From positions 1 through 34,460 of the IMG/VR virus record IMGVR_UViG_3300010396_000033: a DNA stretch of 34,460 nucleotides. The stretch is one strand, 5' to 3'. Below, piece by piece: positions 1-34,460 of this stretch. A program made the translations under genes and the position numbers. Origin of the DNA: a virus. Under the pieces are notes generated by a model. It saw only the letters and a list, made by a program, of their open reading frames with translations. It had not been told where the DNA came from and searched no databases. Each line of letters opens with the position of its first letter. The first letter of the stretch is position 1.

Positions 1-123
1 AATTTTACAATTCCAGTTAATACAACAGGATATTCCTATAACTCTGCGGGATTTGTTTATAACAAGAGCGATCAGGACGGTGATGTAACATATACTAGAA
101 TTTTTCTAGGTGCAGTAGCTCAT
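1..123. repeat. Left copy of 123-bp terminal overlap
   Basis: Bases 1-123 are identical to 34338-34460, and both copies sit in the same frame of one gene. The simplest reading is an assembly overlap of a circular or circularly permuted genome of 34,337 bp, not a biological repeat. Confidence 0.95.
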
Positions 124-246
124 ATGCATCAATTACAAATTACTTTATCCGATACTCAATTGGCTGATCCAGTGAAAGGAACAGCTCAGTTTGAAATGCA
201 AGGTCTTGTGTGGTGGACTAGAAAGATGGGGCGTATAAGGGGTTAA
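1..246 (+). CDS. Neck / DNA-stabilisation-type virion protein, 3' part (gene wraps around the circle)
   Basis: This is the C-terminal part of the gene that starts at 32628. Because 1-123 repeats 34338-34460 in the same reading frame, the gene reads through the join and ends at TAA 244-246. The full product is 651 residues (1710 nt before the join plus 246 nt). This end encodes the last 81 residues, rich in Thr, Asn and aromatics and ending in a basic tail (TRKMGRIRG). It has no start codon of its own and should not be annotated as a separate gene. The function is discussed under the 32628 entry. Confidence 0.85.
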   Translation, partial: NFTIPVNTTGYSYNSAGFVYNKSDQDGDVTYTRIFLGAVAHMHQLQITLSDTQLADPVKGTAQFEMQGLVWWTRKMGRIRG

Positions 247-301
247 AAGGTTAACAGAATTGTATATCTAAAATAATTAATCGTAAAACTTGGAGTCATG
301 T

Positions 302-832
302 TTGAGCAGTCCAGCACCTCTAAACGCACAATCTAGTTTTCTTCCTCCTGAAATCGACTTTCCTGAAGATAATCAGGAATTCCGTGAAATACTTACTAAT
401 CGAAATAGACTGCTTGCTAACATTATTAATGTTAAAGAAAATTCAAACTATGAACGCAGAGAATTATTAAGCGCGCAGCAATGGTTTTCTCAAGTCGTTC
501 AAGGTTATATCATCACGCAATATGGATTTCGTTTAAGCTTCGATTTGATAAGTTTGAATGGCGGACCAATTGGTCCAGGTGTAACGACGATTGCAGTTCC
601 AACCGATCCTTTAGTTAACACTCCGACCGTTGTTAATTATACTCAATCTTTATTCCCAACTCATGGTTTTGGGGGTGCTACAATTGGCACAACATTTTAT
701 TTTATTAACGATCCTGATATATATGTGAGATATATTAATACGAGTACGACCGTGCAAGCGGTTGAGGTCCATAATAATACAGGATTAAACATTACTCAAT
801 TTTATTGGGTTTTTGAATACTTGAAAAAATGA
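302..832 (+). CDS. Virion structural protein, unknown role (neck/tail region)
   Basis: Product of 176 residues, not recognised by family. I place the start at TTG 302, because GGAG at 292-295 lies six bases upstream; the in-frame TTG at 290 has no ribosome site. Residues about 20-65 are charged and probably helical (EFREILTNRNRLLANIINV). The rest is rich in Thr, Asn, Val and aromatic residues with Gly turns, like a beta-structured virion domain. It lies 55 bp after the neck gene and six bases before the next gene, so it belongs to the same late operon. A part in the neck or tail knob is an inference from position only. Confidence 0.7.
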   Translation: MSSPAPLNAQSSFLPPEIDFPEDNQEFREILTNRNRLLANIINVKENSNYERRELLSAQQWFSQVVQGYIITQYGFRLSFDLISLNGGPIGPGVTTIAVPTDPLVNTPTVVNYTQSLFPTHGFGGATIGTTFYFINDPDIYVRYINTSTTVQAVEVHNNTGLNITQFYWVFEYLKK

Positions 833-838
833 GGTTTT

Positions 839-1375
839 ATGGCTGGTTTTTCTGATTTTCTTTTTGGGAACGAATCTAAAATGAAAGGATTCAATCAAGA
901 CTCTTTGCAAACTCTTTTGCAAATGCTTCAAGGCGGAGGATTAGAAGGGAATTCATTATATGGAGGAGGATCTAACTTTCTTCAACAACTTTTTGGAAAT
1001 GATCCACAATTTTGGCAGAATTTCGAACAACCATATCTAAATAACTTTAATGAAAGAATTGCTCCAGGAATTGCAGAAAGATTTGCAGGAATGGGAACGG
1101 GTGGAGGGGCATTAAGCTCAAGTGGCCTTCAGAATTCTTTAGCACAAGCGGGAAGAGGTCTTCAGAGTGATTTAGCAGCAATGAGAGGTAATATGCAAAT
1201 GCAGGGATTACCTCAAGCTTTGCAATATGCTCAACAACCTGTATCTAATATGATGACAGCTGCAGGAATGGTTCCACAACAATATTATGAAAGACCTGGA
1301 CAAGGTGGATTAGTTCAAGGCGGATTAAATTCATTAATGCAAGGATTTGGTAGGTCCTTTGGAGGAGGTTTCTGA
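839..1375 (+). CDS. Probable internal virion / DNA-ejection protein, Gly/Gln/Met-rich
   Basis: Product of 178 residues with strong composition bias: Gly, Gln, Met, Leu and Ser make up most of it, with patches such as GMGTGGGALSSSG (about residue 83) and a Gly-Phe rich C-terminus. Podovirus ejection (pilot) proteins carried inside the capsid often look like this and lie downstream of the neck genes, as here. GAGG precedes the ATG by four bases. The gene ends in TGATG, overlapping the next start, so the two are translationally coupled. The ejection role is inferred from composition and order; no catalytic motif is visible. Confidence 0.65.
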   Translation: MAGFSDFLFGNESKMKGFNQDSLQTLLQMLQGGGLEGNSLYGGGSNFLQQLFGNDPQFWQNFEQPYLNNFNERIAPGIAERFAGMGTGGGALSSSGLQNSLAQAGRGLQSDLAAMRGNMQMQGLPQALQYAQQPVSNMMTAAGMVPQQYYERPGQGGLVQGGLNSLMQGFGRSFGGGF

Positions 1376-2709
1376 TGGTTCACGTTTCAACACCAAGACC
1401 AAGTTTAGGAGAAGCGTTAGGTAATGCTATTGGCGGATTAGGTGGGCAAATTGCTGGTCAAGAATATAATCGATCTAGAACAAGACAAGATATAGATAGA
1501 CTTAGACAAAATTCTCAAAATGCTTCCCCACTCGATTTAGCGTTTAATCTTACTGAAGCTATGGCATTAAATCCAGCTATCGCAAGGGGCATAGGTCCTT
1601 TAGCACAAACATTATTGCCGATGATGAGAGCAAATAAAATGTTTCCTGAAGGTGGGCAATCAGGAATGCAAAATCAACCTCCAGGACAAATAAGCCAAGG
1701 AATGGACCTATCAACAGGCGCTCAAAATGCTCCAGGTCAAGCACAAAATCAACCAATTCAAGGCGAAGCAAATCCTCAGCCACCTACTACTTCAGGTGTT
1801 TTACCAAGGATAATGCCTGCAGAAGAAATCCAGGCCCTTTCAGAAAGAGCAGCTAGAGAAATGGGTGATCCAAATGCTGCAATTACATATCAAAACTATT
1901 ACAACAACCAAAATCAAATCGCTCAACAGGCGAGACAGGCAGCAGAACAAAAGGCAGCTTCGCTAGGTGTTACTCCTGATGAAATACCTGAATTCTTGCA
2001 AGTTGGACAACAATTTGGATATGAAAAAGATCTCGATAAATGGGCTTTGAAAACACAACAAGCTTGGGATACCTATAAGAATGCGAAGACAAAATTAGAT
2101 AATGCTGATATTCCTGGATGGTTTAGAGGTTTAAGAGAAGGACCAAAAGCAAGAGAAACCTCTTTAAAAAGACTTGAAGGAACTGTTCAAGATCTAGTTA
2201 AATCAGGATTCGAAAATCAAACAAGAAATAAACTTGCTTCTGAAGGATTAAGTCCAACAGAAATTGAAGGTTTAATTTTCCCAATGGGAACTCAAATACA
2301 AAAGGCGTTAGATAAATTTCCAAAAGGAACATTTCCAAAAGAAGAACCGGCCGGAAAAGAAGGCTATCTTAATACAAAACAGCCAACTTTTATAAGTTAT
2401 GAAGAAGCCCTCGAAAAAGCTCCAAAAGAAATGGAAGTAATGCAAAATAGATTGTCTAATTTCTTTAAAAATAACGTTAATCCAGATACATCCTTGTTAG
2501 TTTTAAGACATCAATTATGGAATGATAAGGATTATGATTGGAGACAAATAGGACCAGCTGTAAGAGATGCGGTTCAAAAAGGTCTTAAATTATCTCCAAA
2601 ACAACAAACAGAACTCACAGAACTAGAAACACAACCACCTAGACAATCAATCGCTGATGTATTTAAAGGGTATGGGAGATGGATAGATTTAATTAGAGGT
2701 AATAAATGA
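1375..2709 (+). CDS. Probable DNA-ejection / internal virion protein
   Basis: Product of 444 residues. The first 30 residues are Gly-rich (SLGEALGNAIGGLGGQIAG), a pattern that may insert into membranes. About residues 95-145 form a Gln/Pro/Asn-rich low-complexity linker, followed by long charged helical stretches to the end. The start overlaps the previous stop by one base behind a GGAGG site in the preceding gene's tail, and the stop overlaps the next ATG (TAAATGA), so three consecutive genes (839, 1375, 2706) are coupled. This three-gene set resembles the gp7/gp20/gp16 ejection block of P22-like phages in position and character. I cannot show homology by eye. Confidence 0.6.
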   Translation: MVHVSTPRPSLGEALGNAIGGLGGQIAGQEYNRSRTRQDIDRLRQNSQNASPLDLAFNLTEAMALNPAIARGIGPLAQTLLPMMRANKMFPEGGQSGMQNQPPGQISQGMDLSTGAQNAPGQAQNQPIQGEANPQPPTTSGVLPRIMPAEEIQALSERAAREMGDPNAAITYQNYYNNQNQIAQQARQAAEQKAASLGVTPDEIPEFLQVGQQFGYEKDLDKWALKTQQAWDTYKNAKTKLDNADIPGWFRGLREGPKARETSLKRLEGTVQDLVKSGFENQTRNKLASEGLSPTEIEGLIFPMGTQIQKALDKFPKGTFPKEEPAGKEGYLNTKQPTFISYEEALEKAPKEMEVMQNRLSNFFKNNVNPDTSLLVLRHQLWNDKDYDWRQIGPAVRDAVQKGLKLSPKQQTELTELETQPPRQSIADVFKGYGRWIDLIRGNK

Positions 2710-4157
2710 ATCCTATTGCTCAGGGTATGGCACTTGGATATACCGGAAATCAATTATTATCTTTTCTCACTAAAATGATTCCGTCAATTGCTCCAAGAGT
2801 TGAAAAAGCAATAAGTCAGGGTCATTCCATTGAAAGCATAATTAATTTCATTGGAAAAACAATGGAATCTGATTCATTTCCAAAGAATATGACCCAACAA
2901 CAAATTCATGGTAAAAATACCAAAAAACAAGATGAGTTGACTAAGGGTATTCTGAAGATAGGCTCTTCGTTAGTTTTAGGAGGCCTAGGAGCAAAAGCAT
3001 TGTCACGAGCGTTACCACAGTCCATCCAATCACTAATCCCTGGTCTTGAGAAGGAAGTCTTGACAGAAGAGAGCAAATCTCAATTGCTCCATGACCAACA
3101 AGCCATAAAGGGGCCATCATTAGGGAATACAATATCATCAAACCAAACGCAACAACTGCCTTCTTCATCTCCAAATCCTCCAGTTTCAGCGATTATAACA
3201 CAAAATGCCCCTACAATTCAACCTGAAGTAAAAACTATACAATTACCTGAAACTTTACAGAAACAAGCATCAGCTCTTTTAGAAGCAGGAAATACTCCAG
3301 AGCAAATTGAAGCAGTTATAAAATCTACTCAATCAAAAATAGTCAATGAATATGAAAAAGCAACAAATACACCTATTAGAACAGCAATCGAAGATTTTAT
3401 TAAAAAAGTACCTATTAAAGAAATACAGGAACAACCTTCAATTTCACAGAAGCCTGCAATACAGAAACCAACCAGTTCTGAAGTATTGCGTCCAGTAGAA
3501 GAAAAACCAAAAATAGAAGAAAGAAAAACAGTAGCTCTTCCTAACGGAGATATAGGCGAAATCACGAATATTCGCCAAGATATTGCCACCGTTAATGCGA
3601 ATGGAAAGGAATATCGAAGAAAAGTCGATGAATTAATCGAATCTCCATTACCACACAAAGAACTTTCCGACTTGTACAATGATCTTGTCAAAGGAATAGA
3701 AAAAGAAACAGGTCAGCAAGTTTCTAGAGCTGTCAATTATGTAGGATTTAATCCTGAAGAAAAATCTCTTGTTGTTCATTATGCTACTCCTGGAGCTGAT
3801 ACATATGTATTTAATGACTTGAGTGAAAATAGAGTTAAACAACTTATGGGATTAGAGCAATTAAGAAGAGGAAGCGGGGAAAATTATATAGGAGCTTTCG
3901 AGCAAGGATCTAAATCTGTATTGGGGAGTAAATTACATGATTTGGTCAAAGAGTTAGAAAAAGAACGTGGCGGAAAAGGGAAGGCTCACGAATTTACGTA
4001 CAAGACATTATACGATGCTTTAGAGCCTGGAAAGAAAGCAGCACATGAAAGACATAAAGAAAAACAAGTTGAAGCATCTCGATTGAAGAAAGAAGAAAAA
4101 AATAAGGAAAAGAAAAATGTCAAAAAAAGAAAAGCCCAAAAGCCAAGACTTGATTAA
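2706..4157 (+). CDS. Large internal virion / ejection protein with a KTSC-like domain
   Basis: Product of 483 residues. The N-terminus is hydrophobic and helical, with a glycine-rich membrane-like stretch near residues 80-100 (SSLVLGGLGAKALSRAL). The middle is a Pro/Gln/Thr linker. Residues about 345-400 (VGFNPEEKSLVVHYATPG ... YVFNDLSENRVKQLM ... GSGENYI) resemble the KTSC domain, a small fold found in lysyl-tRNA synthetases and many phage proteins. The C-terminus is extremely Lys/Glu rich and probably binds DNA or forms a coiled coil. It is the last gene before a promoter-bearing gap, so it ends the ejection operon. The KTSC call is moderate and the overall role is inferred. Confidence 0.6.
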   Translation: MNPIAQGMALGYTGNQLLSFLTKMIPSIAPRVEKAISQGHSIESIINFIGKTMESDSFPKNMTQQQIHGKNTKKQDELTKGILKIGSSLVLGGLGAKALSRALPQSIQSLIPGLEKEVLTEESKSQLLHDQQAIKGPSLGNTISSNQTQQLPSSSPNPPVSAIITQNAPTIQPEVKTIQLPETLQKQASALLEAGNTPEQIEAVIKSTQSKIVNEYEKATNTPIRTAIEDFIKKVPIKEIQEQPSISQKPAIQKPTSSEVLRPVEEKPKIEERKTVALPNGDIGEITNIRQDIATVNANGKEYRRKVDELIESPLPHKELSDLYNDLVKGIEKETGQQVSRAVNYVGFNPEEKSLVVHYATPGADTYVFNDLSENRVKQLMGLEQLRRGSGENYIGAFEQGSKSVLGSKLHDLVKELEKERGGKGKAHEFTYKTLYDALEPGKKAAHERHKEKQVEASRLKKEEKNKEKKNVKKRKAQKPRLD

Positions 4158-4310
4158 ACTTCTTTTTTTATTAAAGAATATGGGAAAAAAATCACCTAAT
4201 AAAAAGTAAACAATTTGTTACAAATGTCATATTTCCACAATTAAAGTAAATATGAGTCTAACATTAGAAAGATGTGTTAGATTTTTTGAAAAATTCACAC
4301 CAATTGATTT

Positions 4311-4339
4311 TTGTACACTTTTCATATGTTAAATAAAAT
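4311..4339 (+). promoter_or_regulatory. Sigma70-like promoter before the fibre genes
   Basis: TTGTAC at 4311-4316 and TAAAAT at 4334-4339 are separated by 17 bp. This lies in the 268-bp gap 4158-4425, which otherwise holds A/T-rich sequence and two short hairpins. It would drive the fibre cluster starting at 4426. Confidence 0.55.
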
Positions 4340-4347
4340 TTATATTT

Positions 4348-4425
4348 GATATGGTGACGTTACGAGCATATCAATAGGTATGGCCGAAACTGAAATAAAC
4401 CTATCTCTATCAGAGTGAGGTATCT
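4348..4425 (+). promoter_or_regulatory. Structured 5' leader of the first fibre gene
   Basis: Two hairpins follow the promoter: GATATG 4348-4353 with CATATC 4367-4372, and ATAGGT 4374-4379 with ACCTAT 4399-4404. GAGG at 4417-4420 is five bases from the ATG. The hairpins could stabilise the message or tune initiation; no known riboswitch pattern is recognised. Confidence 0.4.
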
Positions 4426-5247
4426 ATGAGCGGTAAATCGCCTCTTGGCAATTCCAAAGAATCAGGTTCTTATGAAGGAACAATCGCACAATTTCCTATT
4501 TCTGGATTTGATGTAATCAAAGCAAAAACTGATCCTGGAACAAATAAAAAGTTTCCAGTGACTTCAATTTGGGTTAATACCTTAGCAGGAACTGTTTGGA
4601 TTCAAGTTCAACCAGGTGTTTGGATTGCATTAGGAAGCGGTTCAGGAAACGTTTTAAGTGTAATAGGAACGGCAAACCAAATTGCATCAGCTCCTACAAC
4701 TGGTAATGTCATTCTTTCTTTGCCTCTTGCAATTATAGCTCCGGGTTCATTAACTACCACTACAACGCTTACAGGCGGAACAGGTATTACGGCAACTACG
4801 GGCAATATTACCGCTTCAGCAGGTAACGTTTCAGCTTCTGGCTCTGTAACAGGGGGAACTGGTGTTACGGCTACAACTGGAAATGTCACAGCAACAGCAG
4901 GCGCTGTAAATGCTGGAACATCTATGACAGCGACACTTGGAAATATTACAGCTACAAATGGTAATTTAGTTTTGAATGGAGCTGGAAATAAATTAGTGAT
5001 TCATGCTAGCACTGCCGCTTCCGATTCAGTAGGAACATCAGCAGCATTAGATGGTGCATCTCCTTCTCAATTAGTAGTTTCGACAACCGCAGTATCAGCA
5101 GCTTCTAAAATATTCTTGACAATTAATACCCCTGCTGGAACTCCTGGATTCCTTTCTGTAGGTACAATTGTTCCGGGTGTAAGCTTTCAAATTAAATCAT
5201 CTGCAAATGGTGATACTTCTACAGTTAATTATTTAATCATTAATTAA
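4426..5247 (+). CDS. Tail fibre protein with Thr/Gly beta-repeats
   Basis: Product of 273 residues. The N-terminus (residues about 1-70, containing FPVTSIWVNTLAGTVW and a later PGVWIAL) is a probable particle-anchoring domain and resembles the N-terminus of the 7844 product (YPLASLWSNSTNGNLW). Residues about 110-190 are tandem imperfect repeats of the type GGTGITATTGNITA, a pattern of trimeric beta-helical fibre shafts. The C-terminal 80 residues form a Ser/Thr/Ala-rich tip. It is the first gene behind the promoter at 4311 and has a good ribosome site. Tail fibre is a strong inference from composition; the receptor is unknown. Confidence 0.75.
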   Translation: MSGKSPLGNSKESGSYEGTIAQFPISGFDVIKAKTDPGTNKKFPVTSIWVNTLAGTVWIQVQPGVWIALGSGSGNVLSVIGTANQIASAPTTGNVILSLPLAIIAPGSLTTTTTLTGGTGITATTGNITASAGNVSASGSVTGGTGVTATTGNVTATAGAVNAGTSMTATLGNITATNGNLVLNGAGNKLVIHASTAASDSVGTSAALDGASPSQLVVSTTAVSAASKIFLTINTPAGTPGFLSVGTIVPGVSFQIKSSANGDTSTVNYLIIN

Positions 5248-5256
5248 TGAGGAAAA

Positions 5257-5424
5257 ATGGCTAAAGAATCAAAAAAAGCGCAAAAAAAAATTCATAAAGT
5301 GATGAGTGAATTTAAAGAAAATAAACTTCATAGCGGTTCTAAGAAAGGGCCTGAAGTTTCGTCAAGACGCCAAGCTCAAGCTATAGCAATGTCAGAAGCA
5401 GGTTTATCGAAGAAAAAACACTGA
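5257..5424 (+). CDS. Small basic DUF6496-like protein
   Basis: Product of 55 residues, starting at ATG 5257 behind GAGGAAAA. It carries the arrangement KVMSEFKENKLHSGSKKG then SSRRQAQAIAMSEAGLSKKK, which is typical of the DUF6496 family found widely in phages and bacteria. The function is unknown; its Lys-rich character fits a nucleic-acid-associated virion protein. It lies nine bases after the fibre gene and before the HNH gene. Confidence 0.75.
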   Translation: MAKESKKAQKKIHKVMSEFKENKLHSGSKKGPEVSSRRQAQAIAMSEAGLSKKKH

Positions 5425-5469
5425 AACAAGCGCAAGCAATTGATATAATATCTTCTAAAAAGAGGGTAT

Positions 5470-5871
5470 ATGTCAAAAATTAAACAAGGTATAAATGTTA
5501 TTTGTCAAGCGTGTAAGAATGAATTCTATGTTGCTAAGTATAGAAGCGAAACTGCTAGATTTTGTAGTTTACATTGTCAAAATCACAGGCAATATGAAAG
5601 GTTCAAATTTAAATGCAAGCAGTGCGGAAAAGAATGTGAATCATCTCCTTGTAGAAAAGGGAAAAAAAGTTTTTGTTCTCTAGTATGTAGCAATGAATTT
5701 CAGATAGATAGAAAAAACTGTAATCGAGAAGTTTGTGGATATATGGAATATGAATGTTGTTTAGATATTCATCATAAAGATAAAGATCCAAACAATAATT
5801 CATTAGAAAATTTGAAAGTTGTATGTGTAATGTGTCATAGGAAAATACACAGAAAAATTATAAATTTTTAG
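5470..5871 (+). CDS. HNH endonuclease with zinc-binding Cys clusters (free-standing homing type)
   Basis: Product of 133 residues. Three Cys-x2-Cys type clusters (CQACKNEF, CSLHC, CKQCGKEC then CSLVC) precede a C-terminal HNH core: LDIHHKDKDPNNNSLENLKVVC gives paired His, then Asn and Leu of the beta-beta-alpha-metal motif, and VMCHRKIH supplies the last His. The length and layout fit phage HNH nucleases with N-terminal zinc ribbons. It sits alone between structural genes, which is usual for mobile free-standing HNH genes. The codons of its last residues lie in the 39-bp direct repeat described below, a mark of local duplication, perhaps from its insertion. Confidence 0.85.
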   Translation: MSKIKQGINVICQACKNEFYVAKYRSETARFCSLHCQNHRQYERFKFKCKQCGKECESSPCRKGKKSFCSLVCSNEFQIDRKNCNREVCGYMEYECCLDIHHKDKDPNNNSLENLKVVCVMCHRKIHRKIINF

Positions 5872-5877
5872 GTTAAT
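5839..5877 (+). repeat. 39-bp direct repeat, copy 1 (3' end of HNH gene)
   Basis: It begins AGGAAAATACACAG and includes the end and TAG stop of the HNH gene. It is repeated at 5879-5917 with one mismatch (5868 T, 5908 A), a period of 40 bp. Confidence 0.95.
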
Positions 5878-5878
5878 C

Positions 5879-5917
5879 AGGAAAATACACAGAAAAATTA
5901 TAAATTTATAGGTTAAT
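5879..5917 (+). repeat. 39-bp direct repeat, copy 2 (leader of next gene)
   Basis: Second copy of the duplicated HNH gene tail, ending directly at the ATG of the 5918 gene. It contains the same TAGGTTAAT tail, so both copies could give the same upstream context for that ATG. Confidence 0.95.
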
Positions 5918-6247
5918 ATGGCTAAAAAAGATATGACTTTCACTGAAAGCAGGCAATCAATGAAAAGAGAAACTGCTCAACATGATTATGCTCATCATAA
6001 ATATCCAAAAGAAATGACTGGATCGGATTATGCTGATCGCACGATTTATGCAAGACGTGCAAGGGAATTTCAGGCGATGAATAACCCCATGTCAATGACT
6101 GAATTTGAACAACAAGAAGTCTACAAAGAAAAACAAGCCAGAGTAGATGCACGAGATATTTACATTAAAGGAATTCAGGGTAGAGATGGGGGAAATAGAT
6201 CAGATAGATTTGAAAGCAAGTTTGAAGATGGCCCAGAAACAAATTGA
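5918..6247 (+). CDS. Small charged protein of unknown function
   Basis: Product of 109 residues, highly charged and rich in Arg, Glu, Asp, Met and Tyr, with no membrane segment or known motif (central part YADRTIYARRAREFQAMN). In composition it resembles the 110-residue product of 24915 (Arg/Lys/Asp/Pro rich). Both may be disordered internal or assembly proteins. The ribosome site is weak; GGTTAAT from the duplicated repeat precedes the ATG. It is followed seven bases later by a fibre-region gene. Confidence 0.55.
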   Translation: MAKKDMTFTESRQSMKRETAQHDYAHHKYPKEMTGSDYADRTIYARRAREFQAMNNPMSMTEFEQQEVYKEKQARVDARDIYIKGIQGRDGGNRSDRFESKFEDGPETN

Positions 6248-6253
6248 GGTAAT

Positions 6254-6601
6254 ATGAAAAGTAGTCGAATAGCCTGGGAAACATTAAGAACTCTTGATAG
6301 TGCTAGTGCGCCATTTAGCACGGGTATTTACACTGCACTTGGTGTGCCTTTACTTTTTCCTTCCTATATTCTAAAAATTGTTAATTCTTCAAATATATTA
6401 GTGACTGTATCGATAGACGGATTAACAGACATTGATGTTGCACCAGCAAATAGTTTTTTCCTTTATGACGAAGGTAAGCAAGGATTGTCCTCTTCTTTGC
6501 CTGCAATTCCGCAAGGTAGCCAGATTTATGTTAAGTCAGGAACCGGGGGAGCCGGAGTTGGAAATATTTATCTTGTTAGTCAATATATAGCCCAGGTTTA
6601 A
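6254..6601 (+). CDS. Virion beta-sandwich-like protein, fibre or decoration component
   Basis: Product of 115 residues. It is mostly alternating hydrophobic/polar beta strands: YILKIVNSSNILVTVSIDG, then IDVAPANSFFLYDEG, then GSQIYVKSG and a Gly-rich turn (GTGGAGVGNIYLV). This pattern is common in small phage fibre or capsid accessory domains that contact other beta proteins. GAGG precedes the ATG. It opens a run of four adjacent fibre-type genes. The exact role is unknown. Confidence 0.6.
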   Translation: MKSSRIAWETLRTLDSASAPFSTGIYTALGVPLLFPSYILKIVNSSNILVTVSIDGLTDIDVAPANSFFLYDEGKQGLSSSLPAIPQGSQIYVKSGTGGAGVGNIYLVSQYIAQV

Positions 6602-6603
6602 TT

Positions 6604-7113
6604 ATGAGCCAAGCAGGTATAATAAATATAGCGGGTGGCGGAGGAGGTGGCTCTCCAGTTCAAACATTAACCGGTAATACGGGTGGACCGGTTCCTCCAA
6701 CAGCTAACAATATAAATATTGTGGGCACAGGAGCAGTAAGTGTTGTAGGTAATCCAGGAACGAGCACGCTTACAATATCTGTTGCCACAGATAGTTTTTC
6801 TTGGTCTGAACAAAACGCCAATTTTAATGCAGCTATTCAAAACGGGTATTATTGCAATGCAGCATTAACGGTTTCTCTTCCATCCACTGCAGGTTTATTG
6901 ATAGGAAGTACAATAATTATCTACATTGATACTTCCTCTGTTGTCACCATACAAGCAAATACAGGGCAAATGATTCAAGTAGGTAATCAAGTATCAACTC
7001 CAGGTGGAATAGCTTCTTCAAGCACTAAAGGAGCATTGTTAGAGTTGAATTTCAAACCTTCTGATTTAACATGGCATACAATTGCTTCGATGGGCACTTG
7101 GGCCGTAACATGA
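6604..7113 (+). CDS. Tail fibre protein (paralogue of the 7144 gene)
   Basis: Product of 169 residues. A Gly-rich N-terminus (AGGGGGGSP) is followed by Thr/Val/Gly beta segments. The C-terminal 100 residues match the next gene's product in pattern: W, then AIQNGY, then LPSTAGLLIGSTIIIY, then IQANTGQMIQVG and a final GTWAVT. The pair therefore arose by duplication of a C-terminal domain. It starts two bases after the previous stop. Confidence 0.7.
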   Translation: MSQAGIINIAGGGGGGSPVQTLTGNTGGPVPPTANNINIVGTGAVSVVGNPGTSTLTISVATDSFSWSEQNANFNAAIQNGYYCNAALTVSLPSTAGLLIGSTIIIYIDTSSVVTIQANTGQMIQVGNQVSTPGGIASSSTKGALLELNFKPSDLTWHTIASMGTWAVT

Positions 7114-7143
7114 AATATTAATTAGATATTAAGGAGTTATATT

Positions 7144-7647
7144 ATGGCAACCACCCCAGCTAATGACCTAAACATTAGTCAAGCCGGCTATGTTGTTTTC
7201 GATGGAACGGCTACTTTTACAGGTAGAACATTTCAAGCTGGTGCAGGTATCACGCTGACTAATGCAAGCGGTGTAGTGGGTAATACAACCATTGCATCTA
7301 CTGGAGGTGGATTTACCTGGACGGACGTTACAGGGGCTACTCAAACTATTGCTATACAAAATGGATATGTAACAGATCATAGTACAACTGTAGTTTATAC
7401 TTTGCCAGCAACCGCAGCATTAGGAGACGTTATTAAGATTGTAGGAAAGTTAGGTCTTGCCACTATTACTCCTAATGCCGGACAACAGATTCTTATTGGT
7501 TCTACTTCTGGTCTTGTTGGAGCTACTGGAACAGCTACTTCAAATAATTTAGGAGATTGCATTGAATTAGTGTGTATTACGGCAGGTGCTAGTACGGTTT
7601 GGCGTGCTGATTCCGTAGTGGGTACATGGACCTTGGTTACTTCATAA
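7144..7647 (+). CDS. Tail fibre protein (paralogue of the 6604 gene)
   Basis: Product of 167 residues with a strong ribosome site (GGAG, seven bases). The N-terminus begins MATTPANDLNISQAGYV and is related to the start of the 9036 product (MATTPGNAINESTTGI). The C-terminal domain has the pattern shared with the 6604 product: FTW, IAIQNGY, LPATAALGDVIKIV, ITPNAGQQILIG and a final VGTWTLVTS. It thus combines an N-terminal module shared with one neighbour and a C-terminal module shared with another, which is typical of modular fibre evolution. Confidence 0.72.
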   Translation: MATTPANDLNISQAGYVVFDGTATFTGRTFQAGAGITLTNASGVVGNTTIASTGGGFTWTDVTGATQTIAIQNGYVTDHSTTVVYTLPATAALGDVIKIVGKLGLATITPNAGQQILIGSTSGLVGATGTATSNNLGDCIELVCITAGASTVWRADSVVGTWTLVTS

Positions 7648-7664
7648 ATTTAAAGCAGTCTGTT

Positions 7665-7751
7665 ATGCGAAAAGATGATATGAGTCAAATTTCTAGTTAT
7701 AAGTGTTTCTGTTGTGTTCAAGGCCCACAAGGTGTTCAAGGAAGCCCATAA
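7665..7751 (+). CDS. Tiny collagen-like reading frame, probable remnant
   Basis: Product of 28 residues: a Cys pair (KCFCC) followed by three G-x-y triplets (GPQGVQGSP) and a stop. Phage collagen-like fibres often begin in this way and then run for many triplets, so this is probably the stub of a lost fibre gene or a repeat array reduced to its minimum. The rest of the gap 7648-7843 holds no gene; a weak hairpin CTGATT/AATCAG lies near 7793-7813. Confidence 0.35.
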   Translation: MRKDDMSQISSYKCFCCVQGPQGVQGSP

Positions 7752-7843
7752 TGTTGAATGTCTTAAACTTCTCCCATAATGATCTAGGTTTCCTGATTCA
7801 TCAAAAATCAGCATTATTCATACAAATTAAATGAGAAAATCAA

Positions 7844-9019
7844 TTGAGTAATCCAAGTTCAGACAGCTTCAGAAATCCTCTCAAATATGGGGGACAAGAT
7901 TATAGTTTTGCTCCTCGATATTTACGAAATCGCGATCCTTCTTCTAATGATATCAAGCCAAAAGAGCAGCAAGGTTATTATCCCTTAGCATCCTTATGGA
8001 GTAATTCAACAAATGGGAATTTATGGGCATTAGCACAAATAGTTAATAATTTAGCAGATTGGGTTTTGATTTCTAATTCAATTGGAGCCTTATTAAAAGT
8101 AAATTTACAATCTGGTACTACTCCAATAGTTCCAACAGCTGGAGCTATTACATTTAATGGCGCCATTGTAGCTGCTGGAACTAATCCAGTTCGTACCGAT
8201 GGTACAGGACCTAACACAATGGCTCTAGAAGTACAGTTATCGCAAGCTATTGGATCTACAAATGCTACAAATGTTGGTCTCTCAGCCTTTAAAAATACAC
8301 AATTTGTTGTCGATGCAAATGGATTTGTTTCTTTTGTAAATATTCCATTTAGTAAAATTAATATACAGGTTGTTTCTACTCCTGGCACTTCAACATATAC
8401 TCCATCAGCTGGTACACAATATTGTGTTGTACAAGTTATTGGTGGTGGTGGTGGTGGTGGTGGTGCCGATGCAAATTTTGCTTCGGGTTCTGGAGGTGGT
8501 GCTGGAGCTTATGCAGTCGGAGTTTTCACGGTTGCAGCAGCAAGTGGATTAACAATTACGGTTGGAGCTGGTGGTGCTGGAGTATTAAATTCCAATGGAC
8601 TTCCTGGAGCTGCATCGAGTTTTGGAGGTAATTTAGTCGCAGGAGGAGGGGCTGGAGGAATAAATGGACCAAGTGTAGTTAGTTGGGCTATAACTGGAGG
8701 TCTTGGTGGCATTTCTTCTGGTTCTGCTAGGTCTTATAGCGTAAATGGAGAAACTGGATATCCTTGTTATGGTGCAATGGTTCCAACTGAAGCTACTTTT
8801 ACAATATTCAGTTCAAATAATTTTTCAGGAGCGGGAGGAAATTCAGTTTTAGGAGCAGGCGGATTTGCTAATGGATCGTCTGTTGCTTTTGGTATCGGAG
8901 CTGCTGGAACTCAAGGCGGTGGAGGAAGTGGAGCAAATACAAATACTGGAGATGGTGCCTCTACTGGTGGAAATGGTGGAAATGGTGCGGTAATCATAAC
9001 AGAATATATTTTTGGTTAA
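7844..9019 (+). CDS. Large tail fibre with Gly-rich C-terminal domain
   Basis: Product of 391 residues starting at TTG (MSNPSSDSFRNPLKYGG). The N-terminal 75 residues resemble the anchor of the 4426 product. About residues 75-165 form a beta domain ending in FKNTQFVVDANGFVSF, a pattern common in fibre shafts. From about residue 195 the chain is a Gly-rich domain: a run of eight Gly at the start, many GGxG/GAGG units, and an end GGNGGNGAVIITEYIFG. Such glycine-rich sheets of polyglycine II helices form receptor-binding tips in several phages (T4-like gp38 and related). This is the probable main host-recognition protein. The ribosome site is only a weak GAG. Confidence 0.75.
   Translation: MSNPSSDSFRNPLKYGGQDYSFAPRYLRNRDPSSNDIKPKEQQGYYPLASLWSNSTNGNLWALAQIVNNLADWVLISNSIGALLKVNLQSGTTPIVPTAGAITFNGAIVAAGTNPVRTDGTGPNTMALEVQLSQAIGSTNATNVGLSAFKNTQFVVDANGFVSFVNIPFSKINIQVVSTPGTSTYTPSAGTQYCVVQVIGGGGGGGGADANFASGSGGGAGAYAVGVFTVAAASGLTITVGAGGAGVLNSNGLPGAASSFGGNLVAGGGAGGINGPSVVSWAITGGLGGISSGSARSYSVNGETGYPCYGAMVPTEATFTIFSSNNFSGAGGNSVLGAGGFANGSSVAFGIGAAGTQGGGGSGANTNTGDGASTGGNGGNGAVIITEYIFG
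8441..8464 (+). repeat. GGT trinucleotide microsatellite (8 units)
   Basis: Eight uninterrupted GGT codons encode eight Gly at the entry to the Gly-rich fibre tip. Slippage by whole units would keep the frame and change the length of the Gly run. Confidence 0.9.
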
Positions 9020-9035
9020 CAAATAAGAGGTTGAT

Positions 9036-9725
9036 ATGGCAACTACTCCTGGAAATGCAATAAATGAATCAACAACTGGCATAACAGGTTTTACCGGTAC
9101 TGCATTTACTGGAACTGCAATGTCGGCAAATCAACTTGTAGCAGGTGGAGCAACTTCTAGCACACTCCAAAATATTGCTGGAGGTGCAGCAACTAGTACT
9201 GTGTTAATAGGAAATGGAGTATCAACACTGCCTTCTTTCTCAGCAACCCCTCAATTGACTGCATTAGGTATTGGGGCAGCAGCAGGAGCAAGCGGATTAA
9301 CATTTGATGGTACTAATCTTCTTGCTAACTATGCTACGGGAACTTGGACACCTGGTATTGCATTTGGCGGAGGAACCACTGGAATCACTTATTCAAGTCA
9401 GGTGGGTTACTATACGCGCATTGGGAACGTTGTACACATTAGTTTAATCGTATCTTTAAGTAATAAGGGTTCTTCAAGTGGACAAGCAACAGTAACAGGT
9501 CTTCCATTTACTACAGGAGCTCATTCAAATACAGCTGTTGTTAGTACTTTTAATAGTAATATAACTTACACTGGATTTAATGCTGTAGTTTTACAATTTA
9601 ACAATAGTGCAACTACAATGGGTGTTATAGTTTCAATAAGTGGAGGAGCTGCTTCTCCAGTATCAGATACCAGTTTTGCGAATACTAGTGCTATCGTAGG
9701 TTCAGGATTTTACATCATCGCATAA
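9036..9725 (+). CDS. Tail fibre protein with GTWTP-type C-terminal domain
   Basis: Product of 229 residues with an N-terminus like that of the 7144 product, then a Thr/Gly/Ala shaft containing FDGTNLLANYATGTWTPGI. The C-terminal 120 residues hold the pattern GITYSSQVGYYTRIGNVVHIS ... NKGSSSGQATVTGLPFT, a domain seen at the ends of many phage fibres and surface proteins. GAGG lies five bases before the ATG. It is the last fibre gene before the glycosyltransferase. Tail fibre is well supported; the ligand is unknown. Confidence 0.75.
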   Translation: MATTPGNAINESTTGITGFTGTAFTGTAMSANQLVAGGATSSTLQNIAGGAATSTVLIGNGVSTLPSFSATPQLTALGIGAAAGASGLTFDGTNLLANYATGTWTPGIAFGGGTTGITYSSQVGYYTRIGNVVHISLIVSLSNKGSSSGQATVTGLPFTTGAHSNTAVVSTFNSNITYTGFNAVVLQFNNSATTMGVIVSISGGAASPVSDTSFANTSAIVGSGFYIIA

Positions 9726-9743
9726 ATTTTTAACGGTCATATT

Positions 9744-10610
9744 ATGGTTAGAGCTATTTTTTTATATTTCATGTTTTTTGTATGCAATTGCTTTTCCTAT
9801 CAATATGACTTATCAATATGTACTATTTTCAGGGATGAAGCACCATATCTCAAAGAATGGATAGAATATCATCGATTGCTTGGAGTACAACACTTCTATC
9901 TATGCAACCATGTCAGCCAAGATAATTATCTTGAAGTTCTCGACCCATATATCAAAAAAGGAATCGTTGAATTAACAGAAAGTTCTATTGGCAATGTTGA
10001 TTTTTATCATTTTTGTTTTGGAGTTCAAATTGGGTGGTTCAATCATTGTATTTCTAAAGCTAAAGATGAAAGCAAGTGGATAGCATTTATTGACTCAGAT
10101 GAATTCTTAAACCTAGTACAAGGAAATTCTCTCGTTGAGTTTCTTAAGGACTATGAAGAGTTTGGAGCATTAGGAGTCAACTGGCTGATGTTTGGTACCT
10201 CTAATGTCGAAAAGATAATCTCAGATCGATTAATGATCGAACAACTGTTACTATGCTCACATACAGATCATTTTAATACATACATCAAGAGCATTGTAAG
10301 AGCCGATCGAGCAACTGGTTTCCATTCTCCTCATTATTCTGGATTTATGCCTCCATACTATCTTGTCAATACAGACAAACAACAAATTCTCAATGATAGA
10401 ACGGGATATGTCCAATACAATAAATTATTTATTAATCACTATTGGACACGAGATGAAGACTACTTGGAATATGTTAAGATACCACGTCAAATCATGTTCG
10501 GTAGCACTGCTGAGACAGTAAGAGAAAGAAATGATGAGATGAATAGAAATCTTGATATGTCTATTCAAAGATTTGTGCCGGCTCTTAGAAAGAGAATGGG
10601 ATTAGATTAA
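9744..10610 (+). CDS. GT92/GT2-like glycosyltransferase with N-terminal signal-like segment
   Basis: Product of 288 residues. Residues 1-19 (MVRAIFLYFMFFVCNCFSY) are a hydrophobic signal-like or anchor segment. The body starts with the hallmark LSICTIFRDEAPYLKEWIEYH, then HFYLCNHVSQDN, and has the DxD-type acidic motif FIDSDEFL near residue 117, as in family 92 (DUF23) and related GT-A glycosyltransferases that bind nucleotide sugar with a metal ion. Later HFNTYIKSIVRADRATGFHSPH supplies the conserved His region. Placed directly after the fibre genes, it may glycosylate the host surface or the fibres. The signal segment suggests membrane or exported location, which is odd for a sugar-nucleotide enzyme. 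The ribosome site is poor. Confidence 0.75.
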   Translation: MVRAIFLYFMFFVCNCFSYQYDLSICTIFRDEAPYLKEWIEYHRLLGVQHFYLCNHVSQDNYLEVLDPYIKKGIVELTESSIGNVDFYHFCFGVQIGWFNHCISKAKDESKWIAFIDSDEFLNLVQGNSLVEFLKDYEEFGALGVNWLMFGTSNVEKIISDRLMIEQLLLCSHTDHFNTYIKSIVRADRATGFHSPHYSGFMPPYYLVNTDKQQILNDRTGYVQYNKLFINHYWTRDEDYLEYVKIPRQIMFGSTAETVRERNDEMNRNLDMSIQRFVPALRKRMGLD

Positions 10611-10628
10611 GCATGCATAAAAAATTAA

Positions 10629-10666
10629 GATCATGTATCCAAAGTTAAGATTTCGTATACATGATC
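10629..10666. terminator. Bidirectional terminator between convergent operons
   Basis: A perfect 10-bp stem GATCATGTAT (10629-10638) with ATACATGATC (10657-10666) and an 18-base loop is flanked by TTTATTTTTTAA on the right and by an A-run on the left that reads as U-rich on the other strand. It lies exactly between the convergent genes ending at 10610 and 10677. Confidence 0.8.
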
Positions 10667-10676
10667 CATTTATTTT

Positions 10677-11273
10677 TTAATTCTCTTCTCTCTTTTCGGC
10701 GTTCAGTAATCCCACTATATAATTGTAAGATATGATGTAATGTTGTTCCATTTCATAATGATATTTAGTGCGATGCAATAACGTATCTACGCGTTGCCAT
10801 TCCGCATTAACTGAAAGACCATATTGAGCAACAAGAGTTATAATTCCTGCAATTACTTTTTGAGCAGGACTTCCCGGATACAAAGCACTTATTGCAGAGC
10901 TAAAACACCATTCGGCTTTTTTCTTATCATCTGCAGGCATCAATAGGCAAGTTTCTTCCGCTTCTTTGAAATATTTATTTGCTTCGTCTTGATGATATTG
11001 AATTTGCTCTTTGCATCTAATCATGAATTCTCTTTTAGCATCTCGATTGCTTTTGACATTATTCTCAACAGTTAAAACAATACTTGACTTTTCTGTGAGA
11101 TATTTATCAAATGTAGAAGCTTCTGCATGATATGCTCTCAATGCATACTGTACGCCTGCTAACAAGAAAAATAACGATAAATAATTGGCTATGCTGCGTT
11201 TACTTTTTATGATCCATGAGTCAGATAGATAGATCAATGCTACTGTAATTGATGAAATAATTAGAGGTGACAT
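10677..11273 (-). CDS. Inner-membrane protein with C-terminal helical domain, unknown
   Basis: Product of 198 residues with two N-terminal membrane segments (about 3-17 and 28-48, the second LSLFFLLAGVQYAL). About 140 soluble residues of charged helices follow, with a Cys-containing hairpin-like region (CKEQIQYHQDEANKYF ... CLLMPADDKKKAEWC). AAGGA precedes the ATG. It is the last gene of the leftward operon. It might be a moron or exclusion protein acting at the membrane; a lysis role is possible but nothing specific supports it. Confidence 0.65.
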   Translation of the reverse strand: MSPLIISSITVALIYLSDSWIIKSKRSIANYLSLFFLLAGVQYALRAYHAEASTFDKYLTEKSSIVLTVENNVKSNRDAKREFMIRCKEQIQYHQDEANKYFKEAEETCLLMPADDKKKAEWCFSSAISALYPGSPAQKVIAGIITLVAQYGLSVNAEWQRVDTLLHRTKYHYEMEQHYIISYNYIVGLLNAEKREEN

Positions 11274-11358
11274 GAGTTTCCTTGTGTTTTGTGGTGTCTT
11301 TCAATTTAGCACATCTTCTAGATTTTTATTTTTGATAGGCCGATAATGGTGATTATGT

Positions 11359-11619
11359 TTAATTAGAGTTTCCATTATCACATTTCATCTTTATCTTCAA
11401 TTCTTTTAATTTTGGTAATGGTCTCCTGAAAGCAGGCTTCATTTCACCTTGTGGAGAAATATAAATTGGACCTTTTTCAGCTGTTTCAGATTTAAAAAAA
11501 CCTACCAATTTAAAATCTTTATGATAAGTACAACCTATTTGTTTATTTCTGTATTTTGAAAATCCTATCTTGCAAATATTAGGTTCATCTTCCAATATGG
11601 AGACATATCCAGCACTCAT
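11359..11619 (-). CDS. Short GIY-YIG-like (T5orf172/MUG113-type) protein
   Basis: Product of 86 residues. The start GYVSILEDEPNICKIGFSKYRNKQI fits the first two strands and helix of the T5orf172 branch of GIY-YIG nucleases (G-Y-V near the start, then C-K-I-G-F). The following FKLVGFFKSE fits the third strand. The rest of the domain, including a clear catalytic Glu, is not obvious, and the C-terminus is a basic Pro/Lys tail. The neighbour at 11623 is a shorter relative, so this is a tandem pair. Nuclease activity is doubtful. Confidence 0.55.
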   Translation of the reverse strand: MSAGYVSILEDEPNICKIGFSKYRNKQIGCTYHKDFKLVGFFKSETAEKGPIYISPQGEMKPAFRRPLPKLKELKIKMKCDNGNSN

Positions 11620-11622
11620 TTT

Positions 11623-11754
11623 CTATTCCTTATCAAAATTACGATGATAATTACCACTAATTTGTTTTTGTCGATGAGTGGGGAAAATCGTTGAAAATCC
11701 AACTTTACAAATATCTGGACCATCTTCTAATACATATATGAATCCTCTAGACAT
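11623..11754 (-). CDS. Truncated GIY-YIG-like paralogue
   Basis: Product of 43 residues (MSRGFIYVLEDGPDICKVGF ...). It aligns with the first 40 residues of the 11359 product: GFIYVLEDGPDICKVGFS against GYVSILEDEPNICKIGFS, and KQISGNYHRNF against KQIGCTYHKDF. It then ends in DKE and a TAG just before the next gene's start. It keeps a better GIY motif than its partner but lacks the rest of the domain. It looks like one half of a partial tandem duplication, and may be non-functional. Confidence 0.5.
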   Translation of the reverse strand: MSRGFIYVLEDGPDICKVGFSTIFPTHRQKQISGNYHRNFDKE

Positions 11755-11756
11755 TT

Positions 11757-12014
11757 TTAATTTCCTTTATTTTCATGTTCATATAGTAAATCCACGGCTT
11801 TTGATATCAATGCAGATTTATCAGGTTTTCCCTTCTCTAATATTTTCTTAGAACAAATCTCATTAAGTTTTTTGATAGATTCAATAGTTAGATAAACTGT
11901 TAATTTTGCTTTTTTCGGTGTTTCGGTTTTTACCTCTTTCGGTATTTCTGTCTTGTAATCATTAAGTGATAGTCTATTTCCAATTGACTTAGCTGCTTTA
12001 TCAACGTTATCCAT
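11757..12014 (-). CDS. Ribbon-helix-helix-like partner of ParA (ParB/CopG-type)
   Basis: Product of 85 residues: a polar Lys/Glu/Pro-rich N-terminal half, then [18 protein letters not shown] ... [17 protein letters not shown], which has the beta-strand, helix, helix layout of ribbon-helix-helix DNA-binding proteins. The start overlaps the 3' end of the parA-like gene by eight bases, and GAGAGG precedes the ATG. Small RHH proteins encoded right after a ParA ATPase (as ParG, Omega or CopG types) bind the centromere and stimulate the ATPase, so this is the likely centromere-binding partner. Confidence 0.7.
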
Positions 12015-12786
12015 GTTTCCTCTCTATAACTTCTGTTGTAAGATTTTTATAAGCTTCAGCACCCTTTGATTCAGGAGCATAGTCAAATATAGACTTTCCA
12101 TTAGCTTGAGCTTCATTAAGCTTTATGTTTTGCGGTATTGTCGTCTTGTATAACTTGCGGTCAAAAAGTTTTGCCAGTACATCGTTAATTTGTCTTGCTA
12201 ACTTAGATCTCAAATCATAGAAAGTTATGACTACTCCAGATATTTCAACTTCATGATTCACGACGGAACCGATATCTCTATTAATAAAAGAAATAGCCTC
12301 TAGAAAATTATCGATTCCTTCCAAACTAAAATAACCGAGTTGGACGGGCATAATAATTTCTTTTGCTGTTAGGAATGTATTAATGGTTAAATTTCCAAAA
12401 GTGGGGGGAGTATCAAATATAATATAATCATATTTTAGATAAGATAGTTTTTTTCTTAACCTGAATTCTTTTGCTCCAACAGTACTTAGTTTCATTTCTG
12501 CAACTGCAAGAGATAAATCTGAAGGAAGGATATCTAAATTTTGTATGTAGGTTTTCTGGATTACATATTCTGCTTGAAGTGATTCATCACATAATATATC
12601 CGCTACTGTGTATTTTTTTTCTGTAGAAATTCCTAATCCTTTAGTTGAATGACCTTGAGGATCGACATCTACCAGTAAAACTTTATTACCGCATACCGCT
12701 AATCCAGCAGCTAAGTTAATAGACGTTGTAGATTTACCCACACCACCTTTTTGATTTGCAACTGCTATCGTCCTCATATACCTCAT
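12007..12786 (-). CDS. parA: ParA-family partition ATPase
   Basis: Product of 259 residues. The deviant Walker A motif KGGVGKST is at residues 13-20, the A' motif [15 protein letters not shown] near 38-52, and Walker [15 protein letters not shown] near 120. The length is that of small (type Ib-like) ParA proteins without an N-terminal HTH. These ATPases segregate plasmids, and in phages they mark genomes that persist as plasmid prophages (P1-, N15-like lifestyles). It is followed by an overlapping RHH-like gene, and a promoter with an inverted repeat lies just upstream. Initiation could also be at the internal ATG 12777 (MRTIAV), which has GAGG close by. Confidence 0.93.
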
Positions 12787-12815
12787 TATGTTTTGACGTA
12801 ATTAAGTTTTGCTGC

Positions 12816-12848
12816 AAATACATACAATGTATGGCTATTTTAAATCAA
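12816..12848 (-). promoter_or_regulatory. Promoter and inverted-repeat operator upstream of parA
   Basis: On the minus strand TTGATT (plus 12843-12848) and TATGTA (plus 12819-12824) are 18 bp apart. They overlap a near-perfect inverted repeat at 12816-12840: AAATA CATAC, AAT, GTATG GC TATTT. This layout suggests autoregulation by the ParA/RHH pair, or a centromere site. No other partner-binding repeats are seen nearby. Confidence 0.5.
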
Positions 12849-13099
12849 CAACTTTTTCTTTTCCCTTTAAACTTAAGTAAATTCTTAGATCTGACATTAT
12901 CCATCTGAGGAGACCAACTGTAGTCCAGTTCAGCTACAAGAGCTCTTGCTTCTTTGTGCATGCGTAGCCATACGATATGACATATTTTATTTGCCATCTG
13001 CATGGTTATTTTTAGTTTACGTACAAGTAAAGCAGGGGTAATACGTTTGAATTTTTGAAGGAGACTATAGGCCCGTTCTTCCAAATCCTTTTCTAACAT
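12845..13099 (-). CDS. Small basic helical protein, possible winged-helix DNA binder
   Basis: Product of 84 residues from ATG 13099 (MLEKDLEERAYSLLQKF). The run KRITPALLVRKLKITMQMANKIC has the spacing of a helix-turn-helix: helix, turn, then recognition helix. The C-terminus is strongly basic (KFKGKRKSC). The start overlaps the end of the preceding gene in the -1 frame at a seven-T run (plus 13100-13106), so it could be reached by frameshifting or by its own weak start. It lies just upstream of the parA promoter. A regulatory role is inferred. Confidence 0.55.
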   Translation of the reverse strand: MLEKDLEERAYSLLQKFKRITPALLVRKLKITMQMANKICHIVWLRMHKEARALVAELDYSWSPQMDNVRSKNLLKFKGKRKSC

Positions 13100-13287
13100 A
13101 AAAAAACAGTACCCTTGCAAATATGACTTTTGATCAACTCTAAATCGCTTTTTAAATCTTTAATTTCTTTTTGTAAACTAGTAATACGAGCATGCTGACT
13201 TTTTCTGAGTTTTTCATACCGTTCTTTCATGTCTTCGATTTCTTCGTAAGGATTACGAAACTCCTGTGGGAATAGTGCAAGCTGCAT
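13093..13287 (-). CDS. Small coiled-coil protein
   Basis: Product of 64 residues, mostly a charged coiled coil (EEIEDMKERYEKLRKSQ ... KEIKDLKSDLELI). Its start lies inside the 3' end of the exonuclease gene in another frame (35-base overlap), and its end runs into the next gene through the heptamer T TTT TTA, then TGT TAG. No enzyme motif is visible. It may be an accessory of the recombination pair, judged from position only. Confidence 0.5.
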   Translation of the reverse strand: MQLALFPQEFRNPYEEIEDMKERYEKLRKSQHARITSLQKEIKDLKSDLELIKSHICKGTVFLC

Positions 13288-13879
13288 TTTCGTTTCTTTT
13301 TGTTTTGCATATGGTTTGAGGGCTATTTAAAGTTGCTAAACTTTGCCAAAACTCAAATTCTTTTGCAACAAGATTATCGATAAACCCTTGATCTCTATTG
13401 ACTTGTATAATAATTCCTTTATCTCCATCGAAAGAATAATAGTATGTAAAATCTAGACCGCTGACATGGATTTGATGTTGTAGTTGAGGAAAGTAATGTT
13501 TTGGAATTTCTCCCTGCATAGCTATTGCATGGTCTTTCTTTCCAGGACATTTTATCTCCACTATTGCATCACCTTCGATCGTCATACCATCGAAAGAAGC
13601 CGCCATCCAATCAAACTCATCATGAACTCCTACAGATGGAAACATGATTAAGCCTGTTTCTTTTTCAAATTCACGTAATGCTATTGGTTCTAGATCTATG
13701 CCCCTTTGCATATACGACGTCATGGGTTGTTCATAGCATTTAATTTTTTCATCGTATAACTTCTCTATGGTTTTATAAGGATTGCTTCCAATAATTATGG
13801 AAGCATCCGAAGCACACACATGACTACGCCTAAATTCTAACCAAGATTTTGTTCTCTGTTTTATTTTAACTATCTGCAT
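13253..13879 (-). CDS. YqaJ-family phage exonuclease
   Basis: Product of 208 residues from ATG 13879, with AGG six bases upstream (the TTG at 13885 is less likely). It has the PD-(D/E)xK nuclease pattern of the YqaJ family: TKSWLEFRRSHVCASDAS then IGSNPYKT, RGIDLEPIALREFEKETG (Glu of the first helix), SFDGM with the catalytic Asp, and DAIVEIKCPG with the E-x-K pair. This enzyme digests one strand of double-stranded ends in the 5' to 3' direction and supplies single strands to the annealing protein encoded just upstream. The two genes overlap by 14 bases, forming a Red/RecET-like recombination module. Confidence 0.9.
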   Translation of the reverse strand: MQIVKIKQRTKSWLEFRRSHVCASDASIIIGSNPYKTIEKLYDEKIKCYEQPMTSYMQRGIDLEPIALREFEKETGLIMFPSVGVHDEFDWMAASFDGMTIEGDAIVEIKCPGKKDHAIAMQGEIPKHYFPQLQHQIHVSGLDFTYYYSFDGDKGIIIQVNRDQGFIDNLVAKEFEFWQSLATLNSPQTICKTKRNENAACTIPTGVS

Positions 13880-14711
13880 TTTCAACCTGTTTTTTTTGCT
13901 TTGAGATATTTCCTAAACAGGCATCACGCATTTTTATAAATGTTTCTTCATCTAATTCAGCCATTGAATTAATTCCTAATCCAGCTAACCTATCCCATAT
14001 TTTTTGTTGGAATGGAGGAGTACATTGGTCTATGAGTTTGTTTAACTCTGTCCATTGAGTTTTATCTATCGTTTTAGGTATATTCTCGACCTTTTTGTTG
14101 ACGTCAGCAATATGATCCACATGTGGTTCTGAAGCTTCTACAATGTCAGCCTGTAGCATTTCTTCTTTAGTATATAAACCTGATAAATCCCCTGGGAATG
14201 CTTTACGTAGAGCTAATGCCTCTGAAACCTTTGCTAACATAACGTGAGGCATTTGCATCCAGAAACGTGTGGGTTTTCCTTCTTTTGTTTTTTGACAATA
14301 TTCGTCATAAAAAGCAGTAGCTGCAATTTCATGCCAAGTCCCATCAGATGTTTGCTTTTTTACGTAGGCAGTAGCTGAAATTAGCTTTCCATTTTCTCCA
14401 TATGTATAGGTGGGTTCTCTTCCTGGAGAATACTTTCCAGTTCTTTCTGCAATTAATCGATATCCATCAATACCAGTCTGAATTGTCATCGATTCTCTTC
14501 TAAGAGAGCTGTCCCATCGCTTTACAGCATAGATTTGTCTCATAAATGGGTCTAGTCCAGTTCTTTGGCAAGCATGTAAGAATAATTCAAATTCTTCGTC
14601 ATTAGAACCTTTGCAAATTGTACTTTTCAACAGATCTAATTTCTTATTATCAAAAAGAGAAGTGACAACTTGTGCCCCTGCTTTTGGTTCATATATCGCA
14701 ATGCTATTCAT
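13866..14711 (-). CDS. bet: Single-strand annealing protein, Redbeta/RecT superfamily (Bet type)
   Basis: Product of 281 residues from ATG 14711 (MNSIAIYEPK). The ATG at 14735 is also possible. The family core is clear: CKGSNDEEFELFLHACQRTG, LDPFMRQIYAVKRWD, MTIQTGIDGYRLIAERTG and WMQMPHVMLAKVSEALALRKAFP. These proteins bind single-stranded DNA and promote strand annealing in phage recombination and replication. The C-terminal 90 residues are a variable, charged tail. It pairs with the YqaJ exonuclease downstream. Confidence 0.92.
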   Translation of the reverse strand: MNSIAIYEPKAGAQVVTSLFDNKKLDLLKSTICKGSNDEEFELFLHACQRTGLDPFMRQIYAVKRWDSSLRRESMTIQTGIDGYRLIAERTGKYSPGREPTYTYGENGKLISATAYVKKQTSDGTWHEIAATAFYDEYCQKTKEGKPTRFWMQMPHVMLAKVSEALALRKAFPGDLSGLYTKEEMLQADIVEASEPHVDHIADVNKKVENIPKTIDKTQWTELNKLIDQCTPPFQQKIWDRLAGLGINSMAELDEETFIKMRDACLGNISKQKKQVENADS

Positions 14712-14712
14712 A

Positions 14713-15006
14713 TTAAAAATTCTCCGCTTTTTCATGATTCCTTAAAAATTCTTCCTTGAATGATTCAAAATCGTCATTGACTGCCAAAAAATCTAATTTA
14801 CCTAAATTCAATTGATCTGCTAGTTTTACTGCCTCTGGTTGGGAATCAAACCAAGAATATGATAATATTCTGGTAAAGTTCAGTGTTTCGAAATGCACGA
14901 CTCTAGATAAGCTTGTCACGGCCTGGTCTCTTGTTCGTTGCATTTCTTTTTCTATCATCTCATCCATAATCTGATCTTCGTATTCAAAGATTGAATAGGC
15001 GTACAT
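14713..15006 (-). CDS. Small acidic protein upstream of bet, unknown
   Basis: Product of 97 residues, acidic and helical (YEDQIMDEMIEKEMQRTRDQ ... VNDDFESFKEEFLRNHEKAENF), with no known motif. AGGGA precedes the ATG at 15006 and the stop is two bases from the bet start at 14711, so it is coupled to the recombination genes. It may modify host recombination or nuclease activity, as early genes at this place often do, but nothing in the sequence shows it. Confidence 0.55.
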   Translation of the reverse strand: MYAYSIFEYEDQIMDEMIEKEMQRTRDQAVTSLSRVVHFETLNFTRILSYSWFDSQPEAVKLADQLNLGKLDFLAVNDDFESFKEEFLRNHEKAENF

Positions 15007-15015
15007 AATTCCCTA

Positions 15016-15192
15016 TTATATAATATATTCTTTAATCTGGTTTAATTCATTAGCTTGTCTATAAAATTCCCAGGATATCGATTCCAATCTCATTTGAATA
15101 TCTACACAGAATTCATTTTCATCATTAGCTGCTTGTTGTAAACGATCGCTTAGTCTCTTTGCTGTCTCGATTAGCTCTTGTAAATTTGTCAT
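15016..15192 (-). CDS. First gene of the leftward operon, small helical protein
   Basis: Product of 58 residues from ATG 15192 (MTNLQELIETAKRLSDRL). I choose this start because GGAG lies eight bases upstream, and because a longer frame reaching to 15333 would run through the repeats and promoter of the control region. The protein is one or two amphipathic helices with no motif. It begins the leftward early transcript that carries bet, exo and parA. Confidence 0.6.
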   Translation of the reverse strand: MTNLQELIETAKRLSDRLQQAANDENEFCVDIQMRLESISWEFYRQANELNQIKEYII

Positions 15193-15198
15193 ATGCAC

Positions 15199-15242
15199 AA
15201 CTCCGAACATTTGGTTTGAACTCCGAACATAACTCCGAACAT
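15199..15242. repeat. Three 12-bp direct repeats in the leftward leader
   Basis: AACTCCGAACAT occurs at 15199-15210, 15219-15230 and 15231-15242 (ATGTTCGGAGTT on the minus strand). The copy nearest the gene supplies its GGAG ribosome site. They may be binding sites for a regulator or partition protein, or act on translation. Confidence 0.8.
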
Positions 15243-15299
15243 TAGCTGCTCGACCTGCTGAGCTTGGGGACTCAGTCACCAGGGAGCTTGCTTTGATGG

Positions 15300-15358
15300 T
15301 CTCATTTATGCCAAATGTCTCAATTATTTGCAAGAAAAAGATCTCACTTGCGCCAAAA
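15300..15358. promoter_or_regulatory. Divergent control region with three operator-like repeats
   Basis: Three related elements start with TCTCA: 15300-15316, 15318-15334 and 15342-15358; two contain GCCAAA and one TTGCAAG. On the minus strand TTGCAA (plus 15328-15333) and CATAAA (plus 15305-15310) are 17 bp apart and form a plausible leftward promoter covered by the repeats. The HTH gene starts 39 bp to the right, so its product probably binds here in the manner of a lambda-like switch. Confidence 0.6.
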
Positions 15359-15396
15359 ATCTTGATTGGGATATGGTTAAGCTATAAGGAGAAATT

Positions 15397-15603
15397 ATGA
15401 AACTTAAAATTTATTTAGTGCTTAACAATATGAGCATTACAGATTTTAGCAAGAATTTGAGATATAGCCGTGACCATCTTTCTAGGGTTATCAATGGCAC
15501 GAAGAGAGCTTCGAAGAAATTGGCGGAAGATATTGAGAAAGCGACTAACGGGGAAGTAAAAATTGAAGAAGTACTTAGTGAATACAAAGGCAATAAAAAA
15601 TGA
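15397..15603 (+). CDS. Cro/CI-type helix-turn-helix regulator
   Basis: Product of 68 residues, the size of a Cro or a stand-alone XRE-family HTH. The helices are visible: SITDFSKNLRYSRDHLSRVIN (helix 2, turn and recognition helix) followed by GTKRASKKLAEDIEKATNG. AGGAG is six bases before the ATG. It diverges from the leftward early operon with the TCTCA repeats between them, so it is the likely switch regulator. No separate full-length CI repressor with a peptidase domain is found. Confidence 0.85.
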   Translation: MKLKIYLVLNNMSITDFSKNLRYSRDHLSRVINGTKRASKKLAEDIEKATNGEVKIEEVLSEYKGNKK

Positions 15604-15860
15604 ATTTACCTTGTGAAACAGAATGGTTAGAACATAATGTATTTGTTCCTGATCAAAAAGAAACGATCATATATTTTCTTTATAGTGAAGAAGGTTAGTT
15701 GATATATATGGGTCAAACTCGTGATTTCTTCTCAAGAATGGGTTCACATTTAAGAGATGGAAAAGAGGTGAAAAAGATAAAATATTTTACGGTAGACTCA
15801 TACTTTGCTGATAGAATAGAGGATAATCTCATAATATCTTATAGACCTAAATGGGAGTGA
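15600..15860 (+). pseudogene. GIY-YIG nuclease-like gene interrupted by an amber codon
   Basis: The frame opens at ATG 15600, overlapping the previous stop, and reads 86 codons to TGA 15858-15860 with a single TAG at 15696-15698. The first part ends in ETIIYFLYSEEG (the GIY half). Directly after the TAG comes LIYMGQTRDFFSRMGSHL (the YIG half with the conserved Arg and His), and the tail has ADRIEDNLIISYRP, where the catalytic Glu is expected. Everything except the TAG is well kept, and the missing codon is a variable position in the family. Genes elsewhere in this genome end in TAG, so it is not reassigned genome-wide. This is either a recent pseudogene or read-through. Confidence 0.7.
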
Positions 15861-15862
15861 AT

Positions 15863-16090
15863 ATGGATACAGCAACAATATGGACGATCATTGGAACGGG
15901 CGTGGCAACCGTGGCAATCATCTACACATTTCTGAGAAATTTCAAAACAGACATCAATTTGCATATTGATCGAATCGAGAAACAACTCAGCGAATCAAAT
16001 TCAAAAATGGATCAGCGTGTTATGGAAACGAATAAGCGCATGGATGGGGTTTATCATCTGCTTTTGAAGAGGACAGAAAACCAATCTTAA
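15863..16090 (+). CDS. Small membrane-anchored coiled-coil protein
   Basis: Product of 75 residues from ATG 15863, with GGAG six bases upstream (the in-frame ATG at 15851 has no such site). Residues 5-24 form one membrane segment (IWTIIGTGVATVAIIYTFL). A charged coiled coil follows (DINLHIDRIEKQLSESNSK ... ETNKRMDGVYHLL). One segment plus a coiled coil fits a holin-like, spanin-like or membrane-tethering protein. In the absence of any recognisable lysis gene it is the best candidate for a lysis role, but that is speculative. A strong hairpin follows at 16201. Confidence 0.65.
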   Translation: MDTATIWTIIGTGVATVAIIYTFLRNFKTDINLHIDRIEKQLSESNSKMDQRVMETNKRMDGVYHLLLKRTENQS

Positions 16091-16200
16091 CTAAATCTTA
16101 AAAATCCTTGGATTTTAAGAAATTTTGAGCTACCGTAAATTCTTGTCAAAAAAGAATTTACATGACGACAAGAAATAATTTTAAAATTGAGTATAAAAAA

Positions 16201-16227
16201 AAAACCCAGATGAACGGTCTGGGTTTT
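16201..16227. terminator. Intrinsic terminator hairpin
   Basis: AAAACCCAGA (16201-16210) pairs perfectly with TCTGGGTTTT (16218-16227) around a seven-base loop. Ten A residues on the left end the minus-strand hairpin in a U-run, so it stops leftward transcripts best and probably rightward ones too. It separates the 15863 gene from the replication gene. Confidence 0.7.
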
Positions 16228-16537
16228 GAGTCAAATGCCTTAAAGCGTAAGATAAGGCGCAACAAAGTTATGCCTTCATTGTATCGTTGCATGTTTTTAT
16301 ATGCAATCGCTTTCTCGCATTTTTCTCCAAAACATGGAGATTTTATTATGATTAGATTAGAGAGTCCGATATTTATCGTGGAGTACTTCCTTTTTCAGAG
16401 TGAAGGTCCGATAATGCAAATGATGTCACTAAACATCAGTACGTTATCACAAAATGATTTTATTGTCAATAAATGTTTATATATAGTCATATCTTTAGAT
16501 ATTGTTAATTCTATTTTTTGTGTCGAGGGGGTTAACA
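16228..16537. other. Non-coding gap before the replication gene
   Basis: This 310-bp A/T-rich stretch holds an open frame (16162-16545 overall), but it runs through the terminator and its sequence looks non-coding. GTCCGATA occurs twice (near 16366 and 16407), a possible regulator site. I see no clear promoter of consensus quality, though one for the replication gene is expected here. Confidence 0.45.
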
Positions 16538-17578
16538 ATGTCTAGATTCATCAAATTCATCCCCTCCGAAAAATCAGATTTTCTTCAGCAGAATTATCCA
16601 AATGCTTTTTTATTGCTGTGCTTAATCGCTAAAAGGGCACGCCGTATAAGTAATCAGCCCGATGGATTAATAATAGGCGATGCAATTTTAGGGGACCCTA
16701 TATCAGCCGGTTTGAGTCGCCAACAATATCGCACGGCTTTGGAAAAGTTGGTTGAATTGGAATACATAGAAATTATCTATAACGGAAAGAATTTTCTAAA
16801 ACGTGAAAAATCAACCATCAAAGTAACCATCTCTGGAATGCTTGTAAACTTAAAAGACTCAAGCATTTGGGATATAAACGCAGAAGAGAGCAACCAACAT
16901 ATAAACCAACGATCAACCAACGATCAACCAACGAGCAACCATAAACAAGAAAGAATAAGAAAGAAGAAGAAAGAAGAAGAAGAACACACACCCCCTTACC
17001 CCCAAACTCAAGAAATACCAATGGAAGCTAAAAAGGTGAGTGGGAGTGATTTTTCTTCTTATTCATTTTCTCCTAAGATGAAGAAAACAGAACCTGAAGA
17101 AGAAAAAGAACCCATTCAGAAAACTTTTGAACTTAAGCAAAAGTTTGGAGAACTCGAAGTCGTTGAATTGACTTATTGCCAATATCAAAAACTTATGAAA
17201 ATCATGTCCAAAGAAGAATTCATTTTCTGGGTCAATCAGCTAGAGATAGAAATAGAGCGTAAAGGAATTAAGGAATTCAACCAAAAAAATCAATCCCACT
17301 ATGCAGGCATATTAGCGTTTAAACAATATCGAGACAGTAAAGGGACTGGATATAAATCAAATCCTTCAAATTCAGTGGATAAAAATATTGAACAAGCAAA
17401 GTTTATCGAGAAAAATTTTAGATCTAGTCATTATCGACTAGACCTCCTCTCAGGAGGAGTTGAATTTGTCCCGTTGAGTGGAAATGGCGCTGAAGTGAAA
17501 GGATTAAAATATAGCGATAACAGATTCATAGATCAAATTCAAAATGAAGCACATAAGAAAGGATTTAAACGTAAATGA
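16538..17578 (+). CDS. Replication initiator-like protein with internal iterons
   Basis: Product of 346 residues from ATG 16538, which has GAGGGGG seven bases upstream. Residues 1-110 look like a winged-helix domain of phage replisome organisers (FLLLCLIAKRARR ... SRQQYRTALEKLVELEYIEI ... STIKVTISG). Residues about 115-160 are a low-complexity Asn/Gln/Lys/Glu stretch encoded by five iterons. The C-terminal part (EVVELTYCQYQKLMKIM ... HYAGILAF) is helical and may recruit a helicase. Origins embedded in such genes are common (lambda O and many Gram-positive phages). No helicase or primase gene is found, so host enzymes must be loaded. Confidence 0.75.
   Translation: MSRFIKFIPSEKSDFLQQNYPNAFLLLCLIAKRARRISNQPDGLIIGDAILGDPISAGLSRQQYRTALEKLVELEYIEIIYNGKNFLKREKSTIKVTISGMLVNLKDSSIWDINAEESNQHINQRSTNDQPTSNHKQERIRKKKKEEEEHTPPYPQTQEIPMEAKKVSGSDFSSYSFSPKMKKTEPEEEKEPIQKTFELKQKFGELEVVELTYCQYQKLMKIMSKEEFIFWVNQLEIEIERKGIKEFNQKNQSHYAGILAFKQYRDSKGTGYKSNPSNSVDKNIEQAKFIEKNFRSSHYRLDLLSGGVEFVPLSGNGAEVKGLKYSDNRFIDQIQNEAHKKGFKRK
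16892..16941 (+). repeat. Iterons inside the replication gene: candidate origin
   Basis: AACCAAC or its near copy starts at 16892, 16904, 16915, 16926 and 16937 (the last AACCATA), that is every 11-12 bp, about one helical turn, joined by GATC or GAGC spacers. A purine-rich A/G tract follows (about 16950-16983). Evenly phased iterons beside an easily melted tract in an initiator gene fit a phage replication origin. Confidence 0.7.
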
Positions 17579-17835
17579 AAGAACTCAAGGTGACAATGTC
17601 AAATGAAATGCAAACCGGATTTTTAGAAATTAACCAACTTTTTCAGATGCATAAATCTTACTTAGATAGCATGGTGGGAAAACAAAAAGATCAGCCGATC
17701 GATGAATTTATCGATTCTCAAATGAGTTTATTAATTTCCTTATGTGTTTCTCATTTGGAAAGAATCAAGTTGAATTTAATAAAATCTAGTTGTGAATGGA
17801 ATATTATTAAAAATAAGAACCAGCAAGAGGAATAA
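17575..17835 (+). CDS. Small helical protein after the replication gene
   Basis: Product of 86 residues whose ATG overlaps the stop of the replication gene (ATGA), so it is translationally coupled. It is helical and mixed-charge (LEINQLFQMHKSYLDSM ... DSQMSLLISLCVSHLERIKLNL) with no motif I can name. A role as a replication accessory is inferred from coupling only. Confidence 0.55.
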   Translation: MKELKVTMSNEMQTGFLEINQLFQMHKSYLDSMVGKQKDQPIDEFIDSQMSLLISLCVSHLERIKLNLIKSSCEWNIIKNKNQQEE

Positions 17836-17836
17836 A

Positions 17837-18073
17837 ATGATTGTTAAATTCAAAAATGAAGAATATTTAGTTTATTTGAATATAGATAAAGTAAAAAGTT
17901 TTGGGACAGAAGGAAGCAATAAAATTTTATTTGTTTTCGAAAATGCTCACCATATTTGCAAATTTAAATCAGTTGATGACAGAGATAAAGCGCTTGATCG
18001 TCTAGAAGATTATATTCGATTTCAACGCTTAATGTGTGATTTGACGGATTTTTATGAAATGAAAACGGGCTAG
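17837..18073 (+). CDS. Small protein of unknown function
   Basis: Product of 78 residues from ATG 17837, with AGAGG six bases upstream; longer upstream frames lack such a site. The pattern is beta strands followed by a helix (MIVKFKNEEYLVYLNIDKV, KILFVFENAHHICKF, then DRDKALDRLEDYIRFQRL). It resembles the FDIEDMKGC ... CENAFNELCESK pattern of the 22176 product in layout. Its stop TAG lies inside a stem-loop (18067-18092), which may end part of the transcript. Confidence 0.55.
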   Translation: MIVKFKNEEYLVYLNIDKVKSFGTEGSNKILFVFENAHHICKFKSVDDRDKALDRLEDYIRFQRLMCDLTDFYEMKTG

Positions 18074-18136
18074 GTATATTAGTCCCTAGCCCTAGACAAT
18101 CCCTAAAACTTAATCAACAAGGAGGTATGCGATACC

Positions 18137-18163
18137 TTAGCACTCTTATACCAAAAGTGCTAA
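18137..18163 (+). terminator. Hairpin terminator in the gap before the DUF1064 gene
   Basis: TTAGCACT (18137-18144) pairs with AGTGCTAA (18156-18163) and is followed by TTATTTCTTG. Two further hairpins lie just upstream: GGGCTAGG/CCTAGCCC (18067-18092) and GGTAT/ATACC (18124-18136). The gap 18074-18227 holds no gene. Confidence 0.5.
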
Positions 18164-18227
18164 TTATTTCTTGACTAATTTCTTGGACTATGGGCAGCAT
18201 GAACTTAAACGATTCATATAGATTGTT

Positions 18228-18545
18228 ATGAAACTGACAAGGCATAAATTCAAGGCAGTGGCATCTGAAAGGGACGGTAAGAAATTTCCATCTAAGCTGG
18301 AAGCGCGCTATTATGAGAAGCTAAAACTCAGGCAATCAGCGGGAGAGGTATTATTCTTCCTGCGGCAGTGTCCAATTGATTTGCCCGGTGGCGTAACTTA
18401 TCGAGTCGATTTTGTTGAGTTTCTTGCTGATGGAACAGTTGAATTTGTAGATTGTAAAGGCATGGAAACGCCTGTTAGCACTCTTAAAATTAAGCAGGTG
18501 AAAGAAATATATCCGATCGAAATCAAGATCGTAAAAAAGGTGTGA
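18228..18545 (+). CDS. DUF1064-family nuclease-like protein
   Basis: Product of 105 residues with the family pattern HKFKAVASERDGKKFPSKLEARYYEKL, then a strand, then YRVDFVEFLADGTVEFVDCKG and KIKQVKEIYP. DUF1064 proteins have a restriction-endonuclease-like fold; here the Glu of SKLEA, the Asp of YRVDF and the E-x-x-D-x-K of VEFVDCKG mark the probable active site. They are usual in phages close to replication genes and may act as junction resolvases. No Shine-Dalgarno sequence is obvious. Confidence 0.85.
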   Translation: MKLTRHKFKAVASERDGKKFPSKLEARYYEKLKLRQSAGEVLFFLRQCPIDLPGGVTYRVDFVEFLADGTVEFVDCKGMETPVSTLKIKQVKEIYPIEIKIVKKV

Positions 18546-18579
18546 TCAATAATATACGCAGGAGCTAAGAGCAGGAAAG

Positions 18580-18747
18580 ATGCTGGAAAAAGAAAGAGCT
18601 GAAGATCATCCTTTTCCCAATGTAGAATTAAATTTGATTATGAATTTGGGTAACAAAAGAACCATAACCAAAGAAGAATTGGAAATAATCTCTAATTTAT
18701 TGAGAAAATATTTAGGTTTAAGAACTTCTTTTTTTCACGAGAATTGA
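18580..18747 (+). CDS. Small protein of unknown function
   Basis: Product of 55 residues behind AGGA (GCAGGAAAG). Sequence MLEKERAEDHPFPNVEL ... TITKEELEIISNLLRKYLG: a short strand then an amphipathic helix. It ends directly at the next ATG (TGAATG). No family recognised. Confidence 0.5.
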   Translation: MLEKERAEDHPFPNVELNLIMNLGNKRTITKEELEIISNLLRKYLGLRTSFFHEN

Positions 18748-18933
18748 ATGCAACCTCATCTTTATAAACGCTATGTTAAAATCAAAGCATCATGGAAAAA
18801 ATTTAAAAAATTGCGATCTCATCCGGAAAATTATAGCGTCGATCACCCCGATTTTCTCACCGTAACTAAGAGAGAAAATGCTATTGAGGATCTACTAGCA
18901 ATCATAGATTTATCTATATCAAAAAAAATATGA
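18748..18933 (+). CDS. Small basic helical protein
   Basis: Product of 61 residues (MQPHLYKRYVKIKASWKKFKK ...), strongly basic in its first half and acidic-hydrophobic at the end (ENAIEDLLAIIDLSIS). It abuts the 18580 gene and overlaps a 24-codon frame at its stop. The function is unknown. Confidence 0.5.
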   Translation: MQPHLYKRYVKIKASWKKFKKLRSHPENYSVDHPDFLTVTKRENAIEDLLAIIDLSISKKI

Positions 18934-19004
18934 TTAAACGTCTGATCAAACGAATTAAAGATTTCTTCGATAGGTATAACCGAAAACCCCCCTTTGCGTT
19001 TTAA
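18930..19004 (+). CDS. Possible 24-residue basic peptide
   Basis: The ATG overlaps the previous stop (ATGA). The peptide MIKRLIKRIKDFFDRYNRKP is a very basic amphipathic helix followed by PFAF. Coupling favours translation, but a frame this short may be chance. Confidence 0.25.
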   Translation: MIKRLIKRIKDFFDRYNRKPPFAF

Positions 19005-19009
19005 AAAAT

Positions 19010-19189
19010 ATGTCAGATACCACGAAGATTGAACTTTCTGCGGAAGATGTAATGAACTTGATTTGCGAGAGGGCTATTCATAAAAATGGATTTTGCTTTA
19101 GCTCAAATTCTTCATTTTTATCCATCATGAGCCTTATAGCTTCAGAAATGAATAAAGAGGCAATAAATGATAGATCAGATCTCACATGA
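19010..19189 (+). CDS. Small protein of unknown function
   Basis: Product of 59 residues (MSDTTKIELSAEDVMNLICE ... FLSIMSLIASEMNKEAIND), mostly helical. Its end overlaps the next gene by 23 bases in another frame. It belongs to the run of tiny coupled genes between the replication and terminase genes. No family recognised. Confidence 0.45.
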   Translation: MSDTTKIELSAEDVMNLICERAIHKNGFCFSSNSSFLSIMSLIASEMNKEAINDRSDLT

Positions 19190-19373
19190 CCAAATTATAG
19201 CTAAAATTCAGCATTTTGCAGATAACTTGCAGCAACGAAAATTGGACAAAGAGATCTTATCTATTTTAATTGAAGATAAACCTTTAAAATCAGACATACT
19301 AAACGAAATTTTAATTTACGAAGAAATTATTCAAGAATATTATGATGATTTTAGGAATATACTAACAAAATGA
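19167..19373 (+). CDS. Small acidic helical protein
   Basis: Product of 68 residues. Two or three amphipathic helices (DQIIAKIQHFADNLQQRK, then EILIYEEIIQEYYDDF). AGAGG lies about seven bases upstream. Unknown function. Confidence 0.5.
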   Translation: MIDQISHDQIIAKIQHFADNLQQRKLDKEILSILIEDKPLKSDILNEILIYEEIIQEYYDDFRNILTK

Positions 19374-19380
19374 GTTAGTT

Positions 19381-19536
19381 ATGCAAAACATTAGCATCCT
19401 ATTCTTGTTATTGCTAACAAGCTGCACATTCTCGATTAATTTGGTGCATACTCAGGGAAAAGCTTCGGATGTGGTAGATGAAGTGCAAAGAACTGATGCG
19501 GATATTAAACCAGATATAACAATACCTGCGCTATGA
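19381..19536 (+). CDS. Small lipoprotein
   Basis: Product of 51 residues. A short positive-poor N-terminus leads into ILFLLLLTSC, with a lipobox LTSC whose Cys is residue 15. This predicts cleavage by signal peptidase II and lipid attachment. The mature part is about 37 polar residues. Small phage lipoproteins include outer-membrane spanins (Rz1-type) and superinfection-exclusion proteins. It lacks the Pro-rich make-up of many Rz1 proteins, so the role is open. No strong ribosome site. Confidence 0.65.
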   Translation: MQNISILFLLLLTSCTFSINLVHTQGKASDVVDEVQRTDADIKPDITIPAL

Positions 19537-19718
19537 AATGCGATATATGTAATGAAGAGATTCAACACATTGAAACATATGGATCATTTTATTACTGTGG
19601 AAAATGCGATAAAACCTATGAAGATGAACAGAAAAACGATACAAAACCATTCCGATTTTCAGTAGATATAGCAAGAAAAATAAGAGATAAATATTTCAAA
19701 AATAAGAAGAAGATATGA
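19533..19718 (+). CDS. Zinc-ribbon protein
   Basis: Product of 61 residues whose ATG overlaps the lipoprotein stop (ATGA). Two Cys pairs (CDIC near residues 3-6 and CGKC near 22-25) separated by about 16 residues form a zinc ribbon. The rest is basic and helical (RKIRDKYFKNKKKI). It probably binds nucleic acid or protein; the function is unknown. Confidence 0.65.
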   Translation: MKCDICNEEIQHIETYGSFYYCGKCDKTYEDEQKNDTKPFRFSVDIARKIRDKYFKNKKKI

Positions 19719-19852
19719 GCCCATTCAAGTCCAAATCCCAACAAAAATTCCTTTTTGCTAATAAACCTGAAGTAGCTAAAGAATTTGCTGAACACACTAG
19801 TAAAGAAAGAATGAAGAAATTACCGAAGAAAGTGAATAAGAGGGAAAAATAA
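19715..19852 (+). CDS. Small basic phage protein (FKSKSQQ type)
   Basis: Product of 45 residues (MSPFKSKSQQKFLFANKPEVAKEFAEHT ... ). The pattern F-K-S-x-x-Q-x-K-F, then P-E-x-A-K-E-F, is common in tiny phage proteins next to structural genes. The start overlaps the zinc-ribbon gene's stop (ATGA) and its own stop overlaps the next ATG (TAATG). The function is unknown. Confidence 0.65.
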   Translation: MSPFKSKSQQKFLFANKPEVAKEFAEHTSKERMKKLPKKVNKREK

Positions 19853-20031
19853 TGCATAAAAAAATTATGGAGAAAGCTTCTAAATCTCTTAAGAAAGATG
19901 CAGAGCATTATGGTAAAGAAGCTAAGAAAGCCAAGGGATCTAAGAAGAAACATGAACTTGTTGAAAAACGAGAAGCAATGTCTGCTGCTAAGGATCTGAA
20001 AAAACGCGCTAAAAAAGCACACGAATATTAG
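19852..20031 (+). CDS. Small Lys/Ala-rich protein
   Basis: Product of 59 residues, about one third Lys, helical (SKSLKKDAEHYGKEAKKAKG ... AAKDLKKRAKKAHEY). It looks like a nucleic-acid-condensing or internal protein. AGGGAAAA precedes its ATG, and the previous stop overlaps it. Confidence 0.6.
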   Translation: MHKKIMEKASKSLKKDAEHYGKEAKKAKGSKKKHELVEKREAMSAAKDLKKRAKKAHEY

Positions 20032-20033
20032 AA

Positions 20034-20222
20034 ATGTTCTCAGAGATAAGTGTTACAATCAAAGATGACGAGAAGCGGTTGAATAAGAAGTTTCCATCTT
20101 ATGAAAAAATCACGGTAGATGAAGATGATCCGGTTATTAAAGAGTGCATAAGAGAAACATTGGAAAATTTTGACGGAACACCAGATAGCATTAAAGTTAC
20201 TATAACAATGGAATTGCAGTAA
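20034..20222 (+). CDS. Small acidic protein before the terminase
   Basis: Product of 62 residues, acidic (KITVDEDDPVIKECIRETLENFDG), with strands at both ends (MFSEISVTIKDDEKR, IKVTITMELQ). The stop overlaps the small terminase ATG (TAATGG). Unknown function. Confidence 0.55.
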   Translation: MFSEISVTIKDDEKRLNKKFPSYEKITVDEDDPVIKECIRETLENFDGTPDSIKVTITMELQ

Positions 20223-20581
20223 TGGCTAGAAAACCGACGGGCAATCCTGTAGGAAATCCTCCAAAAGATATAGATTTTTCGATATTCGAGCTGCTTTGTG
20301 CAGATTGGTGCACAACAGCAGAAATTGCAGCTCGTCTAAAAATTAGTGATGATACTTTAAGACGAAGAGTACAAGCTCATTACGGGGAAGATTACGCGGT
20401 AGTCTATAAAAGAATGTTCGATGCAGGAACTCCATCATTTAGAAGAGAAAGACGTGTATTATCTAAAAGAAATGCAAATATGAGTATTTGGCTTGGTAAA
20501 GTTCATCTTGGAGAAAAAGATTTTGAAGAAAAACAAGTTACAACTATCAATATCAATACAATAGATTATTCTAAGGCTTAA
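20222..20581 (+). CDS. terS: Terminase small subunit
   Basis: Product of 119 residues. The helix-turn-helix part ELLCADWCTTAEIAARLKISDDTLRRRVQAHYG binds packaging DNA. The downstream pattern RRERRVLSKRNANMSIWLGKVHLG is typical of small terminase subunits of this kind. It is coupled to the large subunit, which starts two bases after its TAA. It recognises the packaging site, probably within or near its own gene. Confidence 0.88.
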   Translation: MARKPTGNPVGNPPKDIDFSIFELLCADWCTTAEIAARLKISDDTLRRRVQAHYGEDYAVVYKRMFDAGTPSFRRERRVLSKRNANMSIWLGKVHLGEKDFEEKQVTTININTIDYSKA

Positions 20582-20582
20582 A

Positions 20583-21947
20583 ATGAACAGTAGAGAAATA
20601 ACTCTTCCGTACATGTTTAAACCCAGGAAGTATCAATTACCTTTCTTAGCTGCTTTAGATCAAGGAAAAAAACGCATAGTTGCAGTTCTTCATAGAGGTG
20701 CTGGTAAAGATTTAATGGCCCTCAATTGGATTATCAAAACAGCAATTCAAAAACCTGCAGTCTATTTGCATTGCTTTCCCAAATATTCTCAAGGAAAGAA
20801 AGCTATCTGGAATAGCGTCCATCAAACAGATGATGGCGAATCTATGTCCTATTTAGATCATATTCCTCCAGAACTCATTCGAAATAAAGATTCATCAGAA
20901 ATGCGTATAACCTTCATAAATGGAAGTGTTTACTGCATTATGGGAATGGATGGAAAGAACGCTACTCAAGCACGTGGGATGAATCCATCTTGCGTTATCA
21001 TGTCTGAATATGCATTCATGGATCCTGAATCTTGGTATACAATTGAGCCTCGTGTTACTCAAAATAATGGCACAGCAATATTTCTAAGCACGCCTAATGG
21101 ACAAAATCATTTCTATGATCTTTATAATTTCGCAAAGGAAAAATCTAAGGAGAATAAGGATTGGTTCTCTAATCTTCTAACTATCGATGACACAGGTGCA
21201 GTAGATCCAAAACATATTAAAGAATTAAGAGATCAAGGATATCCAGAAGATTTTATCCAACAAGAATATTACTGCTCATTCACCCGAGGGGCACAAGGCT
21301 CCTATTATGGAAAACAAATTCAAGAGTCACGTGATGATGGAAGAATATGTAAGGTAAGCATAGATAAATCATTACCTTGTTTTACTGCGTGGGATATAGG
21401 AGTTGGAGATTCATCGGCAATTTGGATTGGACAGCAACTTAGCAATGGGAAAATAACTTTACTGGATTATTATGAAAATCATGGAGTTGGACTCGACCAT
21501 TACATTAACTATCTTGATAAGTTCCGTAATAAACATGATATTATTTGGGGCACTCATTATGTGCCTCATGATATGAGAAATAGAGAATTCACTTCAGGAA
21601 TTTCTCGTCTTGAAATAGCTGAAAATCTTGGATATAAGATGACTCCTGTTGTTAAAGACAACCAAGCATACAGTTTTGAAGTAGGTATACAATGTGTCAG
21701 ATCTACTCTATCCAATTGTATATTCGATGCTGAGAGTTGTAAATTTGGTATAAAATGTCTTGATCTATACCGAAAGAAATTCAATGAAACCCTCAAAGTT
21801 TACTCAGATGAACCTTGTCATGATCGTTATTCTCATGGGGCTGATGCCTTTAGGATGGCATGTGTAGGTATTAAAGAACTTGGTAATTCAAGAAAACTGA
21901 GTTCTGACCAGATTAAAGAAATGAGAAAGAAATTTTTAGGATATTGA
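20583..21947 (+). CDS. terL: Terminase large subunit
   Basis: Product of 454 residues. ATPase: a Walker A-like motif HRGAGKD at 37-43, and Walker B near residue 140 as CVIMSEYAFM, with Ser-Glu in place of the usual Asp-Glu, followed by FLSTPNGQNHFYDL (coupling motif). RNase H-fold nuclease: WDIGVGDSSAI near 270 (first catalytic Asp), then VPHDMRN, and HGADAFRMA near the end (last Asp). This motor cuts and packages concatemer DNA into the prohead through the portal encoded downstream. The length is normal. Confidence 0.95.
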   Translation: MNSREITLPYMFKPRKYQLPFLAALDQGKKRIVAVLHRGAGKDLMALNWIIKTAIQKPAVYLHCFPKYSQGKKAIWNSVHQTDDGESMSYLDHIPPELIRNKDSSEMRITFINGSVYCIMGMDGKNATQARGMNPSCVIMSEYAFMDPESWYTIEPRVTQNNGTAIFLSTPNGQNHFYDLYNFAKEKSKENKDWFSNLLTIDDTGAVDPKHIKELRDQGYPEDFIQQEYYCSFTRGAQGSYYGKQIQESRDDGRICKVSIDKSLPCFTAWDIGVGDSSAIWIGQQLSNGKITLLDYYENHGVGLDHYINYLDKFRNKHDIIWGTHYVPHDMRNREFTSGISRLEIAENLGYKMTPVVKDNQAYSFEVGIQCVRSTLSNCIFDAESCKFGIKCLDLYRKKFNETLKVYSDEPCHDRYSHGADAFRMACVGIKELGNSRKLSSDQIKEMRKKFLGY

Positions 21948-22183
21948 TGATTCCATACGGCAAAGAAAGAAGAAAAGAAAAAGTTATACCACGTATTATA
22001 ATTAATATAAAGGTAATGGAAGAATGGATAAAAGAATGCGAAGAAAACATAATTAAGCAAGAAAGAATGATAGAATTGATAAAACAAGAAATACAGAATG
22101 AAAAAGAAAATATAAACATATACGAATTAGGCATCATGCAAATGAAAATGAGCATACTAAAATTAGAGAAATATAATGACTGA
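21947..22183 (+). CDS. Small coiled-coil protein
   Basis: Product of 78 residues from ATG 21947, which overlaps the terminase stop (TGATG). It is almost wholly a Lys/Glu/Ile coiled coil (MEEWIKECEENIIKQERMI ...). Codons are A-rich and G/C-poor relative to neighbours. Unknown function. Confidence 0.5.
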   Translation: MIPYGKERRKEKVIPRIIINIKVMEEWIKECEENIIKQERMIELIKQEIQNEKENINIYELGIMQMKMSILKLEKYND

Positions 22184-22583
22184 GAAATTTGAAATCAAAA
22201 ACAAATGGATACGTATAGGAACTCATCTTTTTGATATCGAAGATATGAAAGGATGTTGGATTCAAAAGAATCATCTCATCATTGAGTTAGAATTTAAGCA
22301 CGACAATGTTGTTTATCATTTTAAAGATAGATTTCAATGTGAAAATGCATTTAATGAATTATGTGAATCGAAAGAAGCAATCGTTATAGAGGCTAATGCA
22401 GATTACAATCCTGACATTATGAAGACTTTCTATGGTGATCAATTCGATAGAGAGATAAAAATGATGCGGTGCTATGAAATAGATAGATTAAAGATCAGGC
22501 ATCAAAAAAAACTAGATAAACTAATACAAGAAGTTGAGCAAATGAAGAAAATTATTGGAAAGCGAGCTAAGGATAATGGATGA
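22176..22583 (+). CDS. Protein of unknown function with C-terminal coiled coil
   Basis: Product of 135 residues. An N-terminal beta-rich half (WIRIGTHLFDIEDMKGCWI, HLIIELEFKHDNVVYHF) is followed by a helix (CENAFNELCES) and a C-terminal coiled coil (RHQKKLDKLIQEVEQMKKII). It overlaps both neighbours by eight bases, so it is part of the tightly packed terminase-portal stretch. Confidence 0.55.
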   Translation: MTEKFEIKNKWIRIGTHLFDIEDMKGCWIQKNHLIIELEFKHDNVVYHFKDRFQCENAFNELCESKEAIVIEANADYNPDIMKTFYGDQFDREIKMMRCYEIDRLKIRHQKKLDKLIQEVEQMKKIIGKRAKDNG

Positions 22584-22812
22584 ATTACAAGAGTTAAGAG
22601 AAATCCGTGATGAATTTAGCACCTCACTAATTAAATTCATAGAAAAGCATAATTTAAATTTGAATGTGGTATATTCACTTTTGCTTGGGTATGGATGTTC
22701 CATATATAAGACGTGTAATTCAGATATTCAAAATCTTTTGAAAGATATAGAAAATATATATGCATCCTTGCCCCCACCTATTGAGGATATAGATGACAAC
22801 ACCAACCAGTAA
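22576..22812 (+). CDS. Small protein of unknown function
   Basis: Product of 78 residues from ATG 22576 (MDELQELREIRDEFSTSLIKF). An acidic helix comes first, then a hydrophobic part (VVYSLLLGYGC) and an acidic tail that overlaps the portal start by 20 bases. An upstream TTG at 22555 is a less likely start. Unknown function. Confidence 0.5.
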   Translation: MDELQELREIRDEFSTSLIKFIEKHNLNLNVVYSLLLGYGCSIYKTCNSDIQNLLKDIENIYASLPPPIEDIDDNTNQ

Positions 22813-24838
22813 TCCAATAGCACGCGAGTTAAATGATTTTTGGCAACAAACTCAAAGTCTCGCGCAACAATTTTGGTATGAGGCCGATCTAGATACCAAG
22901 TTTGTTGTAGGAATGCAGGATTATCAAAATTATTTCTATGGAACCAATTATCAAAACAGGAAGCAACTTGTATATAATAAAATCCTTCGCCTTATCAATA
23001 TGGTGGGGGGTTATCAACGTGATCATAGGTTGCAGTCTCTTATTAGTAGCTCAGATAATGATCCTGATCTTGGAGAAACCGCTGATAATCGTTCCACAGT
23101 TCTCAATTGGTGCATGAGGCAAGATAATACATATGACAAAATTAGTGATTGTTTTGATGGATCAAATATATGTGGCCTAAATTTAATGTCAATATGGATG
23201 GACTTTCGTGAAGATCCTGAAAATGGTTGTATTCGTACCGATAGATTGCCCTTTTCATCTTTTATCATGGACCCTTATTGGACTAAGCAGGATCTGTCTG
23301 ATTGTGGAAGAATATGGACAAGAAAATACTTAACGAAACAACAAATTGATGCAATATTTCCAGGAGTTAGTAAAGAAGTACCCGCTTTGCAGACTGGTTA
23401 TGCGAGTATGGATGGAAAATTTCAATATCTCGCTCAAAATTGGTATCAATATAACGTACAAATGTATGCTTATGATGAATATTGGGTTCAAGATTACAAA
23501 GATACGAGAAAATTACTAGATACAAGATCTGGAGAAGTAGCCCCTTGGAATGGAACAAAAGAACAGTTCCAACTTCTACTTAGGATTAATCCGAATGTTA
23601 AACTTATTAAAGCGCGTATACCTACAATTCGTCATTATGTGCTTGTTAATAATAATATCATGTATGAAGAACAAAGTCCTTGGGGTCTTAATCGCATGCC
23701 TTTTAGCGTTTCTGTGGCTTATATGTTCCCTGAAGTGCAAAACTATGCTTACAGGCATTTTGGGCTAGTAAGAAATATTCGTGATCCACAAATAGAAACA
23801 AACCGCAGGCGCAACAGACTATTAGATATGCTAGACGCCCAAGTGCAAAGCGGAATTGCAGTCAAAGAAGACGCTCTTGTAAATCCAGAAGATGGATTCA
23901 TGCAAGGACCTGGACGAGTAATGTTTTTCAAAAACAGTGCTAATTTAGCTACTGATATGAAAGAGTTTCCACCTCCTCCAGTAGGATCAGGATGGCTGGA
24001 ACTTATTCAAACAATTGAAAAAGAGATCATGGATATTATTGGACCTGAAGAACTTTTTGCTCAAAATTTAGGAGCAAAAGAAATGTCTGGAGTTTTGTTG
24101 AAACTAAAAATGGGAGCAGGTTTAACAGGTTTAAGAAGTCTATTCGATAAACTCAATACATTTCAAAAATGTGTAAGTGAGATTATAGACGATCTTGTGG
24201 TAAATAATTTTTCAGAAGGAAAAGTTGCACATATATTAGGTAAACAGCCTTCTGAACACTTCTTCGAAAAAGAATTCCAGAAATTTAATGTAGTTATTGA
24301 AGAAGGCGAGATGACATCTTCACAACGTGAATTCAAATTACTACAAGCACTTCAAATCAAACAGATCATGCCAGATGCAATTTCAGACGATTATATTTTG
24401 GGACTCACAAATCTTCAGGATAAAAAACAACTTATCGAAGCTAGAAAACAATCGATGCAACAACAATCACAGATGCAACAATCACAAGCTGAGCAAGCTA
24501 TGCAACAACAAGCTATGCTAGCTAAGAGTCTTGAAGCTAAGGCTAAATCTGATTTAGCTTCAGCAGATGAAAAGAGAATGAAAAGTTTGACAGATGTTGG
24601 ATTGGCTCATCATCATGAGGCTATGGCAATGCATGATAGAGCAAAAGCTGGTCTTGATAACGCAAAAGCTATACGAGAACTAAATGAAATGGGTGATAAA
24701 CGTCTGATGAATCTTGCTGATTTCATAGTAAACTTACAAGAAAGACAACAAGAAATGCAGTTAAGAGAAGATGATTCAAATATGAATATGATTACCAGTC
24801 AAAATCAAAACTCATCTCAAACAGCTGCAATGCAATAA
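22793..24838 (+). CDS. Portal protein, P22-type
   Basis: Product of 681 residues, close to the P22 portal (725). The family start is recognisable: FWYEADLDTKFVVGMQDYQNY, then NKILRLINMVGGYQRDHRL and the phrase SSDNDPDLGETADNRSTVLNW. Later comes PFSSFIMDPYWTKQDLSDC, where the stem and wing regions follow. The C-terminal 130 residues are Gln/Met/Ala-rich (EQAMQQQAMLAKSLEAKA) and helical, the barrel-like end of P22-type portals. Twelve copies form the DNA channel at one capsid vertex, docked by the terminase and later by the neck proteins. Confidence 0.93.
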   Translation: MTTPTSNPIARELNDFWQQTQSLAQQFWYEADLDTKFVVGMQDYQNYFYGTNYQNRKQLVYNKILRLINMVGGYQRDHRLQSLISSSDNDPDLGETADNRSTVLNWCMRQDNTYDKISDCFDGSNICGLNLMSIWMDFREDPENGCIRTDRLPFSSFIMDPYWTKQDLSDCGRIWTRKYLTKQQIDAIFPGVSKEVPALQTGYASMDGKFQYLAQNWYQYNVQMYAYDEYWVQDYKDTRKLLDTRSGEVAPWNGTKEQFQLLLRINPNVKLIKARIPTIRHYVLVNNNIMYEEQSPWGLNRMPFSVSVAYMFPEVQNYAYRHFGLVRNIRDPQIETNRRRNRLLDMLDAQVQSGIAVKEDALVNPEDGFMQGPGRVMFFKNSANLATDMKEFPPPPVGSGWLELIQTIEKEIMDIIGPEELFAQNLGAKEMSGVLLKLKMGAGLTGLRSLFDKLNTFQKCVSEIIDDLVVNNFSEGKVAHILGKQPSEHFFEKEFQKFNVVIEEGEMTSSQREFKLLQALQIKQIMPDAISDDYILGLTNLQDKKQLIEARKQSMQQQSQMQQSQAEQAMQQQAMLAKSLEAKAKSDLASADEKRMKSLTDVGLAHHHEAMAMHDRAKAGLDNAKAIRELNEMGDKRLMNLADFIVNLQERQQEMQLREDDSNMNMITSQNQNSSQTAAMQ

Positions 24839-24843
24839 AATTA

Positions 24844-24872
24844 TTGATTAATGTACAAAAATCATATATAAA
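24844..24872 (+). promoter_or_regulatory. Late promoter after the portal gene
   Basis: TTGATT (24844-24849) and TATAAA (24867-24872) are exactly 17 bp apart in the 76-bp gap after the portal gene. AGGAG precedes the next ATG. It would drive the scaffold, capsid and head genes. Confidence 0.55.
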
Positions 24873-24914
24873 TAAAATTTTGAATAATGATGTTTTATAC
24901 TAGGAGAAAACATT

Positions 24915-25247
24915 ATGAAAGAACAAGCAAAAAGCACGCCAAACCGTGCTAGGAAAGAAGAAAAATCTTATCCATATAAGCATAACGAACAATATAACAC
25001 TAAACCTGATAAGGCTGAACGTGAAGGTAACGCTAGAAAATCAGCTAATCCCGATCGTGGTCCTCCAATGATGTTCGGTGAACATAAGTTCGATAAAGGC
25101 TACGAATCTGATGCAGATGTTTTTGCTAGAGGTTCTTCTTATCCTGATGATGAACAACGTGGAAATGAATATGTTTCAATGAATAGGGAAATTATTCATC
25201 GCGATTCAAAAGCATTGGAAAGAGATAAATTTAGCAAGATTCATTAA
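24915..25247 (+). CDS. Charged, probably disordered protein
   Basis: Product of 110 residues, rich in Lys, Arg, Asp, Glu, Asn, Pro and Tyr, with little hydrophobic core (RARKEEKSYPYKHNEQYN, then PDDEQRGNEYVSMNREIIHRD). It resembles the 5918 product in composition. It has a good ribosome site (GGAG) behind the promoter at 24844. It may be a minor internal head protein; this is inferred. Confidence 0.6.
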   Translation: MKEQAKSTPNRARKEEKSYPYKHNEQYNTKPDKAEREGNARKSANPDRGPPMMFGEHKFDKGYESDADVFARGSSYPDDEQRGNEYVSMNREIIHRDSKALERDKFSKIH

Positions 25248-25248
25248 T

Positions 25249-25701
25249 ATGATTAATGTTCCTTATGAGACAAGTGGTCAAAAGTTAGGAGAAACACGTT
25301 TAGCTTTGACTAAAACTCTAATGAGTGAACATTTACCGGATGCTATCAATAAGTGTAAGCATATCAGGGGTAAATATTATATTTTGGTTCATTCGAAACC
25401 TTTTCCAGATCACTTACAAGATATTAATTTTAAAGTGAATGGAGTGATAGTAGAAACGAACAAAAAGAAAATTAAGCAGTCGATAATAGCCGGTATTCCT
25501 TCAAAGCCTCAAATGATGTTATCCACATTGTTATTTGGTGTAGATAATGAAAGTGGAATATTGACCCTAGAATGGGCGCTTCCTGGTGATTGGCCTACTT
25601 GGTCAGTAGGAGGAACAAATGTACCTATTCCAGAAACGATAGCAAGTATTGAAGCATCAGGAATTAAATATCGCTATGAAGATTTCTTGCCTCTAACCTA
25701 G
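25249..25701 (+). CDS. Protein of unknown function in the head gene region
   Basis: Product of 150 residues, a mixed alpha/beta protein (KYYILVHSKPFPDHLQDINFKVNGVIVET, later LTLEWALPGDWPTWSVGG). It begins one base after the previous stop. The stop is TAG. No domain recognised. Its place between portal and scaffold suggests a head role. Confidence 0.55.
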   Translation: MINVPYETSGQKLGETRLALTKTLMSEHLPDAINKCKHIRGKYYILVHSKPFPDHLQDINFKVNGVIVETNKKKIKQSIIAGIPSKPQMMLSTLLFGVDNESGILTLEWALPGDWPTWSVGGTNVPIPETIASIEASGIKYRYEDFLPLT

Positions 25702-25948
25702 ATTTAGTTATTGGAGACATCCATTAGGGTTAATAGTTATAGAATGGATGGAATTGCCTAGGAGATCGTAAATTTATGCTTATGACAAGCATTACCCTTA
25801 AAAAAGGATGTCATCGTAGAGGTGGATTACGTAAATAACCACCACGTTATAGACAAATAATTTTTTCAGCGTCGACGGCCTCCAATGTGGAGTTAAAACG
25901 GTCGCTATGGGCATAACCGAACCGGTGCCAGGTTCAAAAGGAAATTAA
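25702..25948 (+). ncRNA. Highly structured non-coding leader of the scaffold gene
   Basis: No gene fits here. Nested pairings are visible: GACATCC (25716-25722) with GGATGTC (25806-25812); inside it AGGGT, AAT (25726-25734) with ATT, ACCCT (25791-25798); a small hairpin GCTT/AAGC near 25778-25790; GGTGG/CCACC near 25821-25843; CTCCA/TGGAG near 25880-25892, enclosed by CGAC/GTCG; and GAACC/GGTTC near 25919-25935. AAGGA follows before the scaffold ATG. The whole looks like a folded RNA (regulator, ribozyme or decayed intron). I see no group I P7 signature. Confidence 0.5.
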
Positions 25949-26647
25949 ATGTCAGATGAAGTCGAAGCCGTAGAAGAAGTTTCTGCGGTAGAAGAGCAAG
26001 TCGCAGAACAAGTTGCAGTCAAAGAGGAATCTAAAGAGGATTCTAATACAATTAATTGGCGTCAAGCAAACGAAGTCATGAGGCTGCAAAAGCAGCGTAT
26101 TGAAGAGCTCGAAAGAGCCCATCAAGATCGTGTTCATGTACAACAACAAAGTATAGAAGAACCCGATGAATTCGCTAACGAAGACCCAGATAATTATATT
26201 ACTGTTGATAAAGCCCGTAAAATGGCAGAGAAAGCAGCCGAAAAGAAGGCGAAAACTTACGCTCAACAGGCCGTACAAGAATATGCTCAGCAACAGACAG
26301 TAGCTATGTCTGAAGAAAGAGCCCGTTCGAAGTTTGATGACTATGACTATGTGATGGAAAACTTTGCTCTTCCAATGATTAAAAACGACCCTGCTCTTGC
26401 ATATAAGATTCAGCACTCAAAGAATCCTGCTGAAACTGCATATAAGCTAGGTAAATTATCTGATAGTTATGAGGAAACAATGGCAAAGACAGCATTAAGC
26501 CCTAAAGCTGAAAAGATCTTGAAAAATTCTCAAAGGCCAACGAGCTCAAATGCTGCTGGCTCCCTCAAAACTCAGGCAGATAAGTACGCTAATATGTCAC
26601 AAGCAGAAATCTGGGCTGAATCTCAAAAGTATGCGCGCAGGGCTTAA
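25949..26647 (+). CDS. Capsid scaffolding protein
   Basis: Product of 232 residues, acidic at the start (EVEAVEEVSAVEEQVAEQV), then long coiled coils (WRQANEVMRLQKQRIEELER, KAAEKKAKTYAQQAVQEYA), and a C-terminal helical part with basic ends (SQAEIWAESQKYARRA), which in scaffolds binds the coat protein. It lies immediately before the major capsid gene, the usual order. The function is assembly of the prohead, leaving before or during packaging. Confidence 0.85.
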   Translation: MSDEVEAVEEVSAVEEQVAEQVAVKEESKEDSNTINWRQANEVMRLQKQRIEELERAHQDRVHVQQQSIEEPDEFANEDPDNYITVDKARKMAEKAAEKKAKTYAQQAVQEYAQQQTVAMSEERARSKFDDYDYVMENFALPMIKNDPALAYKIQHSKNPAETAYKLGKLSDSYEETMAKTALSPKAEKILKNSQRPTSSNAAGSLKTQADKYANMSQAEIWAESQKYARRA

Positions 26648-26663
26648 AATTGGATTTTAAGCA

Positions 26664-28475
26664 ATGACAATTACTACAAGTAACGCATTGCCACCGCCTA
26701 ACCTTTGATATGGGCGGTATAAACTTTGGGTAATTGACTTGGAAGTCCTCACTTATCTAAGAAGGATAACAAGGCGGAAGATGACACGCATAATCAATAA
26801 AACTAAATGGAAAAAGATTAAGAAAGATTATCAAAGAGTGATGCAAACGATGACTCTTGATGAATGTAATGGCGTTGTATTTGTTATGCAACATTACCGT
26901 AAACGACTAAATCCCGAAGGCGTTTTAAACGCATGTGATAGTCTGAACCTAATCGAAAGATTGGGAGGATAGTTGAAGCGCTATCCCGCCAGTTGTACGA
27001 TAAAATCGTACAATTGGTCATAAAGTAACAGAAAGGTACAACAGTGGTTTGACAATGTGTTGTTAAGCAGGCCAATGCCTAAGCTTATACACAAGCAAAT
27101 GGCTATGAAGAAAGAGTTACCTCCTAATTCAGGCCGTATTGCTCGCTATCGTCGTTATACGAATTTAGCGACCGCAACAGTTCCACTTCCTGATTCTGGT
27201 TTGACTCCTCCAGGTCAAATCTTAAATGCTGTGGATATTGACGCAAGACTTGATTTTTACGGTAATGAAGGGGAGCTCCTAAAAGCAGCTTAAAAGTGCC
27301 GTAAATGGTTGATGCCCATTGACTTATGTAACTATTACAGATTCTGTAATGTTCATCAACCAAGATCCTAAACTTTATGGGATCTTTAAATCTCTGGTAA
27401 TTGACTTGGAAGCCCTAGGAAATAGATGAAGCGAGTAATAAATAAGACTAAGTGGAAAAAGATTAAGAAGAATTATCAAAGGATTACGCAAAGCGTATTT
27501 CTAGATGAGGAAGAAGGTTTTATTTATGTATGGCATCATTATCAATTGAAGACTAAAGAAGGGTGACAAGGGGCAAGATTATGCAAGATATTACAAGCAT
27601 TGATAGATTTACTAATAGGGAAACACAAATCTTAAATGGATTACTCCATAGATGGGAACCTAAAAAAGAATCATTTGATGAATTCTGTAATAAAATATTT
27701 AATAATCAGCCTGATCGACTAAGTCCAGAGACCCGCAAGGGAAGCGATAGTCAGATCCGCGACCATAAATAAAATCGCGGAGGGAAGTTGAAGAGCTTCC
27801 CCGCCATGGTAACATGGTCACAAAAGTAACAGATTGGTATTGAATCAAACAGTTTCCCTCTTAGCGCAATCTATGAGAGAAACAGAAGACGAATTAATTC
27901 GTAATATGTTGGCCTCTACCGCTTCCGTAATCAACTGTACTGGAGGGGTTAATGGCGACAATCCTACCGAATTATCTCGCAGCGATATTGACGCTACAAT
28001 CTTAGCATTGCTCGGTAACGATGCAATCATGATCAGCGATAATATCGAGGGTACACTGAAGTTTGGTACAGCTCCAGTTCGTGAAGCGTTCTGGGGTATG
28101 ATGAATACTGCTATTCTTGATGATTTAGAAGCTGTAACAGGTTTCATTTCTCAAGCGCAATATCCATCTAATATGAATGTGTTGAATGCTGAATGGGGTT
28201 CTGTTTCAAATATCCGTTTCTTGTACAGCTCGAAAGGGTCTGTTACACCTAACGCATCTTTGAATGGTAATAATATTTATAATATTTTTGTTACAGGACA
28301 AGAAGCCTATGCGATGATTGAGCTTACCAATGCAACGGCAAGCTTTATTTACACGCCTCCAGGAGGTCCAACAGATCCTCTACGTAGGTTGCAACTTGGA
28401 GCTTGGAAAATGGCGCAAGTACCTCGAATCTTAAATGACGCTTGGATTTTCAATCTACGCGCTACACATTCATAG
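26664..28475 (+). CDS. Major capsid protein, N4-gp56 family, split gene with three interruptions
   Basis: Exons: 26664-26699 (12 codons), 27036-27263 (76), 27322-27369 (16) and 27837-28475 (212 plus stop), all phase 0, giving 316 residues. The joined product reads MTITTSNALPPP-VQQWFDNVLLSRPMPKLI ... LDFYG-TYVTITDSVMFINQDP-VLNQTVSLLAQ, then RETEDELIRNML, and ends PRILNDAWIFNLRATHS. This is the order of an N4-gp56-type coat protein (HK97 fold). Each piece alone looks broken, and each junction restores the expected family text. The interruptions are 336, 58 and 467 nt. Splicing is inferred from RNA pairings and the protein; it has not been observed. Confidence 0.88.
26700..27035 (+). ncRNA. Group I intron 1 in the major capsid gene
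   Basis: P1: exon ACCGCCT, ending at 26699, pairs with GGGCGGT at 26712-26718, with the last exon U on the first G, as group I introns need. P10: exon GTA at 27036 pairs with TAT just before the guide. The P element GGTAATTGACTTGGAAG (26729-26745) is identical in the third interruption. P7: GACTA (26905-26909) with TAGTC (26939-26943), flanked by the typical R text ACGACTAAATCCC and S text GATAGTCTGAACC. Three hairpins follow (GAAA-loop P9, GGATAG/CTATCC with loop TTGAAG, and a 9-bp stem), then the terminal G 27035. A 63-codon ORF lies inside. Confidence 0.88.
26781..26972 (+). CDS. Intron 1-encoded small basic protein
   Basis: Product of 63 residues from ATG 26781, with AGGCGG just upstream (a longer start at 26739 is possible). 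The N-terminus RIINKTKWKKIKKDYQRV matches RVINKTKWKKIKKNYQRI of the third interruption's first ORF. The rest is QTMTLDECNGVVFVMQHYRK and so on. It overlaps the catalytic core (P7 and P8 lie in its 3' end). No LAGLIDADG, GIY-YIG, HNH or Vsr motif is present. It may be a novel intron-helper protein, a truncated homing enzyme, or a shrunken remnant. Confidence 0.55.
   Translation: MTRIINKTKWKKIKKDYQRVMQTMTLDECNGVVFVMQHYRKRLNPEGVLNACDSLNLIERLGG
27036..27263 (+). CDS. Major capsid exon 2
   Basis: Encodes VQQWFDNVLLSRPMPKLIHK through ARLDFYG, the N-terminal arm and early domain of the N4-gp56 fold (pattern RYRRYTNLATATVPL then GLTPPGQ). In the unspliced text the frame runs on from GGT 27263 into NEGELLKAA and a TAA at 27291, so without removal of the 58-nt segment the product would be cut short. 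Confidence 0.85.
27264..27321 (+). ncRNA. 58-nt core-less intron-like segment in the capsid gene
   Basis: It lies between codons for FYG and TYV, which are adjacent in the protein family. P1: exon TTTACGGT (27256-27263) pairs in 8 bp with GCCGTAAA (27298-27305), with a U-G pair at the cut site. P10: exon ACTT (27322-27325) pairs with AAGT (27294-27297) directly before the guide. The last base is G (27321), as group I introns require. It has no core. A helix GGTTGATG (27307-27314) with CATCAACC (27354-27361) joins it to the next P1. It contains a stop and shifts the frame, so it must be removed, skipped or bypassed. Confidence 0.7.
27426..27566 (+). CDS. First ORF of the second full intron, small basic protein
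   Basis: Product of 46 residues (MKRVINKTKWKKIKKNYQRI ... YVWHHYQLKTKEG). It is a clear paralogue of the intron 1 product over its first 20 residues and shares the later spacing to an HYxxK patch (HHYQLK against QHYRKR), but ends earlier. No known endonuclease motif. Two related ORFs kept in two related introns argue for a real protein. Confidence 0.5.
   Translation: MKRVINKTKWKKIKKNYQRITQSVFLDEEEGFIYVWHHYQLKTKEG
27581..27772 (+). CDS. Second ORF of the second full intron
   Basis: Product of 63 residues from ATG 27581, with GGGG upstream (a GTG start at 27563 overlapping the first ORF is also possible). It is helical, MQDITSIDRFTNRETQILNG then LLHRWEPKKESFDEFCNK, and its last 20 codons run through P7 and P8 of the ribozyme. 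Intron 1 has no copy, which explains most of the length difference between the introns. The function is unknown. Confidence 0.45.
   Translation: MQDITSIDRFTNRETQILNGLLHRWEPKKESFDEFCNKIFNNQPDRLSPETRKGSDSQIRDHK
27837..28475 (+). CDS. Major capsid exon 4 (main part)
   Basis: Encodes 212 residues from VLNQTVSLLAQ to the TAG stop. A TTG at 27834 could serve as a start if this part were translated alone, but it lies in the intron's last bases. The family text includes TASVINCTGGVNGDNPTE, ALLGNDAIMISDNIEG, FGTAPVREAFWGMM, FISQAQYPSNMNVLNAEWG and the C-terminal VPRILNDAWIFNLRAT. Confidence 0.9.
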   Translation, partial: VLNQTVSLLAQSMRETEDELIRNMLASTASVINCTGGVNGDNPTELSRSDIDATILALLGNDAIMISDNIEGTLKFGTAPVREAFWGMMNTAILDDLEAVTGFISQAQYPSNMNVLNAEWGSVSNIRFLYSSKGSVTPNASLNGNNIYNIFVTGQEAYAMIELTNATASFIYTPPGGPTDPLRRLQLGAWKMAQVPRILNDAWIFNLRATHS

Positions 28476-28485
28476 GAGGTAGATT

Positions 28486-29598
28486 ATGACTTTTCCAGGA
28501 CGTGATATGAGACAGGGAACTTTCACCGTGGGCGAGGTAGTACCTACAACTGTGAAAGTTAATTGCGGATTCGTACCAACTAAAGTTGAATTAATCAACA
28601 TGACGTTGCTTAATACTACAATGGCGGGAGGTCCCCCAGTTGTTAATCCAGGTGCAAACTATCTAACATTTAGAGCGACATGGATGGAGCAATTTGCTTC
28701 TTCTGTGACTCCATTTACAATGTTGGAAGCATTAAGTCCAAGTGCTGCAACAATTTCGTTAGGTCGTGTAACAACTAATGGAATTTCAGCATATAAAGGC
28801 CAAGTAACACCAAGAACTTTGAATCAAAACGAATTAGTTTTGGGACCAATTATTGCTGGTAGTAATACAGCTATTGGAACGGGTACTTTTACAATAGCAT
28901 CTACGGCCACACTTTATGTTGGCGCTACAATCTTGATGACAAGAAACAGCGTTAACAAACAACTTGGTGGTCTGTATTTTACTGTTGCAACAATTCCAAG
29001 CTCAACAACATTCACCATTGCTAATGCTGGATGGTTGAACACAGCTAATTTCACGAACGGTGCGGAAACGTTCAACGTTCAATTAGTTATGGTTCCTCCT
29101 TATTTTTATCCATCACTGGCAACCGTTGTTAATATTTCTCAGGCTAATCCTGCAGTTGTAACAACATCGGTTAATCTTGGTTTGACTATTGGACAAGAGG
29201 TTCGGCTTCGTGTTCCGCAAGCCTTTGGTATGACTCAAGCAAATAATGTAATAGGAATTATATCTGCTGTGAGTGGAAACCAAATTACACTTGGAGGAAC
29301 AACAGGAGCATTTAGTTTAAATAACGGAGTGGATTCATCTGCTTGGACTGCTTTTGCATGGCCAGCTGTAACAGTTCCTCCTTCTTTAAACTATGCAACT
29401 TTGACTCCAATTGGTTCAGGTCCCACAATATCGCAAAATCTTCTTTACAATGATGATTTGCTAGGAGATGCAACACAAAACATCTCTTTTGATGGATTTA
29501 TTGTTGGATCTAGCGTTCTTAATACTCCTTCCACTACTGTTTTTGGTGTTACAGCCGGAGACGTTTTTGCATGGACAGCATGGAGAGCGGATCAATAA
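28486..29598 (+). CDS. Head structural protein with an E1-FCCH-like domain
   Basis: Product of 370 residues with a very strong ribosome site (GGAGG), directly after the capsid gene and so probably made in large amounts; a decoration or head-completion protein is likely. Residues 1-100 are beta-rich (GTFTVGEVVPTTVKVNCGF). Residues about 200-295 read VVNISQANPAVVTTSVNLGL, later VRLRVPQAFGMTQANN and GVDSSAWTAFAWP. This is the same motif set as in the 29599 product and, less closely, the 32628 product, and resembles the first catalytic cysteine half-domain (FCCH) fold recorded in ubiquitin-activating-enzyme entries and in phage proteins. Confidence 0.7.
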   Translation: MTFPGRDMRQGTFTVGEVVPTTVKVNCGFVPTKVELINMTLLNTTMAGGPPVVNPGANYLTFRATWMEQFASSVTPFTMLEALSPSAATISLGRVTTNGISAYKGQVTPRTLNQNELVLGPIIAGSNTAIGTGTFTIASTATLYVGATILMTRNSVNKQLGGLYFTVATIPSSTTFTIANAGWLNTANFTNGAETFNVQLVMVPPYFYPSLATVVNISQANPAVVTTSVNLGLTIGQEVRLRVPQAFGMTQANNVIGIISAVSGNQITLGGTTGAFSLNNGVDSSAWTAFAWPAVTVPPSLNYATLTPIGSGPTISQNLLYNDDLLGDATQNISFDGFIVGSSVLNTPSTTVFGVTAGDVFAWTAWRADQ

Positions 29599-30009
29599 AT
29601 GAGTTTTGTACCGGATAGATCAAATATTACGGACATTACCAATGCAAGCCCTGCGGTTGTGACCACAAGCACGCCGCATGGCTTGTCAACTGGAATGATT
29701 GTGAGAACAGTTGTGCCAAATAATTATGGTATGTACCAAATGAACGGACAGCAAGCACAAGTAACCGTGTTAAACCCCACTTCTTTTGCATGCTATCAAA
29801 CTTTGGTTCCCACTTTGGTTCCTATTGATTCCACCAATTACAACACATTTTCTGCTCCAGCAATTCCTAATCTTTTATCTCAAGTATTGCCAATGGGAGA
29901 AGGTTCACATCCTATCAATGATATTGAATGGCAAAGAGTAAATGGATATTGCGAAAGCAACTTAGATGATGTGGTTTATAACAATTCAACAACAGAAATA
30001 CCATTTTAG
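29599..30009 (+). CDS. Small virion protein consisting of an FCCH-like domain
   Basis: Product of 136 residues, starting directly at the previous stop (TAAATG). Residues about 8-95 are one domain: ITDITNASPAVVTTSTPHGL, then STGMIVRTVVPNNYGMYQMNG and PIDSTNYNTFSAPAI, in register with the 28486 product. The C-terminus (EWQRVNGYCESNLDDVVY) is a polar extension. It looks like a freestanding copy of a binding domain used on the particle. GGAG for the next gene lies at its stop. Confidence 0.7.
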   Translation: MSFVPDRSNITDITNASPAVVTTSTPHGLSTGMIVRTVVPNNYGMYQMNGQQAQVTVLNPTSFACYQTLVPTLVPIDSTNYNTFSAPAIPNLLSQVLPMGEGSHPINDIEWQRVNGYCESNLDDVVYNNSTTEIPF

Positions 30010-30019
30010 GAGAAAAAAC

Positions 30020-30403
30020 ATGGCAAAAGGAATGATTCAAACAGTTGATCAAGTAAGAGACCCATTAATTCACAAAAGAATTAATAAAAAACCAGTGAAT
30101 GTAAATTCTGTTTTCGCAATGACTGCAGAAAATGATTATAAAGTCAGAGGGCAGTATGTAAATGTAGAATATCCTGGATTAACTCAAAAAATAAGTATAA
30201 AGTTATATAAAGATATGGCTTATTTTAACGAGGTTTTGGAAGATGGAAAATCGGTTGTTATTCCTTTATCTGTAGCTAGATGGATAAACGAAGAAATGGG
30301 ATACGATCAGCATTCCTATATCCAAGATGACAAAGGAAATCCAATTAAAATGGGTAAGAAAATACCTAGGGGTAAATTTATCATCGAAGAGCATTTAAAA
30401 TAG
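30020..30403 (+). CDS. Small head-region protein, unknown
   Basis: Product of 127 residues from ATG 30020 with AGGAG eight bases upstream; an in-frame start at 29966 lies inside the previous gene and is less likely. Mixed alpha/beta: ENDYKVRGQYVNVEYPGL, KISIKLYKDMAYFNEVLEDGK, then VARWINEEMGYDQHSY. Many phages of this type carry such a gene between capsid and neck genes. No family named. Confidence 0.6.
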   Translation: MAKGMIQTVDQVRDPLIHKRINKKPVNVNSVFAMTAENDYKVRGQYVNVEYPGLTQKISIKLYKDMAYFNEVLEDGKSVVIPLSVARWINEEMGYDQHSYIQDDKGNPIKMGKKIPRGKFIIEEHLK

Positions 30404-30434
30404 GATTGTAAAGAAGTTTTAAATTTGAGGATCT

Positions 30435-31628
30435 ATGTCAACTTGGGATCTAAATCGTCTTAGATATGCTATCAGAAAGATAACAGGTAAGTATGATACA
30501 AATCAACTTCCTGATACTTCAGTTGGAGAAGTTAATATCTCTAATCCTGCTGGAATAGATGATTATATCAATGATTTTTATCTCTATGATATGCCAGAGC
30601 ATTTTAGAACTTTAAAGTTAAGAGATTTTTTCACATTTTCGACAATTCCGAATTGTGGAACATATGCAGTTCCTGAGAATATCTACGAGATTTATGATCC
30701 CATCTATATTGATAACTATCAATTTCGATGGTATCAATACCCTCAAGAGTTTTATCAAGTATGGCCTGAACTTAATTTCACTGATCAAAATCGTTTTATA
30801 CCAAACGGAATTATTTCAACTTTTCCTCCATTTACTTTAACTCAAACTCCAATACAACAAGGAACTGTTGTAATAGGTTTGACACCCAATATTGATGGTC
30901 AAAATCCTGGAGCATTAGAAACTTTTACGGATCAAGATCAGCCCGTACCTTTAGATATTCCCCAACAACAATATTTCAACAATCCTGGCCTTCTTATTAG
31001 TAATCAATACAATGGTCCTTTGCCTCCTCCTAATCCAGGGGTTACCCCAGGAACTGGAATCATTGATTATTTGACCGGATTAGTAACATTAAGTTATATG
31101 AACGCTCCGCCTAACGGGACAACTTCATCTTGTCATTATCATCCGTATGTAGCTTCTAGATCGAGAGATATTCTTTTCTGGAATCAAAACTTATATATTC
31201 GTCCAATTCCTAATGATACATATTTTGTTAAAGTTATGGCATATATGATGCCGACAACTGTTATTTCAGCAGCTACGAATGCAACTATTAGACCTTCTCT
31301 TTATGTTGATCCAGCAACTACACCAAGTAGTGCACCAACAAGTACTACGATTCAAGTCCAAGGTTTTACGGGTAATAGTGGAAGTCTTCCAACCGATTTG
31401 CCCCAATTTAATGAATGGTGGCAACTCATATCTTATGGTGCATCCATTAAGATTTTTATCGAGGATGGTGATTGGGAAGAAGCTAACCGCATTAAGCCAA
31501 TATTCGAAGAACAAAAGATGCTCGCACAAAGAAAAACTTTAAGACAGTTGGCTCACCAACGTATACCTACAGTATATAGTTCAAACACTGCTAGGAGTGA
31601 TACATGGCCGATTTTCCCAATTTATTAA
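30435..31628 (+). CDS. Probable head-tail adaptor / neck protein
   Basis: Product of 397 residues. The helical N-terminus STWDLNRLRYAIRKITGKYD followed by INDFYLYDMPEHFRTLKLRDFF resembles the start of podovirus adaptor proteins that bind the portal. The middle is Pro/Asn/Thr/Gln-rich loops and strands, and the C-terminus is helical (EWWQLISYGASIKIFIEDG then a basic region). Placed between head and stabilisation genes, it is the likely gp4-like adaptor. This is inferred from order and layout. Confidence 0.65.
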   Translation: MSTWDLNRLRYAIRKITGKYDTNQLPDTSVGEVNISNPAGIDDYINDFYLYDMPEHFRTLKLRDFFTFSTIPNCGTYAVPENIYEIYDPIYIDNYQFRWYQYPQEFYQVWPELNFTDQNRFIPNGIISTFPPFTLTQTPIQQGTVVIGLTPNIDGQNPGALETFTDQDQPVPLDIPQQQYFNNPGLLISNQYNGPLPPPNPGVTPGTGIIDYLTGLVTLSYMNAPPNGTTSSCHYHPYVASRSRDILFWNQNLYIRPIPNDTYFVKVMAYMMPTTVISAATNATIRPSLYVDPATTPSSAPTSTTIQVQGFTGNSGSLPTDLPQFNEWWQLISYGASIKIFIEDGDWEEANRIKPIFEEQKMLAQRKTLRQLAHQRIPTVYSSNTARSDTWPIFPIY

Positions 31629-31834
31629 TTTGTATGGATTATTTTAAATTATGTGATAAAGGTTTTGAACATATGGCTTCAGTACCTACCTACGATGATG
31701 CATATGATGCAACAGAACAATATATGGAATCTTCGTGTTATTCAGCATATGCGATCACGAGATATAAAAGGTTTCCAGGTCAAGAAGATGCTTATGCTAT
31801 TCTTGTATTACCTAAATTGAGGATTTATGAATAA
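31604..31834 (+). CDS. Small protein in the neck region
   Basis: Product of 76 residues from ATG 31604, chosen because GGAG at 31594-31597 lies six bases upstream although it overlaps the adaptor gene by 25 bases. Acidic and Tyr-rich (YDDAYDATEQYMESSCYSAY) with a beta-like end (AYAILVLPKLRIYE). Unknown function. Confidence 0.55.
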   Translation: MADFPNLLICMDYFKLCDKGFEHMASVPTYDDAYDATEQYMESSCYSAYAITRYKRFPGQEDAYAILVLPKLRIYE

Positions 31835-31979
31835 ATGGCCTGTTAAAACATATTTAGCCAATCCTTATGATTCAAAAAAAGATCATAAAGGTAAGAAAAC
31901 TCATCTTACTCCGGATGGAAGAATTTGGAAAAATGATTATCTTAAATTTGATATGACATCACAAAGAGGAAATAAATGA
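31827..31979 (+). CDS. Small basic protein
   Basis: Product of 50 residues whose ATG overlaps the previous stop; GAGG is four bases upstream. Sequence MNKWPVKTYLANPYDSKKDHKGKK then a short strand; basic and probably disordered. Unknown function; coupled to both neighbours. Confidence 0.5.
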   Translation: MNKWPVKTYLANPYDSKKDHKGKKTHLTPDGRIWKNDYLKFDMTSQRGNK

Positions 31980-31980
31980 T

Positions 31981-32628
31981 ATGGCTAACACATACACGGA
32001 CACGCCTATTGCAAGTCATACTTTGGCAGCTGATCAGCCAGTAATTGAGGGTAATTTTCTTTATTTAGCAAATACTCTTGGAACTTCAAATGGTAAAAAT
32101 GGTGATCATCAAATAGCTTTGACAGGTGTGGATACTACGCAATTTGAGGGAAGACATAGGCAAGTTTGTTTGAATAATCGTCATGGTGCAGCTCCAACCG
32201 TAGCAGGTATAGGAGATGGAACGAATGCCTTAATTTATGCGGATGATGGAAATATTTTTTTTGGAAGTGTTACGGGAACGGGGGCTTTTCAACTAACGAC
32301 TTATAATGGAGGAGCTAACTTTGGAGGTTATGCCACAATTGCAACAGCAGGTTTTAAAACTGTGAGAGGTGCGGGATGGACATTTCTTCCTGGAGGATTA
32401 ATTTATCAATATGGTTATATCCAAAGTCCTGGAGCGGTTGAAAAAATGAAATTTCCAATTCCTTTCCCAACAAACGTTATGGGTGTTTTTTTAACTTTAG
32501 CGAGAACAGCATCAGGAGGAGATAGCGTTTGGATTGATACTAGTGGAACTAATAACCTAAATCAATTTCAAATTAAAAGTTCAACCAGCACTGCGGATTA
32601 TATTTATTTTACTGCAATAGGGAACTAA
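31981..32628 (+). CDS. Tail fibre protein with gp53-like C-terminal domain
   Basis: Product of 215 residues. The N-terminal half is beta-rich with a His/Asn patch (RHRQVCLNNRHGAAPTV). The C-terminal 90 residues carry the pattern WTFLPGGLIYQYGYIQS, FPIPFPTNVMGVFLTL and a closing DYIYFTAIGN, typical of the gp53-like tail fibre C-terminal domain. AGAGG lies about ten bases before the ATG. It is away from the main fibre cluster and directly before the stabilisation gene, so it may be a short spike near the neck. Its stop overlaps the next ATG. Confidence 0.7.
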   Translation: MANTYTDTPIASHTLAADQPVIEGNFLYLANTLGTSNGKNGDHQIALTGVDTTQFEGRHRQVCLNNRHGAAPTVAGIGDGTNALIYADDGNIFFGSVTGTGAFQLTTYNGGANFGGYATIATAGFKTVRGAGWTFLPGGLIYQYGYIQSPGAVEKMKFPIPFPTNVMGVFLTLARTASGGDSVWIDTSGTNNLNQFQIKSSTSTADYIYFTAIGN

Positions 32629-34460
32629 TGGCATACGAACCCCATTTAGTAACACCTTTTGAAAATAGTGGCCTTAAGAAATGGTATAAGCCATTTTTAA
32701 TCGGTCAAAAAGCTTTTCCTGTAATTGAAAATGCCTATGCTCGTAGGGGAATAGTTAGAAAAAGAGAAGGTTATCAACTTCTAGCAACTTTACCTGATGC
32801 TGATAAACCTGTTCAAGGATTAAAAAATTGGATAAATCCTTCTACATTAGGAGAAAGACTTTTAGCTTTCAGTCTTACTAAATCTTACTTATTCGATGAT
32901 TCAACACAGACATTTAATAATGTAACATTTAGGTTTGGTGGAGGAGCTTTTAGTTTTACAAATGGTACGAATGACTATTTTTGGACATCTAATTTTGCTG
33001 GTTCAATGTGGGAAACCAACAATCTAACAGCGGATGGAATAAATTATTGGAATTTAGCAAATAATTGGACAAATTTTCGGCCGATCGTTAGCGGAACAGT
33101 TGTTTTAAATGCAGCCTTAATTATCCTTCCATATAAGGGAAGATTGGTTGTATTGAACACAACAGAAGATACCGCACCATTTCCAAATAGAGCTCGTTGG
33201 AGTCAATTAGGTACTCCTTATGTTTTAAGTGATGCGACTCACGCTCCTGCCCCAGGTTTCGGAGTAGATGCAACCGCATGGCGATCTGATATAGTTGGTA
33301 AAGGTGGTTTCATTGATGCTGACACCTCCGAAAGAATAGTAAGTGCTGAAATAATAAAAGATACTTTAATTGTCTTTTTTCAAAGATCAACTTGGCGCCT
33401 TAGATATACCGGTAACGAAATTCTTCCTTTCATTTGGGAGCGTTTAAATACTCAATATGGTGCAGAATCCACATATAGTAATGTCGCATTTGATGAAGCA
33501 GCATTAGCATTTAGCCGTTATGGTTGGATTGGATCTACTACAAATGACGTAGCACGAATAGATTTAGATATCCCGGATGATTCTTTTGCAATTGAAGGAA
33601 CGAATGTAAACATTACAGGATTAAATAAAGTCCAAGGAATAAGAGATTTCTTTAGAAATTTCGCTTATTGGACATATATCCCCATTGGTGCAACTACAGC
33701 CAATCAAATCTACGCATATAATTATATTGATAAATCATGGACTATATTTGACCCTTCAGTACCAATAAATGTTTTTGGAACGTATAGAAATACGGCTGGA
33801 GATCTTACATGGTCAGTATTTACAAAACCGACAGATACATGGGATAATTTTGGGGTAACTACAATTTGGAGTGATCTGGGTTCAGGACAGAATGAGGATT
33901 TTCCCTATATAATTGGTGGAGATTTAAATGGAAATGTCTATTTAATGTTTGAATTCTTCAACGCACCGGCTACAGATGACGGAACAAACTTTAATTTCAA
34001 TATTCTGACATCTCGATTTAATCCTTACTTCAATCAAGGGGCAAAATGTAGATTAGGATATGTCGATCTTTATTGTACTTCATTTCCTGGTGGAGAAATC
34101 ACAATAAATCATTTTGTTGATGACCAGCAAACTCCGATATTTACCAGGAAATTGGAATTATTTAGCAGAGGAGTAATTCAAATATCGAATATCACGCCAG
34201 GAAATCCAACCCTAATAACAACGACAACCCAACATTTTCTTTCAACGAATGAGGAAGCAACTATCTCTGATATAGTGGGAAACATAGGTGGAATTCTTAA
34301 TAATAATACATATATTGTAACCGTGATTGACACATTTAATTTTACAATTCCAGTTAATACAACAGGATATTCCTATAACTCTGCGGGATTTGTTTATAAC
34401 AAGAGCGATCAGGACGGTGATGTAACATATACTAGAATTTTTCTAGGTGCAGTAGCTCAT
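32628..34460 (+). CDS. Neck / packaged-DNA stabilisation protein (gp10-like), 5' part
   Basis: Start at ATG 32628, overlapping the previous TAA. The frame stays open to the window end and continues at base 1 (34338 equals base 1) to TAA 244-246: 651 residues. The N-terminus VTPFENSGLKKWYKPFLIGQ ... RRGIVRKREGYQLL is typical of phage neck proteins; the body is beta-rich, like the propeller of the P22 gp10 tail-hub family. About residues 515-590 (IQISNITPGNPTLI, TFNFTIPVNTTGY) form an FCCH-like domain. It closes the capsid after packaging; this role is inferred from order and pattern. Confidence 0.75.
   Translation, partial: MAYEPHLVTPFENSGLKKWYKPFLIGQKAFPVIENAYARRGIVRKREGYQLLATLPDADKPVQGLKNWINPSTLGERLLAFSLTKSYLFDDSTQTFNNVTFRFGGGAFSFTNGTNDYFWTSNFAGSMWETNNLTADGINYWNLANNWTNFRPIVSGTVVLNAALIILPYKGRLVVLNTTEDTAPFPNRARWSQLGTPYVLSDATHAPAPGFGVDATAWRSDIVGKGGFIDADTSERIVSAEIIKDTLIVFFQRSTWRLRYTGNEILPFIWERLNTQYGAESTYSNVAFDEAALAFSRYGWIGSTTNDVARIDLDIPDDSFAIEGTNVNITGLNKVQGIRDFFRNFAYWTYIPIGATTANQIYAYNYIDKSWTIFDPSVPINVFGTYRNTAGDLTWSVFTKPTDTWDNFGVTTIWSDLGSGQNEDFPYIIGGDLNGNVYLMFEFFNAPATDDGTNFNFNILTSRFNPYFNQGAKCRLGYVDLYCTSFPGGEITINHFVDDQQTPIFTRKLELFSRGVIQISNITPGNPTLITTTTQHFLSTNEEATISDIVGNIGGILNNNTYIVTVIDTFNFTIPVNTTGYSYNSAGFVYNKSDQDGDVTYTRIFLGAVAH
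34338..34460. repeat. Right copy of 123-bp terminal overlap
   Basis: Identical to 1-123. Joining the copies gives a circle of 34,337 bp and one uninterrupted gene. Confidence 0.95.

What the first reader, a model, noticed from the sequence alone, without database searches (positions are those of the whole stretch)
27256..27369. A 58-nt core-less mini-intron with perfect P1 and P10, possibly spliced by the neighbouring ribozyme
Seen: between FYG and TYV codons lie 58 nt that shift the frame and carry a stop. The exon TTTACGGT pairs in 8 bp with a guide inside the segment, ending in U-G. Four bases before the guide (AAGT) pair with the downstream exon (ACTT), and the last base is G. These are independent marks that agree on the junction predicted by the protein. 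There is no room for a core. A perfect 8-bp helix (27307-27314 with 27354-27361) joins this module to the P1 of the full intron downstream. Inferred: one core may serve two P1/P10 modules, or the excised intron may act in trans. I know of no described group I system like this.
Basis: partly seen in the sequence, partly recalled or inferred. Interest (0 to 1): 0.95.

Follow-up and report, generated by a model that had tools for sequence, protein, structure and literature searches.

The report
Core-less intron borrowing its neighbour's ribozyme
In the main capsid gene of this phage and at least 22 relatives sits a 40-65 base intron with the splice-site pairings of a self-splicing (group I) intron but no catalytic core; it is always followed by another, full-length intron, and a covarying helix fixes it beside that intron, so one ribozyme probably removes two introns, which I have not found described in nature.

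Summary
The window's capsid gene has a 58-nt insert (27264-27321) at a codon boundary that relatives place exactly. Twenty-three contigs (proteins down to about 57% identity) carry a 40-65 nt insert at the same codon. P1 is kept. The free P10 pair matches in 22 of 23, using all four Watson-Crick pairs. A third helix (PX, 8-10 bp) joins the insert's 3' half to the exon stretch abutting P1 of the next intron, and it moves with that intron when the intron sits elsewhere. All 23 have a downstream intron within 51 nt of exon, against 3 of 85 uninterrupted relatives (Fisher p about 1e-20). Inserts are too short for a core; downstream introns have P3/P7/P8. Best reading: a non-autonomous group I intron excised by the neighbouring intron's core. 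Closest known: small fungal SSU introns, engineered trans-excision ribozymes, Euglena group III introns; none is the same. Side finding: unspliced reading frames end in Ala-Ala-stop (ssrA-like), missing from all 23 introns shielded by an insert, which suggests the insert is not removed before the downstream intron. There is no RNA evidence; catalysis by the downstream core is inferred.

The parts
26664..26699 (+). exon 1 of the major capsid gene (MTITTSNALPPP)
   Evidence: sequence; homology to uninterrupted relatives; phrog_1357 major head protein E=3e-30
26700..27035 (+). intron 1, full group I-type intron with a small ORF
   Evidence: weak Rfam RF00028 match E=0.32; boundaries from relatives (PPP|VQQWFDN)
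27036..27263 (+). exon 2 of the capsid gene, ends ...DFYG
   Evidence: tblastn and alignment
27256..27263 (+). 5' strand of P1 of the mini-intron (UUUACGGU)
   Evidence: 8-bp pairing with the guide, U.G at the splice site
27264..27321 (+). 58-nt core-less mini-intron
   Evidence: homologous 40-65 nt inserts at the same codon in 22 other contigs
27285..27293 (+). in-frame Ala-Ala-stop (GCA GCT TAA), possible degradation tag on unspliced product
   Evidence: translation of all minis
27294..27297 (+). P10 guide (AAGU)
   Evidence: pairs with 27322-27325; covaries in 22 of 23 loci
27298..27305 (+). internal guide sequence (GCCGUAAA), 3' strand of P1
27306..27314 (+). PX 5' strand (UGGUUGAUG)
   Evidence: 8/8 counted pairs with compensatory changes across loci
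27322..27369 (+). exon 3 (TYVTITDSVMFINQDP), 48 nt; first four bases are the P10 partner
   Evidence: protein conserved in uninterrupted relatives
27354..27362 (+). PX 3' strand (CAUCAACCA), abutting P1 of intron 2
27362..27369 (+). 5' strand of P1 of intron 2 (AAGAUCCU; 27362 can pair in PX or in P1)
   Evidence: pairs with 27379-27386
27370..27836 (+). intron 2, full group I intron, proposed donor of the catalytic core
   Evidence: P3 27391-27397/27725-27731, P7 27717-27721/27748-27752, P8 27732-27741; ends GTAACAGATTG|GTA
27379..27386 (+). guide sequence of intron 2 (GGGAUCUU)
27837..28475 (+). exon 4 of the capsid gene
   Evidence: tblastn

Best explanation
The 58-nt insert is a non-autonomous group I intron. 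It keeps what marks the splice sites (P1 with U.G, P10, terminal G) but has lost the catalytic core. The complete group I intron 48 nt downstream supplies the core. PX holds the insert's P1 directly beside P1 of that intron in an uninterrupted chain P1(mini)-PX-P1(intron 2), so either P1 can enter the same active site. Inferred chemistry: guanosine attacks after 27263, then the exon-2 end attacks after G27321, guided by P10; intron 2 splices at 27369/27837 in the usual way. Order is inferred: the mini is probably not removed before intron 2, so the excised intron may act while still held on exon 3. Shown by comparison: the sites, P1, P10, PX and constant linkage to a downstream intron. Inferred: that splicing occurs, the chemistry, that intron 2's core does it, and the order.
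For: 23 contigs carry 40-65 nt inserts at one codon. Uninterrupted relatives give the same junction. Free P10 pair: C-G 8, A-U 6, G-C 6, U-A 2, one mismatch, with at least 10 changes on the gene tree on either side. Pair count on 19 rows: 97.7% of cells paired against 76.3% shuffled; all 8 PX pairs change on both sides. PX own score 20.8 against 10.4 for swapped partners. Minimum-energy folds give P1(mini), PX and P1(intron 2) in 21 of 22; window z=-4.76. Downstream intron in 23 of 23 against 3 of 85. PX follows the neighbour's P1 when that intron lies after QDP, two bases later (L052) or in the Val codon of [D/E]xV (L101, L107, L149 and others). In L412 another intron lies between, and the 8-nt PX partner is found beyond it, beside the QDP intron. 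Downstream introns show P7/P3 cores in 19 of 23; of the rest two lie at contig ends and L394 matches Rfam group I at E=4e-5.
Against: No RNA data or activity assay exists for any locus. How the terminal G of the mini reaches the guanosine site is unresolved; the helix between the two ends of the insert (PT) is only moderately supported and just 3 bp in the window. Small fungal introns of similar size and pairings are reported to splice without a known partner (PMC3160393), so a core-independent route cannot be excluded. The scan patterns fixed most of P1, two P10 pairs and the terminal G, so the invariance of those is not evidence. Loci are related, so counts are not independent events.
Confidence: 0.8

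Rival explanations
1. Autonomous minimal ribozyme: the insert and its flanking exon fold into a tiny self-sufficient group I-like active site, as claimed for the 67-nt Phialophora SSU intron.
For: Similar size, P1, P10 and a pairing between mid-intron and 3' exon are described for the fungal introns, one of which is reported to splice in vitro (PMC3160393).
Against: All 23 minis have another intron close downstream, and PX is set flush against its P1 wherever that intron sits; an autonomous element would need neither. Minis of 40 nt leave about 18 nt outside guide and PX.
Confidence: 0.07
2. Translational bypass: ribosomes hop over the insert, as in T4 gene 60.
For: Insert length and an in-frame stop resemble bypass gaps (own knowledge of gene 60).
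Against: The codon before the landing point is never a Gly codon matching the take-off GGT. The stop lies 13-34 nt inside the insert in all but the frame-shifted L457. Bypass predicts neither P10 nor PX covariation.
Confidence: 0.02
3. Decayed intron or assembly error: the core was deleted and the capsid gene of this contig is dead, or the contig is wrongly joined.
For: A full-length intron at the same codon exists in L060, so a deletion origin is plausible.
Against: Twenty-three contigs share it with compensatory changes and intact exons.
Confidence: 0.02
4. A protein or another RNA, not intron 2, provides catalysis, as suspected for degenerate lichen introns and Euglena group III introns; intron 2 is only a linked neighbour.
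For: Precedents in PMC8527467 and PMC4424553. The window's introns carry small ORFs.
Against: Minis occur with downstream introns of about 200 nt that have little room for an ORF (L067, L390, L052) and with several intron subfamilies. PX targets the neighbour's P1.
Confidence: 0.06
5. Exon skipping: the mini's 5' splice site is joined to intron 2's 3' splice site, removing mini, exon 3 and intron 2 together.
For: Exon skipping by paired group I introns is known in Twort and Coxiella (PMC10136302); exon 3 is 48 nt, in frame.
Against: The P10 guide matches exon 3, not exon 4, with covariation; the exon 3 protein is conserved.
Confidence: 0.03

Closest known systems
Small SSU rRNA introns of Phialophora, Arthonia and Porpidia (PaSSU type, 63-78 nt; PMC3160393)
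   Same: Group I-like P1 with G.U, P10, no ordinary core, and a pairing (PM) between mid-intron and 3' exon.
   Different: In rRNA genes of fungi, end in omega-U, drawn with their own P7, reported to splice without a partner intron. Here: phage capsid gene, terminal G, a downstream intron in every case, PX aimed at that intron's P1.
Engineered trans-excision ribozymes and spliceozymes (Tetrahymena-based; PMC4094466)
   Same: One group I core removes an internal RNA segment that is not itself and joins its flanks, using P1 and P10.
   Different: Artificial; the guide belongs to the ribozyme. Here the substrate carries its own guide and docks by a dedicated helix.
Group III introns of Euglena chloroplasts (PMC4424553)
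   Same: About 90-120 nt relics that lost the catalytic domain and need a core from elsewhere.
   Different: Derived from group II introns; their trans-acting core is not identified. Here the features are group I and the likely donor is 48 nt away in the same transcript.
Tandem group I introns with exon skipping (phage Twort orf142, Coxiella 23S rRNA; cited in PMC10136302)
   Same: Neighbouring group I introns separated by a short exon influence each other.
   Different: Both introns there have full cores and the exon is skipped; here one intron has no core and the short exon is kept.
Self-splicing introns of Bastillevirinae phages (PMC11878797)
   Same: Several group I introns per phage gene, small exons between them.
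   Different: The passages examined mention no core-less intron.

Membership tests
group I intron (for the mini) | P1 between 5' exon and internal guide with U.G at the splice site | tested here: met
   P1 of 6-9 bp in all loci; U.G in 19 of 19 counted rows; partly fixed by the search pattern
group I intron (for the mini) | P10 between guide extension and 3' exon | tested here: met
   free pair matches in 22 of 23, all four Watson-Crick types
group I intron (for the mini) | terminal G of the intron | tested here: met
   G at the end of every insert, at the position set by the protein; also fixed by the search pattern
group I intron (for the mini) | catalytic core P3-P8 with the P7 guanosine site | tested here: not met
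   insert is 40-65 nt and mostly used by guide, PX and hairpin
group I intron (for the mini) | excision by two transesterifications started by guanosine | not testable with these tools
   needs RNA and an activity assay
group I intron (for intron 2) | P1, P3, P7, P8 core | tested here: met
   window and L067 explicit; P7/P3 pattern in 19 of 23, two others at contig ends
small fungal group I introns (PaSSU type) | own P7 and terminal U | tested here: not met
   terminal G in all; a P7-like hairpin was not scored on its own, but 40-nt members leave little room
small fungal group I introns (PaSSU type) | splices without a partner intron | not testable with these tools
   no mini without a downstream intron was found
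translational bypass element (T4 gene 60 type) | matching take-off and landing codons | tested here: not met
   last codon of the insert is ATG, AAG, TTG, GTG or ACG, never a Gly codon
Euglena group III intron | group II-derived domains I and VI | not tested
   the features found (P1, P10, terminal G) are group I

The most novel reading that the evidence does not exclude
A natural one-core, two-intron machine: the intron 2 ribozyme excises itself first, stays on exon 3 through its guide, stabilised by the flush PX helix, and then removes the core-less mini-intron from the same transcript, a natural spliceozyme in which an excised group I intron serves as splicing factor for a dependent intron.
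Probability: 0.35. Interest if true: 0.97.

Novelty: categorically new. Interest (0 to 1): 0.94.

Why it matters
Apart from the small fungal rRNA introns, whose mechanism is unclear, the natural group I introns I know of carry their own core. Here splice-site signals and catalytic core appear to be divided between two introns in one transcript and joined by a dedicated, covarying docking helix. That is the group I counterpart of the step from self-splicing group II introns to dependent introns and the spliceosome, and it can be tested in a tube because donor and substrate lie within about 0.6 kb. It also warns that phage genes can hold introns of 40-65 nt that covariance models cannot find: Rfam's group I model reported nothing in this window at its own threshold, so intact genes may be annotated as broken.

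Tried and rejected
Rfam at gathering threshold found nothing in the window; with a relaxed threshold only a weak group I match in intron 1, and among mini loci one match, L394. A strict P1+P10+PX scan of all 462 held loci (3.9 Mb) found the architecture together with a recognisable core only at this capsid site. Automatic insert-end detection was wrong for L402 and corrected. The helix between the two ends of the insert is significant overall (combined p 2e-7, relatedness ignored) but weak or absent in several loci, so I do not rest the case on it. L413's core was judged by eye. Synonymous recoding of exon 3 alone gives per-locus p of 0.02-0.24 for PX: modest singly, strong together. Bypass, decay, assembly error and exon skipping were considered and rejected as listed.

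Full report
Setting. The window is an IMG/VR virus contig. Its major capsid gene (phrog_1357, E=3e-30) is split into four exons: 26664-26699, 27036-27263, 27322-27369 and 27837-28475. Two gaps are full introns (26700-27035 and 27370-27836). The third is the 58-nt segment 27264-27321. The end of intron 1 was corrected from the relatives (PPP|VQQWFDN).

Observation. The pairings reported are in the sequence at the stated places. P1 is UUUACGGU with GCCGUAAA, ending in U.G. P10 is AAGU with ACUU. The insert ends in G. The helix to the next intron is one pair longer than reported, UGGUUGAUG with CAUCAACCA. Folding 27256-27386 without constraints gives P1(mini), this helix (PX) and P1 of intron 2 directly one after another, at -41.3 kcal/mol against a shuffled mean of -24.6 (z -4.76, 0 of 200 shuffles).

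Junction. The joined capsid protein finds 60 relatives in the viral collection, most with an uninterrupted gene, reading FYG-TYV or close variants at the junction. The reading frame therefore demands removal of exactly 27264-27321 at RNA level or a hop by the ribosome.

Recurrence. L036 and L052 came up at once with 56- and 59-nt inserts at the same codon. Two DNA pattern scans that fixed only parts of P1, two P10 pairs, the terminal G and the 3' exon consensus, and said nothing about what follows, brought in 20 more contigs, most from phages whose capsid proteins are much more distant (about 57-64% where measured). In all: 23 contigs with inserts of 40 to 65 nt. Lengths fall in all three classes modulo 3, as expected of something removed from RNA. 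Among relatives 85 distinct genes are uninterrupted at this codon. One, L060, has a full-length intron exactly there whose 5' end resembles the minis, a plausible ancestor.

P10. The base of the 3' exon that is free to vary (third base of the Thr codon) is T, C, A or G, and the opposing guide base is the complement in 22 of 23: C-G 8, A-U 6, G-C 6, U-A 2; L394 is the exception. On a tree of exon 2, the exon base needs at least 10 changes among the minis and the guide base at least 10 (the tree is short and weakly resolved). P1 also follows the Phe codon (TTT with GUAA, TTC with GUAG, two mismatches).

PX. In 22 loci the stretch after the guide pairs in about 8 bp or more with the exon stretch that ends 0-3 nt before P1 of the next intron. 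All eight counted pairs show changes on both sides; overall 97.7% of cells are paired against 76.3% in shuffles, and sliding the partners by one to three columns drops this to 36-43%. The insert half of PX was placed by best fit, so two further controls were run. Swapping partners between loci halves the score (20.8 to 10.4). Unconstrained folding finds the helix in 21 of 22. The neighbour sits at different places: after QDP (window, L036, L067, L372, L390, L405, L446), two bases later (L052), or in the Val codon of [D/E]xV (L101, L107, L149 and others), and PX moves with it. In L412 a further full intron interrupts the stretch, and the PX partner (GTTCTGTA/TACAGAAC) is found beyond it, beside the QDP intron.

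Dependence. All 23 inserts are followed by another intron, at most 51 nt of exon away, against 3 of 85 uninterrupted relatives (Fisher p 1.4e-20). Retrieval was not a random sample, but the scans did not ask for a downstream intron. The downstream introns belong to several subfamilies and range from about 200 to 950 nt. The P7-P3-P8-P7 arrangement is recognised in 19; L101 and L380 run off their contigs; L394 matches Rfam group I at E=4e-5; L413 was judged by eye.

How it probably works. The three hairpins P1(mini), PX and P1(intron 2) follow one another with few or no unpaired bases. This places the mini's P1 where the downstream core could take it instead of its own. The chemistry would be that of any group I intron. 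Group I cores accept splice sites in trans in engineered systems (PMC4094466). Unresolved is how the terminal G of the mini enters the core. A short helix between the two ends of the insert (PT) may help: it is significant overall but uneven, 3 bp in the window.

Order. Read without splicing, the capsid frame runs into the insert and stops after Ala-Ala in 17 of 23 and Val-Ala in 2. Full introns elsewhere in the same genes do likewise (DLELLAA*, DLELLVA*, DWLKAA*, and GKQENALAA* in L049), 16 of 18, while the introns directly behind a mini do so in 0 of 23 (p 1.5e-9). Such ends resemble the ssrA degradation tag (own knowledge). If they are tags, a transcript that has lost the mini but kept intron 2 is presumably rare, so the mini is removed with or after intron 2. 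This is indirect, and I put it no higher than a lead.

Comparison. The literature held here has small fungal rRNA introns with P1, P10 and a mid-intron/3'-exon pairing, reported to splice and drawn with their own P7 and a terminal U (PMC3160393), lichen introns said to need a host machinery (PMC8527467), Euglena group III introns needing a core from elsewhere (PMC4424553), engineered trans-excision ribozymes and exon skipping between two complete group I introns (PMC10136302). None describes a core-less group I intron docked onto a neighbouring group I intron. Most subscription journals are not in the library, so a missed precedent is possible.

Verdict. A removed, core-less intron with group I splice-site pairings is well supported by comparison alone. 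Service by the neighbouring core is the best explanation (0.8). Nothing here is shown on RNA.

Noticed in passing
27285-27293; L036, L052, L067, L149, L390, L405 and others; full introns in L040, L049, L059, L193, L196, L198, L202: Unspliced capsid reading frames end in Ala-Ala-stop or Val-Ala-stop inside the intron (e.g. ELLKAA*, DLELLAA*, QENALAA*): 19 of 23 minis and 16 of 18 other introns. Looks like an intron-encoded ssrA-like degradation tag on truncated capsid protein; no paper on this was found.
   Followed up: partly
27370-27836 and the introns behind all other minis: None of the 23 introns directly behind a mini carries the Ala-Ala/Val-Ala end, unlike other introns in the same genes (p 1.5e-9); bears on the order of splicing.
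   Followed up: partly
introns behind minis in L373, L394, L461 (sense) and L371 (antisense): ORFs with LAGLIDADG-like motifs (AGIIDGEG or similar), so mini, exon 3 and intron could be carried along together by homing.
   Followed up: partly
26739-26972 and about 27427-27567: Both full introns of the window hold a small related ORF (NKTKWKKIKKxYQR...); the intron 1 copy has no PHROG match.
   Followed up: no
exon 3 of window, L036, L052, L067: Exon 3 of loci with a mini and a QDP-type intron 2 contains a hairpin of different sequence (ATTACAG-ATT-CTGTAAT; ATCACT-GATCA-AGTGAT; CCTGTT-GAATG-AACAGG).
   Followed up: partly
L060 4270-5000; L039 about 2453-3190: Full-length introns at the mini site (L060) and a few bases upstream (L039); L060's 5' end resembles the minis, a likely ancestral state.
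   Followed up: partly
L457 11137-11188: Near copy of L373 with one base fewer in the insert, which shifts the unspliced frame past the Ala-Ala stop.
   Followed up: no
window 12007-12786 (minus), 5470-5871: A ParA-like ATPase gene, as in plasmid-like prophages, and an HNH endonuclease gene among the structural genes.
   Followed up: no
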